DNA from: Halovivax gelatinilyticus
GTDB taxonomy: Archaea > Halobacteriota > Halobacteria > Halobacteriales > Natrialbaceae
Direction: 5' to 3'
DNA: 64,000 bases
Assembly: GCF_024300625.1 (NCBI RefSeq)
Contig: NZ_CP101322.1
Span: 819,992 to 883,991, forward strand
Shown piece after piece: positions 1 to 64,000 of the stretch. The translations under genes and the position numbers were made by a program. How positions within the stretch are numbered: the first letter of the stretch is position 1; every line of letters begins with the position of its first letter. The notes beneath the pieces are model-generated. The model made no database searches, was not told where the DNA came from, and saw only the letters and a list, made by a program, of their open reading frames with translations.

Positions 1-77
1 ATCGGTTCGCCCGAACGATCGCCGATCGCGACCCTGACGTTCGTCGCCCCGAGATCGACGCCCGCGACGTAGGTCAT
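1..77 (-). CDS. ROK-family sugar kinase, N-terminal fragment
   Basis: Partial gene running off the left edge; only the first 25 or so residues are present. They read MTYVAGVDLGATNVRVAIGD, which has the DxGxTxxR phosphate-1 motif of the ASKHA fold as found at the start of ROK-family glucokinases and related sugar kinases. The expected reaction would be ATP-dependent phosphorylation of a hexose in the cytoplasm, but substrate specificity cannot be read from this piece. The start is the ATG at 77; a GTG directly before it is an alternative. The next gene is divergent. Confidence 0.6.
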   Translation of the reverse strand, partial: MTYVAGVDLGATNVRVAIGDRSGEP

Positions 78-236
78 CACCGGGAATCGACGGTCGCCAT
101 CGACTTAACGACTGGACGTTTCCAGACGGGTATCGACACGTTCGCTCAGAACGATGGGCGCTGGAACCGTCGTCAGATGGTTCCAGGACGAAGTACGCCA
201 AAAGCTATAGGGTCCTGTCGGTTCTCTAGTGGCCCG

Positions 237-1691
237 ATGTCGGTGGGACACATTCGCGTGGGCGTGATCGACCGGCTCGTTTCGCTCCTCGGCGGAGACG
301 ACGGAGACGAGAGCGAGTCGGTCGAGAAACGAACAGCGCGCGACGGTGCGAACGAATCCCACCCGGACGGACTCATCGCCGTTGACGCCGACGGCCTGAT
401 CGCAGACGCCAACTCGCTCGCCGAAACCATCCTCGGCGCCGACGAGTCGATCGTCGGCGACCGGGTAGAACGCCACCTCCCGTCACCCGTTACGTCCCAC
501 GAACTTGAGTGTGTCATCGACGGCGAGCGACGACGATACGAACCGCACGTGCTTCCCGACCGGCGGGACGACTCGCGGTGGATACACCTGCGCGAAACGA
601 GTCGGCGGAGTCTGCCCTACGGCGGATCGAGCGACGACGGGGTCGCCTCATCGAACGCGTTCGAGCAGTACGAGACCATCATGGACGTCGTGCCCGATCC
701 GGTGTACGCGACAGACGAGACGGGAACGCTCACGTTCGTCAATCGGGCGTTCGAAGAGCAGTTCGGCATCGACCGAACCACCGTCGCCGAGTCGGACGTC
801 CACTTTTCGGCGGTGACGACGGACGAAGGCGCCGAAACGATCACCGAGGCGCTCCGAACGCTCCACCGGGACGACGATTCGCCGTCCAGGACGACCATCG
901 AGAGCGTCGCCGTCACCGAACGCGGTCGGACGCTCACCGTCGAGAACTCGCTCGCGCTCCAGCCCTCCGAAGGGTCGTTCACCGGCGCCGCGGGCGTCCT
1001 TCGCGACGTGACCGAGCGCCAGCGACGCGAGGAGATCCTCTCGGTGATGGATCGCGCGCTCAGACACAACCTCCGCACCAACGTCAACATCATCGCCGGC
1101 TACGCGGAGTCGCTGGAGGGGAAAGTCGACGACGAACACACCGACGCCCTGCGAACGATTCGCCGGTCGGCGAACTGGCTCGCAAAGCTCGGTGAGACGA
1201 TCCGCACCTTAGAGCGCTCGATCGACGAGACCGGTGATTCCCACCGGGCAGTCGAGATCGAGCCGCTCGTCGAGGATACCGCACGGTGGGCGCGAACACA
1301 GTTTCCGGCCGCCGAAATCGACGTCTCCATCTCCGCGCGCGGCGAGATCGACGCCGGCGAACCGCTCGACATCGCGCTGCGAAACGTCGTCGAGAACGCG
1401 ATCGTCCACAACGACGCCGACACGCCTTCGGTCGACATCTGGGTGACAGACTCGCCGCAGGATGGGTGGATCGACCTCTCCGTCGCCGACGACGGACCGG
1501 GCATCCCGACGGACGAGCGATCGATCATCCTCGGAACGGCCACGCCGACCCAACTCACCCACGGCAGCGGACTCGGCCTCTGGCTCTCGTCCTGGATCGT
1601 TCAGGTGTTCAACGGCGAGGTCGAGATCCAGAAGAACGCCCCAAAGGGGACGGTTGTCACCTTTAGACTCAGGCGGATGTTGCGCGAGTGA
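237..1691 (+). CDS. PAS-domain sensor histidine kinase (soluble)
   Basis: A 484-residue sensor kinase with no obvious membrane segment. It has a weak PAS-like stretch near residues 25-70, a clear PAS domain from about 140 (PDPVYATDETGTLTFVNRAF), then a HisKA helix with the phospho-acceptor His near 277 in RALRHNLRTNVNII. The HATPase domain shows the N box (NVVENAIVHND, about 383), G1 box (DDGPGIP, about 418) and G2 box (GSGLGLWL, about 443). No receiver domain or partner regulator lies next to it, which is usual for haloarchaeal kinases. I chose the ATG at 237 because a TATA-like AAAAGCTATAG lies about 28 bases upstream, fitting a leaderless mRNA; an in-frame ATG exists at 177. The signal sensed is unknown. 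Confidence 0.85.
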   Translation: MSVGHIRVGVIDRLVSLLGGDDGDESESVEKRTARDGANESHPDGLIAVDADGLIADANSLAETILGADESIVGDRVERHLPSPVTSHELECVIDGERRRYEPHVLPDRRDDSRWIHLRETSRRSLPYGGSSDDGVASSNAFEQYETIMDVVPDPVYATDETGTLTFVNRAFEEQFGIDRTTVAESDVHFSAVTTDEGAETITEALRTLHRDDDSPSRTTIESVAVTERGRTLTVENSLALQPSEGSFTGAAGVLRDVTERQRREEILSVMDRALRHNLRTNVNIIAGYAESLEGKVDDEHTDALRTIRRSANWLAKLGETIRTLERSIDETGDSHRAVEIEPLVEDTARWARTQFPAAEIDVSISARGEIDAGEPLDIALRNVVENAIVHNDADTPSVDIWVTDSPQDGWIDLSVADDGPGIPTDERSIILGTATPTQLTHGSGLGLWLSSWIVQVFNGEVEIQKNAPKGTVVTFRLRRMLRE

Positions 1692-1707
1692 CGTCGGCTA
1701 CTCGGCT

Positions 1708-1790
1708 GGACGTCGCCCGGGCCGAGTCAGCGGTCGTCGGCCGGTCGAATCGGTGGACGTCGCTCGGGCCGAGTCAGCGGTCGTCGGCCG
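1708..1790. repeat. Tandem direct repeat, two 36-base copies
   Basis: Two 36-base copies at 1708-1743 and 1755-1790 differ at one position and have a 47-base period. They lie just after the stop codon of the histidine kinase and before the convergent hydrolase. The repeat contains no clear inverted repeat. It is most simply a local slippage duplication in the spacer. Confidence 0.8.
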
Positions 1791-1816
1791 AACCGACGGT
1801 GATCGGGCCAGACAGG

Positions 1817-2653
1817 TTACTCCGTCGAGCGATCAGTCGGCGCGGCTTCCGAGCCGTCGATTCGCGCCAGAAACGTCCGGAGTTCGGCGACCGCCGCGTC
1901 GTTGGCGTCCCGAAACACGTAGTGGCCGGCGTGGGGGACGTGAACGAGTCTACCGTCGTCCAGTCGGTCGGCAACTCGCAGGTCTGGCACTCGCTCGTCG
2001 ACGTCCAGGTCGCGTCGCAAGACGAGCGTCGGGCAGGTGATGTCGGGAAACGCCTCGCAGATCGGGTCGCACCCCTGTGCAAGGTTGGCGACGTTCGGCG
2101 AACACGCGTCGACCGCTTCGGCGAGGCGGCGGGCGTGACGGGTACCGAACGGCTCGTCCAGGTCGTCGGCCGCGATGCGTTCCTCGACGGACAACGCCTT
2201 CGACGCTGACAGTCGATCCAGGGCCGCGTCCCGCAACTCGGCTTCGGATACCGGCGGTTCGCTCCGGTAGTGAGACGGGTCGACGAGGATCAGTCCGCGT
2301 GGGACGGTCGGCCGCGAGGCAGCCGCCCACGCCACCGTCGCCGCCCCCATCGAGTGACCGAGGAGGATCGGATCGTCGAGCGAGAGCGCGTCGACGAGAC
2401 CGAACAGGTCCGCCGTGCGCGTCTCGATATCGTAGCCGGTTTCGGGCGCGTCCGATCGGCCGTGACCGCGCGCGTCGAAGGCGACGACGTCGAACGAATC
2501 GGAGAGCGTCGATCCGAGCGGAAGCCAGCGCCGCCCGTCGTCGAACATCCCGTGGGCCATGACGATCGGCGGTCCGTCACCGGATCGGTAGTACCGAACT
2601 TCGATCCCGTTTGCGTCGACAGTTCCGGTCGTCCACCCGTCGGGGAGCGCCAT
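1817..2653 (-). CDS. Alpha/beta hydrolase
   Basis: A 278-residue alpha/beta-hydrolase-fold enzyme with the oxyanion region (MAHGMFDDG), the D-RGHGRSDAP motif typical of epoxide hydrolase/haloperoxidase relatives, the nucleophile elbow GHSMGAA (Ser near 101) and a C-terminal HAGHY histidine. No signal peptide is visible, so it is probably cytoplasmic. The substrate is unknown; esterase, lactonase or C-C hydrolase activities all occur in this family. I prefer the ATG at 2653 over the GTG at 2662 because a TATA-like ATGTATATAT is centred about 27 bases upstream of the ATG. It is transcribed alone, convergent to the kinase. Confidence 0.85.
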   Translation of the reverse strand: MALPDGWTTGTVDANGIEVRYYRSGDGPPIVMAHGMFDDGRRWLPLGSTLSDSFDVVAFDARGHGRSDAPETGYDIETRTADLFGLVDALSLDDPILLGHSMGAATVAWAAASRPTVPRGLILVDPSHYRSEPPVSEAELRDAALDRLSASKALSVEERIAADDLDEPFGTRHARRLAEAVDACSPNVANLAQGCDPICEAFPDITCPTLVLRRDLDVDERVPDLRVADRLDDGRLVHVPHAGHYVFRDANDAAVAELRTFLARIDGSEAAPTDRSTE

Positions 2654-2710
2654 GGCTGTCACCTGTCGCCTGTTATGTATATATTCGGGTGATCTTCGAA
2701 CCCCCCGATT

Positions 2711-5700
2711 TCAGCCGGCGTCGATCCGCTCGCGCAACCGCCGGACGTCCGGTTCGAATCCGTTCAGACCGTACTCGGAGACCAACGCGGTGACGACGGC
2801 GAGGCGCTCGCGAGCGGCGTCCGGATCGTCCCGGGCCAGGTCGAGTCGACACTGCGCGAGCATCGTCTCACAGCGATCGACGGTCGCCCCACACGTTCGC
2901 TGGATCTCGAACGCGGTCGAGAGTTCCTGTTCGGCCCGTTCGAGGGCTCCGACGTCGACGCACGTCACGCCGAAGATCGATCGGGCGCGGGCGTCGAGCA
3001 GTCGCTCGTCGGTGTTCGCGGCGGCCGTCGCGGCATCGGCGGCGAGTTCGTGGGCCTCGTCTATGGCGCCGGCGTCGCGAACGTCGCAGACGAGTTCGAG
3101 CGTATATCGAGTGACGTCGACGTCGTTCGCCCCGTCTGCCGCGAGTTCCCGAGCCGTTTCGTGGTGGGTTCTCGCGGTTTCTGGCTCGCCGGCGGATCGG
3201 TAGACGCGCCCGAGTGCGTCGTGAGCGGCGGCGATGCGGTCGTCGTTTCCGAGCTCCCGTGCGATCGAAAGTGACCGTTCGGCGTCCGCCCGAGCGCGGT
3301 CGCCGCGTCCGGCGAGTTCGTTAATCCGCGCGCTGGTGGCGTAGGCGAGCGTTTTCCCGTCGACGCCGTCGAGTTCGTCGAACGTGGCGATCGCTTCCCG
3401 ACAGCGCGCATCCGCGAGGTCGAGCCGACCCCGCTTCGCGTGGACCTGCGCGACGTTGACTCGGGCTTTCGCGATGCGCTCTTCCCGACCGATCTGCCGG
3501 CCGGCTTCGATCGCGGCCTCGTACTCCTCGACCGAGCGAGAGAGGTTGCCCTGCGCGCGATAGAGCAACGCCTGGTTGATCAGCGAGTCCGGCATCGTCT
3601 CTTTGAACCCGTGCTCGCGCTGGAGCGAAAGCGCCCGTTCGTTCGCGCAGATCGCCGATTCGAGGTCGCCGCCGTGACGGTAGACGAGCGAGAGGTTCGT
3701 CAGCGACTTCGCGCCGTAGTTGGCTTCCTCGAGGCGTTCGAACGTGGCGGCGGCGTTCGCGAGGCGCGTTTCTGCGCGCTCGAACAATCCGGTCTTCCCG
3801 TCTAACGTCCCGAGATCGTGAGTGGCGAGACCGCAGAGAAGCGGGTCGCGAGCGGCCTCTGCGACGGCGAGTTGTTCCTCGAACGCGGTCCGTGCCCCGT
3901 CGAGGTCGCCCGTCTGTAATAGCCCCCAGCCCCGAACGCGGTAGAGGCGGCAGCGATCGGCCGCGGGGACCCGTTCGGCCACCAGTCGGAGTCCGGCTTC
4001 GACGACGTCGAGCCCGTCCGCGACGGTGCCCTGTTTGATCCGTATCTCCGCCAGGCGGTGGTGAGCGCGGGCGGCGACGGCGGGATCTAACGCACGCTCA
4101 CACGCGAGTTCGAAGTCCCGGCAGGCCAGTTCGGCCTCGCCGCGGACGAACCGCACGGTCCCGAGTTCGAGGCGAAGCGCGGTCGCCCGGTCGGACTCAC
4201 CGAGACGCTCGGCCAGTTCGATCGCCCGCTCGTACGACTCGATGGCAGCCTCGCCGGCGTACGTCGCCCGGGCCCGTTCGGCCGCGCGTTCGTAGTGAGA
4301 GATCGCCCGACTCAGTTGTCCGGCCGCCGCACACTGGTCGGCGATCGTCGACGGCGGTGCGTTCGTCTCGATGAGACTCTCGGCTGCCAGTTCGTGGACG
4401 GTTTGACGGCGGTCGTCGTCGAGTCCGGAGAGGATCGTCTCTCTGACGAGGCCGCTCGCGAATTGGACGGAACCAGTTCCCGGCTCGCCCGTCCAGTCGA
4501 AGAGGCGAGCGTCGACGAGCAGCGCGAGGTAGTCGCGGAGGATCGACTCCGGAAGCGAGACGGCCGAGGCGAGCACGTCGTAGGGAACCGTTCGCCCGAC
4601 GACCGAGGCGATTTCGACGATCTCCACCCCCGTCTCGTCGAGCGATTCGACGCGCCGCTCGACGGCCCGTTCGGGACCGCCCGGCAGGTCGAGCCCCTCG
4701 GTCGTCCGGGGGTACAGACCGCGCCCGGGATCGATCTCGTCGGCGGCGAGCATGCCAGTTACCGCCTCCTCGACGATGAGCGGATTCCCGGCGGTCGACT
4801 CCTGGACGAGGTCGACGAACGCGGAGGGGACGTCTGGATCGTCGACCAGACGGCGGACGAACGCCGCCGTCGTCTCCCAGTCGAACGGCGCGACGTGCAG
4901 TTCGGATACTCGAGTCGACGAGACGAGACGGGATCGAACGGTCGCGAGGGCGCTTCCGTCGTCGATCGGGCGAAACGCGCCGATCAACAAGATCGGATAG
5001 ACCCAGGCTGCACACTCGTCGGCCAGGCGCTCGAACAGCGAGAGCGTCGAGCGGTCCGCCCACTGCAGGTCGTCGACGAACAGGACCGTCGGCTGGGAGG
5101 TCGATCGGTCGCACACCGCCGTCGAGACGTCGCCTAAAAGTGCGCTTCGGCGGGCCGAAAGCGGCACATCTTCGTCGATACCGGCGGCCGACGCGTCGGC
5201 CAACGGATCGAGAACCGCGGCGTCGAACGCGCTCTCGATCGCCCGACGGAGCGGGCCGTAGGGTTCGTCGCTCCCGCGTTGACAGGCCGCTCGACCGATA
5301 ACCATCCCCGAGTCGGACGCGTGGTCGACGAGCCGATCGAGCAGCGCCGACTTACCGACGCCGGCGTCGCCGGTCACCAGTACCGTCCGTCCACCACGCG
5401 CGTCGATCGACTCGAGCGCCTCGACCAGCTCGGACAGTTCCCTGGCGCGGTCGACGAACTGCGCGCCCGGCGCGTGCGATTCGCTCGGACCGATCGACTT
5501 GGTGGCCAGTTTCGCGAGTACCGATCCGAGCGGTGAGTCGGGCTCGGCGTCGGCGACCGCCCACAGCGGTCGATCAGCGTTGACGATCGATTCCCCGTCG
5601 ACGGTTTCGAAGAGCCGTCGCCTGCGGTCTTCGGCCCGCGCGCGGCCCTCGTCGGTCAACGAGTAGACGCTCCGCTCGACACCGTCTTCGGTCGCCCGAA

Positions 5701-5902
5701 CCGTCACGCCGAGGAGCCCTCGCTCGACGAGCGACGTGGCGGACTCGAAAACGTCGAGTCGACCGCGGACGTCGTCCGAGGCGATCCCGATGCCGGCTGC
5801 GATGCCGGTCGGGGTGCGTTCGACGAGGTCGCCGCGATCGTCACCGGACGGCGTCTGTTCGAGCAGGTGGAGACAGACGAGATCGTCCAGTGAAAGATCC
5901 AT
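2711..5902 (-). CDS. HTH-ATPase-TPR signalling regulator
   Basis: A 1063-residue three-part protein. Residues 1-95 look like a winged-helix domain (LSLDDLVCLHLLEQTP ... YSLTDEGRARAE). A P-loop ATPase of the AAA_16/STAND type follows, with Walker A GDAGVGKSALL near 180 and Walker B VLFVDDLQWAD near 272. The second half, about 490-1060, is mostly TPR-like helical repeats (for example LTNLSLVYRHGGDLESAI). This is the layout of MalT/AfsR-like switches, in which ligand binding to the repeats controls ATP-dependent assembly. I chose the ATG at 5902 because GGAGG sits directly before it; an ATG at 5941 is possible. Effector and targets are unknown. Confidence 0.8.
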   Translation of the reverse strand: MDLSLDDLVCLHLLEQTPSGDDRGDLVERTPTGIAAGIGIASDDVRGRLDVFESATSLVERGLLGVTVRATEDGVERSVYSLTDEGRARAEDRRRRLFETVDGESIVNADRPLWAVADAEPDSPLGSVLAKLATKSIGPSESHAPGAQFVDRARELSELVEALESIDARGGRTVLVTGDAGVGKSALLDRLVDHASDSGMVIGRAACQRGSDEPYGPLRRAIESAFDAAVLDPLADASAAGIDEDVPLSARRSALLGDVSTAVCDRSTSQPTVLFVDDLQWADRSTLSLFERLADECAAWVYPILLIGAFRPIDDGSALATVRSRLVSSTRVSELHVAPFDWETTAAFVRRLVDDPDVPSAFVDLVQESTAGNPLIVEEAVTGMLAADEIDPGRGLYPRTTEGLDLPGGPERAVERRVESLDETGVEIVEIASVVGRTVPYDVLASAVSLPESILRDYLALLVDARLFDWTGEPGTGSVQFASGLVRETILSGLDDDRRQTVHELAAESLIETNAPPSTIADQCAAAGQLSRAISHYERAAERARATYAGEAAIESYERAIELAERLGESDRATALRLELGTVRFVRGEAELACRDFELACERALDPAVAARAHHRLAEIRIKQGTVADGLDVVEAGLRLVAERVPAADRCRLYRVRGWGLLQTGDLDGARTAFEEQLAVAEAARDPLLCGLATHDLGTLDGKTGLFERAETRLANAAATFERLEEANYGAKSLTNLSLVYRHGGDLESAICANERALSLQREHGFKETMPDSLINQALLYRAQGNLSRSVEEYEAAIEAGRQIGREERIAKARVNVAQVHAKRGRLDLADARCREAIATFDELDGVDGKTLAYATSARINELAGRGDRARADAERSLSIARELGNDDRIAAAHDALGRVYRSAGEPETARTHHETARELAADGANDVDVTRYTLELVCDVRDAGAIDEAHELAADAATAAANTDERLLDARARSIFGVTCVDVGALERAEQELSTAFEIQRTCGATVDRCETMLAQCRLDLARDDPDAARERLAVVTALVSEYGLNGFEPDVRRLRERIDAG

Positions 5903-6091
5903 GACCCTCCAATGTGGCCAATCGATAATGAAATTGTCCACCGACGACCGATATGATCCGGCGTCTCACCGGCCGCCAGGTGAGAAAACCGCGATCGGAC
6001 CGGCGACGTACGTGCATCGGTCGTCGTGTTCGACGCGGTCGAGCGGTCGAGTTCGGCCCGGTACTATGACCTCGGGGATCGTAGAAGCCGT

Positions 6092-6499
6092 ATGACCGGC
6101 GCAGATGGCGAACCGATCGACAACGAGCTGACCGAACCGGACCGAGAAGCGCTGCACGAAGTAGAACTCGGGTTCGAGTGGCTCCTCAGGGCGCAGGGAG
6201 AACTCATCGAGTTTCACCACGCGACCGGACACGGGATGGATCACCTGGACGTCGCGGAGTCGAAACTGAGAGAGGCCGGCCACGTCGAACTCGCCGACGA
6301 ACTCCGAACCTCGGTGTTGCCCCACGGCGTCGTCGACGGCGATCGGTGGTCGTACGACGTATTGGAGGACTTTCAGAATACGGTCCTGACGGAGGTAAAC
6401 GAGTTCGAAGCGCGCGTGCGCACCGAACTGGCCGACGGGCACCGACACGTCGCCGAGCGCCACCAGGAGCGCGTGTGGAAGGACCGAGCCGAGGAGTGA
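6092..6499 (+). CDS. Conserved haloarchaeal hypothetical protein
   Basis: A 135-residue acidic, soluble, mostly helical protein (LTEPDREALHEVELGFEWLLRAQGELIEFHHATGHGMDHL). I do not assign a function. Several histidines cluster at about residues 45-55 (EFHHATGHGMDH), which could bind metal, but there is no recognised motif. The ATG at 6092 is chosen because a TATA-like TACTATGA lies 23-30 bases upstream; the upstream ATG at 6026 would put that box inside the coding region. The sequence composition matches its neighbours. Confidence 0.7.
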   Translation: MTGADGEPIDNELTEPDREALHEVELGFEWLLRAQGELIEFHHATGHGMDHLDVAESKLREAGHVELADELRTSVLPHGVVDGDRWSYDVLEDFQNTVLTEVNEFEARVRTELADGHRHVAERHQERVWKDRAEE

Positions 6500-6613
6500 G
6501 CCACAACCCTGATCGGGTCCGACGAGTATTGTGATCGGGTCAGGCGAGCATCGTGATCAGGATCGCCGCGTGTCGATTCGCGATCGATGGCTACGCCGAG
6601 TCGGGGTCGTCTA

Positions 6614-7072
6614 TCACACGCCGGACCGGACGAACGTCACCGGACAGGGTGCAGAGAGTAGGACGCGCTGGGCCGTCGAACCGAAGACGACCTTTCCGGT
6701 CGGCGTCCGACGGCGACCCCCGACGATCACGCGATCGGCCTCGATCTCCGAAGCGAGCGAGATGAGCGCGCGACCGCGGTCGCCGACGACGCCACTAACC
6801 TCGTGGGAAAGTCCCGCCCCGTCGAGCGCCGTCGACAGCGCCTCGACCGCCTCGTGGCGAGTCGCGACGTCGTCCGGCGTGATCGTCTCCTCGTCGAGCG
6901 CCCCGGTCGCGAGTCGGCTGCGCACCTCGTCGAATTCGGAGGGAGAAACGACGTGAGCCAGGACGACCGTCGCATCGGCCGGTCCGGCCACCTCGATGGC
7001 GGCGTCGGCGAGCGCATCAGTTCGGTCGAGATCGCCCGGACCGACGGCGAGGAGGATCGTCTCGAGCGTCAT
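6614..7072 (-). CDS. Universal stress protein, UspA family
   Basis: A 152-residue single Usp domain. The N-terminus (MTLETILLAVGPGDLDRTDAL) is the first beta strand and loop. The C-terminal half holds the ATP-binding signature G-2x-G-9x-G-S/T in VGGRRRTPTGKVVFGSTAQRV. The family forms dimers that bind ATP and often protects against starvation or other stresses; haloarchaea carry many copies. A T-rich TATA-like element about 28 bases upstream fits a leaderless transcript. It stands alone, convergent to the preceding hypothetical gene. Confidence 0.9.
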   Translation of the reverse strand: MTLETILLAVGPGDLDRTDALADAAIEVAGPADATVVLAHVVSPSEFDEVRSRLATGALDEETITPDDVATRHEAVEALSTALDGAGLSHEVSGVVGDRGRALISLASEIEADRVIVGGRRRTPTGKVVFGSTAQRVLLSAPCPVTFVRSGV

Positions 7073-7190
7073 ACCCGGAATCCACCCTCGGCGAAGAAAA
7101 AGGGACTGGGCGGATCGGAGTACGCCCGTTCGACGGGCGATTCGCGAATCACACCCTCAGAGCTAACCGGTCGGGAACGGTACGGCCGGT

Positions 7191-7925
7191 ATGAACGACC
7201 TGACCGACCGAACCGTGCTCGTCACGGGGAGCGCCCGCGGCCTGGGTCGGGCGCTCGCGCTTTCGATGGCCGAACGCGAGGCGGCCGTCGCCGTCCACTA
7301 CCACACGAGCGCCGAGACGGCGACCGGCGTCGCCGAAACGGCCCGCGACAGCGGCGCATCGGCCGTGACGACGGTCCAGGCCGACGTGACCGATCCCGAG
7401 AGCGTCGACGGGCTGTTCGCCACCGTCGAGGACGAACTGGGACCGGTCGACAGCCTGATCAACAACGTCGGGGACTTCGCCCCCGTCCACTGGGATGAGA
7501 TGGAGTTCGGCACCTGGCAACGCGTGATGGACACCAACCTGACGGCGACATACCTCTGTGCGAAGCGTGCCCTTCCATCGATGCGCGAGCGGGAATTCGG
7601 CCGGATCGTCAACGTCGGCTACGCCTCGGCGGAGAAGGGGCTGGTCGACCCCGTGAACTTCCCGTACTTCGCGGCCAAAGCGGGCGTCATCATGTTCACC
7701 CGAATGCTCGCCGCGGACACCCAGGACGACGGGATCACCGTCAACGCCGTCTCGCCGTACGTAGTGGAAAACTCGGACGAGTTTCCCGATGACCTTCCCC
7801 GCGACCGACCGGCCAGCTTCGAGGACGTCGCCCGACCCGTCCTGTTCTTCCTCGATCCGGAGAACGAGTACGTAAGCGGCGAGAACGTCGAGGTGGACGG
7901 CGGGTGGCTTCCCGAAGACGTTTGA
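7191..7925 (+). CDS. SDR-family oxidoreductase (FabG-like)
   Basis: A 244-residue classical short-chain dehydrogenase. It has the nucleotide-binding TGSARGLG at about residues 12-19, NNVGDF in place of NNAG, and the catalytic Ser146 with Tyr159-x3-Lys163 (YFAAK). The C-terminus (ENEYVSGENVEVDGGW) is typical of 3-oxoacyl reductases. It probably uses NADP(H) to reduce a keto group or oxidise an alcohol in the cytoplasm. The substrate cannot be told, as no fatty-acid or PHA genes lie nearby. Confidence 0.88.
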   Translation: MNDLTDRTVLVTGSARGLGRALALSMAEREAAVAVHYHTSAETATGVAETARDSGASAVTTVQADVTDPESVDGLFATVEDELGPVDSLINNVGDFAPVHWDEMEFGTWQRVMDTNLTATYLCAKRALPSMREREFGRIVNVGYASAEKGLVDPVNFPYFAAKAGVIMFTRMLAADTQDDGITVNAVSPYVVENSDEFPDDLPRDRPASFEDVARPVLFFLDPENEYVSGENVEVDGGWLPEDV

Positions 7926-7932
7926 AGGACCG

Positions 7933-8022
7933 CGAGGCATCGAGTGAAACGAGATGCCTCGGGTTGGAGAGCGGGGAACGGAGTGACCCGCGACCGGCGA
8001 GGCAGACCGAAGGGAGGCCTCG
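7933..8022. repeat. Two small hairpins after the SDR gene
   Basis: The stem CGAGGCATC at 7933-7941 pairs perfectly with GATGCCTCG at 7953-7961 around an 11-base loop. A second CGAGGC at 7998-8003 pairs with GCCTCG at 8017-8022, and another CGAGGC follows at about 8033. They lie 8-100 bases past the SDR stop. They may act in 3' end formation, but there is no T-run, so that is inference. The rest of the 291-base gap to 8216 shows no credible gene. Confidence 0.5.
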
Positions 8023-8216
8023 ATCTGAACCGCGAGGCCGGAAGTTTCGGAAAATCGGAAACGGATCCCAAAGACTCGTTGATACCCCCGGCGAATTCCC
8101 GAGTGCGGGATGGGTATTGGGGCACGCCATCTCGGTCAACGAGGGTCGACCCGTCGACGGCGGGCCGATCCGCACTCGTTTTTCAGCGATCCAGACGAAG
8201 AAACTGAGGTGTGGCC

Positions 8217-9245
8217 TCAACCGTCGGCGGGCGGGTCGACCGACTCTATGAGGTCGCGATAGAGCGCACGCTCGCGGTCGGCGACGGCCTCGACGGCCTC
8301 GCTCGCCTCCGCGAGCGCCGACTCGAACGCGACGGACTCCGGCGAGTCGAGTTCGCTCGCCGATTTGAGCGTCGCCCCGATGGCGTTCCAGTCGTCGGCT
8401 ATCGCGTGGGTTCGATCGGCGAGCCCCGGGTCGAGTTCCGGATGGTCGGCCGTCGCCCGATCGAGAAAGCGAGCGTACAGCCGTCGGAAGGTGGCGCCGC
8501 CGGTGCCGCGGCGCTCGACGTTCTGGTAGGCGAATCGAACCGTCCACTGCGGATCCGGGAGGGCCGTCCACGTCGGGAGATCGGCCGCGAACCGACGAAT
8601 GCCGTCGAGGCCGTGAGCCCCGGGCCCGAGCGGTCGATCGACCGACTCGGGATCGAGCATGTAGCGGGCCGTCGTCGCGATCGCTCGCCGAGTGGCGTCG
8701 GCGAGCGAAACGGTCGGTTCCGCATCGGTCACGACGAGGTGGCGGTGAGACAGGTCGAAGACGGCGTCGGATGCCATCGCCTCGCGCAACTGTGAGAGCG
8801 GGATTCGCTGGAGCGACTCGAACTCGCTGTCCGAGAGGACGGCCGTCTCACCATCGACGCCGACGACCAGCAGCGTATGTGGCGCGAAGTGGGTCCCCGT
8901 GTCGAAGTAATCGAGGTGGAAGATGTCCGTGTAGACCATCACTGGGTCGCCCGCGGCGGTTCGGTCCCGAAGTCTCGCTTCGACCGCTTCCCACGGCTCG
9001 TCGCGGTGGAGGTCGTGGGCGATCCCGCGGTTGTCGAAGTGGGCGTCCTCGATCCACAGCGGTCGCCCGAAGAACCCGCGGTGGGGGCTCTCCGGGAGCT
9101 CGAAGTAGGTGAAGCCGAGCCCGGAAGCGAGACCGAAGCTCGTCGGTTCGTCGACCGGCCAGCCGAAGTGCGCGCCGAGGTTGCGAAGCGACGTGGATCC
9201 GCAGTGGTCGCCCGTGGCGTGCTCGTAACCCGAAAGACCCGTCAT
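8217..9245 (-). CDS. BtrH N-terminal domain / DUF4872 protein
   Basis: A 342-residue protein resembling the two-domain BtrH-like family. The N-terminal part has Cys15 in ATGDHCGSTSLRN and a His near 123 in HFAPHTLLVVGVD. This is the Cys/His arrangement of the cysteine-peptidase-like fold used by BtrH to move an acyl group from an acyl carrier protein. The C-terminal half is helical and fits DUF4872. No polyketide, peptide-synthetase or aminoglycoside genes are nearby, so the role here is open: peptidase, acyl transferase or a protein modifier. It stands alone between an SDR gene and a VOC gene. Confidence 0.7.
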   Translation of the reverse strand: MTGLSGYEHATGDHCGSTSLRNLGAHFGWPVDEPTSFGLASGLGFTYFELPESPHRGFFGRPLWIEDAHFDNRGIAHDLHRDEPWEAVEARLRDRTAAGDPVMVYTDIFHLDYFDTGTHFAPHTLLVVGVDGETAVLSDSEFESLQRIPLSQLREAMASDAVFDLSHRHLVVTDAEPTVSLADATRRAIATTARYMLDPESVDRPLGPGAHGLDGIRRFAADLPTWTALPDPQWTVRFAYQNVERRGTGGATFRRLYARFLDRATADHPELDPGLADRTHAIADDWNAIGATLKSASELDSPESVAFESALAEASEAVEAVADRERALYRDLIESVDPPADG

Positions 9246-9315
9246 GGCCGTCCGTCGGCCCCGAGCGCCGATAACGATTCTGAAACGAGTGGAACGGCGT
9301 CACGGCACGGACTGA

Positions 9316-9801
9316 TCACTCAACGTACGAGTGATCGACCAGGAGGTCGTCGCCGACGCCCGGTTCGCCGTAGACGTCACAGTAACCGGGCTCGTATTCC
9401 ATCAGTTGGAACAAGATCCCTCCCGTCGAACGCGGCGAGAGGAAGGCTTCCCGGTACTTCTCGTGGTCTGCACGATCGACGACGCGGACGTCGTGGCTGT
9501 CGAGGTGAGAGACGACGTCGTCGATGGAGGCGACCTCGAACGTTATGTGGTGGAGGCCCGGGCCGTTTCGCTCTAAGAACTCGGTGAGAAACGTGTCGTC
9601 CGCGGTCGGCTCGATCAGTTCGATGCGACTCAGGTCGCCGAGTTCGTACTGGACCCAGCGAAAGCCGTCCGCCGGTTCGTCGGCGATCAGATCGCCGCCG
9701 AGCAGTTTCAAGACCGTCGCGACCGTCTCGCGGTCGTCTACCGCGATGCCGACGTGATCGACGCGGACGCGAAGATCCAGATCGGGTTCGCTCTCGAACA
9801 T
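9316..9801 (-). CDS. VOC (glyoxalase) family protein, methylmalonyl-CoA epimerase-like
   Basis: A 161-residue VOC-fold protein with the pattern of methylmalonyl-CoA epimerases: VDHVGIAVDD at the N-terminus, RIELIEP, then FLERNGPGLHHITFEV and a C-terminal STGGILFQL. The three metal ligands H16, E near 57 and H near 85 are present, but the usual last ligand Glu (VLIEL) is replaced by Gln. True epimerase activity is therefore uncertain. The start is set at the ATG at 9801, next to the VOC fold; an in-frame start at 9861 would add 20 residues. It is divergent from the PaaI-like gene, which may link it to acyl-CoA metabolism. Confidence 0.72.
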   Translation of the reverse strand: MFESEPDLDLRVRVDHVGIAVDDRETVATVLKLLGGDLIADEPADGFRWVQYELGDLSRIELIEPTADDTFLTEFLERNGPGLHHITFEVASIDDVVSHLDSHDVRVVDRADHEKYREAFLSPRSTGGILFQLMEYEPGYCDVYGEPGVGDDLLVDHSYVE

Positions 9802-9889
9802 GATCGGTGCAACGAATTCGATCGCGAAGAAACTAGCCACGCGAACGAGCGTAACCGACATTCATAGTGGTGGCGCCCGACGGACCGAC

Positions 9890-10282
9890 ATGGACGACGT
9901 ATCGCCCGAACGCGAAGCGGAGATTCGCGACGACGCCTACTGTTCGCTGCTCGGCATCGAACTGGTCGCTATCGGCTCCGGGACGGCCACGACGGAACTC
10001 GAGGTTACCGACGACCACCTGAACTTTCACGGGATCCCCCACGGCGGGGCGATCAACTCGCTCGCCGACGCCGCCTTCGCCGCCGCATCGAACGCGGACG
10101 GTGACGACGCGTTCGCCCTGGAGACGAACGTTTCCTACCTCGAGGCGGTCGACGTCGGGACGACGCTCACGGCGACGGCCGAGCGGACTCACGAAACCAG
10201 GGCTACCGGCGAGTACGAGGTCGTCGTGACGGCCGAAGGCGATAGGGTAGCCACGTTCCGCGGGCGCGTCTACCGACCCTGA
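9890..10282 (+). CDS. paaI: PaaI-like hotdog acyl-CoA thioesterase
   Basis: A 130-residue single hotdog domain. Asn45 (HLNFHG), His51-Gly-Gly (IPHGGAINSLADAAF) and Asp60 match the active site of the phenylacetic-acid thioesterase PaaI, which hydrolyses hydroxyphenylacetyl-CoA and protects the free CoA pool. The stop lies 31 bases from the convergent paaK stop, which strengthens the assignment. The ATG at 9890 is 25-30 bases downstream of TTCATAGTGG; the in-frame ATG at 9800 would extend it into the divergent VOC gene. The substrate in this organism is inferred from context only. Confidence 0.8.
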   Translation: MDDVSPEREAEIRDDAYCSLLGIELVAIGSGTATTELEVTDDHLNFHGIPHGGAINSLADAAFAAASNADGDDAFALETNVSYLEAVDVGTTLTATAERTHETRATGEYEVVVTAEGDRVATFRGRVYRP

Positions 10283-10313
10283 GAACTCGGAAGACCCAGC
10301 CAGTCGCCGGGTG

Positions 10314-11597
10314 TTACCGGTGATCGAACACGCGTTTTACCTTCCCGGTCTCGTGGCGCTCGATCGCGCCGTAGGGAACGACGTTGAGTTCGTCCACGGT
10401 GACGTTGAGCACGTCGTTGAGTCGATCTTCGATCAGCTCACGAAGCGCCTCCTGGCTCAGATCGGCGTCCGCGTGGCGTTCGACGGTGATCTCCATCGTG
10501 TCGAGCGAGCCATCGCGATAGAGATCGATGCGGTAGTGTGGCGCGACGTCTTCGATGTCGATCATAACTTCCTCGACGCTGCTCGCGTAAACGTTGACCC
10601 CGCGGACGATGAGGAGGTCGTCGACCCGGCCGCTGATGTTGTCCATCCGTACGGCGGTTCGTCCACAATCGCAGGTCTCTCTGGTGAGACTGGTGACGTC
10701 GCCGGTGCGGTAGCGCAAGACAGGCAACGCCTCCTTGGTGAGCGAGGTTAACACGAGTTCACCCCGTTCACCGTCGGGCAATGGCTCACCCGTGTCGGGA
10801 TCGACGATCTCGGGATAGAAGTGGTCCTCCCAGACGTGCATTCCGTCCTGGGCCTCCGCGCACTCGATCGAGACGCCGGGCCCGATGAGTTCCGAGAGGC
10901 CGTAGATGTCGATCGCGGTCACGTCGAGTGCGGCTTCGATCTCTTCGCGCATCGGATCGGTGAACGGCTCCGCGCCGATGACGACGGTCGACAGCGGTAG
11001 GTCGCGAATGTCGAGTCCCCGTTCTTCGGCCGCCTCTGCCAGGTACAGACAGTACGACGGCGTACAGCCGATCGCGTCGACGCCCAAATCTTCGAGCATC
11101 TCGAGCTGGCGTGCCGTGTTCCCGCCGCCGGTCGGAACGACGGTCGCGCCGAGTTCCTCGACGCCGTCGTGAAAGCCCAGTCCGCCGGTGAACAGGCCGT
11201 ATCCGTACGCGTTCTGGAAGGTATCTGCGGGATCGACGCCGGCGGCCGCGAGCGAGCGGGCCATGACGTCTTTCCAGACCTGGAGGTCGCTCTCGGTGTA
11301 GGCGACGAGTTTCTGCTTGCCTGTCGTTCCGGAGGAGGCCTGAATCCGCCTGAGGTCTTCGTTCGGAACGGCGAACAGTCCGTCGGGATACTGGTTTTTG
11401 AAATGTTCCTTCCGCGTGAACGGAAGTGACGTGACGTCGTCGATCGAGTCGATGTCGTCGGGGGAGACGCCCGCAGCGTCGAGTCGGTCCCGGTAGAAGT
11501 CGACGGAATCGTAGGCGTGCCGGACCGTCTCTTGCAATCGTTCGGTCTGTAGCGCTTCCAGTTCGTCTCGTGGCGTGGTTTCGATGTCGTGGTACAT
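10314..11597 (-). CDS. paaK: Phenylacetate-CoA ligase
   Basis: A 427-residue member of the PaaK branch of adenylate-forming enzymes, which activate an aryl acid with ATP and CoA. The phosphate loop ASSGTTGKQKLVAYT is near residue 88, YGLSELIGPG near 232, YRTGDVTSL near 294, and the C-terminal domain ends with the conserved lysine in ETGKVKRVFD. The length is normal for PaaK. The start is the ATG at 11597 (MYHDIETTP); the open frame extends upstream without homology. It lies 208 bases downstream of livF on the same strand and next to the paaI-like gene. This suggests the Liv-type transporter brings in the aromatic acid that it activates. Confidence 0.9.
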   Translation of the reverse strand: MYHDIETTPRDELEALQTERLQETVRHAYDSVDFYRDRLDAAGVSPDDIDSIDDVTSLPFTRKEHFKNQYPDGLFAVPNEDLRRIQASSGTTGKQKLVAYTESDLQVWKDVMARSLAAAGVDPADTFQNAYGYGLFTGGLGFHDGVEELGATVVPTGGGNTARQLEMLEDLGVDAIGCTPSYCLYLAEAAEERGLDIRDLPLSTVVIGAEPFTDPMREEIEAALDVTAIDIYGLSELIGPGVSIECAEAQDGMHVWEDHFYPEIVDPDTGEPLPDGERGELVLTSLTKEALPVLRYRTGDVTSLTRETCDCGRTAVRMDNISGRVDDLLIVRGVNVYASSVEEVMIDIEDVAPHYRIDLYRDGSLDTMEITVERHADADLSQEALRELIEDRLNDVLNVTVDELNVVPYGAIERHETGKVKRVFDHR

Positions 11598-11804
11598 AGT
11601 CTGTGATCGGCTCGCGTTAGTTCGGTCGTCGACCCGGCATCGTCCCTCGATTCCCGGATCGGTTGTCGTTCGATTCGATGCGACGTGCGTGGCCAAAGTG
11701 GTATCGGGCGACACAGTCTCGGGCGACGGCCACGACACGTTCTTGCAACAGCACCGCCGCGCTTGTCCCATCGCGTCGGCCTCCGAGCCTGTGCGTACTC
11801 CCGG

Positions 11805-12527
11805 TCATGTCGTAATCCCCAGGTAGGTGTCGAGGACGTCTTCGTCGTCTTCGAGCGCCCGAGAGCGCCCGTTCCAGACGATCTCACCCTGGTTGAGGAC
11901 GTAGTTTCGATCGGCCAGTTCGAGGGCGACGTGGACGTTCTGCTCGACGAGCATAACCGTGATTCCCCGCTCGTTCAGGTCCCGGATCGCGTCGACGACG
12001 TCCTGGACGATGTACGGTGCGAGTCCCTCGGTCGGTTCGTCGAGCAAGATGAGATCGGCGCCGCTCACGAGGGCCCGTCCGATCGTGAGCATCTGCTGTT
12101 CGCCACCTGAAAGCGACGAACCTGCGTTGTTCGTCCGATCGGCGAGGTTTTCGAACGTGTCGAGGACCTCCCCGATCGAGAGCCCGTCGCGGTCCGACGC
12201 GCCGCCGTAAGCGGCGAGTTCGAGGTTCTCGCGAACGGTCAGATCGGGGAAGATCCGACGTTCCTCCGGAACGAGCGAGATCCCTCGTTTCGCCGTATCG
12301 ACTGCGTCCAGGTGACCGATCGGCTCGCCGTGGTAGGTGATCGTTCCCGCGGTCGGTTCGACGATGCCCATGATCGATCGCAGCGTCGTCGTCTTGCCGG
12401 CGCCGTTGCGCCCGACGAGCGAGACGACTTCTCCCTCGTTTACGTGCAGGGAGACGTCTCGGAGGATTTGCGTCTCGCCGTAGCCCGCATCGACGTGCTC
12501 GAGTTCGAGCACCGGCCCGGTCGTCAT
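11805..12527 (-). CDS. livF: Branched-chain amino acid-type ABC transporter ATPase LivF
   Basis: A 240-residue ABC ATPase of the LivF type with Walker A GRNGAGKTTTL at about 38-48, signature SLSGGEQQM near 139, and Walker B LILLDEPTEGL near 160. It ends with the short helix typical of LivF. Its ATG overlaps the stop of livG by four bases (12524-12527), so the two are translationally coupled. With LivG it would form the cytoplasmic ATPase pair that drives uptake through the fused permease. Specificity may be aromatic acids rather than branched-chain amino acids given the adjacent paaK. Confidence 0.92.
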   Translation of the reverse strand: MTTGPVLELEHVDAGYGETQILRDVSLHVNEGEVVSLVGRNGAGKTTTLRSIMGIVEPTAGTITYHGEPIGHLDAVDTAKRGISLVPEERRIFPDLTVRENLELAAYGGASDRDGLSIGEVLDTFENLADRTNNAGSSLSGGEQQMLTIGRALVSGADLILLDEPTEGLAPYIVQDVVDAIRDLNERGITVMLVEQNVHVALELADRNYVLNQGEIVWNGRSRALEDDEDVLDTYLGITT

Positions 12528-13324
12528 TCGACCATCCCCCCGAGATAGGCGTCCTGAACGGCCTCGTCGGCGGCGATCGTGTCCGGTTCACCGTCGGCGA
12601 TGACGGCACCCTGATGTAATACCGTGATGCGGTCAGAGAGTTCCATGACGAGTTCGATGTCGTGTTCGATGAGTAACAGCGTCTGGTCGGCGAGCACCTC
12701 CTGGATGAGGTCGATCGTCGCGTCGGTCTCCTCGATGCTCATCCCCGCTGTTGGTTCGTCGAACAGCACGACCTTCGGATCGGTCGCAAGCACCATGCCG
12801 ATCTCGAGACGGCGTTTACCGCCGTAATCGAGGGACGCCGCCTCCTCGTGAGCCAGCGAGGAGAGTCCAACCCGTTCGAGCACGTCGTCCGTGCGGTCGT
12901 TGATCGCGTCGTACCGATCGGTCGGTTTGAACAGCGATTCGAAGAAGCCGTACTCGTCGCGGTGGGCCGACTGGGCCGCGACGCGGACGTTTTCGCGAAC
13001 GTCGAGCTCTCCGAAGATGTTCAGAATCTGGAACGATCGGCCCATGCCGCGTCGGACCCGTTCTTGCGGCGGGAGGTCGGTGATGTCCTCGCCGTCGAAT
13101 CGGACCGAGCCAGCGCTCACCGGCAGTGCTCCAGATAGCAAGTTGAAGAGCGTCGTCTTGCCGGCCCCGTTCGGTCCGATGATGCTTCGAAATTCGCCCG
13201 GGCGAACCGAGAGGTCCACGCCGTCGACGGCGGTGAACGCGCCGAATCGTTTGGTGAGACCGTCGGTTTCCAGGATCCCCTCTGCGTCCGATTCGGGTTC
13301 GTGGTGGGTTGCGTTCACGGTCAT
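12524..13324 (-). CDS. livG: Branched-chain amino acid-type ABC transporter ATPase LivG
   Basis: A 266-residue LivG-type ATPase: Walker A GPNGAGKTTLFNLL near 52, Walker B VVLFDEPTAGM near 177, and a modified signature, DYGGKRRLEI, where LivG proteins usually have LSYGxQRRLEI. The long insert between Walker A and the signature is characteristic of LivG. The ATG at 13324 shares one base with the stop of the upstream permease (TGATG); a TTG codon directly before it is less likely. It is the second ATPase of the liv operon. Confidence 0.92.
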   Translation of the reverse strand: MTVNATHHEPESDAEGILETDGLTKRFGAFTAVDGVDLSVRPGEFRSIIGPNGAGKTTLFNLLSGALPVSAGSVRFDGEDITDLPPQERVRRGMGRSFQILNIFGELDVRENVRVAAQSAHRDEYGFFESLFKPTDRYDAINDRTDDVLERVGLSSLAHEEAASLDYGGKRRLEIGMVLATDPKVVLFDEPTAGMSIEETDATIDLIQEVLADQTLLLIEHDIELVMELSDRITVLHQGAVIADGEPDTIAADEAVQDAYLGGMVE

Positions 13325-15414
13325 CAATCACCGTCACCTCGCTGAAGGTCGGCCGGCGCGTCCGTTCCCGGTTTGGGGCCACCGCGATTCGTCAAGTACG
13401 GTGTGAGCTTCTCGGGCAGAGAGACGAGCCCTCGCGGGAGGAAGATCACGAACAGGATGAACGTGATCCCGAGAACGAGCCGCCACCGTTCGGTGTAATC
13501 CATGAAGAGTTCCTCGAGGCCGTAAAAGGCAAACGCGCCGATAATCGGTCCGTACAGGGTCCCCATACCGCCGAGGAGGACCATGACGATCACTTCGCCC
13601 GACTTCAACCACTCGGCGGCGTCGGGGAAGACGGCCCCCGAATTGAGGACGTACAGCGAACCCGCGAGCGTCGCGAAGGTTCCGCTGACGACGAACGCCC
13701 GTCGTTTGTAGACCGTCGGGTTGTAACCGAGGAATCGGGCGCGCTCTTCGTTCTCCCGGATCGCCATCAACACGCTCCCGAACGGCGATTGGAGCATGCG
13801 ACGCGTAACGAGGAACGTGATGACGAGCGCCGCGAGAACGATGTAGAAGAACAATTCGGTTCCCGCCACCGATATCGGACCGACAAAGATGCCGACATCG
13901 CTCAGCTCGATCCCGACGCCACCGATGCCGTAATAGGTGGAAAATCCGAACAGGCCCTCGGAGCCGCCGGTAATCTCGCGACCGACCCAGCCGTCTAAGT
14001 GGTAGAGCATATCGTAATACAGCTCCGCAAACGCGAGGGTGATCATCGCGAAATACACGCCGTGAACTCGTATCGACAGGTAGCCGACGATCCACGCGAT
14101 GATCGCACCGACGAGCAGTGCCACGGCGACGGCAACAAACGCCGATCCGGTCACGTTAATTAACACGATCGCCGCAACGTACGCACCGAGTCCCCAGAAG
14201 AGGGCGTGACCCAGTGAAACGAGACCGGTGTAGCCCATGACGAAGTCCAGCGCGAGTGCAAACAGTCCCCAGATTAGCATCCTGACCAGCAAGGTGACGT
14301 AGTACGTCGAGTACAACCACCCGGCCCCGAGCGGGGCAAGCGCCAACAACCCGACCATCGCAACGCCGAGTTTGAGTCGGGTCCCGTCTTCGAGTAATCC
14401 TCCACGGGTTCCCGTGAGGAGGTCACCACCCCCCTCCTCGAATTCCGTGCCGAAGAGTCCCCGCGGACGGACCAATAAGATGCCGATCATCAGGAGAAAG
14501 AGGACCATCGATTCGATCGCAGGGAAGTACGGCACGAGAATCGACTCCTGGAGAATCCCCACGAGTAGTCCGCCGACAGCCGCTCCTTTGAAGCTACCGA
14601 GTCCACCGAGGACGACGATGATGAACGCCGGGATGATGATACTCATCCCCATATCCGGATTGACGCCCGTTCGACCACTCAGGATGATGCCGGCGATCGC
14701 CGCGAGCGCCGCGCCGAGTCCGAACACCAGCGAGTAATACCGATCGATACCGATTCCCAGGTTCTTCACCATCTGTCGGTCCTGGGCACCGGCCCGAATG
14801 ATGAGCCCGAATCGCGTGTGTTCGAGCAGCGCCCAGACGGCCAGAGCGATCGCGGATCCAACGATGATGATGAAGAAGGGGTACACGCTGAAATTGGCCC
14901 CGGCGATGGTAACGTGTCCGCTGATCAGGTCCGGTCGAGAGATCGGTGGTCGCGTCCCGGTTCCCCAGAACAGGTAGATCAAGTCGTTGATGACGATGAC
15001 GAATCCGAACGTCAGCAGGATGTGATACAGCGGGTTGCGTCCGTACAGCGGCTGGACGGCGTATCGCTCCATACCCACCCCGATGATCCCGACGATGATC
15101 GGAGCGACGACGAGCGCGGCGATGAACGCCATACCGCCGCCGAAGATCGAACCGGTCGCGGCCATCACCGAGACGGCGAAAAAGGCACCGAGTGCGAACA
15201 GCTCGCCGTGGGCGAAATTGATCACGTGCATCACGCCGAAGATCACGGAGAGGCCGGCGGCGAGCAACACGTACACCAATCCGACGGTCAATCCGTCCAG
15301 CAGTTGCTGAAAGCCGCCGAGTAGAAGCGGTGCGAGTTCGAGCGTGACGGGAGTGATATCGAGCCAGCCGACTGATCCGCCGGCGAGCAACTGATGTGAA
15401 CTGTCGACTACCAT
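13324..15414 (-). CDS. livHM: Fused LivH-LivM permease
   Basis: A 696-residue integral membrane protein that joins both permease subunits of the HAAT transporter. Residues 1-300 are LivH (LSVIFGVMHVINFAHGELFA, then an inverted-topology permease). A short cytoplasmic linker (GTEFEEGGGDLL) leads into LivM from about 345 (YTGLVSLGHALFWGLGAY; the EAA-like loop near SPFGSVLMAIRENEERA). In most organisms these are separate genes. The ATG at 15414 lies 13 bases after the livK stop; an upstream start at 15477 would overlap livK. It forms the channel for the solute captured by LivK. Confidence 0.9.
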   Translation of the reverse strand: MVVDSSHQLLAGGSVGWLDITPVTLELAPLLLGGFQQLLDGLTVGLVYVLLAAGLSVIFGVMHVINFAHGELFALGAFFAVSVMAATGSIFGGGMAFIAALVVAPIIVGIIGVGMERYAVQPLYGRNPLYHILLTFGFVIVINDLIYLFWGTGTRPPISRPDLISGHVTIAGANFSVYPFFIIIVGSAIALAVWALLEHTRFGLIIRAGAQDRQMVKNLGIGIDRYYSLVFGLGAALAAIAGIILSGRTGVNPDMGMSIIIPAFIIVVLGGLGSFKGAAVGGLLVGILQESILVPYFPAIESMVLFLLMIGILLVRPRGLFGTEFEEGGGDLLTGTRGGLLEDGTRLKLGVAMVGLLALAPLGAGWLYSTYYVTLLVRMLIWGLFALALDFVMGYTGLVSLGHALFWGLGAYVAAIVLINVTGSAFVAVAVALLVGAIIAWIVGYLSIRVHGVYFAMITLAFAELYYDMLYHLDGWVGREITGGSEGLFGFSTYYGIGGVGIELSDVGIFVGPISVAGTELFFYIVLAALVITFLVTRRMLQSPFGSVLMAIRENEERARFLGYNPTVYKRRAFVVSGTFATLAGSLYVLNSGAVFPDAAEWLKSGEVIVMVLLGGMGTLYGPIIGAFAFYGLEELFMDYTERWRLVLGITFILFVIFLPRGLVSLPEKLTPYLTNRGGPKPGTDAPADLQRGDGD

Positions 15415-15427
15415 CGTCGCGGTGAGG

Positions 15428-16690
15428 CTACAGCTCGCATCCGGTGTCCTCACAATCCGGGGCAGCCTCGTCCCCATCGAGTTCGGTCAGGAGCTCGACG
15501 TCGGCCACGTCGCCCCCGTCGTCCGGTGCGACGTTCTCGGCCATCCAGACCGGATTCGTCGCCTGCTGGTCGCACTCGCGCAGGGTTACGTCGCCGAAGA
15601 TGGACTCGTAGGACATTCCCGACAGTTCCGCTCTGACTGTATCGGGGTTCCGAGAGCCAGCCGCCTGGATCCCCTGAGCGACCATCATGATCGAACCGTA
15701 GCCGACCCGAGAAAAGTTGTCAGGTGGCGCGCCGTACTCGTCCTCGTAATCCGAGACGAACTCGGGGTTGGTACCCGTCTCGAGGCCCGGGACGTAGCGC
15801 GTCCCGCTATAAATTCCCTGTGCGGCCTCACCCGCACCGCCCCGAACGACGGCGAACGATCCGGTCGTCGTCACGATCGGAATCTCGTCGTGAAGACCGC
15901 GTTCGTATGCCTGAAGTAAGAACCGGATGAGGTGACCACCGGTCGCACCGACGACGAGCGCGTCGGCGTCGTCGGCGCTGCCCGAAAGCTGCGTGATGAA
16001 CGCCTCGAAGTCGGTCGCCCCCTCACTCGGCGTTACCGTCTCGACATCCTCGTACTCGTCGGTCAGGTTCTGCATCCGGCCTTCGAACTCCTCCTTGACG
16101 GAGTGACCGTAGGCGTAATCGGCGAGCGAGTACATCACCCGGCCGCCGAGGTTCTCGGCCGTCCACTGGGCTACCACCTCGGCGATCTGGGCCGTACTCG
16201 TCTCGAATCGGAAAACGTACTCGTTGCAGTTCGAGCCCGTGATCGAGACGTCCGCCGCGCCAGGGGTGTAGATCACTTCGTTCTCGAGTGCAACTTCGTT
16301 GATCGCGAGTGCGACCGAACTGGATATCGCGCCGGTCAAAAACTGCGCCCCGTCGCGTTCGATGGCTTGATTCGCCGCCTGGATGCCGTCTTCCGCGTTC
16401 AGTTGGGTGTCGTAGTCCTCGAACTCGATCTCGAAATCGAACTCGTCGCTCTCGTTTACGTGCTCGATCGCGAGGAGTTCACCCTGATGGCGCTCCTCCG
16501 CGAGATCGGCGAAGTCACCCGTAAACGGCTCCAAGACACCGAACTGAACGGTATCGAAGTCTTCGTCGTCGCCATTGTCGTCGTTCGGATCGCCGATACA
16601 GCCCGCCAGTGTCGAAACGCCGACCGCACCGAGTGCCCCGGCGCCCCTGAGGAGATCTCGCCGCCGTGTGTTTGTGCTATCAAGCACCAT
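15428..16690 (-). CDS. livK: Liv-type ABC transporter substrate-binding lipoprotein
   Basis: A 420-residue periplasmic-type binding protein of the Peripla_BP_6 class. The N-terminus has a twin-arginine motif (TRRRDLLRGAG) and a lipobox (STLAGC), so it is probably exported by Tat and anchored by a lipid on Cys31, as is usual in haloarchaea. The mature part begins VQFGVLEPFTGDFADLAEE and has the two-lobe pattern of leucine/aromatic-acid binding proteins. It is the first gene of the liv operon (livK-livHM-livG-livF). The ligand cannot be read from the sequence; the paaK/paaI neighbours point to an aromatic carboxylate. Confidence 0.9.
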   Translation of the reverse strand: MVLDSTNTRRRDLLRGAGALGAVGVSTLAGCIGDPNDDNGDDEDFDTVQFGVLEPFTGDFADLAEERHQGELLAIEHVNESDEFDFEIEFEDYDTQLNAEDGIQAANQAIERDGAQFLTGAISSSVALAINEVALENEVIYTPGAADVSITGSNCNEYVFRFETSTAQIAEVVAQWTAENLGGRVMYSLADYAYGHSVKEEFEGRMQNLTDEYEDVETVTPSEGATDFEAFITQLSGSADDADALVVGATGGHLIRFLLQAYERGLHDEIPIVTTTGSFAVVRGGAGEAAQGIYSGTRYVPGLETGTNPEFVSDYEDEYGAPPDNFSRVGYGSIMMVAQGIQAAGSRNPDTVRAELSGMSYESIFGDVTLRECDQQATNPVWMAENVAPDDGGDVADVELLTELDGDEAAPDCEDTGCEL

Positions 16691-16725
16691 GGTATACGGG
16701 GTGACAGTGCGTAGCCAACGTTAAA

Positions 16726-16744
16726 GCATATCGCCCTCATATGC
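16726..16744. promoter_or_regulatory. Inverted repeat upstream of livK
   Basis: GCATAT at 16726-16731 is mirrored by ATATGC at 16739-16744 with a seven-base gap. It lies 36-54 bases before the livK ATG, next to the A/T-rich TTTTTTAAGAAAAA stretch at 16750-16763. The position suits an operator next to a TATA element for the liv operon. Function is inferred. Confidence 0.4.
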
Positions 16745-16916
16745 AGGGGTTTTTTAAGAAAAATTGGTAGAGACGGTACAGTTCCCCATTGTTCCACCAT
16801 AAACAGTGGAAAGTGATTCCATATGGTGATGAAACTAATATTCGATTCCAGATCGACGCCGCTCACCCCATCCGTTGCAAAGAACCTTGTCGACGGTGGG
16901 CTAACACGAACGTGAG

Positions 16917-17690
16917 ATGGTTTCCGAATCCACCGCAACCTACGAGCGGCTCGCGCCGCTTGACGCCGAGGACGCGACGCTAATCGAGGGACTACCGGGC
17001 CACGGCCTGGTGGCCTCGATCGTCGTCGACCTGCTCAAGGATCAGCTCGATCTCGCCCACTGCGGGAACATCACGTCGGACGCGTTCCCGCCCGTCACCA
17101 CGTTCGACGACGGGCTCGTTCAGGACCTCGTCAGGGTCTACGGCTGCGGCCACCCGGCCGTGATGACGCTGCAGAGCGACCTCACCGTGCCGGAGCGAGC
17201 GTTCGAACCGCTCAGTCGCTGCGTGATCGACGAGGTCGCAGACGACCTTCGCCGAGCCATCTTCATCGCCGCGGCGCCGGCTACGTCCGAAGAACAACTC
17301 GGCAGCGTCACCGGAATCGCGACGACGGAAGCCGTCCGCGACGAACTCGACGCGGCCGACATCCCGATCGCGGACGAGCACGGCGTCGTCGGCGGCGTCA
17401 CCGGGGCGCTCGTCAGAGGCTGCTACCAGGCCGACGTCCCCGCCGCGCTGCTGGTCGTCCGATCACACCCGCAGTTACCGGACCCGCGCTCGGCGAAAGC
17501 GGTGATCGAGAACGCCCTCGAACCGCTCGTCGAGTTCGAAGTCGACACGACTCCGCTGGACGAGCAGGCCGAGGAGATCCAACAGCGCATGCAACAGATC
17601 GCGAGCCAGTTCCAGCAGGCCCAGCAAGCCGCTGGCGGCGGCGAAGGAGACCGAAGCTTCAGGTCACAGGGATCGGGAATGTATCAATAG
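16917..17690 (+). CDS. PAC2-family protein (proteasome assembly chaperone-like)
   Basis: A 257-residue archaeal PAC2/PF09754 protein. The fold is announced by EDATLIEGLPGHGLVASIVVDLL and continues with VMTLQSDLTVPERAFEPLSRCVIDEV and GITTE-like strands. The C-terminus is a Gln-rich helix (EEIQQRMQQIASQFQQAQQ). In eukaryotes PAC1/PAC2 assist assembly of the 20S proteasome; the archaeal members are common but their job is not well shown. It is divergent from livK with 226 bases between them. Confidence 0.85.
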   Translation: MVSESTATYERLAPLDAEDATLIEGLPGHGLVASIVVDLLKDQLDLAHCGNITSDAFPPVTTFDDGLVQDLVRVYGCGHPAVMTLQSDLTVPERAFEPLSRCVIDEVADDLRRAIFIAAAPATSEEQLGSVTGIATTEAVRDELDAADIPIADEHGVVGGVTGALVRGCYQADVPAALLVVRSHPQLPDPRSAKAVIENALEPLVEFEVDTTPLDEQAEEIQQRMQQIASQFQQAQQAAGGGEGDRSFRSQGSGMYQ

Positions 17691-17730
17691 CGGATCCGCG
17701 CTTATCAGGATCGGCGTTCGCGATGGTCGC

Positions 17731-18843
17731 CTAGGACTCACCGTCGGAATCGGCCGTCGGACCGGGACCGATATCCTCGCCTTCGGTGATCGCCTGGGCC
17801 TGTTCTTCCATCGCTTCGATGTCGAGGTCGGCCTCCGCGTCGATCTCGCCGATGATCTCGGCAATGTCGTCTAAGCCGATCAGTTCGCGCGTCTCGTCGT
17901 CGAATTCGAGGCTCGCTAGCTGACCGTCGCCCTCGGCGACGTCGCTACCGGTGAGGTGCTTACCGTAGCGGCCGAGCATCGAGGTTAGTTCCTGCGGTAA
18001 GACGAACGTCGTAGACTCGCCGGTGCCGATCTCGGTCAGCGCGTCCATCCCCTTGTCGATGACGGCGCGTTCGCCCATCGACTCGGCCGAGCGCGCCCGG
18101 AGGACGGTCGAGATGGCGTCACCCTGGGCTTCTAAGATTTGACTCTGCTTTTCTCCCTGCGCGCGAATGATGTTACTCTGCTTGTCACCTTCCGCCCGCT
18201 CGACGGCGCTTCGTCGTTCTCCCTGCGCTTCGAGGATCATCGCGCGCCGGGTCCGCTCGGCGGAGGTCTGTTTCTCCATCGCGCCCTTGACGTCTCTCGA
18301 CGGCGTGACCTCCCGAACCTCGACGCTCTCGACGCGGATGCCCCACTCGTCGGTCGGCTCGTCGAGTTCCTCGCGTATGCGCGAGTTGATCATCTCCCGA
18401 CGGCTCAGCGTGTCGTCGAGTTCCATGTCGCCGAGGACGGCCCGGAGCGTCGTCTGGGCCAGGTTCGAAACGGCGGTCATGTAGTCGTCGACCTCGAGGA
18501 AGGCCCGTTTGGCGTCCATCACTTTGATGTAGACGACGGCGTCGGCGGTCACCGGCGAGTTGTCCCGCGTGATCGCCTCCTGATGGGGGACGTCGATCGT
18601 CTGGGTTCGCATGTCGAACCGGTAGGTTCGCGAAACGAACGGCGGAATGATGTTCAGCCCCGGTTCGAGCAGGCCGCGGTACTCGCCGAAGACGGTCAGC
18701 GCCTCGCGGTCGTAGGCGTCGACGAACTCGACCATCGACCAGAGCGTGACGGCGACGACGACGAAGACGAGCGCACCGACGATCAGAAACGACTCGCTCG
18801 TCGTCAGCAACGGCGCGATGGTTGCGGACGCAAGAAGTGTCAT
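17731..18843 (-). CDS. SPFH/band-7 (stomatin-like) membrane protein
   Basis: A 370-residue stomatin/prohibitin homologue. One N-terminal membrane helix (residues about 16-40, LIVGALVFVVVAVTLWSMV) is followed by the SPFH domain (AYDREALTVFGEYRGLLEPGLNIIPPFVSRTYRFDMR) and a coiled-coil region with repeated Ala/Glu (ILEAQGERRSAVERAEGDKQS). It should oligomerise into rings on the cytoplasmic face of the membrane and organise it. Archaeal stomatins are often paired with a NfeD protease, but none is visible here. A TATA-like CCCTTTCTAG is about 29 bases before the ATG. Confidence 0.9.
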   Translation of the reverse strand: MTLLASATIAPLLTTSESFLIVGALVFVVVAVTLWSMVEFVDAYDREALTVFGEYRGLLEPGLNIIPPFVSRTYRFDMRTQTIDVPHQEAITRDNSPVTADAVVYIKVMDAKRAFLEVDDYMTAVSNLAQTTLRAVLGDMELDDTLSRREMINSRIREELDEPTDEWGIRVESVEVREVTPSRDVKGAMEKQTSAERTRRAMILEAQGERRSAVERAEGDKQSNIIRAQGEKQSQILEAQGDAISTVLRARSAESMGERAVIDKGMDALTEIGTGESTTFVLPQELTSMLGRYGKHLTGSDVAEGDGQLASLEFDDETRELIGLDDIAEIIGEIDAEADLDIEAMEEQAQAITEGEDIGPGPTADSDGES

Positions 18844-18911
18844 ACTGCCCCTACGGGCGCCGGCTAGAAAGGGTTTCGCCCGAAGAACGAACGCGGTGGG
18901 CGCCGCGGCGA

Positions 18912-21900
18912 CTACGAGCGAGTTCGCCGCGCTGCGATCGACGCGATCGTCAGCACCGCGACGAGCGCCACCAGGACACCGAAGCCGGGAATTCCGTCGT
19001 CCGCGTCGCCACGGTCGTCGACCGCTCCGTCGGCTGGTGAATCGTCATCGGCAGGTTCGCCTGGTGAATCGTCCGCAGGCGGCTCGTCGTCCGTACCGGT
19101 CTCGGCCTCAGTAACCGTCACCGTTTCCGTCACCGCGTCGTCGCCGACGTCGAGGCGGAGTTCGTGCTCGCCGATATCGAGGTCGGCCGCCGAAATCTCG
19201 AACTCGAACGTTTCGCGGTCGGCTCCGTCCAGTTCGATCTCGCGCTCGTCGATAGTCCGTCCGTCGAGTTCCAGCGCGACCGTCGTCGTTCCCGACTGCT
19301 CGCCGGTGTTTTGAACGGTCGTCGCAACCGGGAGCGACGCGCCGGCAACGATCTCGTCGGGGGCATCAAATTCGACGACGTCAAACGCAGCCGGATCGGG
19401 CGTCGGTGCGGGCGGTAACCCAGGCGACGGTGTGTCGTCCGCCGGGGACGGTGCGGCGAGCGTCGCCGCGTCGTGGGCGGTCTCCGTCTCCACTCGGAGG
19501 TCAACTGACGGCGTCTCGACCTCCTCGATCAGGTGAGAGAGTGTCTCGGTCGTCTCGAAGCCGGGCTCGAGTGCGACGTCGACGCGATCGGTTTCCTCGT
19601 CGTCGACGTACAGGACGAGCGATTGCTCGTCGGCTTCGTCGCCTCGGTTCTGAACGGCGACGTCGACGTCGAACTCATCGCCGGCGGCGTCCGGCTCGGT
19701 GACGTTCGCGATCGCTACGTCGAAGGTCGGCCGATCAGGATCGAACACCGGACCGACCTCGTCGCTGATTCCCGCGGTCGACGGATCGGCATCAGGGACG
19801 TCGCCCTCGGCGAGGATGGTGACGTCCGTCCCCGTCTCGATCTCGCCGAGTTCGACCGGGACGGACGCGAACGTCGGGCTCTCGGTGGAGGCGTAGCCGA
19901 GGTGGTCGGTCGCTTCCCCGATGACCGTCCCGTTGTCGGCTACGATTTTGACGGTGGCGTCGGTCGATCCCGTCCCGCGGTTGGCCACCATCACTTGCGC
20001 AGTCACGGATCCGTCCTCCCCGACGTACTCGACGGTCCCCACGTCGAGGTCGGGCTGGGCGAACCACGCCGGACGCTCGCCTCGATCGATCGCGTCCTCG
20101 CCGACGCCGCCCGCGTCGATAGACACCCGGTCGGCGACGCTCGCGTTCAGGCCCTCGTCGCCAACGAGGGTCGAGACCGTCGCATTCTCGCCTGGATCGA
20201 CACGATCGGCGTACGCATCGGCCACCAGGTCGGTCCCGTTATCGAAGGTCAGTGGGACGTCGACGGCCGCGGCTCCACCGTCGTTTTCGACCACGGCGGT
20301 CACCTCGACGCCGCCGGCCGTCCGCTCGCTCGAGATCGCGTCGACCGAGAGGGCGGCCGTCGCCGCGACGACCGTCGTTTCCTCGACCCCGTCGTGGGTC
20401 TCCTCTGGGTAGTCGACGCGCAGGTCGAACGCGCCGTACTCGTCGACTTCGAGTTCGACCTCCCCGGACGCGTTCTCGCCCGCCCCCAGCGCGTCGTGTT
20501 CGACCTCGGCGACGACGTCCGTCGCGTTCTCGACGACGACCGTCACGCCTTCGCTCGTCGCCACGTCCCCGACGTTTCGAAGCCCGTAGGAGACCGTCGC
20601 GTTCTCGCCGGCCGGGGCCTCGCTGGTAGTGGCCGAGAGGTCGAACGCCGGGCGGAACTCGTGGTCGGCGACGAAGACGTCGTTGGTCGCGTTCGTGTCG
20701 AGTTTCTGGACGGCGTAGGCGGCGTGGAAGCCCTCGCCGTCGGCGGCCGGCGTTACGTCTGCGTGCCACGCCGTGTGGTTGGCCTCACCCACCGAGACGT
20801 GCTCACGGTCGGCGACCCAGCCGTCGCCTCGATCGAGCCGGTAGACCAGATCGTTCGCGCTCTTGCCGTCGGTCATCGCGCGATAGGAGAGGACGGTCTC
20901 GTCGTCCGCGGTCGCGAGCGCGAGTTCAGTGACGTCGCGTACGTCCTCGCGCAGGTCGAGCGCTGTGACCCCGTCGCCGTCGCCTTCGTAGACTGCCGGG
21001 TCGAAGACGCCGTCGACCCAGACAGTGCGACCGGCGTCGGTGGCGATCGACGTGGCGTTGCCAGCGTCGAACGTGGACAGCTCCTCCAGTTCACCATCTA
21101 CGAGGCGCTCTGTCACGACCGAGCCCGTCCGACTCTCGCCGGCGGATGCGTTCGCGGTCGGGCCTTCGTCGAGGGTCGCGTACGCGAGTATTGCGTCGCC
21201 GTCCGCGGTGCCGAGCGTCGGCAGCGTCGCGTCCGCGATGGCATCGACGTCGCCGGCATCGCCGTTCGCATCGACGGTTGTGTACCGTACGTCGACGCCG
21301 GAAACGTTCTCCTCTGCCATGCTGACAGACTCCCAGGCGAGCAGCCATCCGTCGGCAGTCTCGACGACCGACGGCGCGGTCTGCATCTCGTCGGATTCGG
21401 TGAGAATCGTCGGTTCGCTCCAGCCGTCGCCGTCGTCGATCGCGAAGGCGATCTCGTGGCGGGAGAACAGATCACCCGGGTCCGAGATGTCACTATCGGC
21501 TACGGGTTCGTCCCACGTCGACCACACTGCCAGCACTCCCTCCTCGGTCGCGGCGAGGGCGGGCCGTTCGTCGCTCGTCTCGTCATCGGTCAGGGTCTGC
21601 GTCTCGGACCATTCGCCGACGTTCGAGTCGTAGCGCTGATAGTGGAGGTCACGCCCGTCGTTGACGTTCTTCGTCTCGTTCTGGGCGCTCCAGACGACGA
21701 CCAGGTCGTCGCCGTCGGCGACGATCGCCGGCTGGGTATCTTCCAGGTCGCGTTCGGTCAGCCGCTCGACATCGTCAGCGGCCTCTGTACCCGCGGCGGT
21801 CGAGACGGTCACGTCCTCGTCGGCGAAGGGGCGCTCTCCGTACTTCGAGGTGAACTCCCAGGTAGGTTGCTCGAACGCCGCCGGGTCGATGATCGAGAAC

Positions 21901-24900
21901 GCGAGGGCATCGTCGAGGCCGCCGCCCCACTCGGCCGGGCCGAACGTCGGGCCGTCGCTCCACTCGAGCGGGCCGCAGAAGACGCCCAGTTCGGCCCCGA
22001 GAGCGGCTTCTCCCCGGAAATTCGTCCCCTCGGCTTGCTCGCCGAAGTCACCCAGTCCGTCGACCGAGCCCGAGGCACCGGCGCTGACGCCGCAGTAGAG
22101 GTCGAGGATGGCGTCAGCCGATAGCGTGAACCCGGCACCCATCGTTCCGTCCTCGACGGCGAGGGTTCCGTCGAGGTCGGCCTCGAGCAGATGCGTCGCG
22201 TCGATCGTGGTCTCGACGCCGATTTCACCGACCCACGGTACCTCGAAGCTGGCACCCGGACCCGGGAAGTCGTAGATCTCCCCTTCGTTCCCGAAGGACG
22301 CCGATTCGACGGTGAGCGCCGGGTCCAGCACGACCTCGACTTCCCATTCGCCCTCGGAGCCAGTGTCGACGAGCGGACCGAAACTCGCACCGGCGTCGCC
22401 ATCGAGGTGGACGGTACCCGCGACGGCCTCGGTGTCGTACGTGAACAACATGATCGGTTCGCTAGCCAACCCGAACGTGTTGTAGACGATCGGTAACTCC
22501 TGGATACCGGTCGACTCTTCGATCACCGCGTCCGGGCTCACCGTGGCGGTGATCGCTCCGGCCGCCCGGTCGACGTCGGCGTCCTCGAGCGGCTCCTCGA
22601 GCCACTCGGGCGTCTCGAGCACCGACACCATCTCGGTCATCTCCCACTCGCCACCGTCGGCGGTGACCGCGGTCACCGTCAGCTCCTCGTCTCCGTCGAG
22701 TTCTCCCAGGTCGAACGTCGCCGACGCCTCCTGTTCGAGTCCGTCGGATTGTGGGAGTTTCGTCTGCGTCTCGTCGCCGAGTTCGAAGACGAATTCTTCG
22801 ACGTCGACCGCCTCCGCGCCCACGGTGTCCACGCTGAACATCCTGGCCGTGAACGTCTCCTCCCACTCGACGCCGGTGAGCGGGACGCCGCCGTACTCCC
22901 GATCGATCGACGTCGACGCCACCGGCTGCGGGTCCCACACGATCGTCGGGAGCGGGATCGTGACGTCGACCGAGTCCTCGGTGCCGTCGACGTCGGTGAC
23001 GGTCACCGTCTGCGTTCCGTAGGGGATGTTCCCGAGTTCGGCCGTGTACTCGTGGAAGACGTACGAGCCCTGGGCGGTGGTGCCGTCGCCGAAGTCCCAG
23101 GTGGGGTTCTCCGCGTCCGTCGCGTAGAACAGGACCGTCTCCCCCAGCTGCGGCTCCGAGGGCGTGACCACGAGCCCGAGGTCGATCTCCTGGACAGCGA
23201 CGGGCACCGTCTCGGCGTCGTCATCGGTGACGACCGAGAAGTGGTACTGGCCGACGTCATCGGGGCCGGTCTCCCACTCGAGGGTGACCGACTCGCTCTC
23301 ACCGGCGTCGAGGGCGACCGTTTCGTTCGCGAGCACCGTATCGTTCTCGTCGCGGAGTTCGACGGTTTCGGCTCCGGATTCGTCCCCGACGTTCTCGACG
23401 GTCGCGTCGACCTCGAACGTCTCGTTCGCGGTCACCGGTGAGTTCACCGAGTCGACCGAGATCTCGAAGGTTGCTGGAGTGAACGCGTCGACAGTTACAG
23501 TCGTCGCGTCGGAATCTTGCTCGCCGAGAACGGACAGCGAGTGCGTCCCCGCATCCCCGTCATCCGTCGGCCAGACCAGATCGATCGTTTGGATTCCAAC
23601 ATCGTCGAATTCGATCGTTTCGTCGTCGAGAACAGTCCCATCTTCGTCTCGAAGTTCGATCGTCTCCGCGTGCGATCCCTGCCCGGAATAGTCGGCTTGA
23701 ACCTCGACTTCCAGCGGCTCGCCTTCGGTCACGGGATCGGTCGTCGAGTGAATTTCCAGAGTGAGTACGATCGGATCGAGTTCGACGTCGACGACCGTTT
23801 CCTCGTCCGTTTCGAGTTCGATTCCCTCGACGCCACCGGGTTCGTATCCATCGGCGTTGATCACCAGGTGGTAGGTCCCCTCCTCGGGAGCTTCCAATCC
23901 GTAGTCGCCGGTCGCGTCAGTCACTGCCTGTGCGACGACGGCATCCGACTCGTCTACGAGTGCAACGTCCGCGTCGGCGATACTGCTTCCCGTATCCGCA
24001 TCGGAGACGGTACCGCTAACCGTCGGTCCGGGAATCGCCTCAACTTCGATCGATCGCGACGTGCGTGCGGTCGTCCCCCATTCGTCCTCGACCTCGAGCG
24101 TGACCTCGTAACTTCCCGCCTCGTCGTACGTGTACGTGATCTCCGGCACGTCCGTGGACTCGAACGAGCCGTCGCCCTCGAAGTCCCAGCGGTAGCTCGC
24201 GATCTCGCCGCCCGGAGACACCGAATCGCCAGCGTCGAAGGAGACGGGTTCGTCTTCGAACGGCTCCTCGGGTGCGAACGCGAACGCCGGGAACGGTTCG
24301 TCACCGACCGGTTCGGTCAGCCACGGAGCGAAGCAGACGGTTCCGTGTTCCGCGACAATCTCGTCACCCGATCCGTCCGCACTCTCCTCACCACACCCGT
24401 CGGAGACACCGCCGCTCGGCCCCGACTCGTGGCCCCACCAGTTCTCGGTCGCATCGAGTGATGGTGGCGTCCCGAACGGATCGTATCGCAGACCGACGTC
24501 GTTGCCCTGGATCGCGTTATCCGAGATGGTAACGACCTCGGCGTCGTCGTCGAGGACGATCCCATCACCGTTGTCCTGGATCACGTTGTCCCGGACGACG
24601 ACGTCCACCAGGTCGCCGGAGACGTGGAGTTCGACACCGACGTCGTTTCCGAGGACCGTGTTGTTCGCGACCGTCGAATTCTCCGCCGGGTCGACCAGTT
24701 CGAGCGACATCCCGTGTCCGTCGTTTTCGAGTGCCGCCGTTTCGACGACGTGGAGTGGCGCGACCTCTTCGACGTAGACGCCATCGTCCGCACTTCGTGA
24801 GACGGTGCTCGAATCGAGGGTGACGTTCTCGGAGACGGCCAGGTGGATTCCCTCGGTCGGACTGTCGGTGACGAGAGTATCTTCGATCGTCACGTCCGTT

Positions 24901-27656
24901 GCGTAGGCGACGTGAATTGGCGTCGCGACGCCGTCGGCCTCGATCTCCTCGATCGTCACGTCCGCCGCGTTGACCACGATCACCTGGCCGACGTCGCTCG
25001 GGACGGTGACGGATTCGGCCCCGAACGAGTGATACAGCGGCTTCCCGTCGACGGTGTTGTTCGCGATCTCGTGGTCGAATTTGTCGAAATTTTCGTTGTA
25101 CCCGCCCAGACTCGATTCCTCGATTCGTATGCCGGCGTCGAACTCGTTGTCGAGGACCGTCGCGTTGGTCGACTCGACCAGCCGGAGGTCGACGGCGTGG
25201 CCGGAGACGACGTTGCCGGTGATCGGTCCGTCGCTCCACTCCACGACGTGGATGCCGTCGTTCGCGTTGTTCGACACCGTGTTGTTTCGCACCGTTCCGA
25301 CGTCCGAACTGATTCCGTGGCCATCGTTTCCGGTGACGGTGTTGCCCTCGACCTGCCCATCGCGGGTGACCTCGATGCCGGTCCCGCCGTTGTCCGACAC
25401 GTCGTTCGCCACCACCCGCGCGTTGAGCGCGTCGATTCCGACGTCGTCGTTGTCGGAGACGACGTTGTCCACGATCGTGAGGTGATCGACCGCCTCGCTT
25501 GCGTGCTGGCTGACGTCGATCCCCTCGCCGTTTCCGCGGACCTCGTTCGATTCGACGGTCAGGTTCACGTTCCCGCTCTGAGCCGTCGTCGTCCCGATCC
25601 CCTCCCACTGATTGTCCGTGACGGCGTTGTCGACGATCAACGTATCTTCGACGTCGTCGAAGTTGATCCCATCGGCGTTCTCCCGAACGGTGTTGTTCGC
25701 GACGAGCGCGTTCGAGAGGTCCTCGACGTTGATGCCCTGCTGGTCGTTACGTTCGAGTACGTTCTCCCGGATCGTCGCCCCGTGAGAGCCGTCGCGAACG
25801 TACACACCCTTGCGCTCTGCACTATCCGTGACGAGGTTGTTTGAAACTGTCACCCCGCTCGAGCCGTCGATGAAGACGCCCGAAAGTTCCATCGACGTAA
25901 TCTCGTTGTCCGAAACGTCCGCGTCCGCACCGTCGTAGATCGCGAGTCCCTTCCAGTCACTCGCCGAAATCGTGTTCTCTGATACCGTCGATTCAGCCGA
26001 GCCCCAGAGCGTAATCGACCCCCGGCTAAAGGTGAGGTCCTCGCTCCCGCCCATCTCGGTCAGCGTGTTATCCTCGATCGCGGTACCGTCGCTGTAGGCG
26101 ACCTGAATACCGGCCGCGACGCCGTCGAGTTCGAACTCGCGAATCTCGACGTCGGACGAGTCGACGACGATGATCTGGCCCGCATCGGCAGGGATCTCGG
26201 GAGCCGTCTCGCCGTTGGCGAAGTAGACCGGGTCACCGTCGACCGTGTTGTCCGCGAACGCGTGATCGAAGTCTTCGAGTTGCGTGCCGTCGAGCGCGAC
26301 GCCGGATTCGAACTCGTTTCCGATCACGGTGGTGTTGACGGATTCGACGATGTCGAGGTCGACGTCGTGACCGGTCACCACGTTATCTTCGACGATCGTG
26401 TTCGCGTTCGGGCCGTAGTCGCCCCAGGTGTCTGCCTCCCCATCGAGGAAAATCCCCTGCACGTCGTTGTCACGAACTTCGTTCCCCGTGATCGTCGAAT
26501 CCGAAGAGAGCGTGAGGTGGATGCCGCCTTCGTCACCGCCGCCCCCGTGTGCGTTCCCGTCGACGAGGTTGTCCGAGATCGTGATGTTGTCGGCCTCTTG
26601 TACGCGAATTCCCTCATCGCCGTGGTCGGTGACCGAGTTGTTCGCCACGAATCCGTGGTGAGACGACTCGTCGAATGTGATCCCCTGGTCGCTCCCGAAG
26701 CCGCCGTGCACGTCGTTGTCCGCCACGACACCGTACTGAGACTGCCAGAAGCGAATGCCTCGATTGCTATTGTCCGTAATGTTGTTGGATCGAATCGCGA
26801 CGCGTTCGGAGTGAGAGATGATGACGGCGTCGTTTGCCCTGTTGTCGTACACCGTGGTGTTCTCGATACTGGTTCCGTCGGATGCTTCAGCGACCCGAAC
26901 CGCATGGCTATTCGTTACGAGCGTGCTATCGACGATGCTGGCGTCCACGGAGCCAGTGAGGTGCACGCCGTCACCTGTTTCCCGGACGGTCACGTTATCG
27001 AGACGGGCACCGCTGGAACCGTCGATGACGATGCCGTCCTCGCCGTCGTGATCCACAACGTACGTATCTTCGATCACGAGGTTCGGGGAGTCGGTAACGT
27101 AGATTCCGAACCCGTTATTCGGCATTCCGAGTCCACTCTCTACCACCACAGTGGTGTCGGCGATTCGAACGTCCGTCGAGCCCTGGACGACGATCGCGGT
27201 GTCGCCCCGATAGTTGGTTACGTTCAATCCACCGACGACGACGCCGTCCGCTCCGTCGATCGTGATGGCCGTGTCCAGTTTGACCGATCCATCACCTTCG
27301 AGCACCGGTCGTTGCCCATCGGCCGCAACGATCGAGAGATCGTCGACATCGATCAGAAGTTCTTCCTCGTAGGTTCCGGACTCCACGACGATCGTATCGC
27401 CCGGGGCGGAATTGTTGATGGCGTCCTGAATCGACTCACCGTCGGCGACGAGCGTGGTGTCGCCGTCCGCGACGAGCGTGGGATCCGACGCGCCAACCGA
27501 TCCGCCGAGAGTCACGGCGGCCACGGCCAGTACGCACAGTACGAGGACGGTTGCCACGATGGTCGTCCGGCCGATGAGGGTCGTTTCGCCCGTTCGATCA
27601 GGCCGCGCGGCCGGGCGGCGATCACCGTCGCCTTCGTCGGTGCCGTCGCCGCCCAT
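18912..27656 (-). CDS. Giant beta-helix/PKD/CARDB surface protein, PGF-CTERM-like
   Basis: A 2914-residue secreted protein. It has a signal sequence/anchor at about residues 25-55 (TIVATVLVLCVLAVAAVTL). A NosD/PbH1-type right-handed beta-helix follows at about 65-1090 with dozens of turns (SIQDAINNSAPGDTIVVESG; many NTTVxxN turns). Next are a PKD domain at about 1140-1205, a carboxypeptidase-regulatory-like domain at about 1212-1290, CARDB domains, a second PKD at about 1495-1575 (WDFGDGTTAQGS), an unassigned stretch, a propeller-like part at about 1960-2340 (DTQPAIVADGDDLVVVW) and more CARDB repeats. The end is an acidic Pro/Asp linker, PGFG, a membrane helix and basic residues, which suits PGF-CTERM sorting by archaeosortase ArtA. 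The ATG lies one base past the SnoaL-like stop, so the two form an operon. It may be an adhesin or polysaccharide-acting protein. Confidence 0.9.
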   Translation of the reverse strand: MGGDGTDEGDGDRRPAARPDRTGETTLIGRTTIVATVLVLCVLAVAAVTLGGSVGASDPTLVADGDTTLVADGESIQDAINNSAPGDTIVVESGTYEEELLIDVDDLSIVAADGQRPVLEGDGSVKLDTAITIDGADGVVVGGLNVTNYRGDTAIVVQGSTDVRIADTTVVVESGLGMPNNGFGIYVTDSPNLVIEDTYVVDHDGEDGIVIDGSSGARLDNVTVRETGDGVHLTGSVDASIVDSTLVTNSHAVRVAEASDGTSIENTTVYDNRANDAVIISHSERVAIRSNNITDNSNRGIRFWQSQYGVVADNDVHGGFGSDQGITFDESSHHGFVANNSVTDHGDEGIRVQEADNITISDNLVDGNAHGGGGDEGGIHLTLSSDSTITGNEVRDNDVQGIFLDGEADTWGDYGPNANTIVEDNVVTGHDVDLDIVESVNTTVIGNEFESGVALDGTQLEDFDHAFADNTVDGDPVYFANGETAPEIPADAGQIIVVDSSDVEIREFELDGVAAGIQVAYSDGTAIEDNTLTEMGGSEDLTFSRGSITLWGSAESTVSENTISASDWKGLAIYDGADADVSDNEITSMELSGVFIDGSSGVTVSNNLVTDSAERKGVYVRDGSHGATIRENVLERNDQQGINVEDLSNALVANNTVRENADGINFDDVEDTLIVDNAVTDNQWEGIGTTTAQSGNVNLTVESNEVRGNGEGIDVSQHASEAVDHLTIVDNVVSDNDDVGIDALNARVVANDVSDNGGTGIEVTRDGQVEGNTVTGNDGHGISSDVGTVRNNTVSNNANDGIHVVEWSDGPITGNVVSGHAVDLRLVESTNATVLDNEFDAGIRIEESSLGGYNENFDKFDHEIANNTVDGKPLYHSFGAESVTVPSDVGQVIVVNAADVTIEEIEADGVATPIHVAYATDVTIEDTLVTDSPTEGIHLAVSENVTLDSSTVSRSADDGVYVEEVAPLHVVETAALENDGHGMSLELVDPAENSTVANNTVLGNDVGVELHVSGDLVDVVVRDNVIQDNGDGIVLDDDAEVVTISDNAIQGNDVGLRYDPFGTPPSLDATENWWGHESGPSGGVSDGCGEESADGSGDEIVAEHGTVCFAPWLTEPVGDEPFPAFAFAPEEPFEDEPVSFDAGDSVSPGGEIASYRWDFEGDGSFESTDVPEITYTYDEAGSYEVTLEVEDEWGTTARTSRSIEVEAIPGPTVSGTVSDADTGSSIADADVALVDESDAVVAQAVTDATGDYGLEAPEEGTYHLVINADGYEPGGVEGIELETDEETVVDVELDPIVLTLEIHSTTDPVTEGEPLEVEVQADYSGQGSHAETIELRDEDGTVLDDETIEFDDVGIQTIDLVWPTDDGDAGTHSLSVLGEQDSDATTVTVDAFTPATFEISVDSVNSPVTANETFEVDATVENVGDESGAETVELRDENDTVLANETVALDAGESESVTLEWETGPDDVGQYHFSVVTDDDAETVPVAVQEIDLGLVVTPSEPQLGETVLFYATDAENPTWDFGDGTTAQGSYVFHEYTAELGNIPYGTQTVTVTDVDGTEDSVDVTIPLPTIVWDPQPVASTSIDREYGGVPLTGVEWEETFTARMFSVDTVGAEAVDVEEFVFELGDETQTKLPQSDGLEQEASATFDLGELDGDEELTVTAVTADGGEWEMTEMVSVLETPEWLEEPLEDADVDRAAGAITATVSPDAVIEESTGIQELPIVYNTFGLASEPIMLFTYDTEAVAGTVHLDGDAGASFGPLVDTGSEGEWEVEVVLDPALTVESASFGNEGEIYDFPGPGASFEVPWVGEIGVETTIDATHLLEADLDGTLAVEDGTMGAGFTLSADAILDLYCGVSAGASGSVDGLGDFGEQAEGTNFRGEAALGAELGVFCGPLEWSDGPTFGPAEWGGGLDDALAFSIIDPAAFEQPTWEFTSKYGERPFADEDVTVSTAAGTEAADDVERLTERDLEDTQPAIVADGDDLVVVWSAQNETKNVNDGRDLHYQRYDSNVGEWSETQTLTDDETSDERPALAATEEGVLAVWSTWDEPVADSDISDPGDLFSRHEIAFAIDDGDGWSEPTILTESDEMQTAPSVVETADGWLLAWESVSMAEENVSGVDVRYTTVDANGDAGDVDAIADATLPTLGTADGDAILAYATLDEGPTANASAGESRTGSVVTERLVDGELEELSTFDAGNATSIATDAGRTVWVDGVFDPAVYEGDGDGVTALDLREDVRDVTELALATADDETVLSYRAMTDGKSANDLVYRLDRGDGWVADREHVSVGEANHTAWHADVTPAADGEGFHAAYAVQKLDTNATNDVFVADHEFRPAFDLSATTSEAPAGENATVSYGLRNVGDVATSEGVTVVVENATDVVAEVEHDALGAGENASGEVELEVDEYGAFDLRVDYPEETHDGVEETTVVAATAALSVDAISSERTAGGVEVTAVVENDGGAAAVDVPLTFDNGTDLVADAYADRVDPGENATVSTLVGDEGLNASVADRVSIDAGGVGEDAIDRGERPAWFAQPDLDVGTVEYVGEDGSVTAQVMVANRGTGSTDATVKIVADNGTVIGEATDHLGYASTESPTFASVPVELGEIETGTDVTILAEGDVPDADPSTAGISDEVGPVFDPDRPTFDVAIANVTEPDAAGDEFDVDVAVQNRGDEADEQSLVLYVDDEETDRVDVALEPGFETTETLSHLIEEVETPSVDLRVETETAHDAATLAAPSPADDTPSPGLPPAPTPDPAAFDVVEFDAPDEIVAGASLPVATTVQNTGEQSGTTTVALELDGRTIDEREIELDGADRETFEFEISAADLDIGEHELRLDVGDDAVTETVTVTEAETGTDDEPPADDSPGEPADDDSPADGAVDDRGDADDGIPGFGVLVALVAVLTIASIAARRTRS

Positions 27657-27657
27657 C

Positions 27658-28095
27658 CTACACCCCCTCCGGCACGGCCCCGATCTGCGAGAAGAGCCCG
27701 AACGTATCCCAGACGTCGACGGTCTCCACCAGTTTCCCCTCGTCAACGCGGAATACCGACGTTCCCTCCAGCTCGAACGAGCGGCCGGTCGGCGCGATCC
27801 CCATGATCTCGCCGTCGTGGGTACCGGTCGACGTGTAGGTGAGAACGACCGCGTTCCCGTCGACGTACGTCTCGCGGACGCTCTTCGTCAGGGTGGGCGA
27901 CCCGGTCCGAACCGTGGCGACCCACTCTTTTAGCGCGCTCGCCCCGGAGATCGGCTCCTCGAGTAGCGGATCGTGGTGAACGTGGCGGTCCGCCACGAGT
28001 TCGTCGATCAGTTCGAGATCCCCGGTGCTCCACACCTCGCGGAGCATCAGCTGGGCCGGGTTCGCCGTCGATTTCGGTCCGTATTCGACAGTCAT
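27658..28095 (-). CDS. SnoaL-like ester cyclase family protein
   Basis: A 145-residue NTF2-fold protein similar to SnoaL/polyketide cyclases: LMLREVWSTGDLELIDELVADRHVHHDPL, a central LKEWVATVRTGSPTLTKSVRE, and a C-terminal LEGTSVFRVDEGKLVETVDVWD. Stand-alone members are often small hydrolases, isomerases or binding proteins of unknown substrate. It is the first gene of a two-gene operon with the giant surface protein, an unexpected pairing. The ATG at 28095 is supported by CCATAAACA about 33 bases upstream and by the shared upstream site at 28138-28152; the longer open frame would swallow that promoter. Confidence 0.8.
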   Translation of the reverse strand: MTVEYGPKSTANPAQLMLREVWSTGDLELIDELVADRHVHHDPLLEEPISGASALKEWVATVRTGSPTLTKSVRETYVDGNAVVLTYTSTGTHDGEIMGIAPTGRSFELEGTSVFRVDEGKLVETVDVWDTFGLFSQIGAVPEGV

Positions 28096-28137
28096 CGGAA
28101 ATTGAATCCGATACGAACGTAACGGCCATAAACATAT

Positions 28138-28152
28138 TCTGTACGACAGTAC
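28138..28152 (-). promoter_or_regulatory. Surface-regulon site, copy 1
   Basis: On the minus strand it reads GTACTGTCGTACAGA. It ends 43 bases before the ATG of the SnoaL-like gene and directly abuts the TATA-like region. The same 15 bases recur at 31803-31817, and a close variant at 30920-30934, at nearly the same distance from the start codon. It is proposed as a binding site for a shared regulator. Part of it (ACAGTACTGT) is a perfect palindrome. Confidence 0.65.
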
Positions 28153-28269
28153 TGTAAGCTCGTCTGCTGTAACACGGTACTGTGAATGTTCAGATGGTCG
28201 GGTGGCGAACTCTGTTGCGAACCAGTCGAAGCCACCCACTTGACGGCGATCGGGTAGTCGCCCAGCCCA

Positions 28270-29436
28270 TCAGGAGGCGCGATGGCGCCGGAACACGTAC
28301 GCCACCGTTACAGCCAGCGCGAGCAATCCGAGTATCAGACCGTACCCGACGAACCCGTCGTCACCATCGTCGGTCGAGTCCGTCACCTCACCCGCCGGTG
28401 GTACGTGGTCGTCCGCGCTCGCCGAGTCGTCTCCCGACTCGGTAGATTCTCCGTCCGCATCGTCGGGCGCATTCGGATCGACGACCGACACCGATTCCGC
28501 CAGCACGTCGGGAACCGCCACCTCGAACTCGCCCTCGGCGTCGAACGCGTGGCCCAGCATCACCGTCTCTTCGCCCCCGCCGGCGAGGGCGATGTCGACT
28601 TCGTCGACGCGGTCGCCGTCGACGAGCAGTGAGACCGTCTTCGTCCCGACCTCGTCGCCGACGTTCGTCACCGTGACCTCGACGGTGAGCGCCTCGCCGA
28701 GCTCGAGCGACGTCGCAGAGAGGGTCGCCTCGCCGAACTCGAACGACGCCGGCTCGGCCGGCGGTGGCGGTGGTGGTAATCCGATCCCGCCCGAGGACTC
28801 CTCGACGGCGAGCGATGCGGTTCGCTCGCCAGCGTCGAGTTCGAATCTGACGGCGCCGTCGGCGTCGACCTCGGCTTCGAGATCGGCGTCCTCGGCGGTG
28901 ACGGTCTCGCCCTCGTCCAGTCCGGTGTCGAGAATCGTCAGCGCAAACGACTCGCTCGCGTTCGACGCGACCGCGACGGGCTCGTCCGCGAAGTCGCCAT
29001 CCGAGACGGCGAGTCCGTCGACCGATCCGTCGACGGTGAACGAGAGTCCGTCCGCCGGTTCGACCGTAACCGGATGCGACGCGGCGTCGATCGCCGCGAG
29101 ACAGGTTGCTCCGTCGCTGTGGCGCTCGAGTCTGAGGCTCGCCTCACCGGGCGCAGCGAACGAGACGTCGACGGTCGTCCCGAGTGCGACGGTCTCGTCG
29201 TCGGGGAACGTCGGGTACCCCTCGTCCGGCGCAGAGTGGTTGTCCTCGAGTTCGAGGCCGCTGTCGGTGACGTAGACGGGGCCGCCGCCGTCGCCACCGG
29301 CGCAGGCGAGGTTTGCGTCGTCGGCCGCAGTGAGTCCAGGGACGAAGGCTATGGTGACTGTGAGTGCGAGTACGAGCGCGAGCATCGACGGCAGTCGCGA
29401 GCACCAACGGGCCGTCGATCGACCCGGATCAGTCAT
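28270..29436 (-). CDS. CARDB-domain surface protein with C-terminal anchor
   Basis: A 388-residue secreted protein: signal peptide at about 12-38 (LPSMLALVLALTVTIAFVPGLTA), an N-terminal beta-rich domain with two cysteines (NLACAGG; ATCLAAI), a Pro-rich linker (GLPPPPPPAEP) near 225, and a CARDB-like adhesion domain at about 230-315 (GEALTVEVTVTNVGDEVGTKTVSL). An acidic Ser/Asp linker, a final membrane helix (YGLILGLLALAVTVAYVF) and a basic tail RRHRAS follow. This is the layout of cell-wall-anchored haloarchaeal proteins, though a clean PGF triplet is absent. Its ATG overlaps the stop of the upstream adhesin-like gene by eight bases, so the two form an operon. Confidence 0.8.
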   Translation of the reverse strand: MTDPGRSTARWCSRLPSMLALVLALTVTIAFVPGLTAADDANLACAGGDGGGPVYVTDSGLELEDNHSAPDEGYPTFPDDETVALGTTVDVSFAAPGEASLRLERHSDGATCLAAIDAASHPVTVEPADGLSFTVDGSVDGLAVSDGDFADEPVAVASNASESFALTILDTGLDEGETVTAEDADLEAEVDADGAVRFELDAGERTASLAVEESSGGIGLPPPPPPAEPASFEFGEATLSATSLELGEALTVEVTVTNVGDEVGTKTVSLLVDGDRVDEVDIALAGGGEETVMLGHAFDAEGEFEVAVPDVLAESVSVVDPNAPDDADGESTESGDDSASADDHVPPAGEVTDSTDDGDDGFVGYGLILGLLALAVTVAYVFRRHRAS

Positions 29437-30877
29437 CGGTTTCGACGGCCGTCGTCGATTCAGCTCCGTGGCGCTCTTCGACTGCGTCTATCTGTTCGTC
29501 AAGCGATTCGACTCGATCGACCAGCTCGTCCAGTTTCTCGGCGAGGCCTTGAATCGCCGCGAACGCGACGCCGTGGCGATCCGTAGACGAAATCGAACCG
29601 TCGTCAACGCCGAGGCCGAAGATCTCCGCAAAATCCTCGGCCATCGGCCCCATGTGGCGTCCGCTGTCACGATCGACGAACTCCCAGGTGCTCACCTCGA
29701 GCGAAGTGAGATCCTCGAGGACGGCCGCCGGATCGACCGGTTCGATCGCGGTCTTCGTCTCCCGGGCGCTCGTCTCGTTGAATTCCGGGGCGTAGACCTC
29801 CATCTGAAAACGCGCTTCGTCCTCACCGTCCGAGGAGACAGCTGCTATCGACGAGTCTCCAAAGACGAACGAGCCGTCGTGGGTCGCCCAGGCCCCACGA
29901 CCAGCGGCGAAGCTGTAATCGCCGCTCGCCTCGTTGGCTTGGCCGCCCGCGACCGTCGAATTCTCACCGCCCGCCTCGTTGTCTTCGCCCCCACCAACCG
30001 TGGAGTTCTCACCGACTGCCTTGTTGTCTTCGCCCCCGCCAACCGTCGAATTCTCCCCGCCCGCCTCGTTGTACCGTCCGCCCCCGATAGTCGAATTCGT
30101 CGCGGTCGCTTCGTTGTAGAATCCACCGCCGACCGTTGATTGGCCGCCGGTGGCGTCGTTATTGTTTCCACCGGCGATCGTCGCGTCGTTGTCACTCGCG
30201 TAGTTATTGACCCCTCCAGCGATCGTCGATCGGATGCCGTCGGCTTCGTTATTAAGCCCGCCTCCCACAGTGGAGCGCTGCTGGGTAGCGGCGTTCGATC
30301 CTCCACCGCCGACCGTCGAGAAGTTACCGGTCGCCTCGTTACCCTCGCCACCGCCGACCGTCGCGTATTCGTCTTCCGCCACGTTCGGATTCGTCTCCGA
30401 GCCGCCGCCACCGATCGTCGCACCAACTGCGTCCTCGGCGACGCCGTTTTCGGAGTGTCCGGTGACGATGTTGCCCGCCTCGTCACCATCCTCGACGGTG
30501 AGTTCGAACGCGTCGGACGTCGGAACGCCGTCAATTGAAGTCGTTACCAGCCGCTCTAGCGGTCGCTCGCTCGTCCCCACCTGTCCGGACGCACTCCCCC
30601 CGTTTGCGCCGACGGACGTCGCGCCCAGCCCCACCAGACCGGCCACTCCGAGGCCCGCAAGCGCGGACCGTCGGCTGAGAACCGCGCTGGGAGCGCCTCC
30701 GTCATCGTTGCCAGCGTCGGTCGCCTCGAATTCGTCAACCGTCGTTTGCAGAACCTCGTTCTGCGATTCGAGCGTCTCGATCGTCTCCTGCTGATCCCGG
30801 ACGATCGTCTCTAGCGCCTCGATTCGCTCGAACACCTGTGACTCGCTATCGGGGTCGATGTCGTTTGCCGTGGCCAT
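29429..30877 (-). CDS. Trimeric-adhesin-like protein with Peptidase_S74 chaperone domain
   Basis: A 482-residue protein with four parts. Residues 15-55 are a coiled coil (VFERIEALETIVRDQQETIE). Near 66-90 is a twin-Arg hydrophobic segment (SRRSALAGLGVAGLVGLGA), probably a Tat-type signal or anchor. From about 150 to 335 are some twelve 15-16-residue repeats of the YadA-head type (GGGEDNEAGGENSTV). The C-terminal part at about 360-450 resembles the intramolecular chaperone of phage tail spikes, Peptidase_S74 (ARETKTAIEPVDPAAVLEDL, MGPMAEDFAEIFGLG), followed by a coiled coil. Ser370 and Lys375 (SARETK) have the Ser-x4-Lys spacing of the self-cleaving dyad. It likely forms a trimeric surface fibre. 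The ATG at 30877 is placed by the promoter at 30905-30934. Confidence 0.82.
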   Translation of the reverse strand: MATANDIDPDSESQVFERIEALETIVRDQQETIETLESQNEVLQTTVDEFEATDAGNDDGGAPSAVLSRRSALAGLGVAGLVGLGATSVGANGGSASGQVGTSERPLERLVTTSIDGVPTSDAFELTVEDGDEAGNIVTGHSENGVAEDAVGATIGGGGSETNPNVAEDEYATVGGGEGNEATGNFSTVGGGGSNAATQQRSTVGGGLNNEADGIRSTIAGGVNNYASDNDATIAGGNNNDATGGQSTVGGGFYNEATATNSTIGGGRYNEAGGENSTVGGGEDNKAVGENSTVGGGEDNEAGGENSTVAGGQANEASGDYSFAAGRGAWATHDGSFVFGDSSIAAVSSDGEDEARFQMEVYAPEFNETSARETKTAIEPVDPAAVLEDLTSLEVSTWEFVDRDSGRHMGPMAEDFAEIFGLGVDDGSISSTDRHGVAFAAIQGLAEKLDELVDRVESLDEQIDAVEERHGAESTTAVETDD

Positions 30878-30919
30878 CGTCTTTCGAGCGTGGTTCGAAG
30901 GAACGACCATTAACCCTAA

Positions 30920-30934
30920 TCTGTATGATAATAC
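30920..30934 (-). promoter_or_regulatory. Surface-regulon site, copy 2 (variant)
   Basis: On the minus strand it reads GTATTATCATACAGA, matching the other two copies at 12 of 15 positions. The substitutions turn it into a perfect inverted repeat, CTGTAT-GATA-ATACAG. It ends 43 bases before the ATG of the adhesin-like gene, with CCATTAACC as the TATA-like element between. Confidence 0.6.
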
Positions 30935-31112
30935 AGTCATCCGGAGAACTATACCGCATTGTTGTGAGAACATTAATAATTGTGTACAGTTCTCTCAGTT
31001 CGACCAGTAAACGTCGAGCGAATCGATCTTTCAGTTCGTTCGAGATGCAGCTCACACCCGTCTCTCACGAATCAAACGCAGTTCCGGCAAACAGCGAGGT
31101 GATCCACCGATC

Positions 31113-31766
31113 TCAGTCACACTCGTCGGGAAGCGTGATCGGTTGCGTCGCACCCCACGAGTGAAAGTCGACTTGCTGATTTTCCGTTTCACTTCGAATC
31201 GGATACCCAGTGTCGACGCTCACGTAGATCGTTTCCGCGTCGTCTTCGAACACGTAGACCTCCTCGCCGCCGATCGTCGCCGTCCCGACCGCCTGATTCG
31301 ACACGACACTCGAATCGGGTTCTAAGTCCGTATCGACGTACGAGCCGTCCTCGGGATCGCGGCTGTCGAATTCACAATTTCCCATCACGTTGATGTAGTG
31401 CTCGCCGTCGATGCCGTACATCTCGACGACTGGCCCACCTTCCTCTTCGATTTCGACGCGGTAATCGCCCTCGTGAACGACCTGCGTTCCGGTCGCCGGC
31501 ATCTCGCCGGTGATCTCGATGTCGACGGCGAACGACGATTCGAACGCGACGATGTCGCCGTAGGTTACGTCTTCCGGTGCCGGTCCTGTGTCTTCGACCT
31601 CTGCGTCGTCGGTTCCGCCGCCGTTACCCTCGCCGCCGGTCTGCGGGCCGAATCCACCGGATCCGTCGTCGTCCGACGAATCGTCGTCCGAACAGCCGGC
31701 CAGCGCGGCCGCGGTCGTCGTTCCGAACAGTGCAAGTGTGCGTCGTCGGGATACCCCGTCGGTCAT
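31113..31766 (-). CDS. Tat-secreted lipoprotein, unknown function
   Basis: A 217-residue haloarchaeal lipoprotein. The start MTDGVSRRRTLALFG has the twin-arginine motif and ALAGC is the lipobox (Cys25), followed by an Asp/Ser/Gly-rich tether. The mature domain is beta-rich (VAFESSFAVDIEITGEMPAT ... GEHYINVMGNCEF ... ETIYVSVDTGYPIRSE) and recalls LolA/LprG-like lipoprotein folds, but I cannot assign it. Two cysteines in the mature part could form a disulfide. It has its own promoter with the shared surface-regulon site. Confidence 0.8.
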   Translation of the reverse strand: MTDGVSRRRTLALFGTTTAAALAGCSDDDSSDDDGSGGFGPQTGGEGNGGGTDDAEVEDTGPAPEDVTYGDIVAFESSFAVDIEITGEMPATGTQVVHEGDYRVEIEEEGGPVVEMYGIDGEHYINVMGNCEFDSRDPEDGSYVDTDLEPDSSVVSNQAVGTATIGGEEVYVFEDDAETIYVSVDTGYPIRSETENQQVDFHSWGATQPITLPDECD

Positions 31767-31802
31767 CGAGGGAGACTCCCATCCGGACAGCGATAAGTAT
31801 AC

Positions 31803-31817
31803 TCTGTACGACAGTAC
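31803..31817 (-). promoter_or_regulatory. Surface-regulon site, copy 3
   Basis: Identical to the 28138-28152 copy (GTACTGTCGTACAGA on the minus strand). It ends 37 bases before the lipoprotein ATG, with the TATA-like GTATACTTATCG directly downstream. It lies in the 75-base gap between the lipoprotein and the HTH regulator gene. Confidence 0.65.
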
Positions 31818-31841
31818 TGTCGCGTCGATTACAATATGTTC

Positions 31842-32843
31842 TTACTTCGGAGCGTACGAGACCTCCTGGACGGACTCGACGACGTCGAGCGACTCGTCGA
31901 GGGTCAAGTGCAATCGATCGTCCTCGGCCGGGACGGTGAGACGGAATCGGAGCGGGTCGGTGTCGACTACCGTTTCTTCGACCCGCTGTGCGCGTCGGAA
32001 CGTCTCCCACGACGCGAAGTGGTGTTCGATCCCGTTATCGTGGAAGAACGCCGTCACGGTCGGATGGGCGAGGATGGCGATCGTGAGCGGGCCGCGCGTC
32101 GTCGACTTACACTGGCTGCACACCTCGACGGCTTCGATCCGGTGTGCGCGGTGACAGTGCGGACAGCCGCCTCGCTCGCTCGGCTCGTGGTTCTCACAGA
32201 TATCGACCGATTCGTCGACCACGCCGGAGCAGTCCGGACAGACGCCGAGAATGAACGATCGAACCCGGTTCAGGTTGTATGCCAGCGTCGCGTGAAACGC
32301 CGCTTCGGGCGTCCGATCCGAGAGGCCGGTCGGCGGCAACGGAAACGTAAAGAGGACTCCGGTGTCGCCGTCGGCGTTCTCCCAGAGGCCGCGACACTCG
32401 CTGCACGAGACGCGCAAGTGGTGGTTCTCGTAGGCGATCACGACCGGTGCGTCACAGCGAGGACACCCGATACCGATCTTCTGGGGTTCGATGTTCGGGT
32501 GGCCGCGAACGGTCCCCGCGACGACAGCCCGGGCGATCTCGAACCCGGCCTCGGTGAGTTCGTATCCCGAGTCGGTTCGACGGACGAAGTGGTCGGTGAG
32601 CTGTTCTAAGTGGTAGTTGAAGTTTCCCGTGTCGTCGTACCCCACCCGATCGTACAGTTCCGAGAACGTGGCCGAACCATCCGACTCGTACAGGTCCGCG
32701 AACTTGACGACGTGGGCCGGATCGTTCGGATCGTACCGTTCCCACAGCGTCTGGACGATCGCAAAGCGAGTTTCGTTCGCCAGGACGGCGAACGCGTCGT
32801 CCGGATCGAGCGTCGCCGAACGGTCTGCATCCCCATCTGCCAT
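31842..32843 (-). CDS. Winged-HTH regulator with zinc ribbons
   Basis: A 333-residue putative transcription factor. The N-terminus is an ArsR-like winged helix (DDAFAVLANETRFAIVQTLWER ... NFNYHLEQLTDHFVRRTDSGYELTEAG, residues 14-105). The middle has zinc-ribbon knuckles: CPRC near 129 with CSEC near 150, then CPDC, CPHC and CSQC between about 205 and 245. The layout fits haloarchaeal DUF7351-type regulators. It sits directly upstream of the lipoprotein gene on the same strand and near all three copies of the shared promoter site, so it is a candidate regulator of that set; this is inference from position only. Confidence 0.8.
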   Translation of the reverse strand: MADGDADRSATLDPDDAFAVLANETRFAIVQTLWERYDPNDPAHVVKFADLYESDGSATFSELYDRVGYDDTGNFNYHLEQLTDHFVRRTDSGYELTEAGFEIARAVVAGTVRGHPNIEPQKIGIGCPRCDAPVVIAYENHHLRVSCSECRGLWENADGDTGVLFTFPLPPTGLSDRTPEAAFHATLAYNLNRVRSFILGVCPDCSGVVDESVDICENHEPSERGGCPHCHRAHRIEAVEVCSQCKSTTRGPLTIAILAHPTVTAFFHDNGIEHHFASWETFRRAQRVEETVVDTDPLRFRLTVPAEDDRLHLTLDESLDVVESVQEVSYAPK

Positions 32844-33119
32844 GTGAATAATACCTTTCGTGTCAACTACAATAATCTATCGACACTCCAGCCGTCCGTC
32901 TGACGATACTTCGTCGCGTCAGTTCGCTGGAACCACGTCCGTCCGATCGAGTCGGCCCCCATGTCGGCAGGTAGAATAAAGCGTCCGTTCGAACCCACGA
33001 CGATCGGCGGGTGGGTCCAGGACCGCCGTATCACACTCACGGCGGTGAACGGTCCCTATCTCGAGCCTCGCCGAACGCAACGACCATCACCCGGAACGGC
33101 GTACGCCAACGTAGTCACC

Positions 33120-33539
33120 ATGTTCGATACGATTCTGGTGGGAACCGACGGGAGCGATCGAGCCGAAGCCGCCCTCGACTACGCCATCTCGCTCGGGGCG
33201 GCCGTCGGCGCGACGGTCCACGTCGTCACCGTCGTCGAAACCTCGGAGAATCCGATGAAGTTCGGGACCGCGGAAGTCGACGAGATAAACGCGGCGGCCG
33301 ACGCGATCGTCGACGAGGTCGTCGCCGCCTACGACGGCGAGGCGGTCGACATTCGCGGCGACGTCCGTCGCGGTCGGCCGACGGACGCCCTGCTCGCCTA
33401 CGCGAACGAGATCGACGCGGCCATGATCGTCGTTGGCGAACGCGGCGCCGATGGCGTCACCGGGGCGCTCCTCGGGAGCACGGCCGATCGACTCGCCCGC
33501 ACCGCGGACGTGCCGGTCACCATCGTCCCAGTCGAGTGA
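33120..33539 (+). CDS. Universal stress protein, UspA family
   Basis: A 139-residue Usp domain of the ATP-binding kind: MFDTILVGTDGSDRAEAALDYA at the N-terminus, then VGERGADGVTGALLGSTADRLA with the G-2x-G-9x-G-S/T motif, and a final strand VPVTIVPVE. It is closer to the classical UspA pattern than the copy at 6614-7072. The ATG at 33120 begins the fold directly; the longer open frame upstream has no family match. Confidence 0.9.
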   Translation: MFDTILVGTDGSDRAEAALDYAISLGAAVGATVHVVTVVETSENPMKFGTAEVDEINAAADAIVDEVVAAYDGEAVDIRGDVRRGRPTDALLAYANEIDAAMIVVGERGADGVTGALLGSTADRLARTADVPVTIVPVE

Positions 33540-33556
33540 GTCGCCGATCAGGTGGA

Positions 33557-33609
33557 TCGCCTGTCGAGTGAGTCGTCTGCCGAATGGGTCGCCTGTCGAG
33601 TGAGTCGTC
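33557..33609. repeat. Perfect 21-base direct repeat
   Basis: The same 21 bases occur at 33557-33577 and 33589-33609 (period 32). They begin TCGCCTGTCG and end GAGTCGTC, just past the uspA stop. A further GAGTCGTC follows at about 33612. This looks like local duplication in a spacer. Confidence 0.7.
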
Positions 33610-33723
33610 GAGCGAGAGAGTCGTCAACCGGGGTGAACCGCGGGGTCGAACGAGCGGGTCGATTCCTCCACGGAACCATTGTCGGTCCGACAGGATTTTG
33701 ACGGTGGCCTCAGACGTCTACTC

Positions 33724-34632
33724 GTGCGTTCCGAACCGTCCGCCATCGGTCTGCTGATCGATCGGACGTTCCTCCACCGACTTCGACACGCGGTCGGCCG
33801 TGACGTCGCCGCGTTCGACGTCGCGGTCGAACCCGATCCGGAGCTGTGTTCGCTCCTCGAACCGTCGTTCGAGTCGGTGGAAGACGTTCGCCGACGGTTG
33901 ACCCGGCTCGAATCGGCGCTGCTCGACCGCGACGACCGACGGGCCGTATTCGCCACGGTGTACGCGGAGATGACCGAGCAAGCCGTGCGGGCGATCGACG
34001 CGGACGTATTTCAGAATCCGGCGTGGATGAAACGGTACCTCGTTCGCTTCGCCGAGTACTACCGACGCGCCTTTCTCGACTACGAGCGCGGGGAACGCTC
34101 GGCCGTTCCCGACCCGTGGACCGTCGCGTTCGCAACGGCGATCGAAGGGAACGCGCTGGTCGTCCAGGACGCGTTTCTCGGGATCAACGCCCACATCAAC
34201 TACGACCTGGCGCTGACGCTCTCGGACGTCGGAATCGACCCCGACCGCGCCTCGAAGTACGCCGATCACGATTGCGTAAACGACATCCTCCGTTCGCTGG
34301 TCGCCGTCCAGCGCGAATTGCTCGCCGAGCGCTACGCACCCGGCCTCTCGCGAATCGGCGACGGGCTCGGCGATCTCGACGAACTCGGAGCCACGCTCGG
34401 ACTCAGAGCGGGCCGTGAGAAAGCCTGGCGCGTCGCCGTCGTCCGAACCGACGCCGGATGGCTCCCGGTCGACCGGTACACGCGGTGGGTGATACATCGG
34501 ACCGCGACGGGGACGGCCCACGTCCTGCTGGCTCCCCACGTCCCCGAGGCGACGATGCGGACGCTCCGGGCGATCGAAGGCGACGAATTCGACCTCCGCT
34601 CGTTCGCCGCGCGGTTTCACGAACGGGCGTGA
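33724..34632 (+). CDS. DUF5995-like protein
   Basis: A 302-residue soluble, largely helical protein. The segment WTVAFATAIEGNALVVQDAFLGINAHINYDLALTL holds the NAHINxDL pattern I associate with DUF5995. The function is not known. The first in-frame start codon is a TTG at 33679; I prefer the GTG at 33724 because a TATA-like GGATTTTGAC lies about 30 bases upstream. It precedes uvrA by 132 bases, and uvrA has its own promoter. Confidence 0.7.
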   Translation: MRSEPSAIGLLIDRTFLHRLRHAVGRDVAAFDVAVEPDPELCSLLEPSFESVEDVRRRLTRLESALLDRDDRRAVFATVYAEMTEQAVRAIDADVFQNPAWMKRYLVRFAEYYRRAFLDYERGERSAVPDPWTVAFATAIEGNALVVQDAFLGINAHINYDLALTLSDVGIDPDRASKYADHDCVNDILRSLVAVQRELLAERYAPGLSRIGDGLGDLDELGATLGLRAGREKAWRVAVVRTDAGWLPVDRYTRWVIHRTATGTAHVLLAPHVPEATMRTLRAIEGDEFDLRSFAARFHERA

Positions 34633-34764
34633 CCCGTTGGGTCGGAGCCGGCGATTCCGTCACCCGCCGACGTGCCGACGGTAGCGTGGTACTCCTTCAC
34701 TTTCACTCCGGTGCGATCTCGAACCGACAGCCCTTATGCGTCTGGGCCGCTGGGCACTGCATAG

Positions 34765-37752
34765 ATGACCGCCGAGTACATCGAGGTTCGCGGTGCCGAA
34801 GAGCACAACCTGACCGACCTCGACGTCTCGATCCCCCGGGAGTCGCTCACCGTCGTCACCGGCCTCTCGGGTTCGGGGAAGTCCTCGCTCGCGTTCGAGA
34901 CGATCTACGCCGAGGGGCAACGCCGCTACATCGAGAGCCTCTCCGCGTACGCCCGGAACTTCCTGGGCCAGATGGACAAACCCCAGGTCGAGACCGTCGA
35001 GGGGCTCTCGCCCGCGATCTCGATCGATCAGAAGAACGCGGCCAACAACCCCCGCTCGACCGTCGGGACCGTCACTGAACTACACGACTACCTCCGCCTG
35101 CTCTACGCCCGGGTCGGAACGCCCCACTGTCCGGACTGCGGCCGCGAAGTGGGAGAACAGTCGGCTCAGAACATGGTCGAACGGATCTTCGAACTGCCGG
35201 AGGGAACGCGGCTCAAAATCGCCGCGCCGGTCGTGCGCGACCAGAAGGGTGCGTTCTACGACCTCTTCGACGAACTCGTCACCGAGGGCTACGCCCGCGT
35301 CGAGGTCGACGGCGACGAATACGACCTCACGATGGATCGGCCCGAGCTGGACGAAAACTACGATCACACGATCGACGTCATCGTCGACCGCGTGAAAGTG
35401 GGTCCCGAGGACCGTCCGCGAATCGTCGACAGCGTCGAGACGGCGCTTTCGGAGGCCGACGGCGTACTCAAGCTGATCCTGCCCGATCCGCCCGAGAGCG
35501 CAGCCGACGAACTCGGCGAAGAGGCCCGGCGGACGGGCGATCTCGGACGGGAAAGCGACGCGGACGACGACGGCGAGGACGCGGCCGACGATCGCCTCGT
35601 CGTCGAGTTCTCGAAGGAGCTCGCCTGCACGCACTGCGGGATCGACATCCCCGAGATCGAAACGCGCAGTTTCTCCTTTAACTCACCCCACGGCGCCTGT
35701 CCGGAGTGTGAAGGGCTCGGTGAGACGAAGGAGATCGACGCAGACCTCGTCATCCAGGATCCGACGAAACCGCTAAAGCACGTCTTCGAACCCTGGAGTT
35801 ACAGCCGGTCGTACTACCGAACGCGACTCGATGCCGTCGCCGAGCACTTCGACGTCTCGCTGTCGACGCCGTACGAGGACCTCGATTCCGAGATCCAGCG
35901 GGCCTTTCTCTACGGCACGAGCGAGAAGGTTCTCTTCGAGCGCTCGACCAGAAGCGGGACCCGGCGCAAGCGCCAGCGGTTCGAGGGCGTCATCCCGAAC
36001 CTGGAGCGTCGCTACCTCGAAACCGACTCGGACTCGACGCGCGAGCACATCGAGGATTACATGTCGGCGACGGCGTGTCCCGCCTGCGACGGAACGCGAC
36101 TGAAGCCGGCCTCTCGCGCCGTATACGTCGACGAGACGTCGATCACCGAGATCAACGCGATGTCGATCGGCGACGCCCTCGCACACTTCGAATCGATGGA
36201 AGCGGACCTCACCGAGCGCGAGCGGGTGATCGCCGAGGAGATCCTCAAGGAGATACGCGCCCGTCTCGGCTTCATGTGCGAGGTCGGACTGGAGTATCTG
36301 ACGCTCGATCGAGAGGCGTCGACGCTTTCGGGCGGTGAGAGCCAGCGCATCCGGCTCGCCACCCAGATCGGCGCCGGCCTGGTCGGCGTACTCTACGTCT
36401 TAGACGAGCCGTCGATCGGGCTCCATCAGCGCGACAACGACCGGTTGCTAAACACCCTCGAAGAGCTTCGCGATCTGGGGAACACACTCATCGTCGTCGA
36501 GCACGACGAGGAGACGATGCGCCGGGCTGACACCATCGTCGACATGGGTCCCGGGCCCGGCAAACGCGGCGGCGAGGTCGTCGTCAACGGACCGATCGAG
36601 GACGTCAAAGCCTGCGAGGAGTCGATCACGGGCGACTACCTCTCCGGGCGACGCCAGATTCCGGTTCCGGGAGACCGCCGCGAATCGGACGCCCACCTCT
36701 CCATCCGCGGCGCGCGCCAGCACAACCTGGCCGACCTCGACGTCGACCTCCCGCTGGGCTGTTTCACCGCGATCACAGGCGTTTCGGGGTCGGGCAAGTC
36801 CACCCTGATGCACGACGTGCTCTACAAGGGGCTCGCCCGCGAGATGAACGACAACACGAGCGTCGTCCCCGGCGAGCACGACGCGATCGAGGGGATCGAC
36901 GAGATCGAAACGGTCCGACTGATCGATCAGTCGCCGATCGGGCGCACCCCGCGGTCGAACCCGGCCACCTACACCAACGTCTTCGACCACGTCCGCGAGC
37001 TGTTCGCTCAAACCTCGCTCGCCAAACAGCGCGGCTACGAGGTCGGGCGATTCTCTTTCAACGTCAAGGGCGGCCGCTGCGAGGAGTGTGGCGGACAGGG
37101 AACGGTGAAGATCGAGATGAACTTCCTCTCGGACGTCTACGTCCCCTGCGAGGCCTGTGACGGCGCTCGCTACAACGACGCGACCCTCGACGTCACCTAC
37201 AAGGGCAAGACCATCTCGGACGTCCTCGACATGTCCGTCGAGGAGGCCTACGACTTCTTCGAGGCGAACTCGCAGATCCGTCGGCGCCTGCAACTACTCA
37301 TGGACGTCGGGCTGGATTACATGCGACTCGGCCAGCCCTCGACGACGCTCTCGGGCGGCGAGGCCCAGCGGATCAAGCTGGCGGAAGAACTCGGCAAGCG
37401 AGATACGGGCAACACGCTCTACCTGCTCGACGAACCGACGACCGGGCTGCACTCCGCCGACGAGCGAAAGCTGATCGACGTCCTCCACCGGCTGACCGAC
37501 AACGACAACACGATCGTCGTCATCGAACACGAGCTCGACCTGGTGAAAAACGCAGATCACGTGATCGATCTCGGCCCCGAAGGCGGCGAAAACGGCGGCG
37601 AGATCGTCGCGACCGGGACGCCGGAAGCGGTCGCCCGAACCGACGAATCCTACACCGGCCGGTACCTCCGCGACCTGCTCCCCGACGTCGACCTCGACGG
37701 GCCGCGCGGCGAGCGCGTCGAGCCGGTCACCGCGCCGGCGACGGACGACTGA
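34765..37752 (+). CDS. uvrA: Excinuclease ABC subunit A
   Basis: A 995-residue UvrA, the damage-recognising ATPase of bacterial-type nucleotide excision repair, which haloarchaea use. It has two ABC modules: Walker [20 protein letters not shown] near 33 with signature [13 protein letters not shown] near 517, and Walker [17 protein letters not shown] near 676 with signature [13 protein letters not shown] near 867 and [11 protein letters not shown]. Zinc modules are CPDC near 118, CTHC/CPEC at about 289-316 and CEEC/CEAC at about 773-797. An acidic insertion near 250-280 ([15 protein letters not shown]) is a haloarchaeal feature. CCCTTATGCG about 28 bases upstream is a likely TATA box. No uvrB or uvrC is nearby. 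Confidence 0.97.
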
Positions 37753-37799
37753 CCATCGCAATCGGCCCGATACCACGTGGAATCGATTCGACACCGATT

Positions 37800-37864
37800 G
37801 ACGAGCGATCCGAGGTCGATAGACGAGCGACCGGGACCGGTGGACGAACGATACGGGATCGACA
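37800..37864. repeat. Three degenerate 21-22-base repeats
   Basis: Three units begin at 37800, 37822 and 37843. Each starts GACGA-CGA and continues with a CGGGA/CGAGG-like core. They lie in the 299-base spacer between uvrA and the ABC permease. No gene is visible in this spacer. Confidence 0.45.
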
Positions 37865-38051
37865 GCTAGCGGCCCGCCGACGGAGGAGATTCTGCGTGAC
37901 AGACGGGCGAGACGGGGCTGACCGGTCGGCAGTGTTTCATCGTTCTCATCGCGAGTCGGCCGTATTCGATAACCCGTTCCAATGGTTATTTGAAGGTGAG
38001 CCGCGTACGGTATCGAGCGAACGAATCCCGTCGCGCCTGGAATCCATCCCC

Positions 38052-38863
38052 ATGTCCGATCACCACCTTCCGACGACGCCCTGGACCCGACAGTCGTGGG
38101 CGTTCGCCCGCCGAAACATCCAGCAGACGCTACGAAATCCCGTACTCGTCTTCCTGCTGGTCGGCTGGCCGATTCTCTGGTACGTCCTGACCGTCTCGCT
38201 ATTCGTCGACGACGCGAACGGGCCGGTGAAGGCGGCGATGGGGATGACGTTCGGTCTCTTCGGCGCGTTCACGGTAACCGTCACCATCTTCGCCGGCGAA
38301 TTCGCGCGCGATCTCGACGGCGATCGATACCTCAAGTTGCGCGCGATGGCCGTCTCGCCCACCGCCGATCTCGCCGGTCGCTTCGGCTCGGGAATCGTCC
38401 TCGGGGTGGCTTCCTACGTCGTGACGGTCGCCGCCGCACTGATCCACGGAGCGACGTTCGTCGACCTCGACGCGCGGGCGATCGCGATCGTCGCGTTCAC
38501 GCTGTTGGTGTTCTGTCTGATCGCGATGACGCTCGCGCTGTTGCTCGCCATCGCCATCCCGAAACCCGAGTACATGACGACGATCTCCGTCGTCCTCGTT
38601 CTGTTGGCCTTCTACGTGACCGGCCAGAACGGCGTCGTTCCCCACATGATCGCCGGCGATCGGCCCTCGTGAACGTCCTGCCGAACTCGCTGGCGACGCG
38701 CGTCCAGATCACCGCCTGGATCGGCGCCGCCGACGCCGACTTCATGACGCCGCCCGACGCGCCCGACTCGCTCGCTCACGTCGGCGTCCTCGTCGGCTAC
38801 GCGGTCGTCTTTCTCGCGATATCGGTTCTGGTCGTCAAGCGAGTCGCCTACACACCCGAGTGA
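38052..38863 (+). pseudogene. ABC-2 type permease, broken by a one-base frameshift
   Basis: The 5' part (38052 onward) encodes an ABC-2 permease with membrane helices such as PVLVFLLVGWPILWYVLTV and TTISVVLVLLAFYVTG. That frame stops at 38670-38672 after MIAGDRPS. The other frame from about 38663 continues in register with the family: ALVNVLPNSLATRVQITAW, a last membrane helix (GVLVGYAVVFLAISVLVV) and a stop at 38861-38863. Adding one G in the GATCGG-CCCTC stretch restores a single protein of about 270 residues. There is no slippery heptamer. It is therefore a recent loss-of-function mutation or a base-calling error. The intact ATPase gene follows at once. Confidence 0.8.
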
Positions 38864-38865
38864 TC

Positions 38866-39765
38866 ATGCAATCCAGTTCACCCGAAGCCGACGTACCGAC
38901 CGCCGCCGAGACCGTCCTCGAAACGCGAGGGGTGACGAAAGGGTTCGACGGCGACGCGGTCCTTCGCGGCGTCGATCTATCGGTCTCGTCCGGGGAGATC
39001 GTCGTCCTGATGGGAGCGAACGGGGCCGGGAAATCGCTCCTGCTGTCCTGTCTGGCCGGAAGCGCCACCCCGGACGACGGGACGATCCGCCTCTTCGGTT
39101 CGCTGACGCCCGCGGAGGCGAGACCACGGGTGAGCACGATGATACAGGGCCGAACGGTCGACCCCGACCTCACCGGCCGCGAGAACGTCGCGTTCTATCG
39201 CGATCTATATCCCGTCGAGTTCGGCGATTGGGAGACGCTGGCCGAGCGACTCGAGCTCGAATCGGCGCTCGATCGGCCGGTCGGCACTTACTCGGGCGGA
39301 ATGAAACAAAAACTCGAACTGCTCATCACGCTCAGTGCGGACGCCGACCTCTACGTCCTCGACGAACCCACCTCGGAACTCGACCTCGGCACCCAGCAAA
39401 CGGTGTACGAGGCGCTCAGAGCGCGACGATCGGACGGCAGTACGGTGATACTCGCGAGTCACGCGCCGCTCGACGCCGAGATCGCCGACCGAATCGCCAT
39501 GCTCGCAGAAGGGCAAGTCGTCGCCACGGGAGCCATCGACGACCTCCGGGCAGCGCTCCCGACGGTGGTTCGTACCGACGACCCGACGGCACACACGCGA
39601 CACCTGCTCGGCGGGCGCGCCTTTACGGACGGCGAAGAGATCCGGGGCTTTCTCGATCCGTCGATCGACGGAACCGAGGTGGACGGGGCGCTCGAAGCCG
39701 ACCGTCCGACGAACACCGACGTGTTCAACTACTACTCCCATCTCGCCTCCGAATCTGGGGAGTGA
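38866..39765 (+). CDS. ABC transporter ATP-binding protein (ABC-2 type exporter)
   Basis: A 299-residue ATPase of the DrrA/NosF/CcmA class: Walker A GANGAGKSLLLSCL near 50, a Q-loop at MIQGR, the signature YSGGMKQKLELL near 146 and Walker B DLYVLDEPTSELDLG near 168. The C-terminal 60 residues vary, as in drug or lipid exporters. It starts two bases after the permease stop; a GTG at 38860 overlapping that stop is the alternative start. If the permease is truly broken, this ATPase has lost its membrane partner. The substrate is unknown. Confidence 0.88.
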   Translation: MQSSSPEADVPTAAETVLETRGVTKGFDGDAVLRGVDLSVSSGEIVVLMGANGAGKSLLLSCLAGSATPDDGTIRLFGSLTPAEARPRVSTMIQGRTVDPDLTGRENVAFYRDLYPVEFGDWETLAERLELESALDRPVGTYSGGMKQKLELLITLSADADLYVLDEPTSELDLGTQQTVYEALRARRSDGSTVILASHAPLDAEIADRIAMLAEGQVVATGAIDDLRAALPTVVRTDDPTAHTRHLLGGRAFTDGEEIRGFLDPSIDGTEVDGALEADRPTNTDVFNYYSHLASESGE

Positions 39766-39906
39766 GAGCCGGTTGAAACCAATCGACGCTCGAGTACACG
39801 GTTACAATCGAATCCAACACGACCCCGATTTGAAACGAACGACGGTAGGCGAGACAACGTGTCACTCGGAATAGTTCCCCTCAGCGAACCCACACCCGGT
39901 CGCCAC

Positions 39907-41358
39907 TTACGCCGGAACGGCCTCGCCCCTCGGTTCGAAGGCGACGTTGTCGTCTTCACGATAGGTGATCGTCACCGCCGTCCCGCCGCCGTACGGTTCG
40001 TCGAACGACAACGAGCCGCCGGTGGAGTGGACGATCCAGTTGACCAGCCAGAGGCCGAGGCCCGAGCTGTGTGCGAGCGGGGTCTCTTCGCCGTCGAGAA
40101 CGGCCTGTCGATCGGATTCGGGAATACCTGGTCCGTCGTCGGTGACGGTAAACTCGACCCGGGAGTGCTCGTCTACGGCCGTGGAACTGACGGCCACTTC
40201 GACGGTCGGTTCGGGATCGGTGGCGTGTTCGATCGCGTTGTCGACCAGTTCGTCGAGCGCGTCGGTTACGCGCGAGTCGACGTCGGGTAAGCCGGATTCC
40301 TGAACGTGCGAGCGAATCGACGCGTCGGGATAGGCCGCGGTCGCTCGATCGACGACCGATCTGACCGCCTCCGACGGGGCGACCGCGTACACCTCGCCGT
40401 GGCGGTCGATCGTCCGCTCGACGCCGCGCGCTTTGTCCGCGGTCGCGAGGAGGTCGTCGATCTCCTCGCGTATCGGTTCGACGTGGCTCGCTTCGAGCGA
40501 CGGGGCCTGGTCGGCCAGCAGGTTCGCGTGGCCCTGGATGACCGTAAACGTGTTACGCAGGTTGTGTCTGAGGACGCGATTTAGCACCTGAATGCGTTGC
40601 TCGCGCTGGCGCTGGACCGAAACGTCCCTGACGACGAGGACGTTTCCGGACCCGACGGTTGAAGACGTGACCTCCTTGGGAAACGTCGTTCCGTCGGCTC
40701 TGCGTCCGGTGAGCCGGCCGCGCCAGAACGAGTGTTCCGAGAGCGCCGGAATGATTTCGCGCTCGATCGTTCCGAGCGCGTCGTTCGTGTAGAGCTGGTG
40801 CCAGGGCTCACCCTCCAGCTGAACCGGGTCGTGAAAGCCGTAGAGTTCGGCGTAGGCGTCGTTGACGTAGACGTGATCGCCATCTTCGATGATGGCGACG
40901 CCATCCATCGAGCTATCTATCGCGCGCGATAGGCGCACCGTCTGGCGGTGTTTCGCTACCAGCGAGGTGTAATTGTGTCCGATCACGGCGCCGACCCCGC
41001 CGCCGATACTCCAGCCGAGCAATCCCATCTGGAGCGGGGCCGCCGCCTGGGGCATGCGCATCTCGGCGAGTAACACGGCCCAGCCTGCAATCAGCGCCCC
41101 GATCGCGGCGCCGACGAGGGCCCCAGCGGCGACGAGCGTCGACCGGCGCGGCGAGCTGTCAGCCAACCGACCGCGAACGCCGTCCCAGACGAGCGCGACG
41201 CCGACGACCAGCATGAACAACACCTCCAGGAGGAGTTGCGAGAGGTCACCGCCGCGCCCGAGTGCGTAGCTCACCGCGACCGCGAGAAAGAGCACGCCGA
41301 CTAGCGCCACCGCGTTCTGTCGGACGATCGAAGGGAGACGTCGGCCAGCGACGGACAT
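39907..41358 (-). CDS. Membrane-bound PAS histidine kinase
   Basis: A 483-residue sensor kinase. Four N-terminal membrane helices occupy about residues 10-128 (for example ALVGVLFLAVAVSYALG and GALVGAAIGALIAGW). A PAS domain with associated C-terminal motif spans about 140-260 (DSSMDGVAIIEDGDHVYVND). The HisKA box is near 270 (LNRVLRHNLRNTFTVIQGH), and the HATPase domain has ELVDNAIEHA, DDGPGIP and SSGLGLWLVNW. The ATG at 41358 places the helices at the N-terminus; the frame is open upstream to 41514 without homology. Orphan kinase with no adjacent response regulator. Confidence 0.87.
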   Translation of the reverse strand: MSVAGRRLPSIVRQNAVALVGVLFLAVAVSYALGRGGDLSQLLLEVLFMLVVGVALVWDGVRGRLADSSPRRSTLVAAGALVGAAIGALIAGWAVLLAEMRMPQAAAPLQMGLLGWSIGGGVGAVIGHNYTSLVAKHRQTVRLSRAIDSSMDGVAIIEDGDHVYVNDAYAELYGFHDPVQLEGEPWHQLYTNDALGTIEREIIPALSEHSFWRGRLTGRRADGTTFPKEVTSSTVGSGNVLVVRDVSVQRQREQRIQVLNRVLRHNLRNTFTVIQGHANLLADQAPSLEASHVEPIREEIDDLLATADKARGVERTIDRHGEVYAVAPSEAVRSVVDRATAAYPDASIRSHVQESGLPDVDSRVTDALDELVDNAIEHATDPEPTVEVAVSSTAVDEHSRVEFTVTDDGPGIPESDRQAVLDGEETPLAHSSGLGLWLVNWIVHSTGGSLSFDEPYGGGTAVTITYREDDNVAFEPRGEAVPA

Positions 41359-41512
41359 CGTAGTGGACGAGACGGAATTTCGAGCCAGCCCGTATAACTG
41401 ATGTGGCCGGTTATCACCCCTGGCGTGGCGCCCACCTTCGTACGTGAACACGTCGCCTGGCGTCGGTCTGCCCGCCCCAAGGATCATTGTGCCGTCCGAC
41501 GGAGTATCGACC

Positions 41513-42553
41513 ATGACGACCGTCTACCTCGCCACGGAGGATCGCGTCCTGCGCGTCGACGACTCAGGAAGATCGAACGCGGACGATACTGGATCGGGCC
41601 GAGCTCAGGTCGTCTCGACATCCCTCGAAGCCGGCCGGCTACAGTGTCTCGCGTACGCGGACGGAACGGTATACGTCGGCACGTTCGACGACGGCTGTCT
41701 CCGGGCGACCGACGCGGCGGGGACGTCGTTCGAAGACTCGGCGTTCGATCGACTCGACGTCGGCGGGGGCGATCCGGTGACGGCCCTGTCGGTCTCGCCC
41801 CACGATTCGTCGACGATCTATGCCGGGACGGAACCGAGCCGACTCTACCGGTCGACCGACGGCGGCGACACCTGGACCCACCTCGACGGGATCACCAACC
41901 TGCCATCCGAACCGGAGTGGTTCTTCCCGCCGCGGCCAGAGACACACCACGTCCGGTGGATCTGCGTCGACCCGTTCGACCCGGATCGGCTCTACGTCGG
42001 CATCGAAGCCGGCGCGTTCGTCCTGAGTACCGACGGCGGCGACACCTGGCGCGGGCGCCCGGAGGGGTCGCGCCGTGACAACCACAGCCTGGAGACGCAC
42101 GCCGACCGCGAGGGACTCGTCTACGCCGCCGCCGGCGACGGCTTCGCCAGATCGATCGACGGCGGCGAGACGTGGCACCATCCGCAGGTCGGACTCGACC
42201 ACCGCTACTGCTGGTCGATCGTCGCCGATCCGAGTGACCCCGGGCGCGTTCTCGTATCGAGCGCCTCCGGCGCGTCTAGCGCCCACCGTCCCCCATCGGC
42301 CGACGCCCACGTCTACCGGCTCGACGGCGAATCCGCCTGGGAACGCCTCGACGATCGCGGCCTTCCCACGGGCGACGGCGTCGTCAGGAGCGTCTTCGCG
42401 ACGGGCCGGACGGCCGGCGTGGTCTACGGCGCGAACAACCGCGGACTGTACCGATCCGACGACTTCGGCGATAGCTGGGAACGGCTGGCGATCGAGTGGG
42501 ACGACGCGCTGGAACGGCAGGTTCCCCGCGGGATGGTCGTCGCGGAGACGTGA
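41513..42553 (+). CDS. BNR/Asp-box beta-propeller protein
   Basis: A 346-residue protein made of beta-propeller blades with Asp-box motifs: STDGGDTWTH, STDGGDTWRG, SIDGGETWHH and SDDFGDSWER. These occur in sialidases, sortilin and photosystem-assembly factors of the YCF48 kind. The sialidase arginines and active-site acids are not obvious and there is no signal peptide, so a cytoplasmic binding scaffold is more likely than a glycosidase. The ATG at 41513 begins the first strand (MTTVYLATEDRVLRV). It is convergent to the membrane protein at 42558. Confidence 0.8.
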   Translation: MTTVYLATEDRVLRVDDSGRSNADDTGSGRAQVVSTSLEAGRLQCLAYADGTVYVGTFDDGCLRATDAAGTSFEDSAFDRLDVGGGDPVTALSVSPHDSSTIYAGTEPSRLYRSTDGGDTWTHLDGITNLPSEPEWFFPPRPETHHVRWICVDPFDPDRLYVGIEAGAFVLSTDGGDTWRGRPEGSRRDNHSLETHADREGLVYAAAGDGFARSIDGGETWHHPQVGLDHRYCWSIVADPSDPGRVLVSSASGASSAHRPPSADAHVYRLDGESAWERLDDRGLPTGDGVVRSVFATGRTAGVVYGANNRGLYRSDDFGDSWERLAIEWDDALERQVPRGMVVAET

Positions 42554-42557
42554 CGGG

Positions 42558-43358
42558 TCAGGGGAGTTCGTCGAGTACCACCGTCAGGACCACCGCGTGG
42601 AACGTCCCGACGACGAGGAAGGAGGTTGCCGTCCCCGCGTACGGGATCCCGGAGAGAAGCGTCACCCCGAGCGCGAACAGTACCACGAGCCCCGCCATCG
42701 ACCATCCGTGACCGCGCGTCCGTGCGACGCTCTCTCCGAGCGCCGATACCGGCGAGCGACCGGCGACGACGAGCGCCGGTGTGAGGAGTCCCCAGACGAA
42801 TACGACGATGGTGGCCAGAACCGCGCCGATGCCGACGAGTATCCCGATCTCGCCGAGCCCGCCGAAGACGAACGCAGCGCGTGCGTAGAGGTCGATACCG
42901 ACCACGAGTCCCAGATAGGCGACGAACGCTCGCGGGGTGACCGACCGCCCGAGCGCCCGGCCGATGGTGTAGACGCCGGCTAATGCGACCGAGACGTAGA
43001 CGAGGACCTCGATACCGACCGTCCAGAGCAGATACTCGGGGTGGAGGTCGACCAGCGAGCCGAACAGCCGCTCCGTTCCCGGTCGGCCGGCCGGAACCCA
43101 CGAAACGTCGATCTGGAGGTGGCCACTCTCGAGCGCGCGAGATTCGTCGACCGGAATCCGATCTCGCAGACGGAACTGATCGACGACGGTCAGCCAGACG
43201 CCGACGATCACAAAGGGGACGAACAGTAGCGGATCGTGCTGGAGTTTACCCACCGCCCGTCCGATCGCGAACCTCGCGAGCGCGTCTCGACTCGCTGATC
43301 GACCCGCGGCGTCGTCGTTCGAATCGGGTTCGCCGTCGGAGGAGTCCGGTTCGCTCAT
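42558..43358 (-). CDS. Multi-pass membrane protein, unknown function
   Basis: A 266-residue protein with an acidic N-terminal tail (SEPDSSDGEPDSNDDA) and about six hydrophobic helices (for example LLFVPFVIVGVWLTVV, LVGIGAVLATIVVFVWGLL and MAGLVVLFALGVTLLSGI). The general pattern is that of haloarchaeal DUF-type membrane proteins related to DUF4013 or DUF975, but I do not recognise a specific family. Its ATG overlaps the stop of the PQQ-propeller gene by four bases, so the two form an operon and may work together at the membrane. Confidence 0.75.
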   Translation of the reverse strand: MSEPDSSDGEPDSNDDAAGRSASRDALARFAIGRAVGKLQHDPLLFVPFVIVGVWLTVVDQFRLRDRIPVDESRALESGHLQIDVSWVPAGRPGTERLFGSLVDLHPEYLLWTVGIEVLVYVSVALAGVYTIGRALGRSVTPRAFVAYLGLVVGIDLYARAAFVFGGLGEIGILVGIGAVLATIVVFVWGLLTPALVVAGRSPVSALGESVARTRGHGWSMAGLVVLFALGVTLLSGIPYAGTATSFLVVGTFHAVVLTVVLDELP

Positions 43359-44572
43359 CGTTCCTCCAGAGCGATCACCGTCTCATGACCCGCGACGTAC
43401 AGGACGTCGTCGCCGACGATCGGCTGTGCCGGACTGTAAATCGTCTCCACCGTCCAGCGCTCCTCACCGGTTTCGAGGTCGAAGGCGACGACCTCCGGGA
43501 GCCAGTCGTAGGCGACGTACACGACGTCGTCGGCGACGACCGGATCCACCTGCGGGCCGTACTCGGTCGTCCATATCGAGTCACCGGTCTCCAGATCGAG
43601 ACCGAGGAGGTGGCCGTCGCCGTCGGAGATGACGACGGTGCCGTCGGCGACGGCGGCCGCACCGCCGGTCGCGTTCCCACCGTGCTCGTACGTCCAGATC
43701 GCCTCACCCTCGTCGACGAGGGCCACGGCACCCCTCGCCGGGACGACGACGCCCGAACCGGTCGCCGTCGGTGGACGAAGATCCCAGATCGGATCGGCCT
43801 GCTCCCACTCCCACAGCAACTCGCCTGACGCCGCGTCTACGGCGTGTACCGATCGAAGACTCGTCGCGAGGTAGACGATCCCGTCGCGGACGACGGGGCG
43901 GTGTGCGGGCGAAACGAACGGATCCTCCGATGTGTACTCCCAGCGGACGCGGCCGTCGTTCGCATCCACCGCGACGAGTCGATCCGCGGTCGCGTCCGCC
44001 ACGAAAACGACGTCATCGACGGCGACCGGGTCGAACGCTTCACGACCGTGGTCGAAAAGCGAGTCCGACTCGGACGGCAGGGCGCGCCAGCGTTCGAACC
44101 CGAACGAGACGTCCTCCGTCCCGAATCCGCCGCTGGTGCTTAGCCCAGAGAGACCGTCTGCATTGGCGACAGCGAGCGTGTCGGTCCGATAGACGTCGGT
44201 TTCGGCGCGCGCCGGGGACGATCGGAACGATCCACCCCGCGCGAACCGCCGTTCTCCGGTGCGGGCATCGAACGCGACGACCGAATCGTGGCCCGTGACG
44301 AACAGCGTCTCGCCGAGCAGGATCGGCGTCATCGGTCGGCGGTCGGGCAGATCCGCCTCCCACGCCACCGTCGGCTTCGTTTTCGGCCCCACCGCCGCAG
44401 GATTGTATCCCGTCCCCGCCGCGTCGTATCTGGACACCGGCCAGTCGTACGGGGTCGATTCCAGCGCGTCGGGCGCCACCGGACGATGGTCAACTGAACG
44501 GGTGAGGCCGACGGCGGTGGCGGCGGCGGTCCCGACCCCAACGCTGGCGAGGAGGGCGCGTCTGGAGGGCAT
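43355..44572 (-). CDS. PQQ-like beta-propeller repeat protein, exported
   Basis: A 405-residue protein with a Tat-like N-terminus (PSRRALLASVGVGTAAATA) and repeated PQQ/BamB-type blades with the pattern VVAFDARTGERRF, LVAVDANDGRVRWEYTS and LLGLDLETGDSIWTTEYG. The repeats indicate a seven- or eight-bladed propeller outside the membrane. PQQ-binding residues are not evident, so it is more likely a structural or binding protein like BamB than a dehydrogenase. It is the first gene of an operon with the downstream membrane protein. Confidence 0.83.
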   Translation of the reverse strand: MPSRRALLASVGVGTAAATAVGLTRSVDHRPVAPDALESTPYDWPVSRYDAAGTGYNPAAVGPKTKPTVAWEADLPDRRPMTPILLGETLFVTGHDSVVAFDARTGERRFARGGSFRSSPARAETDVYRTDTLAVANADGLSGLSTSGGFGTEDVSFGFERWRALPSESDSLFDHGREAFDPVAVDDVVFVADATADRLVAVDANDGRVRWEYTSEDPFVSPAHRPVVRDGIVYLATSLRSVHAVDAASGELLWEWEQADPIWDLRPPTATGSGVVVPARGAVALVDEGEAIWTYEHGGNATGGAAAVADGTVVISDGDGHLLGLDLETGDSIWTTEYGPQVDPVVADDVVYVAYDWLPEVVAFDLETGEERWTVETIYSPAQPIVGDDVLYVAGHETVIALEER

Positions 44573-44738
44573 TATTCGACGGTTGGGAGGTGTCGTACAA
44601 ATAGCTGTTCGTCGGCGATCACGTTCGTACGGGGCCGACTACCGACGAGAGCGTGGTCTCGAACTCGGTTACGCGGGGTGAGCGGTTCGAAATCCTTTTA
44701 GCGCCGACACGGGGATAGTAGGGTAACTGAGTGATATC

Positions 44739-45056
44739 ATGGACGTCGACATCATCGAGGAAGTCGAGAATCCGATGTTGCATCGTACGGACGTTACGTT
44801 CGAACTACACCACGACGACGCGACCCCCTCGCGACTGCAAGTGCGCGATAGCCTCGCTGCGAAGCTGAACAAGGACGCGAACGAGGTCGTCGTTCGCAAG
44901 CTGGACACCAAATTCGGCATGCGAAAGACGGTCGGCACGGCGAAGGTCTACGAGACCGCCGAGGCCGCCACGGATGTCGAACAGGACCACATGCTCGATC
45001 GTAACAAGATCGGCGCCGACGCCGAGGGAGAAGAACCCGAGCCGGAGGAAGCCTGA
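44739..45056 (+). CDS. rps24e: Ribosomal protein S24e
   Basis: A 105-residue small-subunit ribosomal protein: [19 protein letters not shown] at the N-terminus and the family motif [23 protein letters not shown]. The C-terminal acidic tail ([11 protein letters not shown]) is a haloarchaeal addition. AATCCTTTTA at about 44689-44698 is a likely TATA-like promoter. It is followed one base later by rps27ae and then by kae1-bud32, a conserved archaeal gene order. Confidence 0.96.
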
Positions 45057-45057
45057 T

Positions 45058-45192
45058 ATGGCACACTACGAACTCTACGACGACGACGGCAGCGTCGATC
45101 GCGAACAGTGTCCCCGCTGTGGCGACGCCTTCCTCGCCGACCACGGCGACCGCACCCACTGCGGCAAGTGCGGCTACACCGAGTGGGAGTAA
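45058..45192 (+). CDS. rps27ae: Ribosomal protein S27ae
   Basis: A 44-residue zinc-ribbon ribosomal protein with two knuckles, CPRCGDAF and [10 protein letters not shown]. The C-terminal CGYTEWE is diagnostic. It starts two bases after the S24e stop codon begins its spacer, so the two are co-transcribed. The longer open frame upstream overlaps rps24e in another frame and is not coding. Confidence 0.95.
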
Positions 45193-45246
45193 GCGCGATG
45201 CTCCGAGCGCGAGCGAGGAGCATCGTCGAAACGCGAACCGAGACCG

Positions 45247-46914
45247 GTGTCACCCGTGAGTCGTGAGCTTCGCGTCCTCGGAATCGAGGGCACGGCCTGG
45301 GCGGCCAGCGCCGCCGTCTACGATTGCGCGACCGATTCTACGTTCATAGAGAGCGACGCCTACCAGCCCGAAAGCGGCGGCATTCACCCCCGCGAGGCCG
45401 CAGAGCACATGCACGACGCGATTCCCAGGGTGGTAGAGCGTGCGCTCGCGTACGCGCGAGAGCTCGCAACGGACGACCCCTCGACGGACGCGCCGGTCGA
45501 CGCCGTCGCGTTCTCGCGCGGTCCGGGCCTCGGGCCCTGTCTGCGAATCGTCGCGACGGCCGCCAGAGCGCTCGCCCAGACGCTCTCGGTCCCGCTGGTC
45601 GGCGTCAACCACATGGTCGCCCACCTGGAGATCGGCCGCCACGCCGCCGACTTCGACGATCCGGTCTGTCTGAACGCGAGCGGGGCGAACGCCCACCTGC
45701 TCGCCTACCGAAACGGCCGCTACCGCGTCCTCGGCGAGACGATGGACACCGGCGTCGGCAACGCGATCGATAAGTTCACCCGACACGTCGGCTGGTCTCA
45801 CCCCGGCGGCCCGAAAGTCGAGGCGGCCGCAACGGACGGCGAGTACGTCGAGCTACCCTACGTCGTCAAGGGAATGGACTTCTCGTTTTCGGGAATTATG
45901 TCGGCGGCGAAGGCCGCCTACGACGACGGGACGCCCATCGAGGACGTCTGCTTCTCGCTTCAGGAGACCATCTTCGCAATGCTGACGGAGGTCTCAGAGC
46001 GAGCCCTGTCGCTGACGGGAAGCGACGAACTCGTCCTCGGCGGGGGCGTGGGCCAGAACGTCCGGCTCCGGGAGATGCTCGCGACGATGTGTGACGAACG
46101 GGACGCCGCGTTTTTCGCGCCCGAGTCGACATTCCTCCGGGACAACGCCGGCATGATCGCCGTGTTGGGCGCGAAGATGTACGAAGCCGGCCAGACGCTC
46201 CCGATCGAGCAGTCGCGAGTGGATCCGGATTTCCGCCCGGACGAGGTGGACGTAACCTGGCGCCAGGGGGACGGACGGCCCTCCAGCGAGCCGGAACCGG
46301 CCGAACGGGTCGTTGACGGCGCCGAGGCCGTCGTGACGGTCGACCGCGAGGCCGGACGCGTCACGAAACGACGCGTGGCGAAACCCTACCGTCACCCCGC
46401 CCTCGACGAGCGACTTCGCCGGGAGCGGACGGCGATCGAAGCGCGACTGACGAGCCAGGCCCGACGCGTCGGCGTGCCGACGCCGGTCATCGCGGACGTC
46501 GACCCCTACGCCGGAACGATCGAATTCGAATTCGTCGGGGAGCGCGATCTGCGCGACGGGCTCACCGTCGACCGCGTCCGCGACGTGGGCCGGCACCTGG
46601 CGGCGATCCACGACGCCGGCTTCGTCCACGGCGATCCGACGACGCGAAACGTCCGCGTCGACGGAGACGCCGAGGTCGGCGAAATCACGTCGGATCGCAC
46701 CTCTCTCATCGACTTCGGCCTGGGCTATCACACCGACCACGTCGAAGATTACGCGATGGATCTGCACGTCTTCGACCAGAGCCTCGTGGGGACGGCGAGC
46801 GAGCCCGAACCCCTCCGCGAGGCGTTTCTCGAAGCTTATCGCGCGGCCGGCTCGGAGACGGTACTGGATCGGCTCCGCGAGGTCGAGGGCCGCGGCCGCT
46901 ACGTCGGCGGGTGA
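45247..46914 (+). CDS. Fused tRNA t6A protein Kae1 and kinase Bud32
   Basis: A 555-residue fusion. Residues 1-330 are Kae1, the enzyme that transfers threonylcarbamoyl to A37 of ANN-decoding tRNAs (RVLGIEGTAWAASAA, AFSRGPGLGPCLRI; metal-binding His near 122 and 126 in NHMVAHLEIGRH; LGGGVGQNVRL). Residues from about 345 are the Bud32 kinase/ATPase (KPYRHPALDERLRRERT; GFVHGDPTTRNVRVD catalytic loop; LIDFGLGYHT metal loop). Together they make two of the KEOPS subunits. The start is GTG at 45247, or GTG at 45256. It follows rps24e-rps27ae, as in many archaea. Confidence 0.96.
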   Translation: MSPVSRELRVLGIEGTAWAASAAVYDCATDSTFIESDAYQPESGGIHPREAAEHMHDAIPRVVERALAYARELATDDPSTDAPVDAVAFSRGPGLGPCLRIVATAARALAQTLSVPLVGVNHMVAHLEIGRHAADFDDPVCLNASGANAHLLAYRNGRYRVLGETMDTGVGNAIDKFTRHVGWSHPGGPKVEAAATDGEYVELPYVVKGMDFSFSGIMSAAKAAYDDGTPIEDVCFSLQETIFAMLTEVSERALSLTGSDELVLGGGVGQNVRLREMLATMCDERDAAFFAPESTFLRDNAGMIAVLGAKMYEAGQTLPIEQSRVDPDFRPDEVDVTWRQGDGRPSSEPEPAERVVDGAEAVVTVDREAGRVTKRRVAKPYRHPALDERLRRERTAIEARLTSQARRVGVPTPVIADVDPYAGTIEFEFVGERDLRDGLTVDRVRDVGRHLAAIHDAGFVHGDPTTRNVRVDGDAEVGEITSDRTSLIDFGLGYHTDHVEDYAMDLHVFDQSLVGTASEPEPLREAFLEAYRAAGSETVLDRLREVEGRGRYVGG

Positions 46915-47010
46915 GCCCTCGAATCGACCGAGTCGCGATCGGGGCGTCTCCGCTCGCGTGCGTCGCGCCGGCACACAATACTCTTGACACCCGGGGTCGT
47001 AACGGACAGT

Positions 47011-47289
47011 ATGGCAGACAAACCGACTTCCGGAGAGATTCTCGGGATTCCGTACAACTTCGATCGACCGAGCATCGGGCGCATGCTCTCGTCGTACTGG
47101 CAGCCGGGCAAGGGGATGCTCGTCGAGAAGCCGTTCGGCGTCGGCTACACGCTCAATCTCGCCAACTGGCGCTCGTGGCTGGTCGTCGGCGTCGCCGCCG
47201 TCTTGCTCTGGCAGGAGAGTACCGACACCGGCGCCGACGAGACGGAAGACTCGGGCGAGCCGGTCGAAGTACTCGTCGACGACGAGTGA
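47011..47289 (+). CDS. DUF5808-like small membrane protein
   Basis: A 92-residue haloarchaeal protein. The first 60 residues (SGEILGIPYNFDRPSIGRML ... QPGKGMLVEKPFGVGYTLN) match the DUF5808 pattern, followed by one membrane-like helix (WRSWLVVGVAAVLLW) and an acidic tail. The function is unknown. The ATG at 47011 is 18-30 bases downstream of an ACAATACTCTTGAC stretch that may contain the promoter. Confidence 0.8.
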   Translation: MADKPTSGEILGIPYNFDRPSIGRMLSSYWQPGKGMLVEKPFGVGYTLNLANWRSWLVVGVAAVLLWQESTDTGADETEDSGEPVEVLVDDE

Positions 47290-47391
47290 GCATCGGACTG
47301 GACGAGCGTTGATTTTTCGAGTTCGGTTCTATCGGAGTCGTCTCCCGGCGGACCGAGAACGGCCGTCGGGTCGATAGTCACCGACCAGTCG

Positions 47392-47580
47392 CTACCGGAT
47401 CGGCCGTTCGCCGTCCTCGCAGAGTTCGAGCATCCCGATCCCGGCGAGACAGTCGAGACAGATGGTGCGCTGGACGTCCCGGAACCGATGGACGACGTCG
47501 CGTCGGTGGGTCGCAGAGAGGCGGACTCGGCCGCCACGACGCGTGCCACCGCAGCGATAGCAGGCCGACCCGTCGGTCAT
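47392..47580 (-). CDS. Small zinc-finger protein
   Basis: A 62-residue protein with two CxxC knuckles, CYRCGGT near residue 7 and CLDCLAG near 41, spaced as in a zinc ribbon, plus one more cysteine near 53. Small zinc-finger proteins of this kind are abundant in haloarchaea and often affect gene expression, but this one is not assigned. The sequence between the knuckles is basic (RRGGRVRLSATHRRDVVHRF), which suits nucleic-acid binding. Confidence 0.7.
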   Translation of the reverse strand: MTDGSACYRCGGTRRGGRVRLSATHRRDVVHRFRDVQRTICLDCLAGIGMLELCEDGERPIR

Positions 47581-47687
47581 CCACCGACCACCCCATCGAT
47601 CGAAGAATCCAAGCTACAGCCGGATCGGAGCTGACGCTGGCGATACCACAGACGTGCGAGAGCTTTTTGTCCCGGTGGTTTGTACGC

Positions 47688-47695
47688 AATTATGG
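47688..47695 (+). promoter_or_regulatory. TATA-like box of the predicted RNA gene
   Basis: AATTATGG lies 22-29 bases before the first base of the closing stem of the predicted RNA. This is the expected spacing for an archaeal TATA box and RNA start. No open reading frame begins at this distance. Confidence 0.5.
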
Positions 47696-47716
47696 CGACT
47701 AAATCCGCTTCGGGTT

Positions 47717-47847
47717 TGGAAGCCACGTCTCGGGTGCACCACCCGGGACATTTCTACGCAGGAGATTGCTCCTGCGGGGTCCAAAAGAGCGGCGCTCTTT
47801 TGAGGACTGCACATGTCCCCGCGTCAGTTGTGTAGCGTGGCTTCCAA
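47717..47847 (+). ncRNA. Predicted multibranched structured RNA (131 nt)
   Basis: The ends form a perfect 12-bp stem (TTGGAAGCCACG at 47717-47728 with CGTGGCTTCCAA at 47836-47847). Inside, four hairpins follow with few unpaired bases: 47729-47737/47741-47749 (9 bp with one G-U), 47757-47764/47769-47776 (8 bp), 47779-47782/47804-47807 plus 4783-type inner stem 47783-47790/47794-47801 (4 and 8 bp), and 47808-47813/47829-47834 (6 bp with one G-U). This is a five-way junction with its own TATA box. It does not look like tRNA, 5S, SRP, RNase P or a box C/D RNA. A foldback mobile element with inverted ends is the alternative. Confidence 0.55.
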
Positions 47848-48154
47848 TTACTGCATAGACATCAGTTAGTATATATCATCTAGTGGCTGTTCGGGAGTGA
47901 GGGGATTTCACAGAATGTTCGACAGTGCTCGATATTCTGACCTGGGCACGGGACCAACCGTCGGGTCGCAAGACCAAGTACGGATAGACCGTTATGGAGC
48001 GGCGAACGCTTCGCCAGGCGCTAGCGTCCGGTGGTTGTCACAGACAGCACACGCTACGTACAGGAAAAGCAGTTATCGGAATGACCACCGATGTCTATTT
48101 TAGAGAGTTAGTCTGAATGAGGCCGAACAAGGGGTACGTCGGTCGGATAGTTTG
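47848..48154. other. Gene-poor, less GC-rich spacer
   Basis: No credible gene is seen between the predicted RNA and the first regulator. There is an A/T-rich TTAGTATATATCATC at about 47866-47880, and TCTATTTTAGAGAG near 48093. The composition differs from the GC-rich blocks on both sides, which suggests acquired DNA. Confidence 0.5.
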
Positions 48155-48562
48155 TCACTCGTATGCGTCGTACGGCTCGAAAAGTGTCAGGAGATCCCGT
48201 TCCAGTTCACCGCCAATAAACTGGACGAGCCCCGCCTCGGTCTCGCAGTCGATTATCCGGAGCTCCTCCAGTTTTGGGAGATGGGTATGGTGAAGCGCGA
48301 TGCGGACGCGTCGGCGATGCTCATCGGATTTTCGCTCAGCGTCTTTGTCTCGAACCCTGTCTGCAACCCGGTCTACGAGCGCATCGTGTGTTAGTGTCTT
48401 CTCCGATGTGCTAGTCAGTGAGTTGAGGATGGCCCGTCGGTGTTCGTTCGCTACTGCCGATAGAAGCCTATCGGGGGAAAGAGGGCTCGATCGTTCCGTT
48501 GAACTGGAAATATCGTCGATCTGTTGTAGATCACGTACTCTTCGCTCTCGGTTCTTATCCAT
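48155..48562 (-). CDS. DUF7344-like winged-helix protein
   Basis: A 135-residue protein with a winged-helix region, PDRLLSAVANEHRRAILNSL, followed by a DUF7344-like pattern (HRRRVRIALHHTHLPKLEELRIIDCETEAGLVQFIGG). Such haloarchaeal proteins are thought to be transcription regulators. The ATG at 48562 is chosen because a CCATGG-type site at 48599-48614 and a GAATAGAA TATA-like element lie upstream in the 67-base gap to the preceding gene; the longer frame would overlap the HTH-10 gene. It follows that HTH-10 gene on the same strand. Confidence 0.75.
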   Translation of the reverse strand: MDKNRERRVRDLQQIDDISSSTERSSPLSPDRLLSAVANEHRRAILNSLTSTSEKTLTHDALVDRVADRVRDKDAERKSDEHRRRVRIALHHTHLPKLEELRIIDCETEAGLVQFIGGELERDLLTLFEPYDAYE

Positions 48563-48598
48563 ACTCACAGTGAGGAATCCCAACTGCCTGGTTCTATT

Positions 48599-48614
48599 CC
48601 ATGGTACACAATGG
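48599..48614. promoter_or_regulatory. HTH-10 cluster palindrome, copy 1
   Basis: CCATGGTACACAATGG: seven-base arms around AC, six of seven positions complementary. It lies 36-52 bases before the DUF7344-like ATG and just upstream of its TATA-like element. Three more copies precede neighbouring regulator genes. Confidence 0.55.
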
Positions 48615-48629
48615 AGTCGGCCAATTCGC

Positions 48630-49286
48630 TTATGGCTCTGGTTCGGGGGTGAGCAGTGTATGCCTGACGAACGCACCGATGGCACGCCGCAGCCGTTCGG
48701 TCACCGCTTGATCGGAAATCTCGAGTTCGGCCGCGAGCTCCTCGGTCGTACAGCCTCGTGGAATGTCGTAGTATCCCATCCGAACAGCAAGCATGAGGGC
48801 TTCTCGTTGTGGCTCGCTCAGGCCGTACCACGGACCAGCGCCTGGGTCCGTGGGATTGTACACCCGAATGAGCTCCAGGGATATGTGTGTCTCCTCACAA
48901 CAGGCTTGAGCCCGAGACAAGGCCTTACGGTGGGGAAATCGCAGCTCGAAATCCCATCCTTCTGACGTTCCGGTCGCGCTCAATATCTGCCCCTCGTGGT
49001 TCAAGATGCATTGAAAGAGATGATCCTGGCTCGCATCCCAATCCAGCCTGAACAGCGTTCGATCTCCGAACACTTCCATCTCCGTTACGCTGTTGACCGT
49101 TGGATAGCGTTCGACGGCTTCGAGAAACCCGTCTCCGACCGGTTCGTAGACCCAGAAGAGCGGTACGGTAGCATCACCACTCGGGACGAGCGTTTCGAGC
49201 TCGATGGCCGACGCCTCGTCGAGACTGAGAATCTGCCCGAGTTCGAAATCGTCGGGCGGTATTCGGACTTCCGTTATCACACTCAT
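48630..49286 (-). CDS. HTH-10 (Bat-type) transcription regulator
   Basis: A 218-residue regulator with the N-terminal sensing domain of bacterio-opsin-activator relatives (VITEVRIPPDDFELGQIL ... LFWVYEPVGDGF) and the C-terminal HTH-10 domain (LSEPQREALMLAVRMGYYDIPRGCTTEELAAELEISDQAVTERLRR). It is a distant paralogue of the two plus-strand genes that follow. It is divergent from 49476 with 189 bases between them. Its signal and targets are unknown. Confidence 0.88.
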   Translation of the reverse strand: MSVITEVRIPPDDFELGQILSLDEASAIELETLVPSGDATVPLFWVYEPVGDGFLEAVERYPTVNSVTEMEVFGDRTLFRLDWDASQDHLFQCILNHEGQILSATGTSEGWDFELRFPHRKALSRAQACCEETHISLELIRVYNPTDPGAGPWYGLSEPQREALMLAVRMGYYDIPRGCTTEELAAELEISDQAVTERLRRAIGAFVRHTLLTPEPEP

Positions 49287-49332
49287 ACTCGCTTATGGGA
49301 ATAGGTTGCGCTGGAGCGTACAAAAGAAGGAT

Positions 49333-49348
49333 ACATGGTGTACCATGT
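49333..49348. promoter_or_regulatory. HTH-10 cluster palindrome, copy 2
   Basis: ACATGGTGTACCATGT: perfect seven-base arms around GT. It lies 47-62 bases before the ATG of the minus-strand HTH-10 gene, in the divergent intergenic region it shares with the plus-strand paralogue. Confidence 0.6.
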
Positions 49349-49426
49349 CCACCTAGGGCGCTCCACATTCGTCCAGGTGCAGAATACACAACACCGCTCA
49401 GTTATCGCCCTCCCAGAGCTTTAAAA

Positions 49427-49442
49427 CCATGGCACACCATGG
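49427..49442. promoter_or_regulatory. HTH-10 cluster palindrome, copy 3
   Basis: CCATGGCACACCATGG: seven-base arms around AC, six of seven complementary. It ends 33 bases before the ATG at 49476, abutting the TATA-like GTTATCC at 49446-49452. Confidence 0.6.
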
Positions 49443-49475
49443 CCAGTTATCCGTCCCTGGTGTGAGCGTTCTCGT

Positions 49476-50117
49476 ATGGCAACTGAGATGGCATTCACCG
49501 TCCCAGCCGAGGACTTTCCGCTGGGAAGTATTTTCGAGAACGTACCTGGAGTGACGGTCGAGTTGGAGCGACTCATTCCACACGAGACGCTGACAAATCC
49601 GTACTTCTGGGTGCGTGGCGCAGAAACTGGGGAGATCGAAACCGAGTTCGAACCACACGAGGGCGTGGCGGACATCCGACTGGTCGATCACATCGAAGAC
49701 GAGTATCTCTTGCGCGCTGAGTGGGTTCGAGAATACGACGGGCTGTTGACTGCGCTGTCAGAGACGAATCTAACCGTTCTCTCGGGGGTCGGAACAGTTG
49801 ACGGGTGGCGCTTCGAGGTCCGCGGGGACACTCAAGAAGCAATCGCTGAATTTCGGACTCACTACCAGGAAAGTAGTATTTCAATCGACATTTCGATGGT
49901 CCACGCATTGCTCCCGATTCAAGGAGATAGCTTCGAGTTGACCGAAACCCAGCGAGAGGCACTGGTATTGGCCTACGAGCGTGGCTACTTCGATACGCCA
50001 CGCGAGTCGTCGCTCGAAGTGATCGCTGCTGAGATCGGTATTACCCAGCAGTCGCTGTCTTCTCGGCTCCGACGCGGGCATCGACGCCTCATCAGTGAGA
50101 CACTCACCACCCCGTAG
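49476..50117 (+). CDS. HTH-10 (Bat-type) transcription regulator, paralogue A
   Basis: A 213-residue regulator: N-terminal domain MATEMAFTVPAEDFPLGSIF ... LERLIPHETLTNPYFWVRG, C-terminal HTH-10 domain LTETQREALVLAYERGYFDTPRESSLEVIAAEIGITQQSLSSRLRRG. By eye it is roughly two thirds to three quarters identical to the next gene, and the DNA is also alike, so the pair arose by a recent tandem duplication. The ATG is 24-30 bases downstream of a TATA-like element and a CCATGG-type palindrome. Confidence 0.9.
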   Translation: MATEMAFTVPAEDFPLGSIFENVPGVTVELERLIPHETLTNPYFWVRGAETGEIETEFEPHEGVADIRLVDHIEDEYLLRAEWVREYDGLLTALSETNLTVLSGVGTVDGWRFEVRGDTQEAIAEFRTHYQESSISIDISMVHALLPIQGDSFELTETQREALVLAYERGYFDTPRESSLEVIAAEIGITQQSLSSRLRRGHRRLISETLTTP

Positions 50118-50297
50118 AACTATCGTAGCTCTTGAAAGTCACCGGACATCCGATCGCAAGAAAGCGTTGCAATCGGTGTGTATATCGGTTCGAGAGCTAC
50201 TATACGAGTGAGTGTAGCACTGTTCAACCATTCTGTTCGGAAATCAGTACGAACGAGGCGTCGCAGACAGTGCAGATGGGACAGTTCGCGTTGGGAT

Positions 50298-50313
50298 CCA
50301 TGGTACACCACCC
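50298..50313. promoter_or_regulatory. HTH-10 cluster palindrome, copy 4 (half-site)
   Basis: CCATGGTACACCACCC: the left arm and centre match the other copies but the right arm is degenerate. It lies 37-52 bases before the ATG at 50350, just upstream of the TATA-like GATTATTCG. Confidence 0.5.
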
Positions 50314-50349
50314 CTGGCGATTATTCGTTTGCCAGACGAAGGACTCCGC

Positions 50350-50994
50350 ATGGCGACCGTCATGGAATTTACGAGTCCGGCAGAAGAGTTTCCACTGGGC
50401 AGCATCTTCGAGAATTTGCCTGGCGTGACGGTCGAGTTGGAACGACTGATCCCCCACGAAACGCTGATCATCCCGTACTTCTGGGTGCGTGGTTCAGAAA
50501 CGGGGGACATCGAAGCCGAATTCGAGTCACACGAGGGCGTGACGGACATCCGACTGGTCGATAGCATCGAAGACGAGTACCTGATGCGCGCAGAGTGGAT
50601 GCAAGAATACTTCGGCATTCTGAGTGCACTGGCCAAAGCCAATGTTGTCGTACTCTCTGGGATCGGAACGAAAGACGAGTGGCGATTCGAGGTGCGCAGC
50701 GAAAGTCAGGAAGCGATCGCAGAGTTTCGAGAGTACTGTCTGGAAAACGACATCCCGATCGAGATCACCGCTGTCCACGCCATGCTTCCAATCCAGGGGG
50801 AGGGATACGAGCTGACCGAAACCCAGCGTGAAGCACTGGTATTGGCCTACGAGCGTGGCTACTTCGACACGCCACGCGAGGCGTCGCTCGAAGAGATCGC
50901 AGCCGATCTCGACATCACCCAGCAATCGCTTTCCTCACGACTCCGCCGCGGGCATCGACGCCTCATTGGAGCGACCCTCGCTAGTTCGTCGTGA
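50350..50994 (+). CDS. HTH-10 (Bat-type) transcription regulator, paralogue B
   Basis: A 214-residue near-copy of the preceding regulator (MATVMEFTSPAEEFPLGSIF ... LTETQREALVLAYERGYFDTPREASLEEIAADLDITQQ). The start is set at the ATG at 50350 by alignment with paralogue A and by a TATA-like box 24-31 bases upstream; an in-frame codon at 50329 would include that box. The two copies are separated by 232 bases with no gene. The duplicates share almost the whole recognition helix, so they probably bind the same DNA sites while their sensing domains have begun to differ. Confidence 0.9.
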   Translation: MATVMEFTSPAEEFPLGSIFENLPGVTVELERLIPHETLIIPYFWVRGSETGDIEAEFESHEGVTDIRLVDSIEDEYLMRAEWMQEYFGILSALAKANVVVLSGIGTKDEWRFEVRSESQEAIAEFREYCLENDIPIEITAVHAMLPIQGEGYELTETQREALVLAYERGYFDTPREASLEEIAADLDITQQSLSSRLRRGHRRLIGATLASSS

Positions 50995-51075
50995 GTTTCT
51001 GGCGACTCTCCATTTAAACCCACTGTATAATCAGTAGGCTTGCTAAACCGATTCAGGCGGCTAGAACGGGTAGAT

Positions 51076-51426
51076 ATGAACACGATGGTGGCTGGGGTTG
51101 GCGTAGAAGAGATCGAGTATCATCAGGAAACTGGGACTGTTCGGACGCAGTTCGATGGAGCGAAGACCCCCGCAAGCACGGCTGTTGTCGCAACGCTGGC
51201 GGACGTGATGGACGCAGATCCGGTAGAACTGGACCCGTTGTATTCTACTGTCGACCCAGAGGCGTTAGATGCGCTCGTCCGCGTCCGAAACGAAACGGAT
51301 GGGGATATCCACTCCACATTCATCCACGAGGATCACGCGATAACCGTCTACAGCTACGGCGTGATCACCGTCACACCAGGGCACGAGCCTGCCGCGGAAA
51401 AGTACGGGAGGAACGTGGGAAGATGA
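51076..51426 (+). CDS. HalOD1 output-domain protein
   Basis: A 116-residue stand-alone HalOD1 domain: STAVVATLADVMDADPVELDPLYSTVDPEALDALV, then a beta hairpin part ending ITVYSYGVITVTPG. HalOD1 is an output domain seen at the end of haloarchaeal response regulators; free-standing copies are common and their mode of action is unknown. The ATG at 51076 or 51085 is the start. Its stop overlaps the next ATG by four bases. Confidence 0.82.
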   Translation: MNTMVAGVGVEEIEYHQETGTVRTQFDGAKTPASTAVVATLADVMDADPVELDPLYSTVDPEALDALVRVRNETDGDIHSTFIHEDHAITVYSYGVITVTPGHEPAAEKYGRNVGR

Positions 51427-51608
51427 CGTCTGAGGTGGCTCCAGTCACGTCGAAAGCGGAATTGAACGCGGAGCTAAAAGCGCTCCTTGTCAGGGCCTAC
51501 GAGAACGGAATCGATGTAGAAGGCGGATTCGAATGCCGGAACGGAGTCGAACATCCCGACTGGGACGTGATCGTCACCGAAGTCGAAAAGAACGACCGTT
51601 CGGCGTGA
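51423..51608 (+). CDS. Small conserved haloarchaeal protein
   Basis: A 61-residue acidic protein (SKAELNAELKALLVRAYENGIDVEGGFECRNGVEHPDWDVIVTEVEK). I recognise it as a recurring haloarchaeal small protein but know no function. It is translationally coupled to the HalOD1 gene through an ATGA overlap, so the two likely act together. Confidence 0.72.
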   Translation: MTSEVAPVTSKAELNAELKALLVRAYENGIDVEGGFECRNGVEHPDWDVIVTEVEKNDRSA

Positions 51609-51682
51609 GCAACTGCGCGGGTGACCGGAACGGTAGTAGGGTATAGAACCGTGAGTGCCGCACCAGCGACCGAGTCGAACGC

Positions 51683-51961
51683 GTGCTCTCAGCCCAACAG
51701 CGGCGAGTCTTATGTGCGTTACTGAGTGATGATTCGAGACGTGCAGATCCGATATTTCGTGACGGAGAGAAACTCGGCTCCGAGGAGCACCTCACGGTCT
51801 GTTACGAACTCCACCACGTCCTGCTTCCCGAACTATCGGATGCGGGGCTCGTCGAGTTCGACAGGTTTGAAGACAAGGTACGGCGAGGACCGAAATTCGA
51901 CGAGGTACGTCGGTTTTTTGAACAGACCGTTGCCGATCATGACGAGTACCTGGACCTGTAA
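51683..51961 (+). CDS. Putative DUF7344-type winged-helix protein, possibly truncated
   Basis: A 92-residue protein with a winged-helix look: LSAQQRRVLCALLSDDSRRA, EEHLTVCYELHHVLLPELSDAGLVEFDRFEDKVRRGP. The order resembles the DUF7344-like gene at 48155. Only a GTG start is available; the frame upstream is open for 12 more codons without a start and then hits a stop. It may therefore be a trimmed remnant of a longer regulator or a genuine short gene with a GTG start. Confidence 0.55.
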   Translation: MLSAQQRRVLCALLSDDSRRADPIFRDGEKLGSEEHLTVCYELHHVLLPELSDAGLVEFDRFEDKVRRGPKFDEVRRFFEQTVADHDEYLDL

Positions 51962-52244
51962 TCGCTTCTGCTGCTTAATGCGTGCTTTAGGGCTTGCACG
52001 ACTCCCAGAAAGTCTAGCAGAATTAGTAGCGTCCTCCGCGATCGATACGCACGTTGGTTGCACCACGCACCGAACGAGTTTCCGTCTACCGACCGAGGCG
52101 ACGTGGTCGGGTAGACCGCCTCCCGCAGTTCCAACGGCTCGCACAGCATCTGCGATCGAACGGATCGATTGACCGACACCGGATCTACGGCGTCCTACCA
52201 TCACCTGAAGACGAGAGTCTGACGATCGATCCCGCACCGACGTC

Positions 52245-53945
52245 TCACCGGTCGACCTCGCCCATGATGCAGTCGAGACTACCGATCGCGGCTATCAGAT
52301 CGGCGACGTACTCGCCGCGGACGAGTTCGGGCAGCGCCGAGAGGTTCGAGAACGACGGGCCGCGGATTTTGAAGCGAGCGGGTTTCTGCGAGCCGTCAGA
52401 GCGGATGTAGATGCCGAGTTCGCCCTTCGCGGCCTCGACGGCGCGGTAGAGTTCGGCGTCGGCGGGCGGCTTTAGCGTCCGCGGAACGGCGGACTGGACC
52501 TCGCGGTCGTCGGCCGGCCAGTCTTCGAGTCGATCGAGACACTGGCGGACGATCCGGGCCGATTGTTCGACTTCGCTCATCCTGACGAGGAGACGGCTGT
52601 AGTTGTCACCGTCGGACTCGGTGACGACGTCCCACTCGAGGTCGGGGTACAGCCCGTACGGGTCGTCCCGGCGGAGGTCGTAGTCGACGCCCGAGGCGCG
52701 GGCGACGGGACCGGTGCAGCCGTATTCCCGGGCGGTCTGAGCGTCGAGAACGCCGCGACCGACGGTTCGCAATTGGAAGATCTCGTTACTCGTGAGCAGT
52801 TCGTGGTACTCGTCGAGTTTCTCGGGGAGTTCGTCGAGGAGGGTTCGCGCCGCCTCGACGAATTCGTCGCGGGGTTCGGGCAAGTCCCAGGCGACGCCGC
52901 CGAGTCGCAGGTAGTTGAACATCACGCGCTGGCCGGTGAGGCGCTCTAAGAGGTCGAGAATTAGTTCCCGGTCGCGCATGGCGTACTGGAACGCGGCGGT
53001 GAACTCGCCGACGACGTCGAGCGCGTACGTGCCGAGCGCGATGAAGTGCGACGCCATCCGCGAGAGTTCGGCGCCCATCGTTCGGATGACACGCGCGTAT
53101 TCCGGCACCTCGATGTCCGCCAGGTCCTCGGTCGTGCGGGCGTAGGCCCACTCGTTGAGCAGGCCGGAGGAAACCCAGTCCCAGCGGTCGGGGTAGGGCA
53201 TGATCTGGTGGCGGTACGTACAGGATTGACAGAGTTGCTCCTCACAGCGGTGGATGTAGCCGATATCCGGGTCGACATCGACGACGGTCTCGCCGTCGAG
53301 GACGGTCCTGACGTGGAGGACCCCGTGGGTCGAGGGGTGGTGCGGACCGACGTTGAGAACCATCGTACGCTGCCCGCGCTCGTCGCCGGCGAACGGGTTT
53401 TCGTGTTCGGCGAACCGGACGATCTGGGGCTGATCTCGATCGTAATCGGGAGCGAGCGGATGGCCCTGCCAGGTCTCGGGAAGGAGGATGCGCCGGAGAT
53501 CGGGGTGGCCCTCGTACTCTATGCCGAGGAGGTCGTAGGCCTCGCGTTCGTGCCAGTTCGCGGTCGGGTAGACCGGCGCGGCCGACTGGCTCCGCGGGTC
53601 GCAGACGGGAACGGGAACCACGACGCTCAGTTCGCGGGTGGGGTCGGCGTAGCTCCGCAGGTGGTAGATCGTCTCGTAGCGGTCGTCGGCGGCCTGGGCG
53701 GTGACGCAGGCGCAGTGATCGAGACCGGCGTCGGTCTTGCAGCGTTCGAGGACGGCCCGTACCTCGTCGGGCCGGGCGACGACCGCCGGGGCGTTCAGGT
53801 GGTCGTCGCGGTCGAGAACGTACTCGCCGAGCAGGGCCTCCCACTCGTCGGTCGGGTCTGTGTCTGTCTCAGTGAGAAGTGACCCACCATCGGTTCTCGT
53901 CGGAAGCCGGTCGGACGACGAATCGGGTGCAGGTGGTTCGGACAT
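52245..53945 (-). CDS. nuoCD: NADH dehydrogenase-like complex subunit CD (NuoCD), stand-alone copy
   Basis: A 566-residue fusion. Residues 1-180 are NuoC (DHCACVTAQAADDRYETIYHL, WHEREAYDLLGIEYEGHPDLRRILLP) and the rest is the 49-kDa/NuoD subunit (NVGPHHPSTHGVLHVRTVLDGE, PDIGYIHRCEEQLCQSCTYRH, PYPDRWDWVSSGLLNEWAYA). NuoD forms the quinone pocket of complex I. The full haloarchaeal nuo operon normally carries this gene between nuoB and nuoH, but here no other nuo gene is nearby. It could be an extra copy or a relocated one. The C-terminus GSLDCIMGEVDR is complete. The ATG at 53945 has a TATATAT about 60 bases upstream. Confidence 0.88.
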   Translation of the reverse strand: MSEPPAPDSSSDRLPTRTDGGSLLTETDTDPTDEWEALLGEYVLDRDDHLNAPAVVARPDEVRAVLERCKTDAGLDHCACVTAQAADDRYETIYHLRSYADPTRELSVVVPVPVCDPRSQSAAPVYPTANWHEREAYDLLGIEYEGHPDLRRILLPETWQGHPLAPDYDRDQPQIVRFAEHENPFAGDERGQRTMVLNVGPHHPSTHGVLHVRTVLDGETVVDVDPDIGYIHRCEEQLCQSCTYRHQIMPYPDRWDWVSSGLLNEWAYARTTEDLADIEVPEYARVIRTMGAELSRMASHFIALGTYALDVVGEFTAAFQYAMRDRELILDLLERLTGQRVMFNYLRLGGVAWDLPEPRDEFVEAARTLLDELPEKLDEYHELLTSNEIFQLRTVGRGVLDAQTAREYGCTGPVARASGVDYDLRRDDPYGLYPDLEWDVVTESDGDNYSRLLVRMSEVEQSARIVRQCLDRLEDWPADDREVQSAVPRTLKPPADAELYRAVEAAKGELGIYIRSDGSQKPARFKIRGPSFSNLSALPELVRGEYVADLIAAIGSLDCIMGEVDR

Positions 53946-53987
53946 CGGTTGCGTGACCGTTGGAACTGCCACCGACTCGGCGTTGGG

Positions 53988-54010
53988 CCTCGCTGGCGAG
54001 GTGATATATA
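53988..54010. promoter_or_regulatory. Divergent TATA region with adjacent inverted repeat
   Basis: ATATATA at 54004-54010 lies about 25-30 bases before the HTH-10 ATG at 54034 and 58-65 bases before nuoCD on the other strand. It is the only clear TATA-like element in the 88-base gap. CCTCGC-TG-GCGAGG at 53988-54001 abuts it. A shared promoter with an operator is plausible. Confidence 0.5.
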
Positions 54011-54033
54011 CGCAGGGCGGACAGTATCGAGCG

Positions 54034-54684
54034 ATGAAAGCCGTCCGCCTCACCCTCGCGCACAGCTCGGAGACGATCCACCCGATGCACCGCTTCGTCG
54101 CCGAGTGCGACGAGATCGGTCGCTACCGGATGGTGAGCCAGAATCACCGCCCCGACGAGGTCGTCATGCTCTTTCACGTCGAGGGCGACCGCGAGACGTA
54201 CGAGGCGGCAATCCGAGCGCGCGCGGACGACGTCGTCTCGGTCTCGATCACCGACGGCGCCGGCGACGCCTTTTTCGTCACCGTTCGCTCGACGGGGACC
54301 GAGGTAGGTGATCGGTTGATCGACGCGTTCACGACCCGATCGCTGGTGACGGTGCCGCCGGTCGAGTACCGGTCGGACTGGACGATCCGCTTCGGAGCGA
54401 TCGGCGAGCCGGACGACCTCCGGGCGGCCATCGACGCGGTTCCCGACGGGATCGACGTGAGGATCGATCGGATCGGTGAGTACGACGCGGGCGGTCCGGG
54501 TCCAGCCCTGACCGCGAGACAGCGGGAGGTTCTCAGGGTCGCACGCGAGCACGGCTACTTCGAGGTGCCACGCGAGACGGACGTCGAGACCGTCGCCGAA
54601 GCCGTCGGCTGCGCGCCGGGAACGGCCGCAGAACACCTCCGGAAGGCGGAGCGAGCGGTGATCGAAGCGCTCGACCTCGGCTGA
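54034..54684 (+). CDS. HTH-10 (Bat-type) transcription regulator, divergent from nuoCD
   Basis: A 216-residue regulator: N-terminal domain MKAVRLTLAHSSETIHPMHR ... VVMLFHVEGDRETYEAAI, and the C-terminal HTH-10 LTARQREVLRVAREHGYFEVPRETDVETVAEAVGCAPGTAAEHLRKAE. The family includes Bat and many general haloarchaeal regulators. It is leaderless from the ATG at 54034, 24-30 bases after ATATATA. It is divergent from nuoCD and may control it, but this is inferred from position. Confidence 0.9.
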   Translation: MKAVRLTLAHSSETIHPMHRFVAECDEIGRYRMVSQNHRPDEVVMLFHVEGDRETYEAAIRARADDVVSVSITDGAGDAFFVTVRSTGTEVGDRLIDAFTTRSLVTVPPVEYRSDWTIRFGAIGEPDDLRAAIDAVPDGIDVRIDRIGEYDAGGPGPALTARQREVLRVAREHGYFEVPRETDVETVAEAVGCAPGTAAEHLRKAERAVIEALDLG

Positions 54685-54747
54685 GATCGAGGCGACGCGA
54701 GCGGGGAGACCGACGCCACTATTTCGGTCCGCATCGGTGAGACGACC

Positions 54748-55305
54748 ATGCGACTGCGATTCGTCACGGGAAACGAGGGGAAGGTACGCGAAGCCCGGGA
54801 GTACTTCGACGGGATCGCGGAGATCGAACAGGTGTCGTTCGATTACACCGAAGTTCAGGCCGATTCCATCGAGGAAATCGCGGCCCGTGGAGCGAGGGAG
54901 GCGTTCGCGTCGCTCGACGGCGACGACCCCGTCTTCGTCGAAGATTCCGGGCTCGCGATTGACGCACTCTCCGGCTTTCCGGGGCCGTACTCCGCGTACG
55001 TCGAAGACACCCTTGGCATCGAGCGCGTCTGGTCGCTCGCGGCCGACGAGGAGAATCGCCGAGCCCGGTTCCGGTCGGTGATCGCGTACGCCTCTGGCGA
55101 TCGCTCCGATCCGGACGTCGAGACGTTCACCGGCTCGGTCGCGGGCACGCTCGTTTCCCCGCGCGGCGACGGCGGATTCGGCTACGATCCGATCTTCGCG
55201 TACAACGGAACGACGATGGCCGAGATGGGGACCGAGGAGAAAAACGCCATCTCACACCGCGGCCGGGCGTTCGCGGCGTTCGCGGAGTGGCTATCACAGA
55301 TATAA
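54748..55305 (+). CDS. rdgB: XTP/dITP diphosphatase (RdgB/HAM1)
   Basis: A 185-residue HAM1-family enzyme that hydrolyses dITP, ITP and XTP to keep deaminated purines out of DNA and RNA. The N-terminus RFVTGNEGKVREAREYF, VFVEDSGLAIDAL with the catalytic acidic residues, the substrate loop GFGYDPIFAYNG and the C-terminal SHRGRAFAAF are all present. The length is normal. In many haloarchaea it lies near the kae1-bud32 gene; here about 7.8 kb separates them. Confidence 0.95.
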   Translation: MRLRFVTGNEGKVREAREYFDGIAEIEQVSFDYTEVQADSIEEIAARGAREAFASLDGDDPVFVEDSGLAIDALSGFPGPYSAYVEDTLGIERVWSLAADEENRRARFRSVIAYASGDRSDPDVETFTGSVAGTLVSPRGDGGFGYDPIFAYNGTTMAEMGTEEKNAISHRGRAFAAFAEWLSQI

Positions 55306-55516
55306 ATCGGATTTTTCCAATGTGATCGGTAGGAGGCCCTCCTGAGCGAGTGTGTTGGATATCGGTTCAAACGGGAAATGAGCGGCCAGCAAACGGCCCT
55401 CGAATGGAGAGACGGGGCAACCAGAACGAACCCCTAGTTTCATATCGAGAAAGGTCGATGTGTAAAACGGGCCGGAATACGGTCGGTTTTCGACGGCCGT
55501 CTCCGGCACCGACCCA

Positions 55517-55921
55517 ATGACCAGTGAAACATCACACACCGAACCGCTCCAGGCCGCCTGCGACTCGCTGGACGGACTCTACGACGATACGGACGTTGAC
55601 GCCTGCGTAACCGCGCTCAGAGACCGCCGACCCGACGACGCAGCGGTCTCGACGCAGGCGGCCGTCTTCGGCGCGCTGGCGAACGAACACCGGTTGCGAG
55701 CGCTGGCGGCGCTTCGCGAGGGAGAACTCTGCGCCTGCGAGTTGCAGGTCGTCCTCGACGCGCCACAGTCGACCGTCGCGACGCACCTCCGGACGCTGCG
55801 CGAGGCGGGTCTCGTGCGGACGCGCAAGAAGGGGCGCTGGACGTACTACCGCATCGCTGACACCGCCGCAACCGAACTGCTCGACCTGGCCGCCTCGATC
55901 GATACCGGCGACAGCGAGTGA
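55517..55921 (+). CDS. arsR: ArsR-family metalloregulator
   Basis: A 134-residue ArsR/SmtB repressor: winged-helix core VFGALANEHRLRALAALREGELCACELQVVLDAPQSTVATHLRTLREAGLVRTRK. The metal-sensing ELCxC motif is at Cys72 and Cys74, and two more cysteines lie near the N-terminus (12 and 27). Arsenite binding to these would release DNA. It is 14 bases upstream of arsM and so almost surely regulates it. Confidence 0.9.
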   Translation: MTSETSHTEPLQAACDSLDGLYDDTDVDACVTALRDRRPDDAAVSTQAAVFGALANEHRLRALAALREGELCACELQVVLDAPQSTVATHLRTLREAGLVRTRKKGRWTYYRIADTAATELLDLAASIDTGDSE

Positions 55922-55934
55922 CCGATCGACACCA

Positions 55935-56726
55935 ATGACAACCGACTCATCCGACCACAGACCGACCGAGGACGAACAGACCGATCGAACCGAATTCGTT
56001 CGCGACCGATACGCCGAGATCGCGAGCGCGGAGAGCGACTGCTGTGGCGGGTCGGCAGACGTGGGCGACCCGGACGGACGAAGTCGCGATCTCGGGTACG
56101 ACGACGACGATCTCGACGAGGCGCCCGACGGGTCGAATCTCGGCCTGGGCTGTGGAAATCCCGTCGCCCTGGCGAATCTCGAGCCCGGCGAGACCGTCCT
56201 CGACCTCGGCTCCGGCGGCGGCTTCGATTGCTTTTTGGCCGCTCGCGAGGTCGGCCCGGAGGGACGGGTCATCGGCGTCGACATGACGCCCGAGATGCTC
56301 GATCGAGCCCGCGAGAACGCCCGCGAGAGCGACATCGAGAACGTCGAGTTCAGACTGGGCGAGATCGAACACCTTCCCGTCGCCGACGAGACGGTCGACG
56401 CGATCATCTCGAACTGCGTGATCAATCTCTCCGATGCGAAACGACGGGTACTCGCTGAGGCCTATCGGGTCCTCGCTCCGGGCGGGCGCCTGTCGATTTC
56501 GGATCTCGTCGCGACGGATCCACTGCCCGACGCGGTGCGCACTGACCCGACCCTCGTCTCCGGCTGCGTCGGCGGTGCGGCCCCGATCGAGCGATACGAG
56601 TCCTGGCTCGCCGACCTGGGATTCCAGCGGATCGACGTGACCGTCGACGGCGAGTGGGACGCGAGCTACGATGGAGAGCCCCTGCCGATCGTCTCGGCGC
56701 GAATCGAGGCCGTCAAGCCGGCGTGA
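55935..56726 (+). CDS. arsM: Arsenite S-adenosylmethionine methyltransferase
   Basis: A 263-residue ArsM that methylates As(III) with SAM for detoxification in the cytoplasm. The SAM motif is VLDLGSGGGFDCFLAAR, followed by VIGVDMTPEMLDRAR and ISNCVINLS. The arsenic-binding cysteines of the family are present: Cys36/37 (SDCCGG), Cys72 (GLGCGN), Cys161 (SNCVIN) and Cys211 (SGCVGG). It follows arsR by 14 bases on the same strand. Confidence 0.95.
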   Translation: MTTDSSDHRPTEDEQTDRTEFVRDRYAEIASAESDCCGGSADVGDPDGRSRDLGYDDDDLDEAPDGSNLGLGCGNPVALANLEPGETVLDLGSGGGFDCFLAAREVGPEGRVIGVDMTPEMLDRARENARESDIENVEFRLGEIEHLPVADETVDAIISNCVINLSDAKRRVLAEAYRVLAPGGRLSISDLVATDPLPDAVRTDPTLVSGCVGGAAPIERYESWLADLGFQRIDVTVDGEWDASYDGEPLPIVSARIEAVKPA

Positions 56727-56806
56727 TCGGATCGCGTCTATTGGAACGGTCGATCGGACGGTGCGTTAGATGGTGGGTGAGACGCCCACCGAACTAGCGC
56801 CGTGTG

Positions 56807-58099
56807 TCACCCAATATTTTCGTCCGAAACCGTCACCCCGTAGTCGGCCGCCGTCGAATCCGTCACCGACGGCAGCGTCCGAAGCGACGGACGGATCGCG
56901 ACGTAGCCGGCGACGAATCCGAAGCCGAAGGCGGCCAGCCCCATCGTCGTCGCGACGCCGAGGCTGCCGGCGACGAGGCCGCCGACCAGGGAACCGAGTG
57001 GAAGGGTCGCGGTCGCCGCCGTCCCCTTGATCGCGGCGATCCGACCCAGGACGGGTTTCGGAAACACCCGCTGGTTCAGCGTCTCGGTCAGCACGCCGTT
57101 GATGCCGCTCGGAATCCACGCGAGCCCGAACAGGACGAGGGTGAGCGCCGGCGACGACACGGCGACCGAACTCGCCCAGCAAAGCGCGGCCAGCGAGAAG
57201 GCGATTACGACGAACCGGCCGTACGCCACGCGCGAGAAGAAGGGGGCGGCGATCGAGCCGAGCAGTCGGCCGACGCCGAGGGCGCCGAGCAACAGGCCGT
57301 ACAGGGCGGGACCGCCGAGCGAGTCGCCGAACGCCGGCAAGATCGCGAGCGTCACACCGACAGCGAAGTTAACCACCGCAGATGTGAGCAACAGGGGAAC
57401 GAATAGGGTTCCCCGAAGACGGTCGATCCCGGCGCGGAGGTCATCCACGTAGGTGGTAAGCGGCGACTCCGGCGCGGGTTCGCCACCGCCGTCGACCGAC
57501 GGGACGGTCATACCGAGAAAGAGGACGCTGGCGACGGCGAACGTGATCGAGTCGAGGAGAAACAGCGTCGTCACGCCGAAGACGGCGATGAAGAGACCCC
57601 CGAGCGCGTCGAAGAGCATGTCCAGACCCAGCGTGACCGTCGCGAGCGCGGAGTTACTCCGGGACAGCTGTTCGTCGGCGACGATACGCGGGACCAGCGC
57701 GGCCTGGACCGGGGACGTGACGAGCGTCATCATCGCCAGCGCTGGAATCGTGACGAGGATGAGCCAGACCGTCAGGTGGCCGGTGTACGCCGTGAGCGGG
57801 AAGACGAGAACGACGACGCCCTGGACGACCTGCGAGCCGACGAGGACGGCTTTGAGCGGGAGCCGGTCGACGACGGGGCCAGCGACGATCTGTAATAGAT
57901 ACGGTAAGAGCAACAGCGAGCTGGCGACGCCCGTCAGGAACGTCGATCCGCTCAGATCGAAGACCAGCCAGAGCGTCGCGACAGCGTAGAGGCTATCCCC
58001 GGCGTTCGAGACGAACGTGCCGAAGAAGTACCGCAGGAAGTCGGTGTTTCGCCGAAGCGGCGGATGCTCCGCGTCCATCGACTCGTTGCCGTAACTCAT
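56807..58099 (-). CDS. MFS transporter, EntS/MFS_3-like
   Basis: A 430-residue transporter with about 12 hydrophobic helices. The start LRYFFGTFVSNAGDSLYAVA and the A-loop-like VVDRLPLKAVLVGSQ are typical of the MFS_3/enterobactin-exporter branch. There is no signal peptide. The substrate is unknown. It is convergent to arsM with an 80-base gap, so a link with arsenic is possible but the arsJ pattern is not evident. An ATG at 58078 is an alternative start. Confidence 0.88.
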   Translation of the reverse strand: MSYGNESMDAEHPPLRRNTDFLRYFFGTFVSNAGDSLYAVATLWLVFDLSGSTFLTGVASSLLLLPYLLQIVAGPVVDRLPLKAVLVGSQVVQGVVVLVFPLTAYTGHLTVWLILVTIPALAMMTLVTSPVQAALVPRIVADEQLSRSNSALATVTLGLDMLFDALGGLFIAVFGVTTLFLLDSITFAVASVLFLGMTVPSVDGGGEPAPESPLTTYVDDLRAGIDRLRGTLFVPLLLTSAVVNFAVGVTLAILPAFGDSLGGPALYGLLLGALGVGRLLGSIAAPFFSRVAYGRFVVIAFSLAALCWASSVAVSSPALTLVLFGLAWIPSGINGVLTETLNQRVFPKPVLGRIAAIKGTAATATLPLGSLVGGLVAGSLGVATTMGLAAFGFGFVAGYVAIRPSLRTLPSVTDSTAADYGVTVSDENIG

Positions 58100-58720
58100 C
58101 GACGCACCCTCCGTTGGCCGGCGAATGGTTGGTTGACCTCACGCGGCGAGTCTAGTGATGGCGTGCGGGGCGGTTGTTGCGGCCGGTCCGTGCGGAACGG
58201 CGGGTCGGTTCGTCCGTGTGGCCCGCTGTGGGCCGGGCGATCGGTCGATGTCGACATTGACGAGTGTGTTCACTGGAGAGAATGCGACTACGGAACACGT
58301 AGCGAGGCGAGACGAATGCTGTAGCTAGTCGACCGATCGCGCAGCCGGGCGCGTTCGCGGCGAGAAACACGGACGGTGATCGAGTTCGTCTCGCATCGGC
58401 GCTCGATATCGTGGTCGGCCGATCAGAGACATATGCCTGTCGGTCGACAGATGCTAAGACGGGCCCTCTGGGCGTACCGAACGCGGATCGATCGGATAGA
58501 GAGGCGCGCAACGTGGAATAATTCGGTTCTAGAACTGGACTAACTGCAAACGAAACATCGAACAAGGCGGAAATCTGCGCGAGCTACTCCCGTCTCTCTA
58601 CGGACGTTCGATCGTCGAAACGATCCCAGCGGCACACGGCCCCGTGCCACACAGCCCCCATCAGTCCGATCCGCGGCAAGTTGTCAATGCTTAACACACC
58701 ATCCCGTGTAGAACCGGTCA
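58100..58720. other. 621-base intergenic region without a credible gene
   Basis: Both strands were read. A 137-residue minus-strand frame (58152-58565) lacks the acidic composition and any family pattern of real genes here. No tRNA fold was found. Near the end, GCTTAACAC at 58688-58696 is a likely TATA-like element for the downstream hydrolase. The function of the rest is unknown. Confidence 0.55.
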
Positions 58721-59614
58721 ATGACGAGCACCTACCTCGACCAGCCGCACGCGGAAGGATTCTTCGACGTCGGCGAGTACGAGCTCTACTACCGTCGGTT
58801 CGGCACGGGCGACGACGTCCTCCTAGGCTTGCACGGCGGTCCGGGAATGCCACACGATTACCTGCTCCCGCTCGCCGCCCACGGCGACGACGAGCGGTCT
58901 GTCGTCCTCTACGACCAGTTCGGGGTCGGCCGGTCGGCGACGCCGGTCCCCGGCGATTTCGACCGGTACACCGTCGACCACTACCGGGCGGAAGTCGACG
59001 CCGTTCGCGACGCCCTCGGCGTCGCCTCCGTCGACCTCTACGGACAGTCCTGGGGTGGCATGCTCGCCCAGGAGTACGTCCTCGACTATCCGCATCGCGT
59101 CGATACGCTCGTGCTCGCGAACACGCTCTCCGACACGCAGTCCGCGTACGAGTCGATGCGTGGCTTCGTCGATGACCTCCCCGCAACGGTACGTGACACG
59201 ATCGAAGCCCACGAAGCCCGCGGGGCGTACGACGCGCCCGCCTACCTCGAGGCGCTCGATGACGTGTACGCAAATCACGTCTGTCGCCTCGACCCGTACC
59301 CCGACCCGGTCCAACGTGCGTTCGACGACGTGGCGACGACGCCGTACGGGCTGATGTGGGGGCCGAACGAGTACGTCCTTCAGGAGGAGGCCCGGCTCCG
59401 CGGGTGGGACGTTCGCGACCGCCTCCACGAGATCGAACAGCCGACGCTCGTCCTCACCGGAGAGTACGACGAGATCCGACCGACCATCGCCGCGGAGATC
59501 GCCGACCGAATCCCCGACAGCACCCTACACGAGTTCGCCGACGCGAGCCACATGCCCCTCTGGGAGCGTCCCGACGAACACTACGACGTCGTTTCGGATT
59601 TCCTCGCCCGGTGA
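58721..59614 (+). CDS. Proline iminopeptidase-like alpha/beta hydrolase
   Basis: A 297-residue hydrolase of peptidase family S33: oxyanion motif HGGPGMPHDYL near 38-48, DQFGVGRS near 67, nucleophile GQSWGG (Ser near 110), an acid in LTGEYDEI near 247 and His in DASHMPLW near 278. This pattern fits prolyl aminopeptidases and the closely related tricorn-interacting factor F1, which removes N-terminal residues from small peptides. It is leaderless from ATG at 58721. No peptidase cluster is nearby. Confidence 0.88.
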   Translation: MTSTYLDQPHAEGFFDVGEYELYYRRFGTGDDVLLGLHGGPGMPHDYLLPLAAHGDDERSVVLYDQFGVGRSATPVPGDFDRYTVDHYRAEVDAVRDALGVASVDLYGQSWGGMLAQEYVLDYPHRVDTLVLANTLSDTQSAYESMRGFVDDLPATVRDTIEAHEARGAYDAPAYLEALDDVYANHVCRLDPYPDPVQRAFDDVATTPYGLMWGPNEYVLQEEARLRGWDVRDRLHEIEQPTLVLTGEYDEIRPTIAAEIADRIPDSTLHEFADASHMPLWERPDEHYDVVSDFLAR

Positions 59615-59750
59615 ACGCCCGGGCCGGAATCCAGTGTGGTGCGCTACTGTGACGCGACGCGACTGTGAAATGTGACGCGACGTAGTAGCGAATAGTGCGA
59701 CGCGACGGAGCGGTGCGTAGCTTTATTCGTCGGACGCTCGACCTTCGGAT

Positions 59751-60719
59751 ATGCGATTCGGGATACTCAGCACGGCGAATATCGCACAGGGCGCAGTCAT
59801 TCCGGCGATTCGAGCGTCCGACCACGAACTCGTCGCGATCGCGTCCCGGGATCGGGCGCGGGCGAACCGAGTCGGAGAGCGGTTCGACATTCCGGAACGG
59901 TACGGGGAGTACGCGAGCCTCTTCGATGCGGACATCGATGCCGTCTACAATCCGCTCCCGAACGCCCTCCACGCCGAGTGGACCCGGAACGCCGCCGATC
60001 ACGGACTCCACGTACTGTGTGAGAAACCCCTCACCACCGATGCGGCGTCCGCAGCGGCGCTGTTCGACTACTGCGCTGACGCCGGCGTCACGCTGATGGA
60101 AGCGTTCATGTACCGGTTCCACCCGCGAACGAAGCGGGCGTTCGAGATCGTCGAGAACGAACTCGATGACGTCAGAGCCGCCACCGCCACGTTCACGTTC
60201 CGGCTCGGGGACCGTCCCGACGACATCCGCCTCTCCCCGGAACTGGCCGGCGGGAGCCGAATGGACGTCGGCTGCTACGCCGTTAGCGCCGTGCGAGGCT
60301 TTCTCGGGGAACCGGAGCGAGTCTCGGCTCACGCGCTCGATACCCGGGGCTGTGGCGTCGACACCGAACTGGTCGCACGGCTCGAGTACGGCAACGCCCA
60401 CGCACAGGTTCGATCCGGCCTCGACACGAGACGCCGGGAACACTACCGTGTCGACGCCGAGAACGGGTGGCTGGAAGCCGAGTCCGTCTTCGTCGGCACG
60501 TCGGAGGAACCGGTCTCGATCGAGTATTCGATCGACGGCCGAACCGCGACGGAACGGTTCGATCCGGCAGACCCGTACCGGCTCGAAGTCGAAGCCTTCG
60601 CCGACGCGGTCGAATCCGGATCACCCCACCCGGTCGGACGCGAGGAGACGATCGCGAACATGCGCGTCCTCGATGCGATCGGCGAAAGCGCCGTCTCAGG
60701 TGAACCGATACCGCTCTAA
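59751..60719 (+). CDS. Gfo/Idh/MocA-family NAD(P)-dependent sugar dehydrogenase
   Basis: A 322-residue oxidoreductase: MRFGILSTANIAQGAVIPA is the Rossmann start, CEKPLTTDA near 91-99 holds the conserved EKP lysine, and DVGCYAVSAVRGFLGEP is the second catalytic region. It resembles the haloarchaeal D-xylose 1-dehydrogenase group and also dimeric dihydrodiol-like dehydrogenases. A DapA-type aldolase gene at 61901 is nearby, but the xylose genes are not. TTTATTCG about 27 bases upstream is a likely TATA box. Confidence 0.87.
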   Translation: MRFGILSTANIAQGAVIPAIRASDHELVAIASRDRARANRVGERFDIPERYGEYASLFDADIDAVYNPLPNALHAEWTRNAADHGLHVLCEKPLTTDAASAAALFDYCADAGVTLMEAFMYRFHPRTKRAFEIVENELDDVRAATATFTFRLGDRPDDIRLSPELAGGSRMDVGCYAVSAVRGFLGEPERVSAHALDTRGCGVDTELVARLEYGNAHAQVRSGLDTRRREHYRVDAENGWLEAESVFVGTSEEPVSIEYSIDGRTATERFDPADPYRLEVEAFADAVESGSPHPVGREETIANMRVLDAIGESAVSGEPIPL

Positions 60720-60766
60720 ATCGCGCCCGAATCGACTCGGGGCGACCGACTCCACGGCGAACGGCG

Positions 60767-61240
60767 TTAGTCTCGGGGGTCGCGATCCGGGCCCGGGTAC
60801 GCGCCACCCACGACGTGGTCGTACAGACTCTCCGGATCGAACAGTCGGGCGAAGGCGTCCGGCGGTCGGATGCTCACGTCGACGCGCGGTTTGAGCGAGA
60901 GGCCGGCCCCGGCCGAGGAGAGTCGATCGTCGAACGTCAGGAGATGGGCCGCATTGCCGGCGTACGCCGACGCGAGCGCCGGATGGTCCTCCGCGGGGTG
61001 GTCGACGGCGACGCGCTCGGCATGTAGCTTCCCGCTGTGGGCGCTCGCGAGATCCGGATCTGCGACACCCGTCACCAGCCGCTCAGTCTCTGTTATCAAC
61101 GGGTCGCTCGCGACGAGTTCGACCCAGTCGTGGCTGCGGACGTGATCGAGCGCCTCGCGCGCGGATCCGCCGACGAGCAGATCCGCCGCCAGCACGTCCG
61201 CGTCCGCGACGACGCGGGCGGGATTCGGCCGCTCAGCCAT
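60767..61240 (-). CDS. PIN-like domain protein
   Basis: A 157-residue protein with a PIN-like fold: PARVVADADVLAADLLVGGSA at the N-terminus with the first acidic residues, LLTFDDRLSSAGAGLSL for a later acidic motif and a C-terminal helix. PIN proteins are Mg2+-dependent RNases, often toxins. The ATG at 61240 overlaps the stop of the preceding 43-residue gene by eight bases. It could be a toxin-antitoxin pair or a housekeeping RNase; the core is close to haloarchaeal DUF7384. Confidence 0.78.
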   Translation of the reverse strand: MAERPNPARVVADADVLAADLLVGGSAREALDHVRSHDWVELVASDPLITETERLVTGVADPDLASAHSGKLHAERVAVDHPAEDHPALASAYAGNAAHLLTFDDRLSSAGAGLSLKPRVDVSIRPPDAFARLFDPESLYDHVVGGAYPGPDRDPRD

Positions 61241-61364
61241 CACCATCACCCCCGTCGGACTGTTCAGGTCGGTCACGAAGCGTCGCGAGTCGATCGCACA
61301 GGTCTCGCTCCGAGACGTCGTACGCGCTCGCCCGGTCGAACAGCTCGGCCCAGCGGTCGGTCAT
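61233..61364 (-). CDS. 43-residue partner of the PIN-like protein
   Basis: A small acidic protein: MTDRWAELFDRASAYDVSERDLCDRLATLRD, followed by an acidic tail. It has the look of a recurring haloarchaeal small protein found in front of PIN-like genes. Its stop overlaps the PIN start (61233-61240), so the two are translationally coupled. It could act as an antitoxin or accessory factor, but this is inferred. Confidence 0.6.
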   Translation of the reverse strand: MTDRWAELFDRASAYDVSERDLCDRLATLRDRPEQSDGGDGDG

Positions 61365-61408
61365 CGCTCGACGTTCGACGCGCGTGGCCAAAACCCCCAG
61401 GGAACCCG

Positions 61409-61828
61409 TCACTCGTCGTCGGGCTCGCACGGCCAGGCGAGGTGCTCTACATGTAGCGTGGACGCTCCGAGGTAGAAATCGAGGGAGAGACAGTCGTCGC
61501 CGGCAGAGACTAGCGAGGTCGCCTCCGCCGTTGCCTCGTCCCCGTCGACCGTTACCGTCACCTCGTACGCGCCCGGCCCCGAAACCGGTTCCTCGATGAC
61601 CACGGCGCTCTCGCCGGGATCGCCACCCGTCAGTTCCTCGGTCGCTTCGAACACCGTCTCGCCGTCGTCCTCGAGGCGCACGTCGAACGCGTGGGTCTCG
61701 TCGTGGCGGTGGGTCGCGAGTTCGAGAAACGCGATCTGTGGTTCCGGATCGGGGTCGTCGTCGGTGCAACCGGCGAGGAGTGACGCGGTTGCCGCGGCGG
61801 CGCCCACAATGGCGGTGCGTCGGTGCAT
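61409..61828 (-). CDS. Small lipoprotein, unknown function
   Basis: A 139-residue haloarchaeal lipoprotein: a basic start MHRRTAIVG, hydrophobic helix and lipobox SLLAGC (Cys21), followed by an acidic spacer. The mature part is a beta-sandwich-like domain (HAFDVRLEDDGETVFEATEEL ... GAYEVTVTVDGDEATAEATSL) with two cysteines (DDCLSLDF; WPCEPDDE). The function is unknown. It is probably anchored on the outer face of the membrane. Confidence 0.8.
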   Translation of the reverse strand: MHRRTAIVGAAAATASLLAGCTDDDPDPEPQIAFLELATHRHDETHAFDVRLEDDGETVFEATEELTGGDPGESAVVIEEPVSGPGAYEVTVTVDGDEATAEATSLVSAGDDCLSLDFYLGASTLHVEHLAWPCEPDDE

Positions 61829-61900
61829 TACACAGGGGCGAAAATTTCAGTGATTGCGTGAAAATGGTTCGGATCGGAATCGGCGCCGACGGGCGACGAG

Positions 61901-62770
61901 TTACACCACGTCGAGGCGTTCGAGGTGCGATCGGATCGTCTCGCGCGCGGCGTCGTCGACCGGTCGTAGCGGCCGTCGTGGCTCGCCGCCCGGCTGGCCC
62001 CGGAGCTCGAGGCCAGCTTTGACGCCGGGAGCGCCGTATGCACCGACCATTGCGCGGTTGAGCGGGGCGAGGTCGGCCTGGATGGAGGCCGCGGCGTGGA
62101 CGTCGCCGTCGGCGTGACATCGTGCGAGTTCGACTGCCAGTTCGGGAACGACGTGCGCGAGTGCGAGGATCGCCCCGTCGACACCGACGTCGAGTCCCGA
62201 GGCGGGGACGGCCCCGTTGCCAACCAGTACGTCGAACGACGCGTCGGCGGTGAGCCGAACCGCCCGCTGAAGGCGCGCGACGTTGCCCGAGGAGTCCTTT
62301 ATCCCCGCGATGGCGTCGTGGTCGGCCAGCGTGGCGACCGTCTCCGGGTCGAGGACGACGTCGGTGTAGACGGGCACGCTGTAGAGATACAGCGGGATGG
62401 GGCTCTCGTCGGCCAGATCGCGGTAGTAAGAGGCGAGCGTCGATTGGTCAGGGTCGTAGTACGATGGCGTGAGTACGAGCGCGGCATCTGCGCCCGCGGC
62501 GTCGGCCGCCTCGGTTGCCGCGAGCGCCGGTTCGAACCCCTCGCGACCCGTCCCAGCCAGCACCGGGACGGTGGCCGCGTCGGCGACCGTTTCGACGACG
62601 CGCCGGCGTTCGTTCGCCGAGAGCAGCGGCGCTTCACCGGTCGAGCCACAGGGAACGAGAAAGTCGACGCCGGTGGATTCGAGCCACGTTACGAGTGTTC
62701 GCAGCCCAACGTGGTCGACGCGGTCGTCGCCGTCGAACGGCGTGACGATCGGGACGCCCATTCCGTTCAT
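61901..62770 (-). CDS. DapA-family aldolase
   Basis: A 289-residue member of the dihydrodipicolinate synthase/N-acetylneuraminate lyase family. It has PCGSTGEAPLLSANE (phosphate/carboxylate-binding), catalytic Tyr131 in YLYSVPVYT and Schiff-base Lys158 in IAGIKDSSGN. The YxYSVP form with LYS rather than LYNVP is unusual. The family includes KDG/KDPG aldolases, and the nearby Gfo/Idh dehydrogenase is consistent with a sugar-acid pathway; lysine synthesis is less likely as no dap genes are near. Start ATG at 62770; an ATG at 62761 is possible. Confidence 0.85.
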   Translation of the reverse strand: MNGMGVPIVTPFDGDDRVDHVGLRTLVTWLESTGVDFLVPCGSTGEAPLLSANERRRVVETVADAATVPVLAGTGREGFEPALAATEAADAAGADAALVLTPSYYDPDQSTLASYYRDLADESPIPLYLYSVPVYTDVVLDPETVATLADHDAIAGIKDSSGNVARLQRAVRLTADASFDVLVGNGAVPASGLDVGVDGAILALAHVVPELAVELARCHADGDVHAAASIQADLAPLNRAMVGAYGAPGVKAGLELRGQPGGEPRRPLRPVDDAARETIRSHLERLDVV

Positions 62771-63045
62771 GCGGGAGAGAGGGAGACGGCGGACAAAAAT
62801 CCGCAGGGTAATTCGACGGCGAACCCGACCGATTTGACACGCACCGGGACCGCTGGCCGGGCTGAAATCGGTTCCGCCCAGTCCGTCGAAGCAGCGAGCG
62901 TCGAGCGGTTGTCCCGTCGGTCGACCGATGCGGTCGTGAGGCCAGGGAGCCGGTCGACCAACACACGTAGTGGCGAGAGTCCAACACTCCTATCGATGTT
63001 GGAAGTGGGACTATCCCTTCGACTCCCATTGCTGGAGATAGCACA

Positions 63046-63348
63046 ATGACTGACACTGCATCGGATGTCACCGCGGTCTGTCGCGACGGGGAACTCACCA
63101 GTACGGTCGTCTCGGCGGTCGCCGAAGCGAAAGGCGTCGATCCGCTCGAACTGGAACCGCTTTACTCCTACGTAGACCCCGACGCGCTCAACCGCCTCTT
63201 CCGACCGTCAGATCGATCCACCTCGATCGAATTTCGGTTTCAGTTTGCCGACTGCGTGGTCGAGATCAGCGGCGACCGCGAGGTGACGGTGACACCGCCG
63301 GCCGCGGCGGACGAATCCAGATCGGCGGTCGTCTCGCACGCGGAGTGA
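63046..63348 (+). CDS. HalOD1 output-domain protein
   Basis: A 100-residue stand-alone HalOD1 domain: STVVSAVAEAKGVDPLELEPLYSYVDPDALNRLF, then SIEFRFQFADCVVEISGDREVTVTP. It resembles the gene at 51076 but is not closely related. Such short HalOD1 proteins are plentiful in haloarchaea. The next gene (a histidine kinase fragment) is convergent and lies 150 bases away. Confidence 0.82.
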   Translation: MTDTASDVTAVCRDGELTSTVVSAVAEAKGVDPLELEPLYSYVDPDALNRLFRPSDRSTSIEFRFQFADCVVEISGDREVTVTPPAAADESRSAVVSHAE

Positions 63349-63500
63349 GTTCGATCCAGGTTCTTCGCCGGCCGATTTCGACGCGGTGACCGCACCCACC
63401 CTATCGGTAGACCGTCGATCTGCGGTGTGCTCGACAGCATTCCTCTCATCGACGAGACCGCAGTCTATCGCGCCGGTACGACCTCCGCGCTCGCCGTCAG

Positions 63501-64000
63501 CTACGATCGCTCGTCGACGGCGGGGAGCGTGACGTAAAACGTCGACCCCCCGCCGGGATCGGAGTCGACCCAGATTTCGCCGCCGTGACGCTCGACGATC
63601 CGGCGACAGAGCGCCAGACCGATCCCCGTCCCCTCGTGCTCTTCGAGCGTATGCAGTCGCTGAAAGAGTTCGAAGATGCGCGTCTGGTCGTCTGCGCCGA
63701 GACCGATCCCGTCGTCTTCGATCGAGACGAGACACTCCTCGCCCCGGTCTTCGGCTTCGATCCGAATCGTCGGCCGGTCCTCGCCGCTGTACTCGGCCGC
63801 GTTCTCGACGAGGTTTTGAAACAGCTGTCTGAGCTGCGTTCCGTCTCCCTCGACGTGGGGAAGCTCGTCGACGCGGACGTCGGCGTCGTCGAGTTGTAGC
63901 TGGAGGTCGGCGAGGACGTCGTCGACGACGGCGTTCAACTCGACGGGTTCGAGCGGCCTGCCCTGGGTCTCGATTCGCGAGTACGCCAGTAGCCCGTCGA
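63501..64000 (-). CDS. Sensor histidine kinase, C-terminal part (runs off the window)
   Basis: The 3' end of a kinase gene. The visible 166 residues begin within the HisKA/linker (GLLAYSRIETQGRPLEPVEL) and include the full HATPase domain: QNLVENAAEYSG, IEDDGIGLGADDQTRIFELFQRLH, GTGIGLALCRRIVERHGGE, STFYVTLP. This form (with ELFQRLH and GTGIGLALC) is typical of hybrid-type or phytochrome-like kinases. The frame is open to the edge at 64000, so the start codon lies beyond it; an apparent start at 63938 is an internal codon. Confidence 0.88.
   Translation of the reverse strand, partial: DGLLAYSRIETQGRPLEPVELNAVVDDVLADLQLQLDDADVRVDELPHVEGDGTQLRQLFQNLVENAAEYSGEDRPTIRIEAEDRGEECLVSIEDDGIGLGADDQTRIFELFQRLHTLEEHEGTGIGLALCRRIVERHGGEIWVDSDPGGGSTFYVTLPAVDERS

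Follow-up and report, generated by a model that had tools for sequence, protein, structure and literature searches.

We analysed a stretch of 64,000 nucleotides from Halovivax gelatinilyticus (hereafter the window) and consider it likely that two overlapping genes in it form a haloarchaeal surface-fibre system, in which a fibre protein would trimerise in the cytoplasm, be cut by its own Peptidase_S74 domain, leave the cell by Tat export and dock on a domain, named DSG here after its TDSGLE motif, of a partner protein that probably holds the fibre on the cell surface. Nothing else at the locus is as informative as the conserved gene for this membrane-anchored partner, which the preliminary description had overlooked. 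All parts of the fibre are of familiar types. The arrangement of two genes, with a new domain and a putative trimeric zipper ahead of the Tat signal, appears to be undescribed in the literature searched, in which no paper on haloarchaeal S74 proteins or on such fibres was found.

Domain architecture of the fibre protein

The fibre gene occupies positions 29429..30877 of the minus strand, stop codon included, and encodes 482 amino acids, as judged from its open reading frame, translation and Pfam matches; an upstream ATG at 30973 merely gives an atypical extension of 32 residues. From the N-terminus onward the protein comprises a coiled coil, a Tat-type signal, a UspA1-like beta-roll and a Peptidase_S74 chaperone domain, which confirms the reading frame and the architecture observed in the preliminary description. 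The sequence of the mature fibre contains no anchor of its own.

The N-terminal coiled coil (residues 9-55; 30713..30853, minus strand) is a helix in the AF2 model with heptads read from the sequence (a positions I19, V26, I33, N40 and V47; d positions L22, Q29, L36 and L43), and is predicted to be cytoplasmic and to be removed together with the signal peptide. It contains RIEALE (residues 18-23; 30809..30826, minus strand), a RhxxhE trimeric coiled-coil motif in the g-a-x-x-d-e register; such motifs specify parallel three-stranded coiled coils, yet are also present in some dimers (PMC3653964). Behind it stands the Tat-type signal SRRSALAGLGVAGLVGLGATSVGA (residues 68-91; 30605..30676, minus strand), which was aligned with 15 other module proteins and in which, by sequence alone, a twin-arginine motif, an h-region and a signal peptidase site can be read (SRRSAL...SVGA). 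The earlier proposal of a coiled-coil N-terminus ahead of a Tat-like segment is borne out by the modelled helix 9-55 and the SRRSAL segment at 68-91.

The conserved mature N-terminus, GQVGTSERPLERLVTTSIDG (residues 98-117; 30527..30586, minus strand), was recognised from the module alignment and searches and is the proposed docking segment. We refer to the coiled-coil N-region, SRRxxL, the Tat h-region and GQ(I/L/V)GTxxxPLxxLY together as the module; the docking motif of the window fibre is itself atypical, reading GQVGTSERPLERLVTT without LY. RhxxhE was found in the N-regions before the twin arginines of 21 of 33 module proteins, compared with 0.9 expected from shuffles. As a control, Tat-like ORFs from these loci were compared: the motif occurred in 17 of the 21 with GQIGT and in 2 of the 37 without (Fisher 4e-9), and the median length of the N-region was 69 residues in the GQIGT Tat ORFs against 16 in the other Tat ORFs.

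The beta-roll of 15-residue repeats (residues 140-345; 29843..30460, minus strand) was identified by Pfam (UspA1_rep, 37.2 bits against a cut-off of 27), by AF2, whose pLDDT in the roll is mostly 90-98, and by Foldseek. The head structure of UspA1 (3pr7) was matched by the fibre sequence among PDB sequences (E 2e-28) and was the best Foldseek match of the model as well (E 3e-8), followed by BpaC (7o23) and CbpF (9gh5). The strict 15-mer repeat runs through nine consecutive turns, with diverged turns flanking it on both sides; the earlier count of about twelve repeats is therefore fair, but their likeness to the YadA head gives way to UspA1 in both profile and structure, YadA_head (PF05658) scoring 17.6 bits, below its cut-off of 25. 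The anchor beta-barrel of YadA (type Vc adhesin) had no Pfam match in the fibre up to E 10, and in its place the AF2 model carries the S74 domain and a helix.

The Peptidase_S74/ICA domain extends from residue 370 to about residue 445 (29543..29770, minus strand), as judged from Pfam and dyad conservation, and the C-terminal coiled-coil helix covers residues 434-477 (29447..29578, minus strand; AF2). The domain matched at residues 370-420 with 28.0 bits against a Pfam cut-off of 22, scored 32.2 bits in the genome search and is present in a single copy in the genome. The dyad in SARETK is formed by Ser370 (29768-29770) and Lys375 (29753-29755, both minus strand), and the cut is predicted before Ser370. 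Its i+5 spacing is shared by S911/K916 of endoNF and S587/K592 of MyRF (PMC8326128); in MyRF, mutating either dyad residue abolishes cleavage, and cleavage requires the trimer (PMC8326128, PMC3742443). Among the 121 relatives that cover both positions, the Ser-x4-Lys dyad is kept in 118 (Ser in 118, Lys in 120), the exceptions being a Cys variant, a fragment and one degenerate copy, so that the S74-like C-terminus with its dyad, as first described, is upheld by both profile score and conservation. A bacterial S74 domain at locus L140 (2-1783) has Cys as the residue at the nucleophile position (WCDRNAK).

In MYRF an Asp is conserved directly after the dyad Ser (PMC3742443); the fibre has Ala at this position, and many relatives have Ala, Ser or Thr. 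Despite the missing Asp, the dyad spacing and the conservation of Ser and Lys make self-cleavage of the fibre likely. The AF2 monomer model has low confidence in the S74 core, including the dyad region 365-378, as is expected for an obligate trimer folded alone, and a comparison of the S74 profile with PDB sequences gave no real match.

The partner gene and its association with the fibre module

The partner gene (28270..29436, minus strand) encodes 388 amino acids with a Sec signal, the DSG domain (28810..29319), a CARDB domain identified by Pfam (28513..28725) and a C-terminal transmembrane anchor helix (residues 366-387; 28276..28341; AF2 helix and sequence), all on the minus strand. Its start lies inside the last codons of the fibre gene, the two overlapping by 8 bp (ATGACTGA). 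Overlapping fibre and partner reading frames were seen in two genera, and at locus L046 a DSG partner with a dockerin again overlaps by 8 bp. In further genera, BLASTP homologues of the partner (E 6e-22 to 2e-11) lie on the downstream side of fibre genes.

The DSG domain has about 170 residues (45-211 of the partner) and an all-beta model, and no library match was obtained for it: Pfam, NCBIfam and PHROG gave nothing significant in the DSG region and matched the CARDB and kinase parts alone. Foldseek and VIA-align searches with the partner were likewise dominated by CARDB/FnIII-like matches, the CARDB domain filling the match lists, and returned nothing usable for DSG. Two cysteines (C45 and C112 in the partner) are mostly both present or both absent among homologues, which suggests from sequence covariation a C45-C112 disulphide.

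In a class-wide search, DSG was detected in 29 of 391 haloarchaeal genomes, representing 16 of 86 genera; in 294 genomes sampled from the phylum it did not occur beyond the class. A six-frame profile scan placed a same-strand module gene within about 5 kb at 27 of 32 distinct DSG loci, some of these module matches being weak (L097, E 0.02; L106, E 1e-3), and DSG lay downstream in 25. The module was absent at the five other loci, and four module matches had no DSG nearby; the gene order is reversed at L094, and genome G208 has both genes in separate places. Specifically for S74 fibres, DSG was adjacent at 11 of 11 loci with the module and at none of about 30 without it (Fisher 3e-10); the sample includes non-independent, related genomes and some short contigs, and at L040 the fibre reading frame is broken.

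Genes beyond the fibre/DSG pair vary from locus to locus, and the pairing is therefore not general synteny. The passengers carried by the module beside DSG vary as well (S74, C1q/BclA-like), as do the anchors of the DSG proteins, which include a transmembrane helix, PGF-CTERM, dockerin and a 7TM histidine kinase, while module and DSG stay constant. This exchange of passengers and anchors around two constant elements is our main argument that module and DSG are in mutual contact, as we infer. The DSG gene follows two tandem fibres at L038 and L167 (Salinarchaeum laminariae R26), and at L042 and L128 (Halomicrobium katesii) DSG is fused to a 7TM-PAS-histidine kinase. At L042 (8811-13579), L128 and L049/L126 a second 7TM kinase, which lacks DSG, comes after the DSG kinase; the kinase-type partner of L049/L126 looks truncated.

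One apparent module gene, at L189 (4260-5141), was set aside because its fibre N-module runs on into a partner-like CARDB/PGF-CTERM tail, probably the outcome of a deletion that fused fibre and partner. The genome of the window has a second cluster (L087, 1700000-1719900) with two more fibre/DSG pairs, whose fibres are without S74. Upstream of the window fibre lies a Tat lipoprotein gene (31113..31766, minus strand), a weak candidate for a third member of the system; two other genes of this genome (positions 1683408 and 1705211) are clear paralogues of it, and one stands directly upstream of the second cluster of fibre and partner genes. It was rejected as a fixed third gene, homologues near fibre/partner genes being found in the same genome only. 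Downstream of the pair, a gene for a giant surface protein of 2944 aa (18912-27746, minus strand) encodes a NosD beta-helix, PKD, CARDB and PGF-CTERM.

Proposed assembly route and competing explanations

In the mechanism we propose, fibre chains would trimerise in the cytoplasm, helped by the RhxxhE zipper at the N-terminus and by S74 with its coiled coil at the C-terminus. Within a correct trimer the conserved Ser370/Lys375 dyad would cut before Ser370 and release the C-terminal device. The folded trimer would then be exported by Tat, and signal peptidase, judging from the signal sequence, would take off the signal and, with it, the coiled coil at the N-terminus. The GQVGT..PL..L segment of the mature, anchorless beta-roll trimer may then serve to dock it on DSG in the partner, so that the cell surface would bear a replaceable fibre with an adhesive or sensory role.

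S74 proteins occur in at least 22 of 391 haloarchaeal genomes, a lower bound to which loci L088 and L094 add two, and a scan of named genomes found the S74 subfamily of the fibre, frequently combined with beta-rolls, in haloarchaea, Verrucomicrobia, Chloroflexota, Planctomycetota and others. The combination of beta-roll and S74 is common in these three bacterial phyla, its proteins being annotated by NCBI as 'tail fiber domain-containing protein'. The view that an archaeal fibre built in this way would be unusual is not sustained by these counts, and since the domain combination occurs elsewhere it is not novel by itself. Viral contigs, 2.9 million in all, yielded two weak S74 loci, against 334 stretches in cellular genomes; the S74 subfamily of the fibre is cellular, not viral, and patchily spread. 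The S74 tree divides the haloarchaeal sequences among several groups, with module fibres intermixed with non-module fibres. Five loci (L033, L039, L041, L044 and L047) carry haloarchaeal S74 proteins without any signal that share the N-terminus NHDYNVP..DWHxPLNxNF, and one protein of this type adjoins an annotated phage tail protein and PQQ beta-propellers.

Virus-like settings were encountered for DSG. A DSG profile search of the viral contigs gave nothing; distant DSG proteins with module neighbours are found on plasmid PL23 of Natronomonas pharaonis and similar elements, and for the membrane stem of the PL23-type partner a homologue was found in the lemon-shaped virus LSV-48N, in a protein of 904 aa (29.5%, E 7e-21). 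DSG had no match in LSV-48N, and the relation is limited to the stem. According to the LSV-48N paper (PMC12714723), an abundant unknown protein is similar to an SSV19 tail protein; we infer that this abundant protein is the stem homologue. From the PL23-type pairs and their stem, the fibre/DSG pair may have moved between cells and viruses. One replicon carries repeated copies of a distant DSG gene (G265:C4 8844, 22921, 36998 and 60807), and a further copy is on the chromosome; the first three copies on the replicon lie 14,077 bp apart, which suggests a repeated or concatenated element.

That the S74 fibre is the tail fibre of a provirus or virus remnant, and so part of a virion, is the reading suggested by the phage fibres from which S74 is best known, by tblastn matches to the S74 domain in 13 phage records, and by the PL23-type pairs with their LSV-48N-like stem. 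We regard it as highly improbable, as there are no virion genes near the fibre, whose neighbours are surface proteins and a regulator, the viral contigs returned only the two weak relatives, and the fibre has a Tat signal and an anchored partner; a viral or proviral origin of the window gene was rejected on the neighbourhood and the viral-contig scans. The fibre could also be secreted or matrix-associated, and the partner a surface protein that shares its regulation without binding it; this would agree with the anchorless mature fibre and with the fact that CARDB is common in surface proteins and uninformative on a binding partner. This is unlikely in our view, because the partner goes specifically with fibres that carry the GQIGT module, whatever the passenger or anchor, and S74 fibres lacking the module have none next to them.

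Two further explanations accept the pair and change what it does. S74 might promote trimerisation only, leaving the C-terminal coiled coil on the fibre, and the Ala at motif position 2, where MYRF conserves Asp (PMC3742443), as well as the variable sequences flanking the dyad among relatives, could be read in this way; Ser and Lys are nevertheless kept in 118 of 121 domains while adjacent positions vary, and haloarchaeal S74 proteins without the Asp retain both dyad residues, so we give little credence to a non-cutting domain. A fibre acting as the input of a sensory pathway rather than as an adhesin, its binding being reported by the DSG protein, takes its appeal from Halomicrobium katesii and relatives, in which DSG is the extracellular part of the 7TM-PAS-histidine kinase beside the fibre. 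As most partners, including that of the window, lack a signalling domain, this too seems distinctly unlikely.

The surface-fibre system thus remains the preferred explanation. We put at about even the chances of a wider one, in which it represents an undescribed archaeal display system whose fibres are double-zipped, exported by Tat as trimers, plugged into DSG on swappable carriers (membrane anchor, sortase-type anchor, dockerin or sensor kinase) and shared with virus-like elements. If the proposal is true, archaea would have an equivalent of trimeric adhesins that does without an outer membrane, and trimers could leave the cell pre-assembled, by way of Tat. The disposable zippers would amount to a built-in quality check, S74 being lost by correctly trimerised fibres only, and DSG would be a general docking site for swappable fibres. 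In addition, the kinase-fused DSG would make contact or ligand sensing in haloarchaea directly testable, and a prokaryotic cellular use of S74 would be added beside MYRF.

Comparison with known systems

The trimeric autotransporter adhesins UspA1, YadA and BpaC resemble the fibre in the left-handed beta-roll head, the UspA1_rep profile and the UspA1 fold. In contrast to them, the fibre is without the YadA anchor beta-barrel, its host is without an outer membrane, and it has a C-terminal S74 domain, predicted Tat export and an anchor on a second protein. With the phage tail-spike chaperones (endoNF, GA-1/phi29 gp12 and T5 LTF; PF13884) it shares the C-terminal S74/ICA domain, the Ser-x4-Lys dyad and the coiled coil that follows; its S74 subfamily is, however, cell-encoded, its stem is a beta-roll and not a triple beta-helix, and it adds an N-terminal coiled coil and a Tat signal. 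The eukaryotic membrane-bound transcription factor MYRF shares the cellular S74/ICA fold and the dyad spacing (PMC3742443, PMC8326128), whereas the protein described here is a putative surface fibre and has no transmembrane segment behind its ICA domain.

Bacterial and haloarchaeal 'tail fiber domain-containing' proteins such as Haur_5099 of Herpetosiphon and WP_259532799 of Halalkaliarchaeum likewise combine beta-roll and S74, with identities of up to 50%; among proteins of this type none was found with an adjacent DSG partner, and WP_259532799 has a Tat signal without the GQIGT module. The PL23-type elements, in which the passenger and the stem differ from those of the window, likewise have a Tat-type module protein adjoining a membrane-anchored DSG protein.

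Follow-up and report, generated by a model that had tools for sequence, protein, structure and literature searches.

A folded element in front of a zinc-finger ORF

The window, i.e., the whole stretch of 64,000 nucleotides analysed here, carries on its minus strand an ORF for a zinc-finger micro-protein, preceded by the remnant of a second short ORF (ORF1), a folded element and a TATA-like box (Table 1). The initial annotation had described the element as overlapping no gene; it lies directly 5′ of the zinc-finger ORF. The 12-bp closing stem described there was recovered as a perfect inverted repeat, at 47716-47727 and 47836-47847, that encloses hairpins. Folding gave −74.4 kcal/mol (z −5.0) for the plus strand and −68.8 kcal/mol (z −5.2) for the minus strand, with all of the 200 shuffles being less stable in each case. 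The folded element is real and folds beyond chance, but it belongs to the other strand (minus) and has another topology than had been proposed.

The five-way junction drawn for it is one near-optimal fold of the window copy, whereas the fold found across the family is a three-way junction of the helices P1, P2 and P3. The five-way form appears because the window copy with P2 and P3 forced, at −61.4 kcal/mol, has nearly the energy of its free minimum, at −62.3 kcal/mol. Compared with its relatives, the window copy has ~60 nt extra inside P3, including two additional hairpins, an enlargement missing from most family copies. Its P2 loop has 3 nt, versus 6-7 variable nt in the relatives. With its ORF1 start codon lost, the window copy is probably a derived or decaying member.

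L055 (~2766; G001:C1:2320710-2320797) also carries an enlarged P3 with two extra hairpins, of a sequence different from that in the window. In L044 (G000:C1:1571115-1571193), from the window's own genome, the P1 3′ strand is diverged or lost, and this copy is probably a decaying member.

Table 1 Features of the window copy and its surroundings, in the order of the predicted minus-strand transcript.
Feature	Position in window	Strand	Remarks
TATA-like box, GATATA	47872-47877	−	ends exactly 26 nt before P1 at 47845
Predicted transcription start of the leader	~47845-47848	−	
P1 5′ strand, GGAAGCCACGCU	47834-47845	−	predicted transcript 5′ end
P3 5′ strand, GGGACAU	47813-47819	−	A-U/G-C exchanges in relatives
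Enlarged P3 loop of the window copy	47752-47812	−	two extra hairpins, ~47757-47776 and ~47778-47808
P3 3′ strand, AUGUCCC	47745-47751	−	
P2 hairpin, GGGUG-loop-CACCC	47732-47744	−	loop 47737-47739, GUG only
P1 3′ strand, GAGACGUGGCUUCC	47718-47731	−	strand common to both putatively competing helices
Small hairpin P0, AAACCC-GAAGC-GGAUUU	47701-47717	−	between P1 and the start region
Start-proximal segment and former ORF1 start	47691-47698	−	GCC-AUA here; GAAGCC-AUG in relatives
ORF1 remnant, IIAYKPPGQKALARLWYRQRQ...	47577-47693	−	AUA replaces AUG; stop overlaps the ATG of the zinc-finger ORF
Zinc-finger micro-protein ORF (ORF2), 62 aa, CYRCG...CLDC	47392-47580	−	downstream of the leader

Distribution, shared fold and downstream genes

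BLASTN recovered 21 pieces of the element in the window's genome (3.7 Mb, one contig) and, for each of four congeners, 20 or more. A first covariance model, built from 37 sequences, gave 25 copies in the window's genome at E below 1e-4 and 24-34 matches in each of the four congeneric genomes, and also detected more distant members elsewhere in the order, in other families. By pattern scan, 104 stretches were found in Natrinema, Natrialba, Halovivax, Halostagnicola, Halopiger, Natronorubrum and related genera. A second covariance model, with the divergent members included, had matches in 17 of 40 Halobacteriales genomes, 16 of them among the 27 good-quality genomes. Across the phylum, 295 sampled genomes were searched with strict filters and few candidates scored per genome, and all matches fell within the order. 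Twelve pairs of copies occupied the same place in two Halovivax congeners (G002 and G003).

Copies also occurred close together. At L056 two copies lie 1.1 kb apart (2273-2351 and 3416-3494), with nearly identical promoters and flanks and with different loops (CTCTGA vs TGTCAG, plus reading). On Haladaptatus plasmids, e.g., NZ_CP085339.1 and NZ_CP085302.1, a query of leader plus SWIM gene matched at up to 30 places per plasmid, and the module or parts of it have therefore been strongly amplified there.

In the family fold, P1 (~13 bp) encloses P3 and P2 in a three-way junction. P3, P2 and the P1 3′ strand follow one another with hardly any unpaired bases, and the P1 5′ strand is separated from P3 by a longer linker. 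A GAAA-like run is conserved in the P3 loop. Members have diverged in much of P1 and P3, and their pairing can be verified visually. Covariation was assessed on a wider set of 63 sequences, in place of 37 similar ones, for which the count was uninformative because the set had been picked by a fixed pattern. Changes on both sides were present in 24 of the 25 pairs, and double-change cells numbered 217, compared with 57.8 in shuffles. The covariation score was 0.356, versus 0.121 for shuffled alignments and at most 0.082 for slid controls, in an alignment that was fitted to the model and leans towards the structure. Like riboswitches, the family has a conserved structure with compensatory changes.

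The window element gave nothing at the gathering cut-off of the Rfam covariance models. For the window stretch and 12 further loci, Rfam 15 returned only chance-level matches below the cut-off (E up to 10 for the window). The initial annotation had suggested a new structured RNA, to be checked against Rfam and for compensating changes in homologues; with the strong covariation and no Rfam 15 match, both checks came out in its favour.

In the sense of the window's minus strand, 94 of the 151 copies, the window copy included, have a TATA-like box ending 26 nt upstream of P1, and 115 have one ending at a distance of 24-27 nt. The predicted energy is lower on the coding-sense strand in 120/151 copies (Wilcoxon p 6e-14). 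In nearly all diverse loci an ORF begins behind the element, with its start codon ~15-25 nt behind the three-way junction; some members (L332, L326, L340, L333) are followed by no more than a very short ORF. Existing annotations place genes here as well. In Haloarcula plasmid records an annotated CDS, mostly a “SOSS complex subunit B family protein”, has its start at the expected position, and in Haladaptatus records the CDS of a “SWIM zinc finger family protein” starts just behind the match. With this spacing between the minus-strand TATA-like box and P1, the RNA of the element would form the start of an mRNA. On comparative grounds the element is very likely an mRNA leader, sharing with riboswitches the 5′ position before protein genes.

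At four loci (L173, L184, L192 and L319), a divergent small winged-helix-like ORF (MSRERNRDTGRY... / MSETERDERGRFA...) adjoins the leader, located on the opposite strand, upstream of the TATA-like box.

In the Natrialbaceae, a small zinc-finger ORF follows 97 of the 117 copies on the coding strand, compared with ~2 of the 117 on the other strand. Many of these copies have the short ORF1 (MIxYxLPGYKRPAR...) between leader and zinc-finger ORF. Among 107 distinct ORF1 sequences the start was AUG in 105 and GUG in 2, in a search that required one of the two. ORF1 has weak codon periodicity and contains a hairpin, with an A-U/G-C exchange at one pair; in some loci (L047) it forms one frame with the zinc finger. 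Beyond the Natrialbaceae, the downstream genes encode SWIM, other CxxC and SOSS-B-like proteins, plus a few unrelated ones. Cys/His pairs were found in 17/28 downstream ORFs of the diverse loci, versus 9/92 background ORFs. The tested ORF1 and ORF2 products had only sub-threshold matches in Pfam and NCBIfam. None of the downstream genes examined encodes a ribosomal protein, as would be the case for a ribosomal-protein leader. ORFs with a HELAHVRQQ motif were found near the leader copies L144 and L152, the L144 stretch being partly masked as N.

A second helix at the start codon and a variable loop

The segment directly 5′ of the AUG is complementary to the 3′ strand of P1. It varies among members, with GAAGCC-AUG, GAAGACC-AUG, GAACCC-AUG, GAAAGACA-AUG and others. 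In 29 diverse loci, whose start codons were selected by ORF length only, the P1 3′ strand formed 6.24 bp with its own start segment and 4.98 bp with swapped ones, the energies being −9.10 and −6.64 kcal/mol, respectively (0/5000 permutations each). As a control, the P1 5′ strand gave no signal in the same permutation test (p 0.26). Ensemble folding favoured P1 in most members, strongly in many, and favoured the alternative helix in L319 and L325, with a mixture in a few. According to these predictions, the alternative helix may be rarely populated in members with a strongly favoured P1. Two mutually exclusive structures, one of them at an expression signal, are a riboswitch trait that the comparison recovers here, with mixed energies.

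Because the pairing between the P1 3′ strand and the AUG segment co-varies too, a two-state translational switch can be proposed. On the minus strand, transcription would begin near the first base of P1, and the leader would fold into the three-way junction of P1, P3 and P2. Two helices would compete for the P1 3′ strand. When this strand is paired with the transcript 5′ end, the AUG region would be free, and P1 is the probable open state; when it is paired with the segment immediately 5′ of the AUG, the AUG region would be closed. Haloarchaeal translation often proceeds without Shine-Dalgarno control, so that closure of the AUG region is only an assumed mechanism in the model. Some trigger, e.g., a ligand, an ion, a bound protein or an antisense RNA, might shift the balance between the helices, which would set the translation of small zinc-finger, SWIM or SOSS-B-type proteins. 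Computation shows the structure, strand, promoter spacing, position before genes and covariation of both helices; that the leader switches in the cell, in which direction it controls translation and that a trigger exists are inferred. Judged from sequence comparison, two-state translational switching is moderately probable, and the element is probably a copy of an undescribed Halobacteriales family of cis-acting mRNA leaders acting as such a switch.

The same structure could also act as a stable 5′ cap that does not switch and only protects the mRNA 5′ end or reduces initiation to a constant degree; the start segment would then resemble the P1 5′ strand for some other reason. The dominance of P1 in the predicted ensemble of most members agrees with a cap. 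However, the P1 3′ strand and the start-proximal segment co-vary across lineages, and in L343 and L345 the start helix is more perfect than the outer P1. We consider a stable cap unlikely and retain the two-state leader as the preferred reading.

The P2 stem (GGGUG/CACCC) is kept, with rare compensatory changes, and its 6-7-nt loop is strongly variable. In 16 Haloarcula SOSS-B leaders, the loop had 0.549 and the spacer before the start segment 0.519 differences per site, compared with 0.00-0.03 in the remaining leader and 0.085 in the first 150 coding bases. In four Haloarcula-type genomes the loops differed between copies and the remaining leader was nearly identical, and in strain CBA1115 one loop was common to two plasmids. 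Between the Halovivax orthologues of G002 and G003, the loop changed only slightly faster than its surroundings (0.192 vs 0.146). Identical loops within a genome made up 3 of 1621 pairs in the Natrialbaceae, versus ~11 expected (P 0.0035 and 0.0015), an expectation possibly inflated by shared ancestry between genera. For 22.7% of the distinct loops, the reverse complement was itself a loop, compared with 5.5% in a position-preserving null.

In one orthologue pair of G002 and G003 (L236 and L208), the loops are exact reverse complements, CTAGGTC and GACCTAG, as if the hairpin had been inverted.

Searches for loop pairing within the own RNA or its neighbourhood gave no signal, and the copies of one genome had no reverse-complement pairs that would allow loop-loop kissing. 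Recognition of the loop by the protein product of the same copy is weakened by near-identical proteins with different loops (Natrialba L062, L078, L159; Haloarcula). The data allow two ideas, insulation between copies or a DNA-level inversion process, neither being a settled explanation. As a speculation that we hold to be unlikely, the leaders could be an order-wide class of native two-state RNA regulators of haloarchaea. Each copy would then have an “address” loop of its own that a trans-acting RNA or protein reads, and diversification of the loops, in part through inversion, would insulate the ~25 copies in one cell from each other.

Loop variability would likewise prevent cross-talk between copies in one cell if the locus were a sense-antisense pair, in which a plus-strand counter-transcript binds the leader via the P2 loop, in the manner of CopA/CopT or type I toxin-antitoxin systems. 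Both strands fold, copies of one genome share a loop less often than expected (3 vs ~11), U-turn-like YUNR loops exceed simple shuffles, and a TATA-like stretch is present on the plus strand in Natrialbaceae. Against the position-preserving null, however, YUNR in either strand was only slightly in excess (0.60 vs 0.50, P 0.015), and no TATA-like stretch was seen by eye at the corresponding place in Haloarcula leaders, which leaves such a pair improbable.

The initial annotation had read the locus as a free-standing 130-nt RNA on the plus strand, for which the strong fold and a T-rich stretch upstream on that strand speak. This reading is rejected as highly unlikely: promoter spacing, energy and adjacent ORFs all fit a minus-strand mRNA 5′ leader, the T-run proposed as its own promoter (~47664-47668) overlaps ORF1 codons that are conserved on the minus strand of relatives, and, in place of an own promoter and end with no adjacent coding role, the promoter spacing and the start codon are found on the other strand. 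For a foldback or MITE-like mobile DNA speak the ~25 dispersed copies, the many matching places on Haladaptatus plasmids and a loop inversion in one orthologue pair, but mobile DNA of this kind appears improbable in view of the orthologous positions of the twelve same-place pairs, the lineage-specific compensatory changes, the constant order of promoter, element and start codon, and the lack of matches in the viral collection with the patterns used.

Relation to known systems

The structured mRNA leaders form a class that is real, widespread and as yet unregistered. We found no description of it in the open-access literature; subscription papers were mostly outside this search and may hold one. 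The main text of a survey of candidate structured RNAs does not mention haloarchaea (PMC2864571).

Ribosomal-protein leaders, including the S15 leader of Halobacteria (PMC7247131), are likewise structured archaeal leaders of nucleic-acid-binding proteins. The new family differs from them by its structure, which is unmatched in Rfam, and by its downstream genes, none of those seen encoding a ribosomal protein. ORF2 of the window and many of its relatives are of the general type of the C(P)XCG zinc-finger micro-proteins of haloarchaea (PMC11241148, PMC10716476), although the tested leader-linked proteins have no Pfam or NCBIfam family above the cut-off. In the open-access literature no report of a structured leader for C(P)XCG micro-protein genes was found. 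If the switch model is true, it would provide a common regulatory link for uncharacterised haloarchaeal zinc-finger, SWIM and SOSS-B-like genes.

CopA/CopT antisense loci have a hairpin with a variable recognition loop, a frozen stem and insulation between copies. The leaders would have these three traits in common with them, but an opposite-strand promoter was not seen in all leader lineages. That the loop varies, and is sometimes inverted, on an RNA that is otherwise frozen is a puzzle of its own.

With translational riboswitches, the leader family shares the 5′ leader position, the conserved junction and the alternative helix at the start codon. It differs in having a variable loop and no Rfam class match, and it would cover the start region, not the Shine-Dalgarno site. 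Translation in the Halobacteriales does not strictly depend on a Shine-Dalgarno sequence, and the switching of such mRNAs would become testable via this leader class. In archaea, natural leaders that switch have hardly been described; as of 2021, the only experimentally determined natural archaeal riboswitch was that of Thermococcus kodakarensis for fluoride (PMC8241225). If the proposed switching is true, the leaders would add to it a large class, spread over an order.

Follow-up and report, generated by a model that had tools for sequence, protein, structure and literature searches.

Four promoters in one gene cluster of the haloarchaeon Halovivax gelatinilyticus carry CCATGG-type palindromes, which raises the question of whether a protein of the cluster reads them and, if so, which one. 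The cluster occupies ~48.1-51.6 kb of the window (the whole 64,000-nucleotide stretch of DNA that was analysed), on a 3.70-Mb haloarchaeal chromosome, and comprises six genes, here called A to F. A preliminary description of this DNA had placed the palindromes before four HTH-10 regulator genes with very similar recognition helices, and had proposed that the cluster regulates itself and its neighbours through them.

A six-gene cluster with a rare palindrome

The genes and promoter features are the following.

48155..48562, minus strand: gene A, DUF7344 winged-helix protein, 135 aa (Pfam PF24035, E 2.5e-16)
48599..48614: candidate operator of gene A, CCATGGTACACAATGG; degenerate in the start-distal half
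48630..49286, minus strand: gene B, BAT + HTH-10 regulator (Pfam), 218 aa; proposed palindrome binder
49319..49325, minus strand: putative TATA-like box of gene B, TTTTGTA, directly after the palindrome
49333..49348: candidate operator of gene B, ACATGGTGTACCATGT, core CATGGTGTACCATG; cluster-type relatives have it at -45 to -49
49427..49442: candidate operator of gene C, CCATGGCACACCATGG
49476..50117, plus strand: gene C, BAT + HTH-10 protein, 213 aa; close paralogue of D (75% identical)
50298..50313: candidate operator of gene D, CCATGGTACACCACCC; on the TATA side the conserved half is CACCACCC
50350..50994, plus strand: gene D, BAT + HTH-10 protein, 214 aa
51076..51426, plus strand: gene E, HalOD1-domain protein (Pfam PF18545); no palindrome in front
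51423..51608, plus strand: gene F, 61-aa protein; its start overlaps the E stop (ATGA)

B, C and D combine an N-terminal BAT domain (PF15915; 42.4, 41.9 and 45.4 bits, above the cut-off of 25.8) with a C-terminal HTH_10 domain (PF04967; 60.8, 62.3 and 63.6 bits, above the curated cut-off of 23.1), the latter having 36 matches in this genome. The predicted structure of B (pLDDT 82) has a helical HTH at its end, and a structure search with it returned a partial match only (5m86, TM 0.47). Gene F has no Pfam or NCBIfam match; its predicted fold, one helix and two strands, gave no fold or PDB match in a structure search. No Rfam family matched within 46500-53000. Beside the cluster, at 47719-47846, an element of ~128 bp has inverted ends (GGAAGCCACG...CGTGGCTTCC) and contains inner stems. 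Portions of the element, mostly its ~40-bp end, recur at ~20 other genome matches; it looks like a small mobile-element remnant and has no Rfam match.

All four 16-mers are present in the sequence, so that the palindromes themselves are real. The genes behind them are HTH-10 regulators in three cases, B, C and D; the fourth, A, is the DUF7344 winged-helix gene. From the TATA-side edge of the 16-mer to the start codon there are 36 (A), 46 (B), 33 (C) and 36 (D) bases, and an AT-rich box stands close behind each: GAATAGAA for A, CTTTTGTA for B, TTAT for C and ATTATT for D. Searched with at most one mismatch, CATGGTRYACCATG has three matches in the 3.7-Mb genome, all at cluster palindromes. Two mismatches raise this to 10 matches, four of them in the cluster; since the reversed control pattern gives 12, the six non-cluster matches are at background level. 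At the outside-cluster rate, the probability that one 70-bp promoter bears such a site is ~1e-4. The palindrome is not frequent elsewhere in the genome, as the proposed self-regulation presupposed.

The palindrome accompanies B across haloarchaea

In a set of 391 haloarchaeal genomes, with the reversed pattern as control, the exact core has matches in 56 genomes (control, 4 matches), and the looser CWTGGTRYACCAWG has 96 matches versus 26 for the control. Among the matches listed, 79 of 93 fall in the 200 bp before a B homologue, as counted with the 150 listed B homologues, where chance would give ~2e-5 per match. Because loci fetched by the motif are a biased sample, a reverse test was run on 60 loci picked by similarity to protein B alone. 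The strict core, with at most two mismatches, occurs in the upstream 200 bp of 46 of these loci, and shuffled sequences average ~5.2 mismatches. The 46 include B genes without A, C and D, and for most of the distant B loci (44-55% identity) a similarity search placed none of A, C, D or E beside B. Thirteen further loci have 3-4 mismatches to the strict core; the last (L181, B 49% identical) has five and no recognisable site.

Counted by promoter, a site with at most two mismatches is found before B in 113 of 124 cases (shuffles, ~0.4%) and before A in 45 of 59. Checked in one-paralogue genomes, B-type genes without C or D retain the palindrome. By sequence comparison, a putative operator is conserved at B's own promoter among relatives, and since the same site stands before nearly every relative of that regulator, the palindrome is very probably the binding site of a cluster regulator. 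One B homologue found by similarity search (L143, G355:C11:29146-29793) has one in-frame TAA, possibly a pseudogene or a start-site artefact.

The site follows the recognition helix

If the palindrome is read by B, its occurrence should follow the DNA-recognition element of that protein. C and D have identical recognition helices (TQQSLSSRLRRGH), and the helix of B differs (SDQAVTERLRRAI). The B helix, SDQAVTERLRR in this genome, is near-invariant as SDQA.TERLRR in 120 homologues, down to 44% identity: S191, Q193, A194 and T196-R201 are 100% identical and D192 is 99% identical. The one variable position is V in 89%, and much of the remaining protein stands at ~60% per column. In the structure model (pLDDT 82) this stretch begins the last long helix.

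Eighteen HTH-10 proteins that are 30-39% identical to B carry different helices, and the 100 bp next to their starts hold no site at two or fewer mismatches. Four B-type proteins from Haloarcula rara, which has two B copies, Halosimplex pelagicum and Natronomonas aquatica combine the helix with the site; in one case the site has three mismatches. On this comparison the candidate operator follows the predicted DNA-recognition element. The view that one helix, and hence one site, is common to all HTH-10 proteins does not survive the alignment of B with C/D and with the 18 other-helix proteins; the site tracks the B type, and HTH-10 proteins with another helix are without it.

Conserved promoter layout and graded sites

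The sites share the consensus C[A/T]TGGTRYACCA[A/T]G, a 14-base palindrome. In relatives the B site is mostly perfect, its end falling at -45 to -49 where the cluster is present, and the C promoters of relatives have a perfect or near-perfect site at -34. The A promoters of relatives keep the degenerate CATTATRCACCATG at -37, and D orthologues most commonly have CATGRTACACCACC at -37. As the imperfections of the A and D sites are conserved across species, these are not decayed copies. An AT-rich hexamer most often starts 9 nt past the B site and 7 nt past the C and D sites, and both the spacing to TATA and the operator variants are conserved in relatives. The site adjoins the predicted BRE/TATA region, as in UAS-type haloarchaeal activator sites. 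In some B promoters (L146:2130-2200, L148, L149, L029) a second palindrome follows 33 bp after the first, in the stretch from TATA to the start codon, and loci with B alone often have two palindromes 27-28 bp apart, both upstream of TATA. In the D operator the conserved form of the TATA-side half departs from the palindrome, and its reader may be another protein or D itself.

Alternative readers of the palindrome

C and D, perhaps as heterodimers with B, might also bind, at least at the D-type CATGRTACACCACCC, the paralogues competing for or sharing operators. Such binding would be compatible with a B operator, and we regard it as possible though rather unlikely. The C/D helix, different from that of B, is likewise near-invariant, but palindromes stand at B genes that have neither C nor D, and no more than 3 of 21 C/D-type genes without B nearby bear a site with at most two mismatches. 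The strongly conserved CACCACCC half before D and a genome (G075) that retains the D-type site and yielded no B-type protein are set against two genomes (G138, G282) in which D is present, no B-type protein was found and the CATGRT half is lost.

The DUF7344 winged-helix protein A would be an improbable binder in place of B. B is followed on its own strand by a DUF7344 gene in 80 of 120 loci, but the palindrome is also found among the other 40, which have no such gene (in a few it has the opposite orientation). An unlinked DUF7344 gene (L301, below) carries the palindrome at its own promoter, yet the DUF7344 partners are very diverse in sequence, whereas site and B helix are constant.

A reading of the palindromes as features of the core promoter, of RNA or of restriction sites without a dedicated regulator, or as chance, is scarcely credible: they do lie beside TATA-like boxes, and CCATGG is a common restriction site, but the site is rare genome-wide, is linked to a single gene family across 391 genomes, with the reversed pattern as control, and is absent before other HTH-10 genes and before E (0 of 59 E promoters at two or fewer mismatches), so that a general promoter feature is rejected.

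A proposed B-dependent circuit

We propose that the palindrome serves the B-type BAT/HTH-10 regulator as its operator, through which B autoregulates its own gene and co-regulates A, C and D-E-F; on the sequence comparisons above we consider this highly likely. The sites, their positions and conservation, the link to B and the near-invariant helix are seen at the level of sequence, and from there we infer direct binding of B to the palindrome. A putative B dimer would dock on both half-sites, immediately ahead of the BRE/TATA region. Docked B would autoregulate its own gene and co-regulate its neighbours A, C and D-E-F, with E and F presumably read from the D promoter. The graded quality of the sites, perfect at B and C and with one half degenerate at A and D, may lead to a graded response. 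Most A and D sites have that degenerate half, which is poorer for a symmetric dimer and counts against this scheme. Activation is slightly favoured as the mode of action, because the placement beside BRE resembles that of known haloarchaeal activator sites (GvpE). The second palindrome between TATA and start codon in some relatives would suit self-repression at high B. The earlier idea that the cluster regulates itself and its neighbours through the palindrome is strongly supported by a site that is rare and is kept at lone B genes.

B and its partners as a possible wider module

Of 120 B loci, 106 encode a homologue of F divergently from B. Where the cluster is lacking, F lies directly opposite B across an intergenic region of 120-370 bp; in cluster loci it closes the D-E-F run, ~1.2 kb from B. 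The arrangement of F opposite B in non-cluster loci suggests that the cluster is an expansion of an older F-B core, and it looks like one. The F family itself (~61 aa, GGWECRN...PDWDVVVTEVEK) is a conserved divergent partner of B across haloarchaea.

Fourteen listed sites are not upstream of a listed B gene, and most of them are single. Two of them, in G292 and G378, lie closely downstream of a B gene. An unlinked DUF7344 gene (L301:1144-1518, minus strand) has a perfect palindrome at 1506-1519 in a genome with B elsewhere, and its promoter is likely a distant target of the regulator. Two genomes of a single genus have isolated CATGGTATACCAAG sites close to sulfur-metabolism-like genes (L298:1501-1514 and L299:1534-1547). 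A wider regulon through these sites, one before a monooxygenase-like gene (L298) and one after a sulfhydrylase-like gene (L299), was considered, and they probably reflect chance.

More tentatively, and with somewhat less than even confidence, we suggest that the B regulator and F, often with DUF7344 and HalOD1 proteins, form a widespread haloarchaeal signalling module. It would be an almost closed autoregulatory circuit, with an operator rare outside module promoters; the cluster would be its tandem-expanded form, with graded operators that are conserved and with C and D tuning B or competing with it.

Relation to known regulators and significance

The haloarchaeal HTH-10 regulators Bat, DmsR and NarO have the HTH-10 DNA-binding domain in common with B (PMC11218638, PMC7824242). 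NarO and DmsR are described as without PAS and GAF domains (PMC11218638), and B, with its BAT-associated domain, is likewise without PAS or GAF. These regulators control energy-metabolism genes, whereas the recognisable targets of B are its own cluster. The semi-palindrome CGAAYATDKTYG of Hfx. mediterranei denitrification promoters is unrelated to the B palindrome (PMC10062603).

The UAS of GvpE consists of two 8-nt elements separated by 4 nt, and GvpE sites next to BRE serve in activation (PMC4390858). Like the B site, it is a dyad adjoining the BRE/TATA of divergent regulator promoters, with feedback on the regulator's own operon; GvpE, however, is leucine-zipper-like, unlike the HTH-10 protein B, and its UAS motif differs from the B palindrome. 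CsmR of Haloferax volcanii, an Lrp/AsnC-like protein with the site TATCA(N4)TGATA and a wide motility regulon (PMC13286277), resembles B as a haloarchaeal regulator with a semi-palindromic site beside promoter elements, but differs from it in protein, motif and regulon. Gene E shares the HalOD1 domain with DdfA, a protein of cell-shape control (PMC10869688); its match to the DdfA equivalog (NCBIfam NF053557) reaches 49.2 bits, below the cut-off of 70, so that E is not assignable to it and no link of E to cell shape is shown.

HTH-10 regulators as such are already known, and so are haloarchaeal regulators with promoter-proximal sites. For the palindrome in an archaeal setting we found no report in the openly readable literature, where the matches were unrelated. 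To our knowledge, few haloarchaeal HTH-10 proteins have a known binding site, though the genomes carry many HTH-10 genes. The present comparison matches a candidate operator of defined sequence to one defined HTH-10 subfamily class-wide, which makes site and helix a directly testable pair, and it offers a regulatory setting for three uncharacterised families, DUF7344, HalOD1 and protein F.
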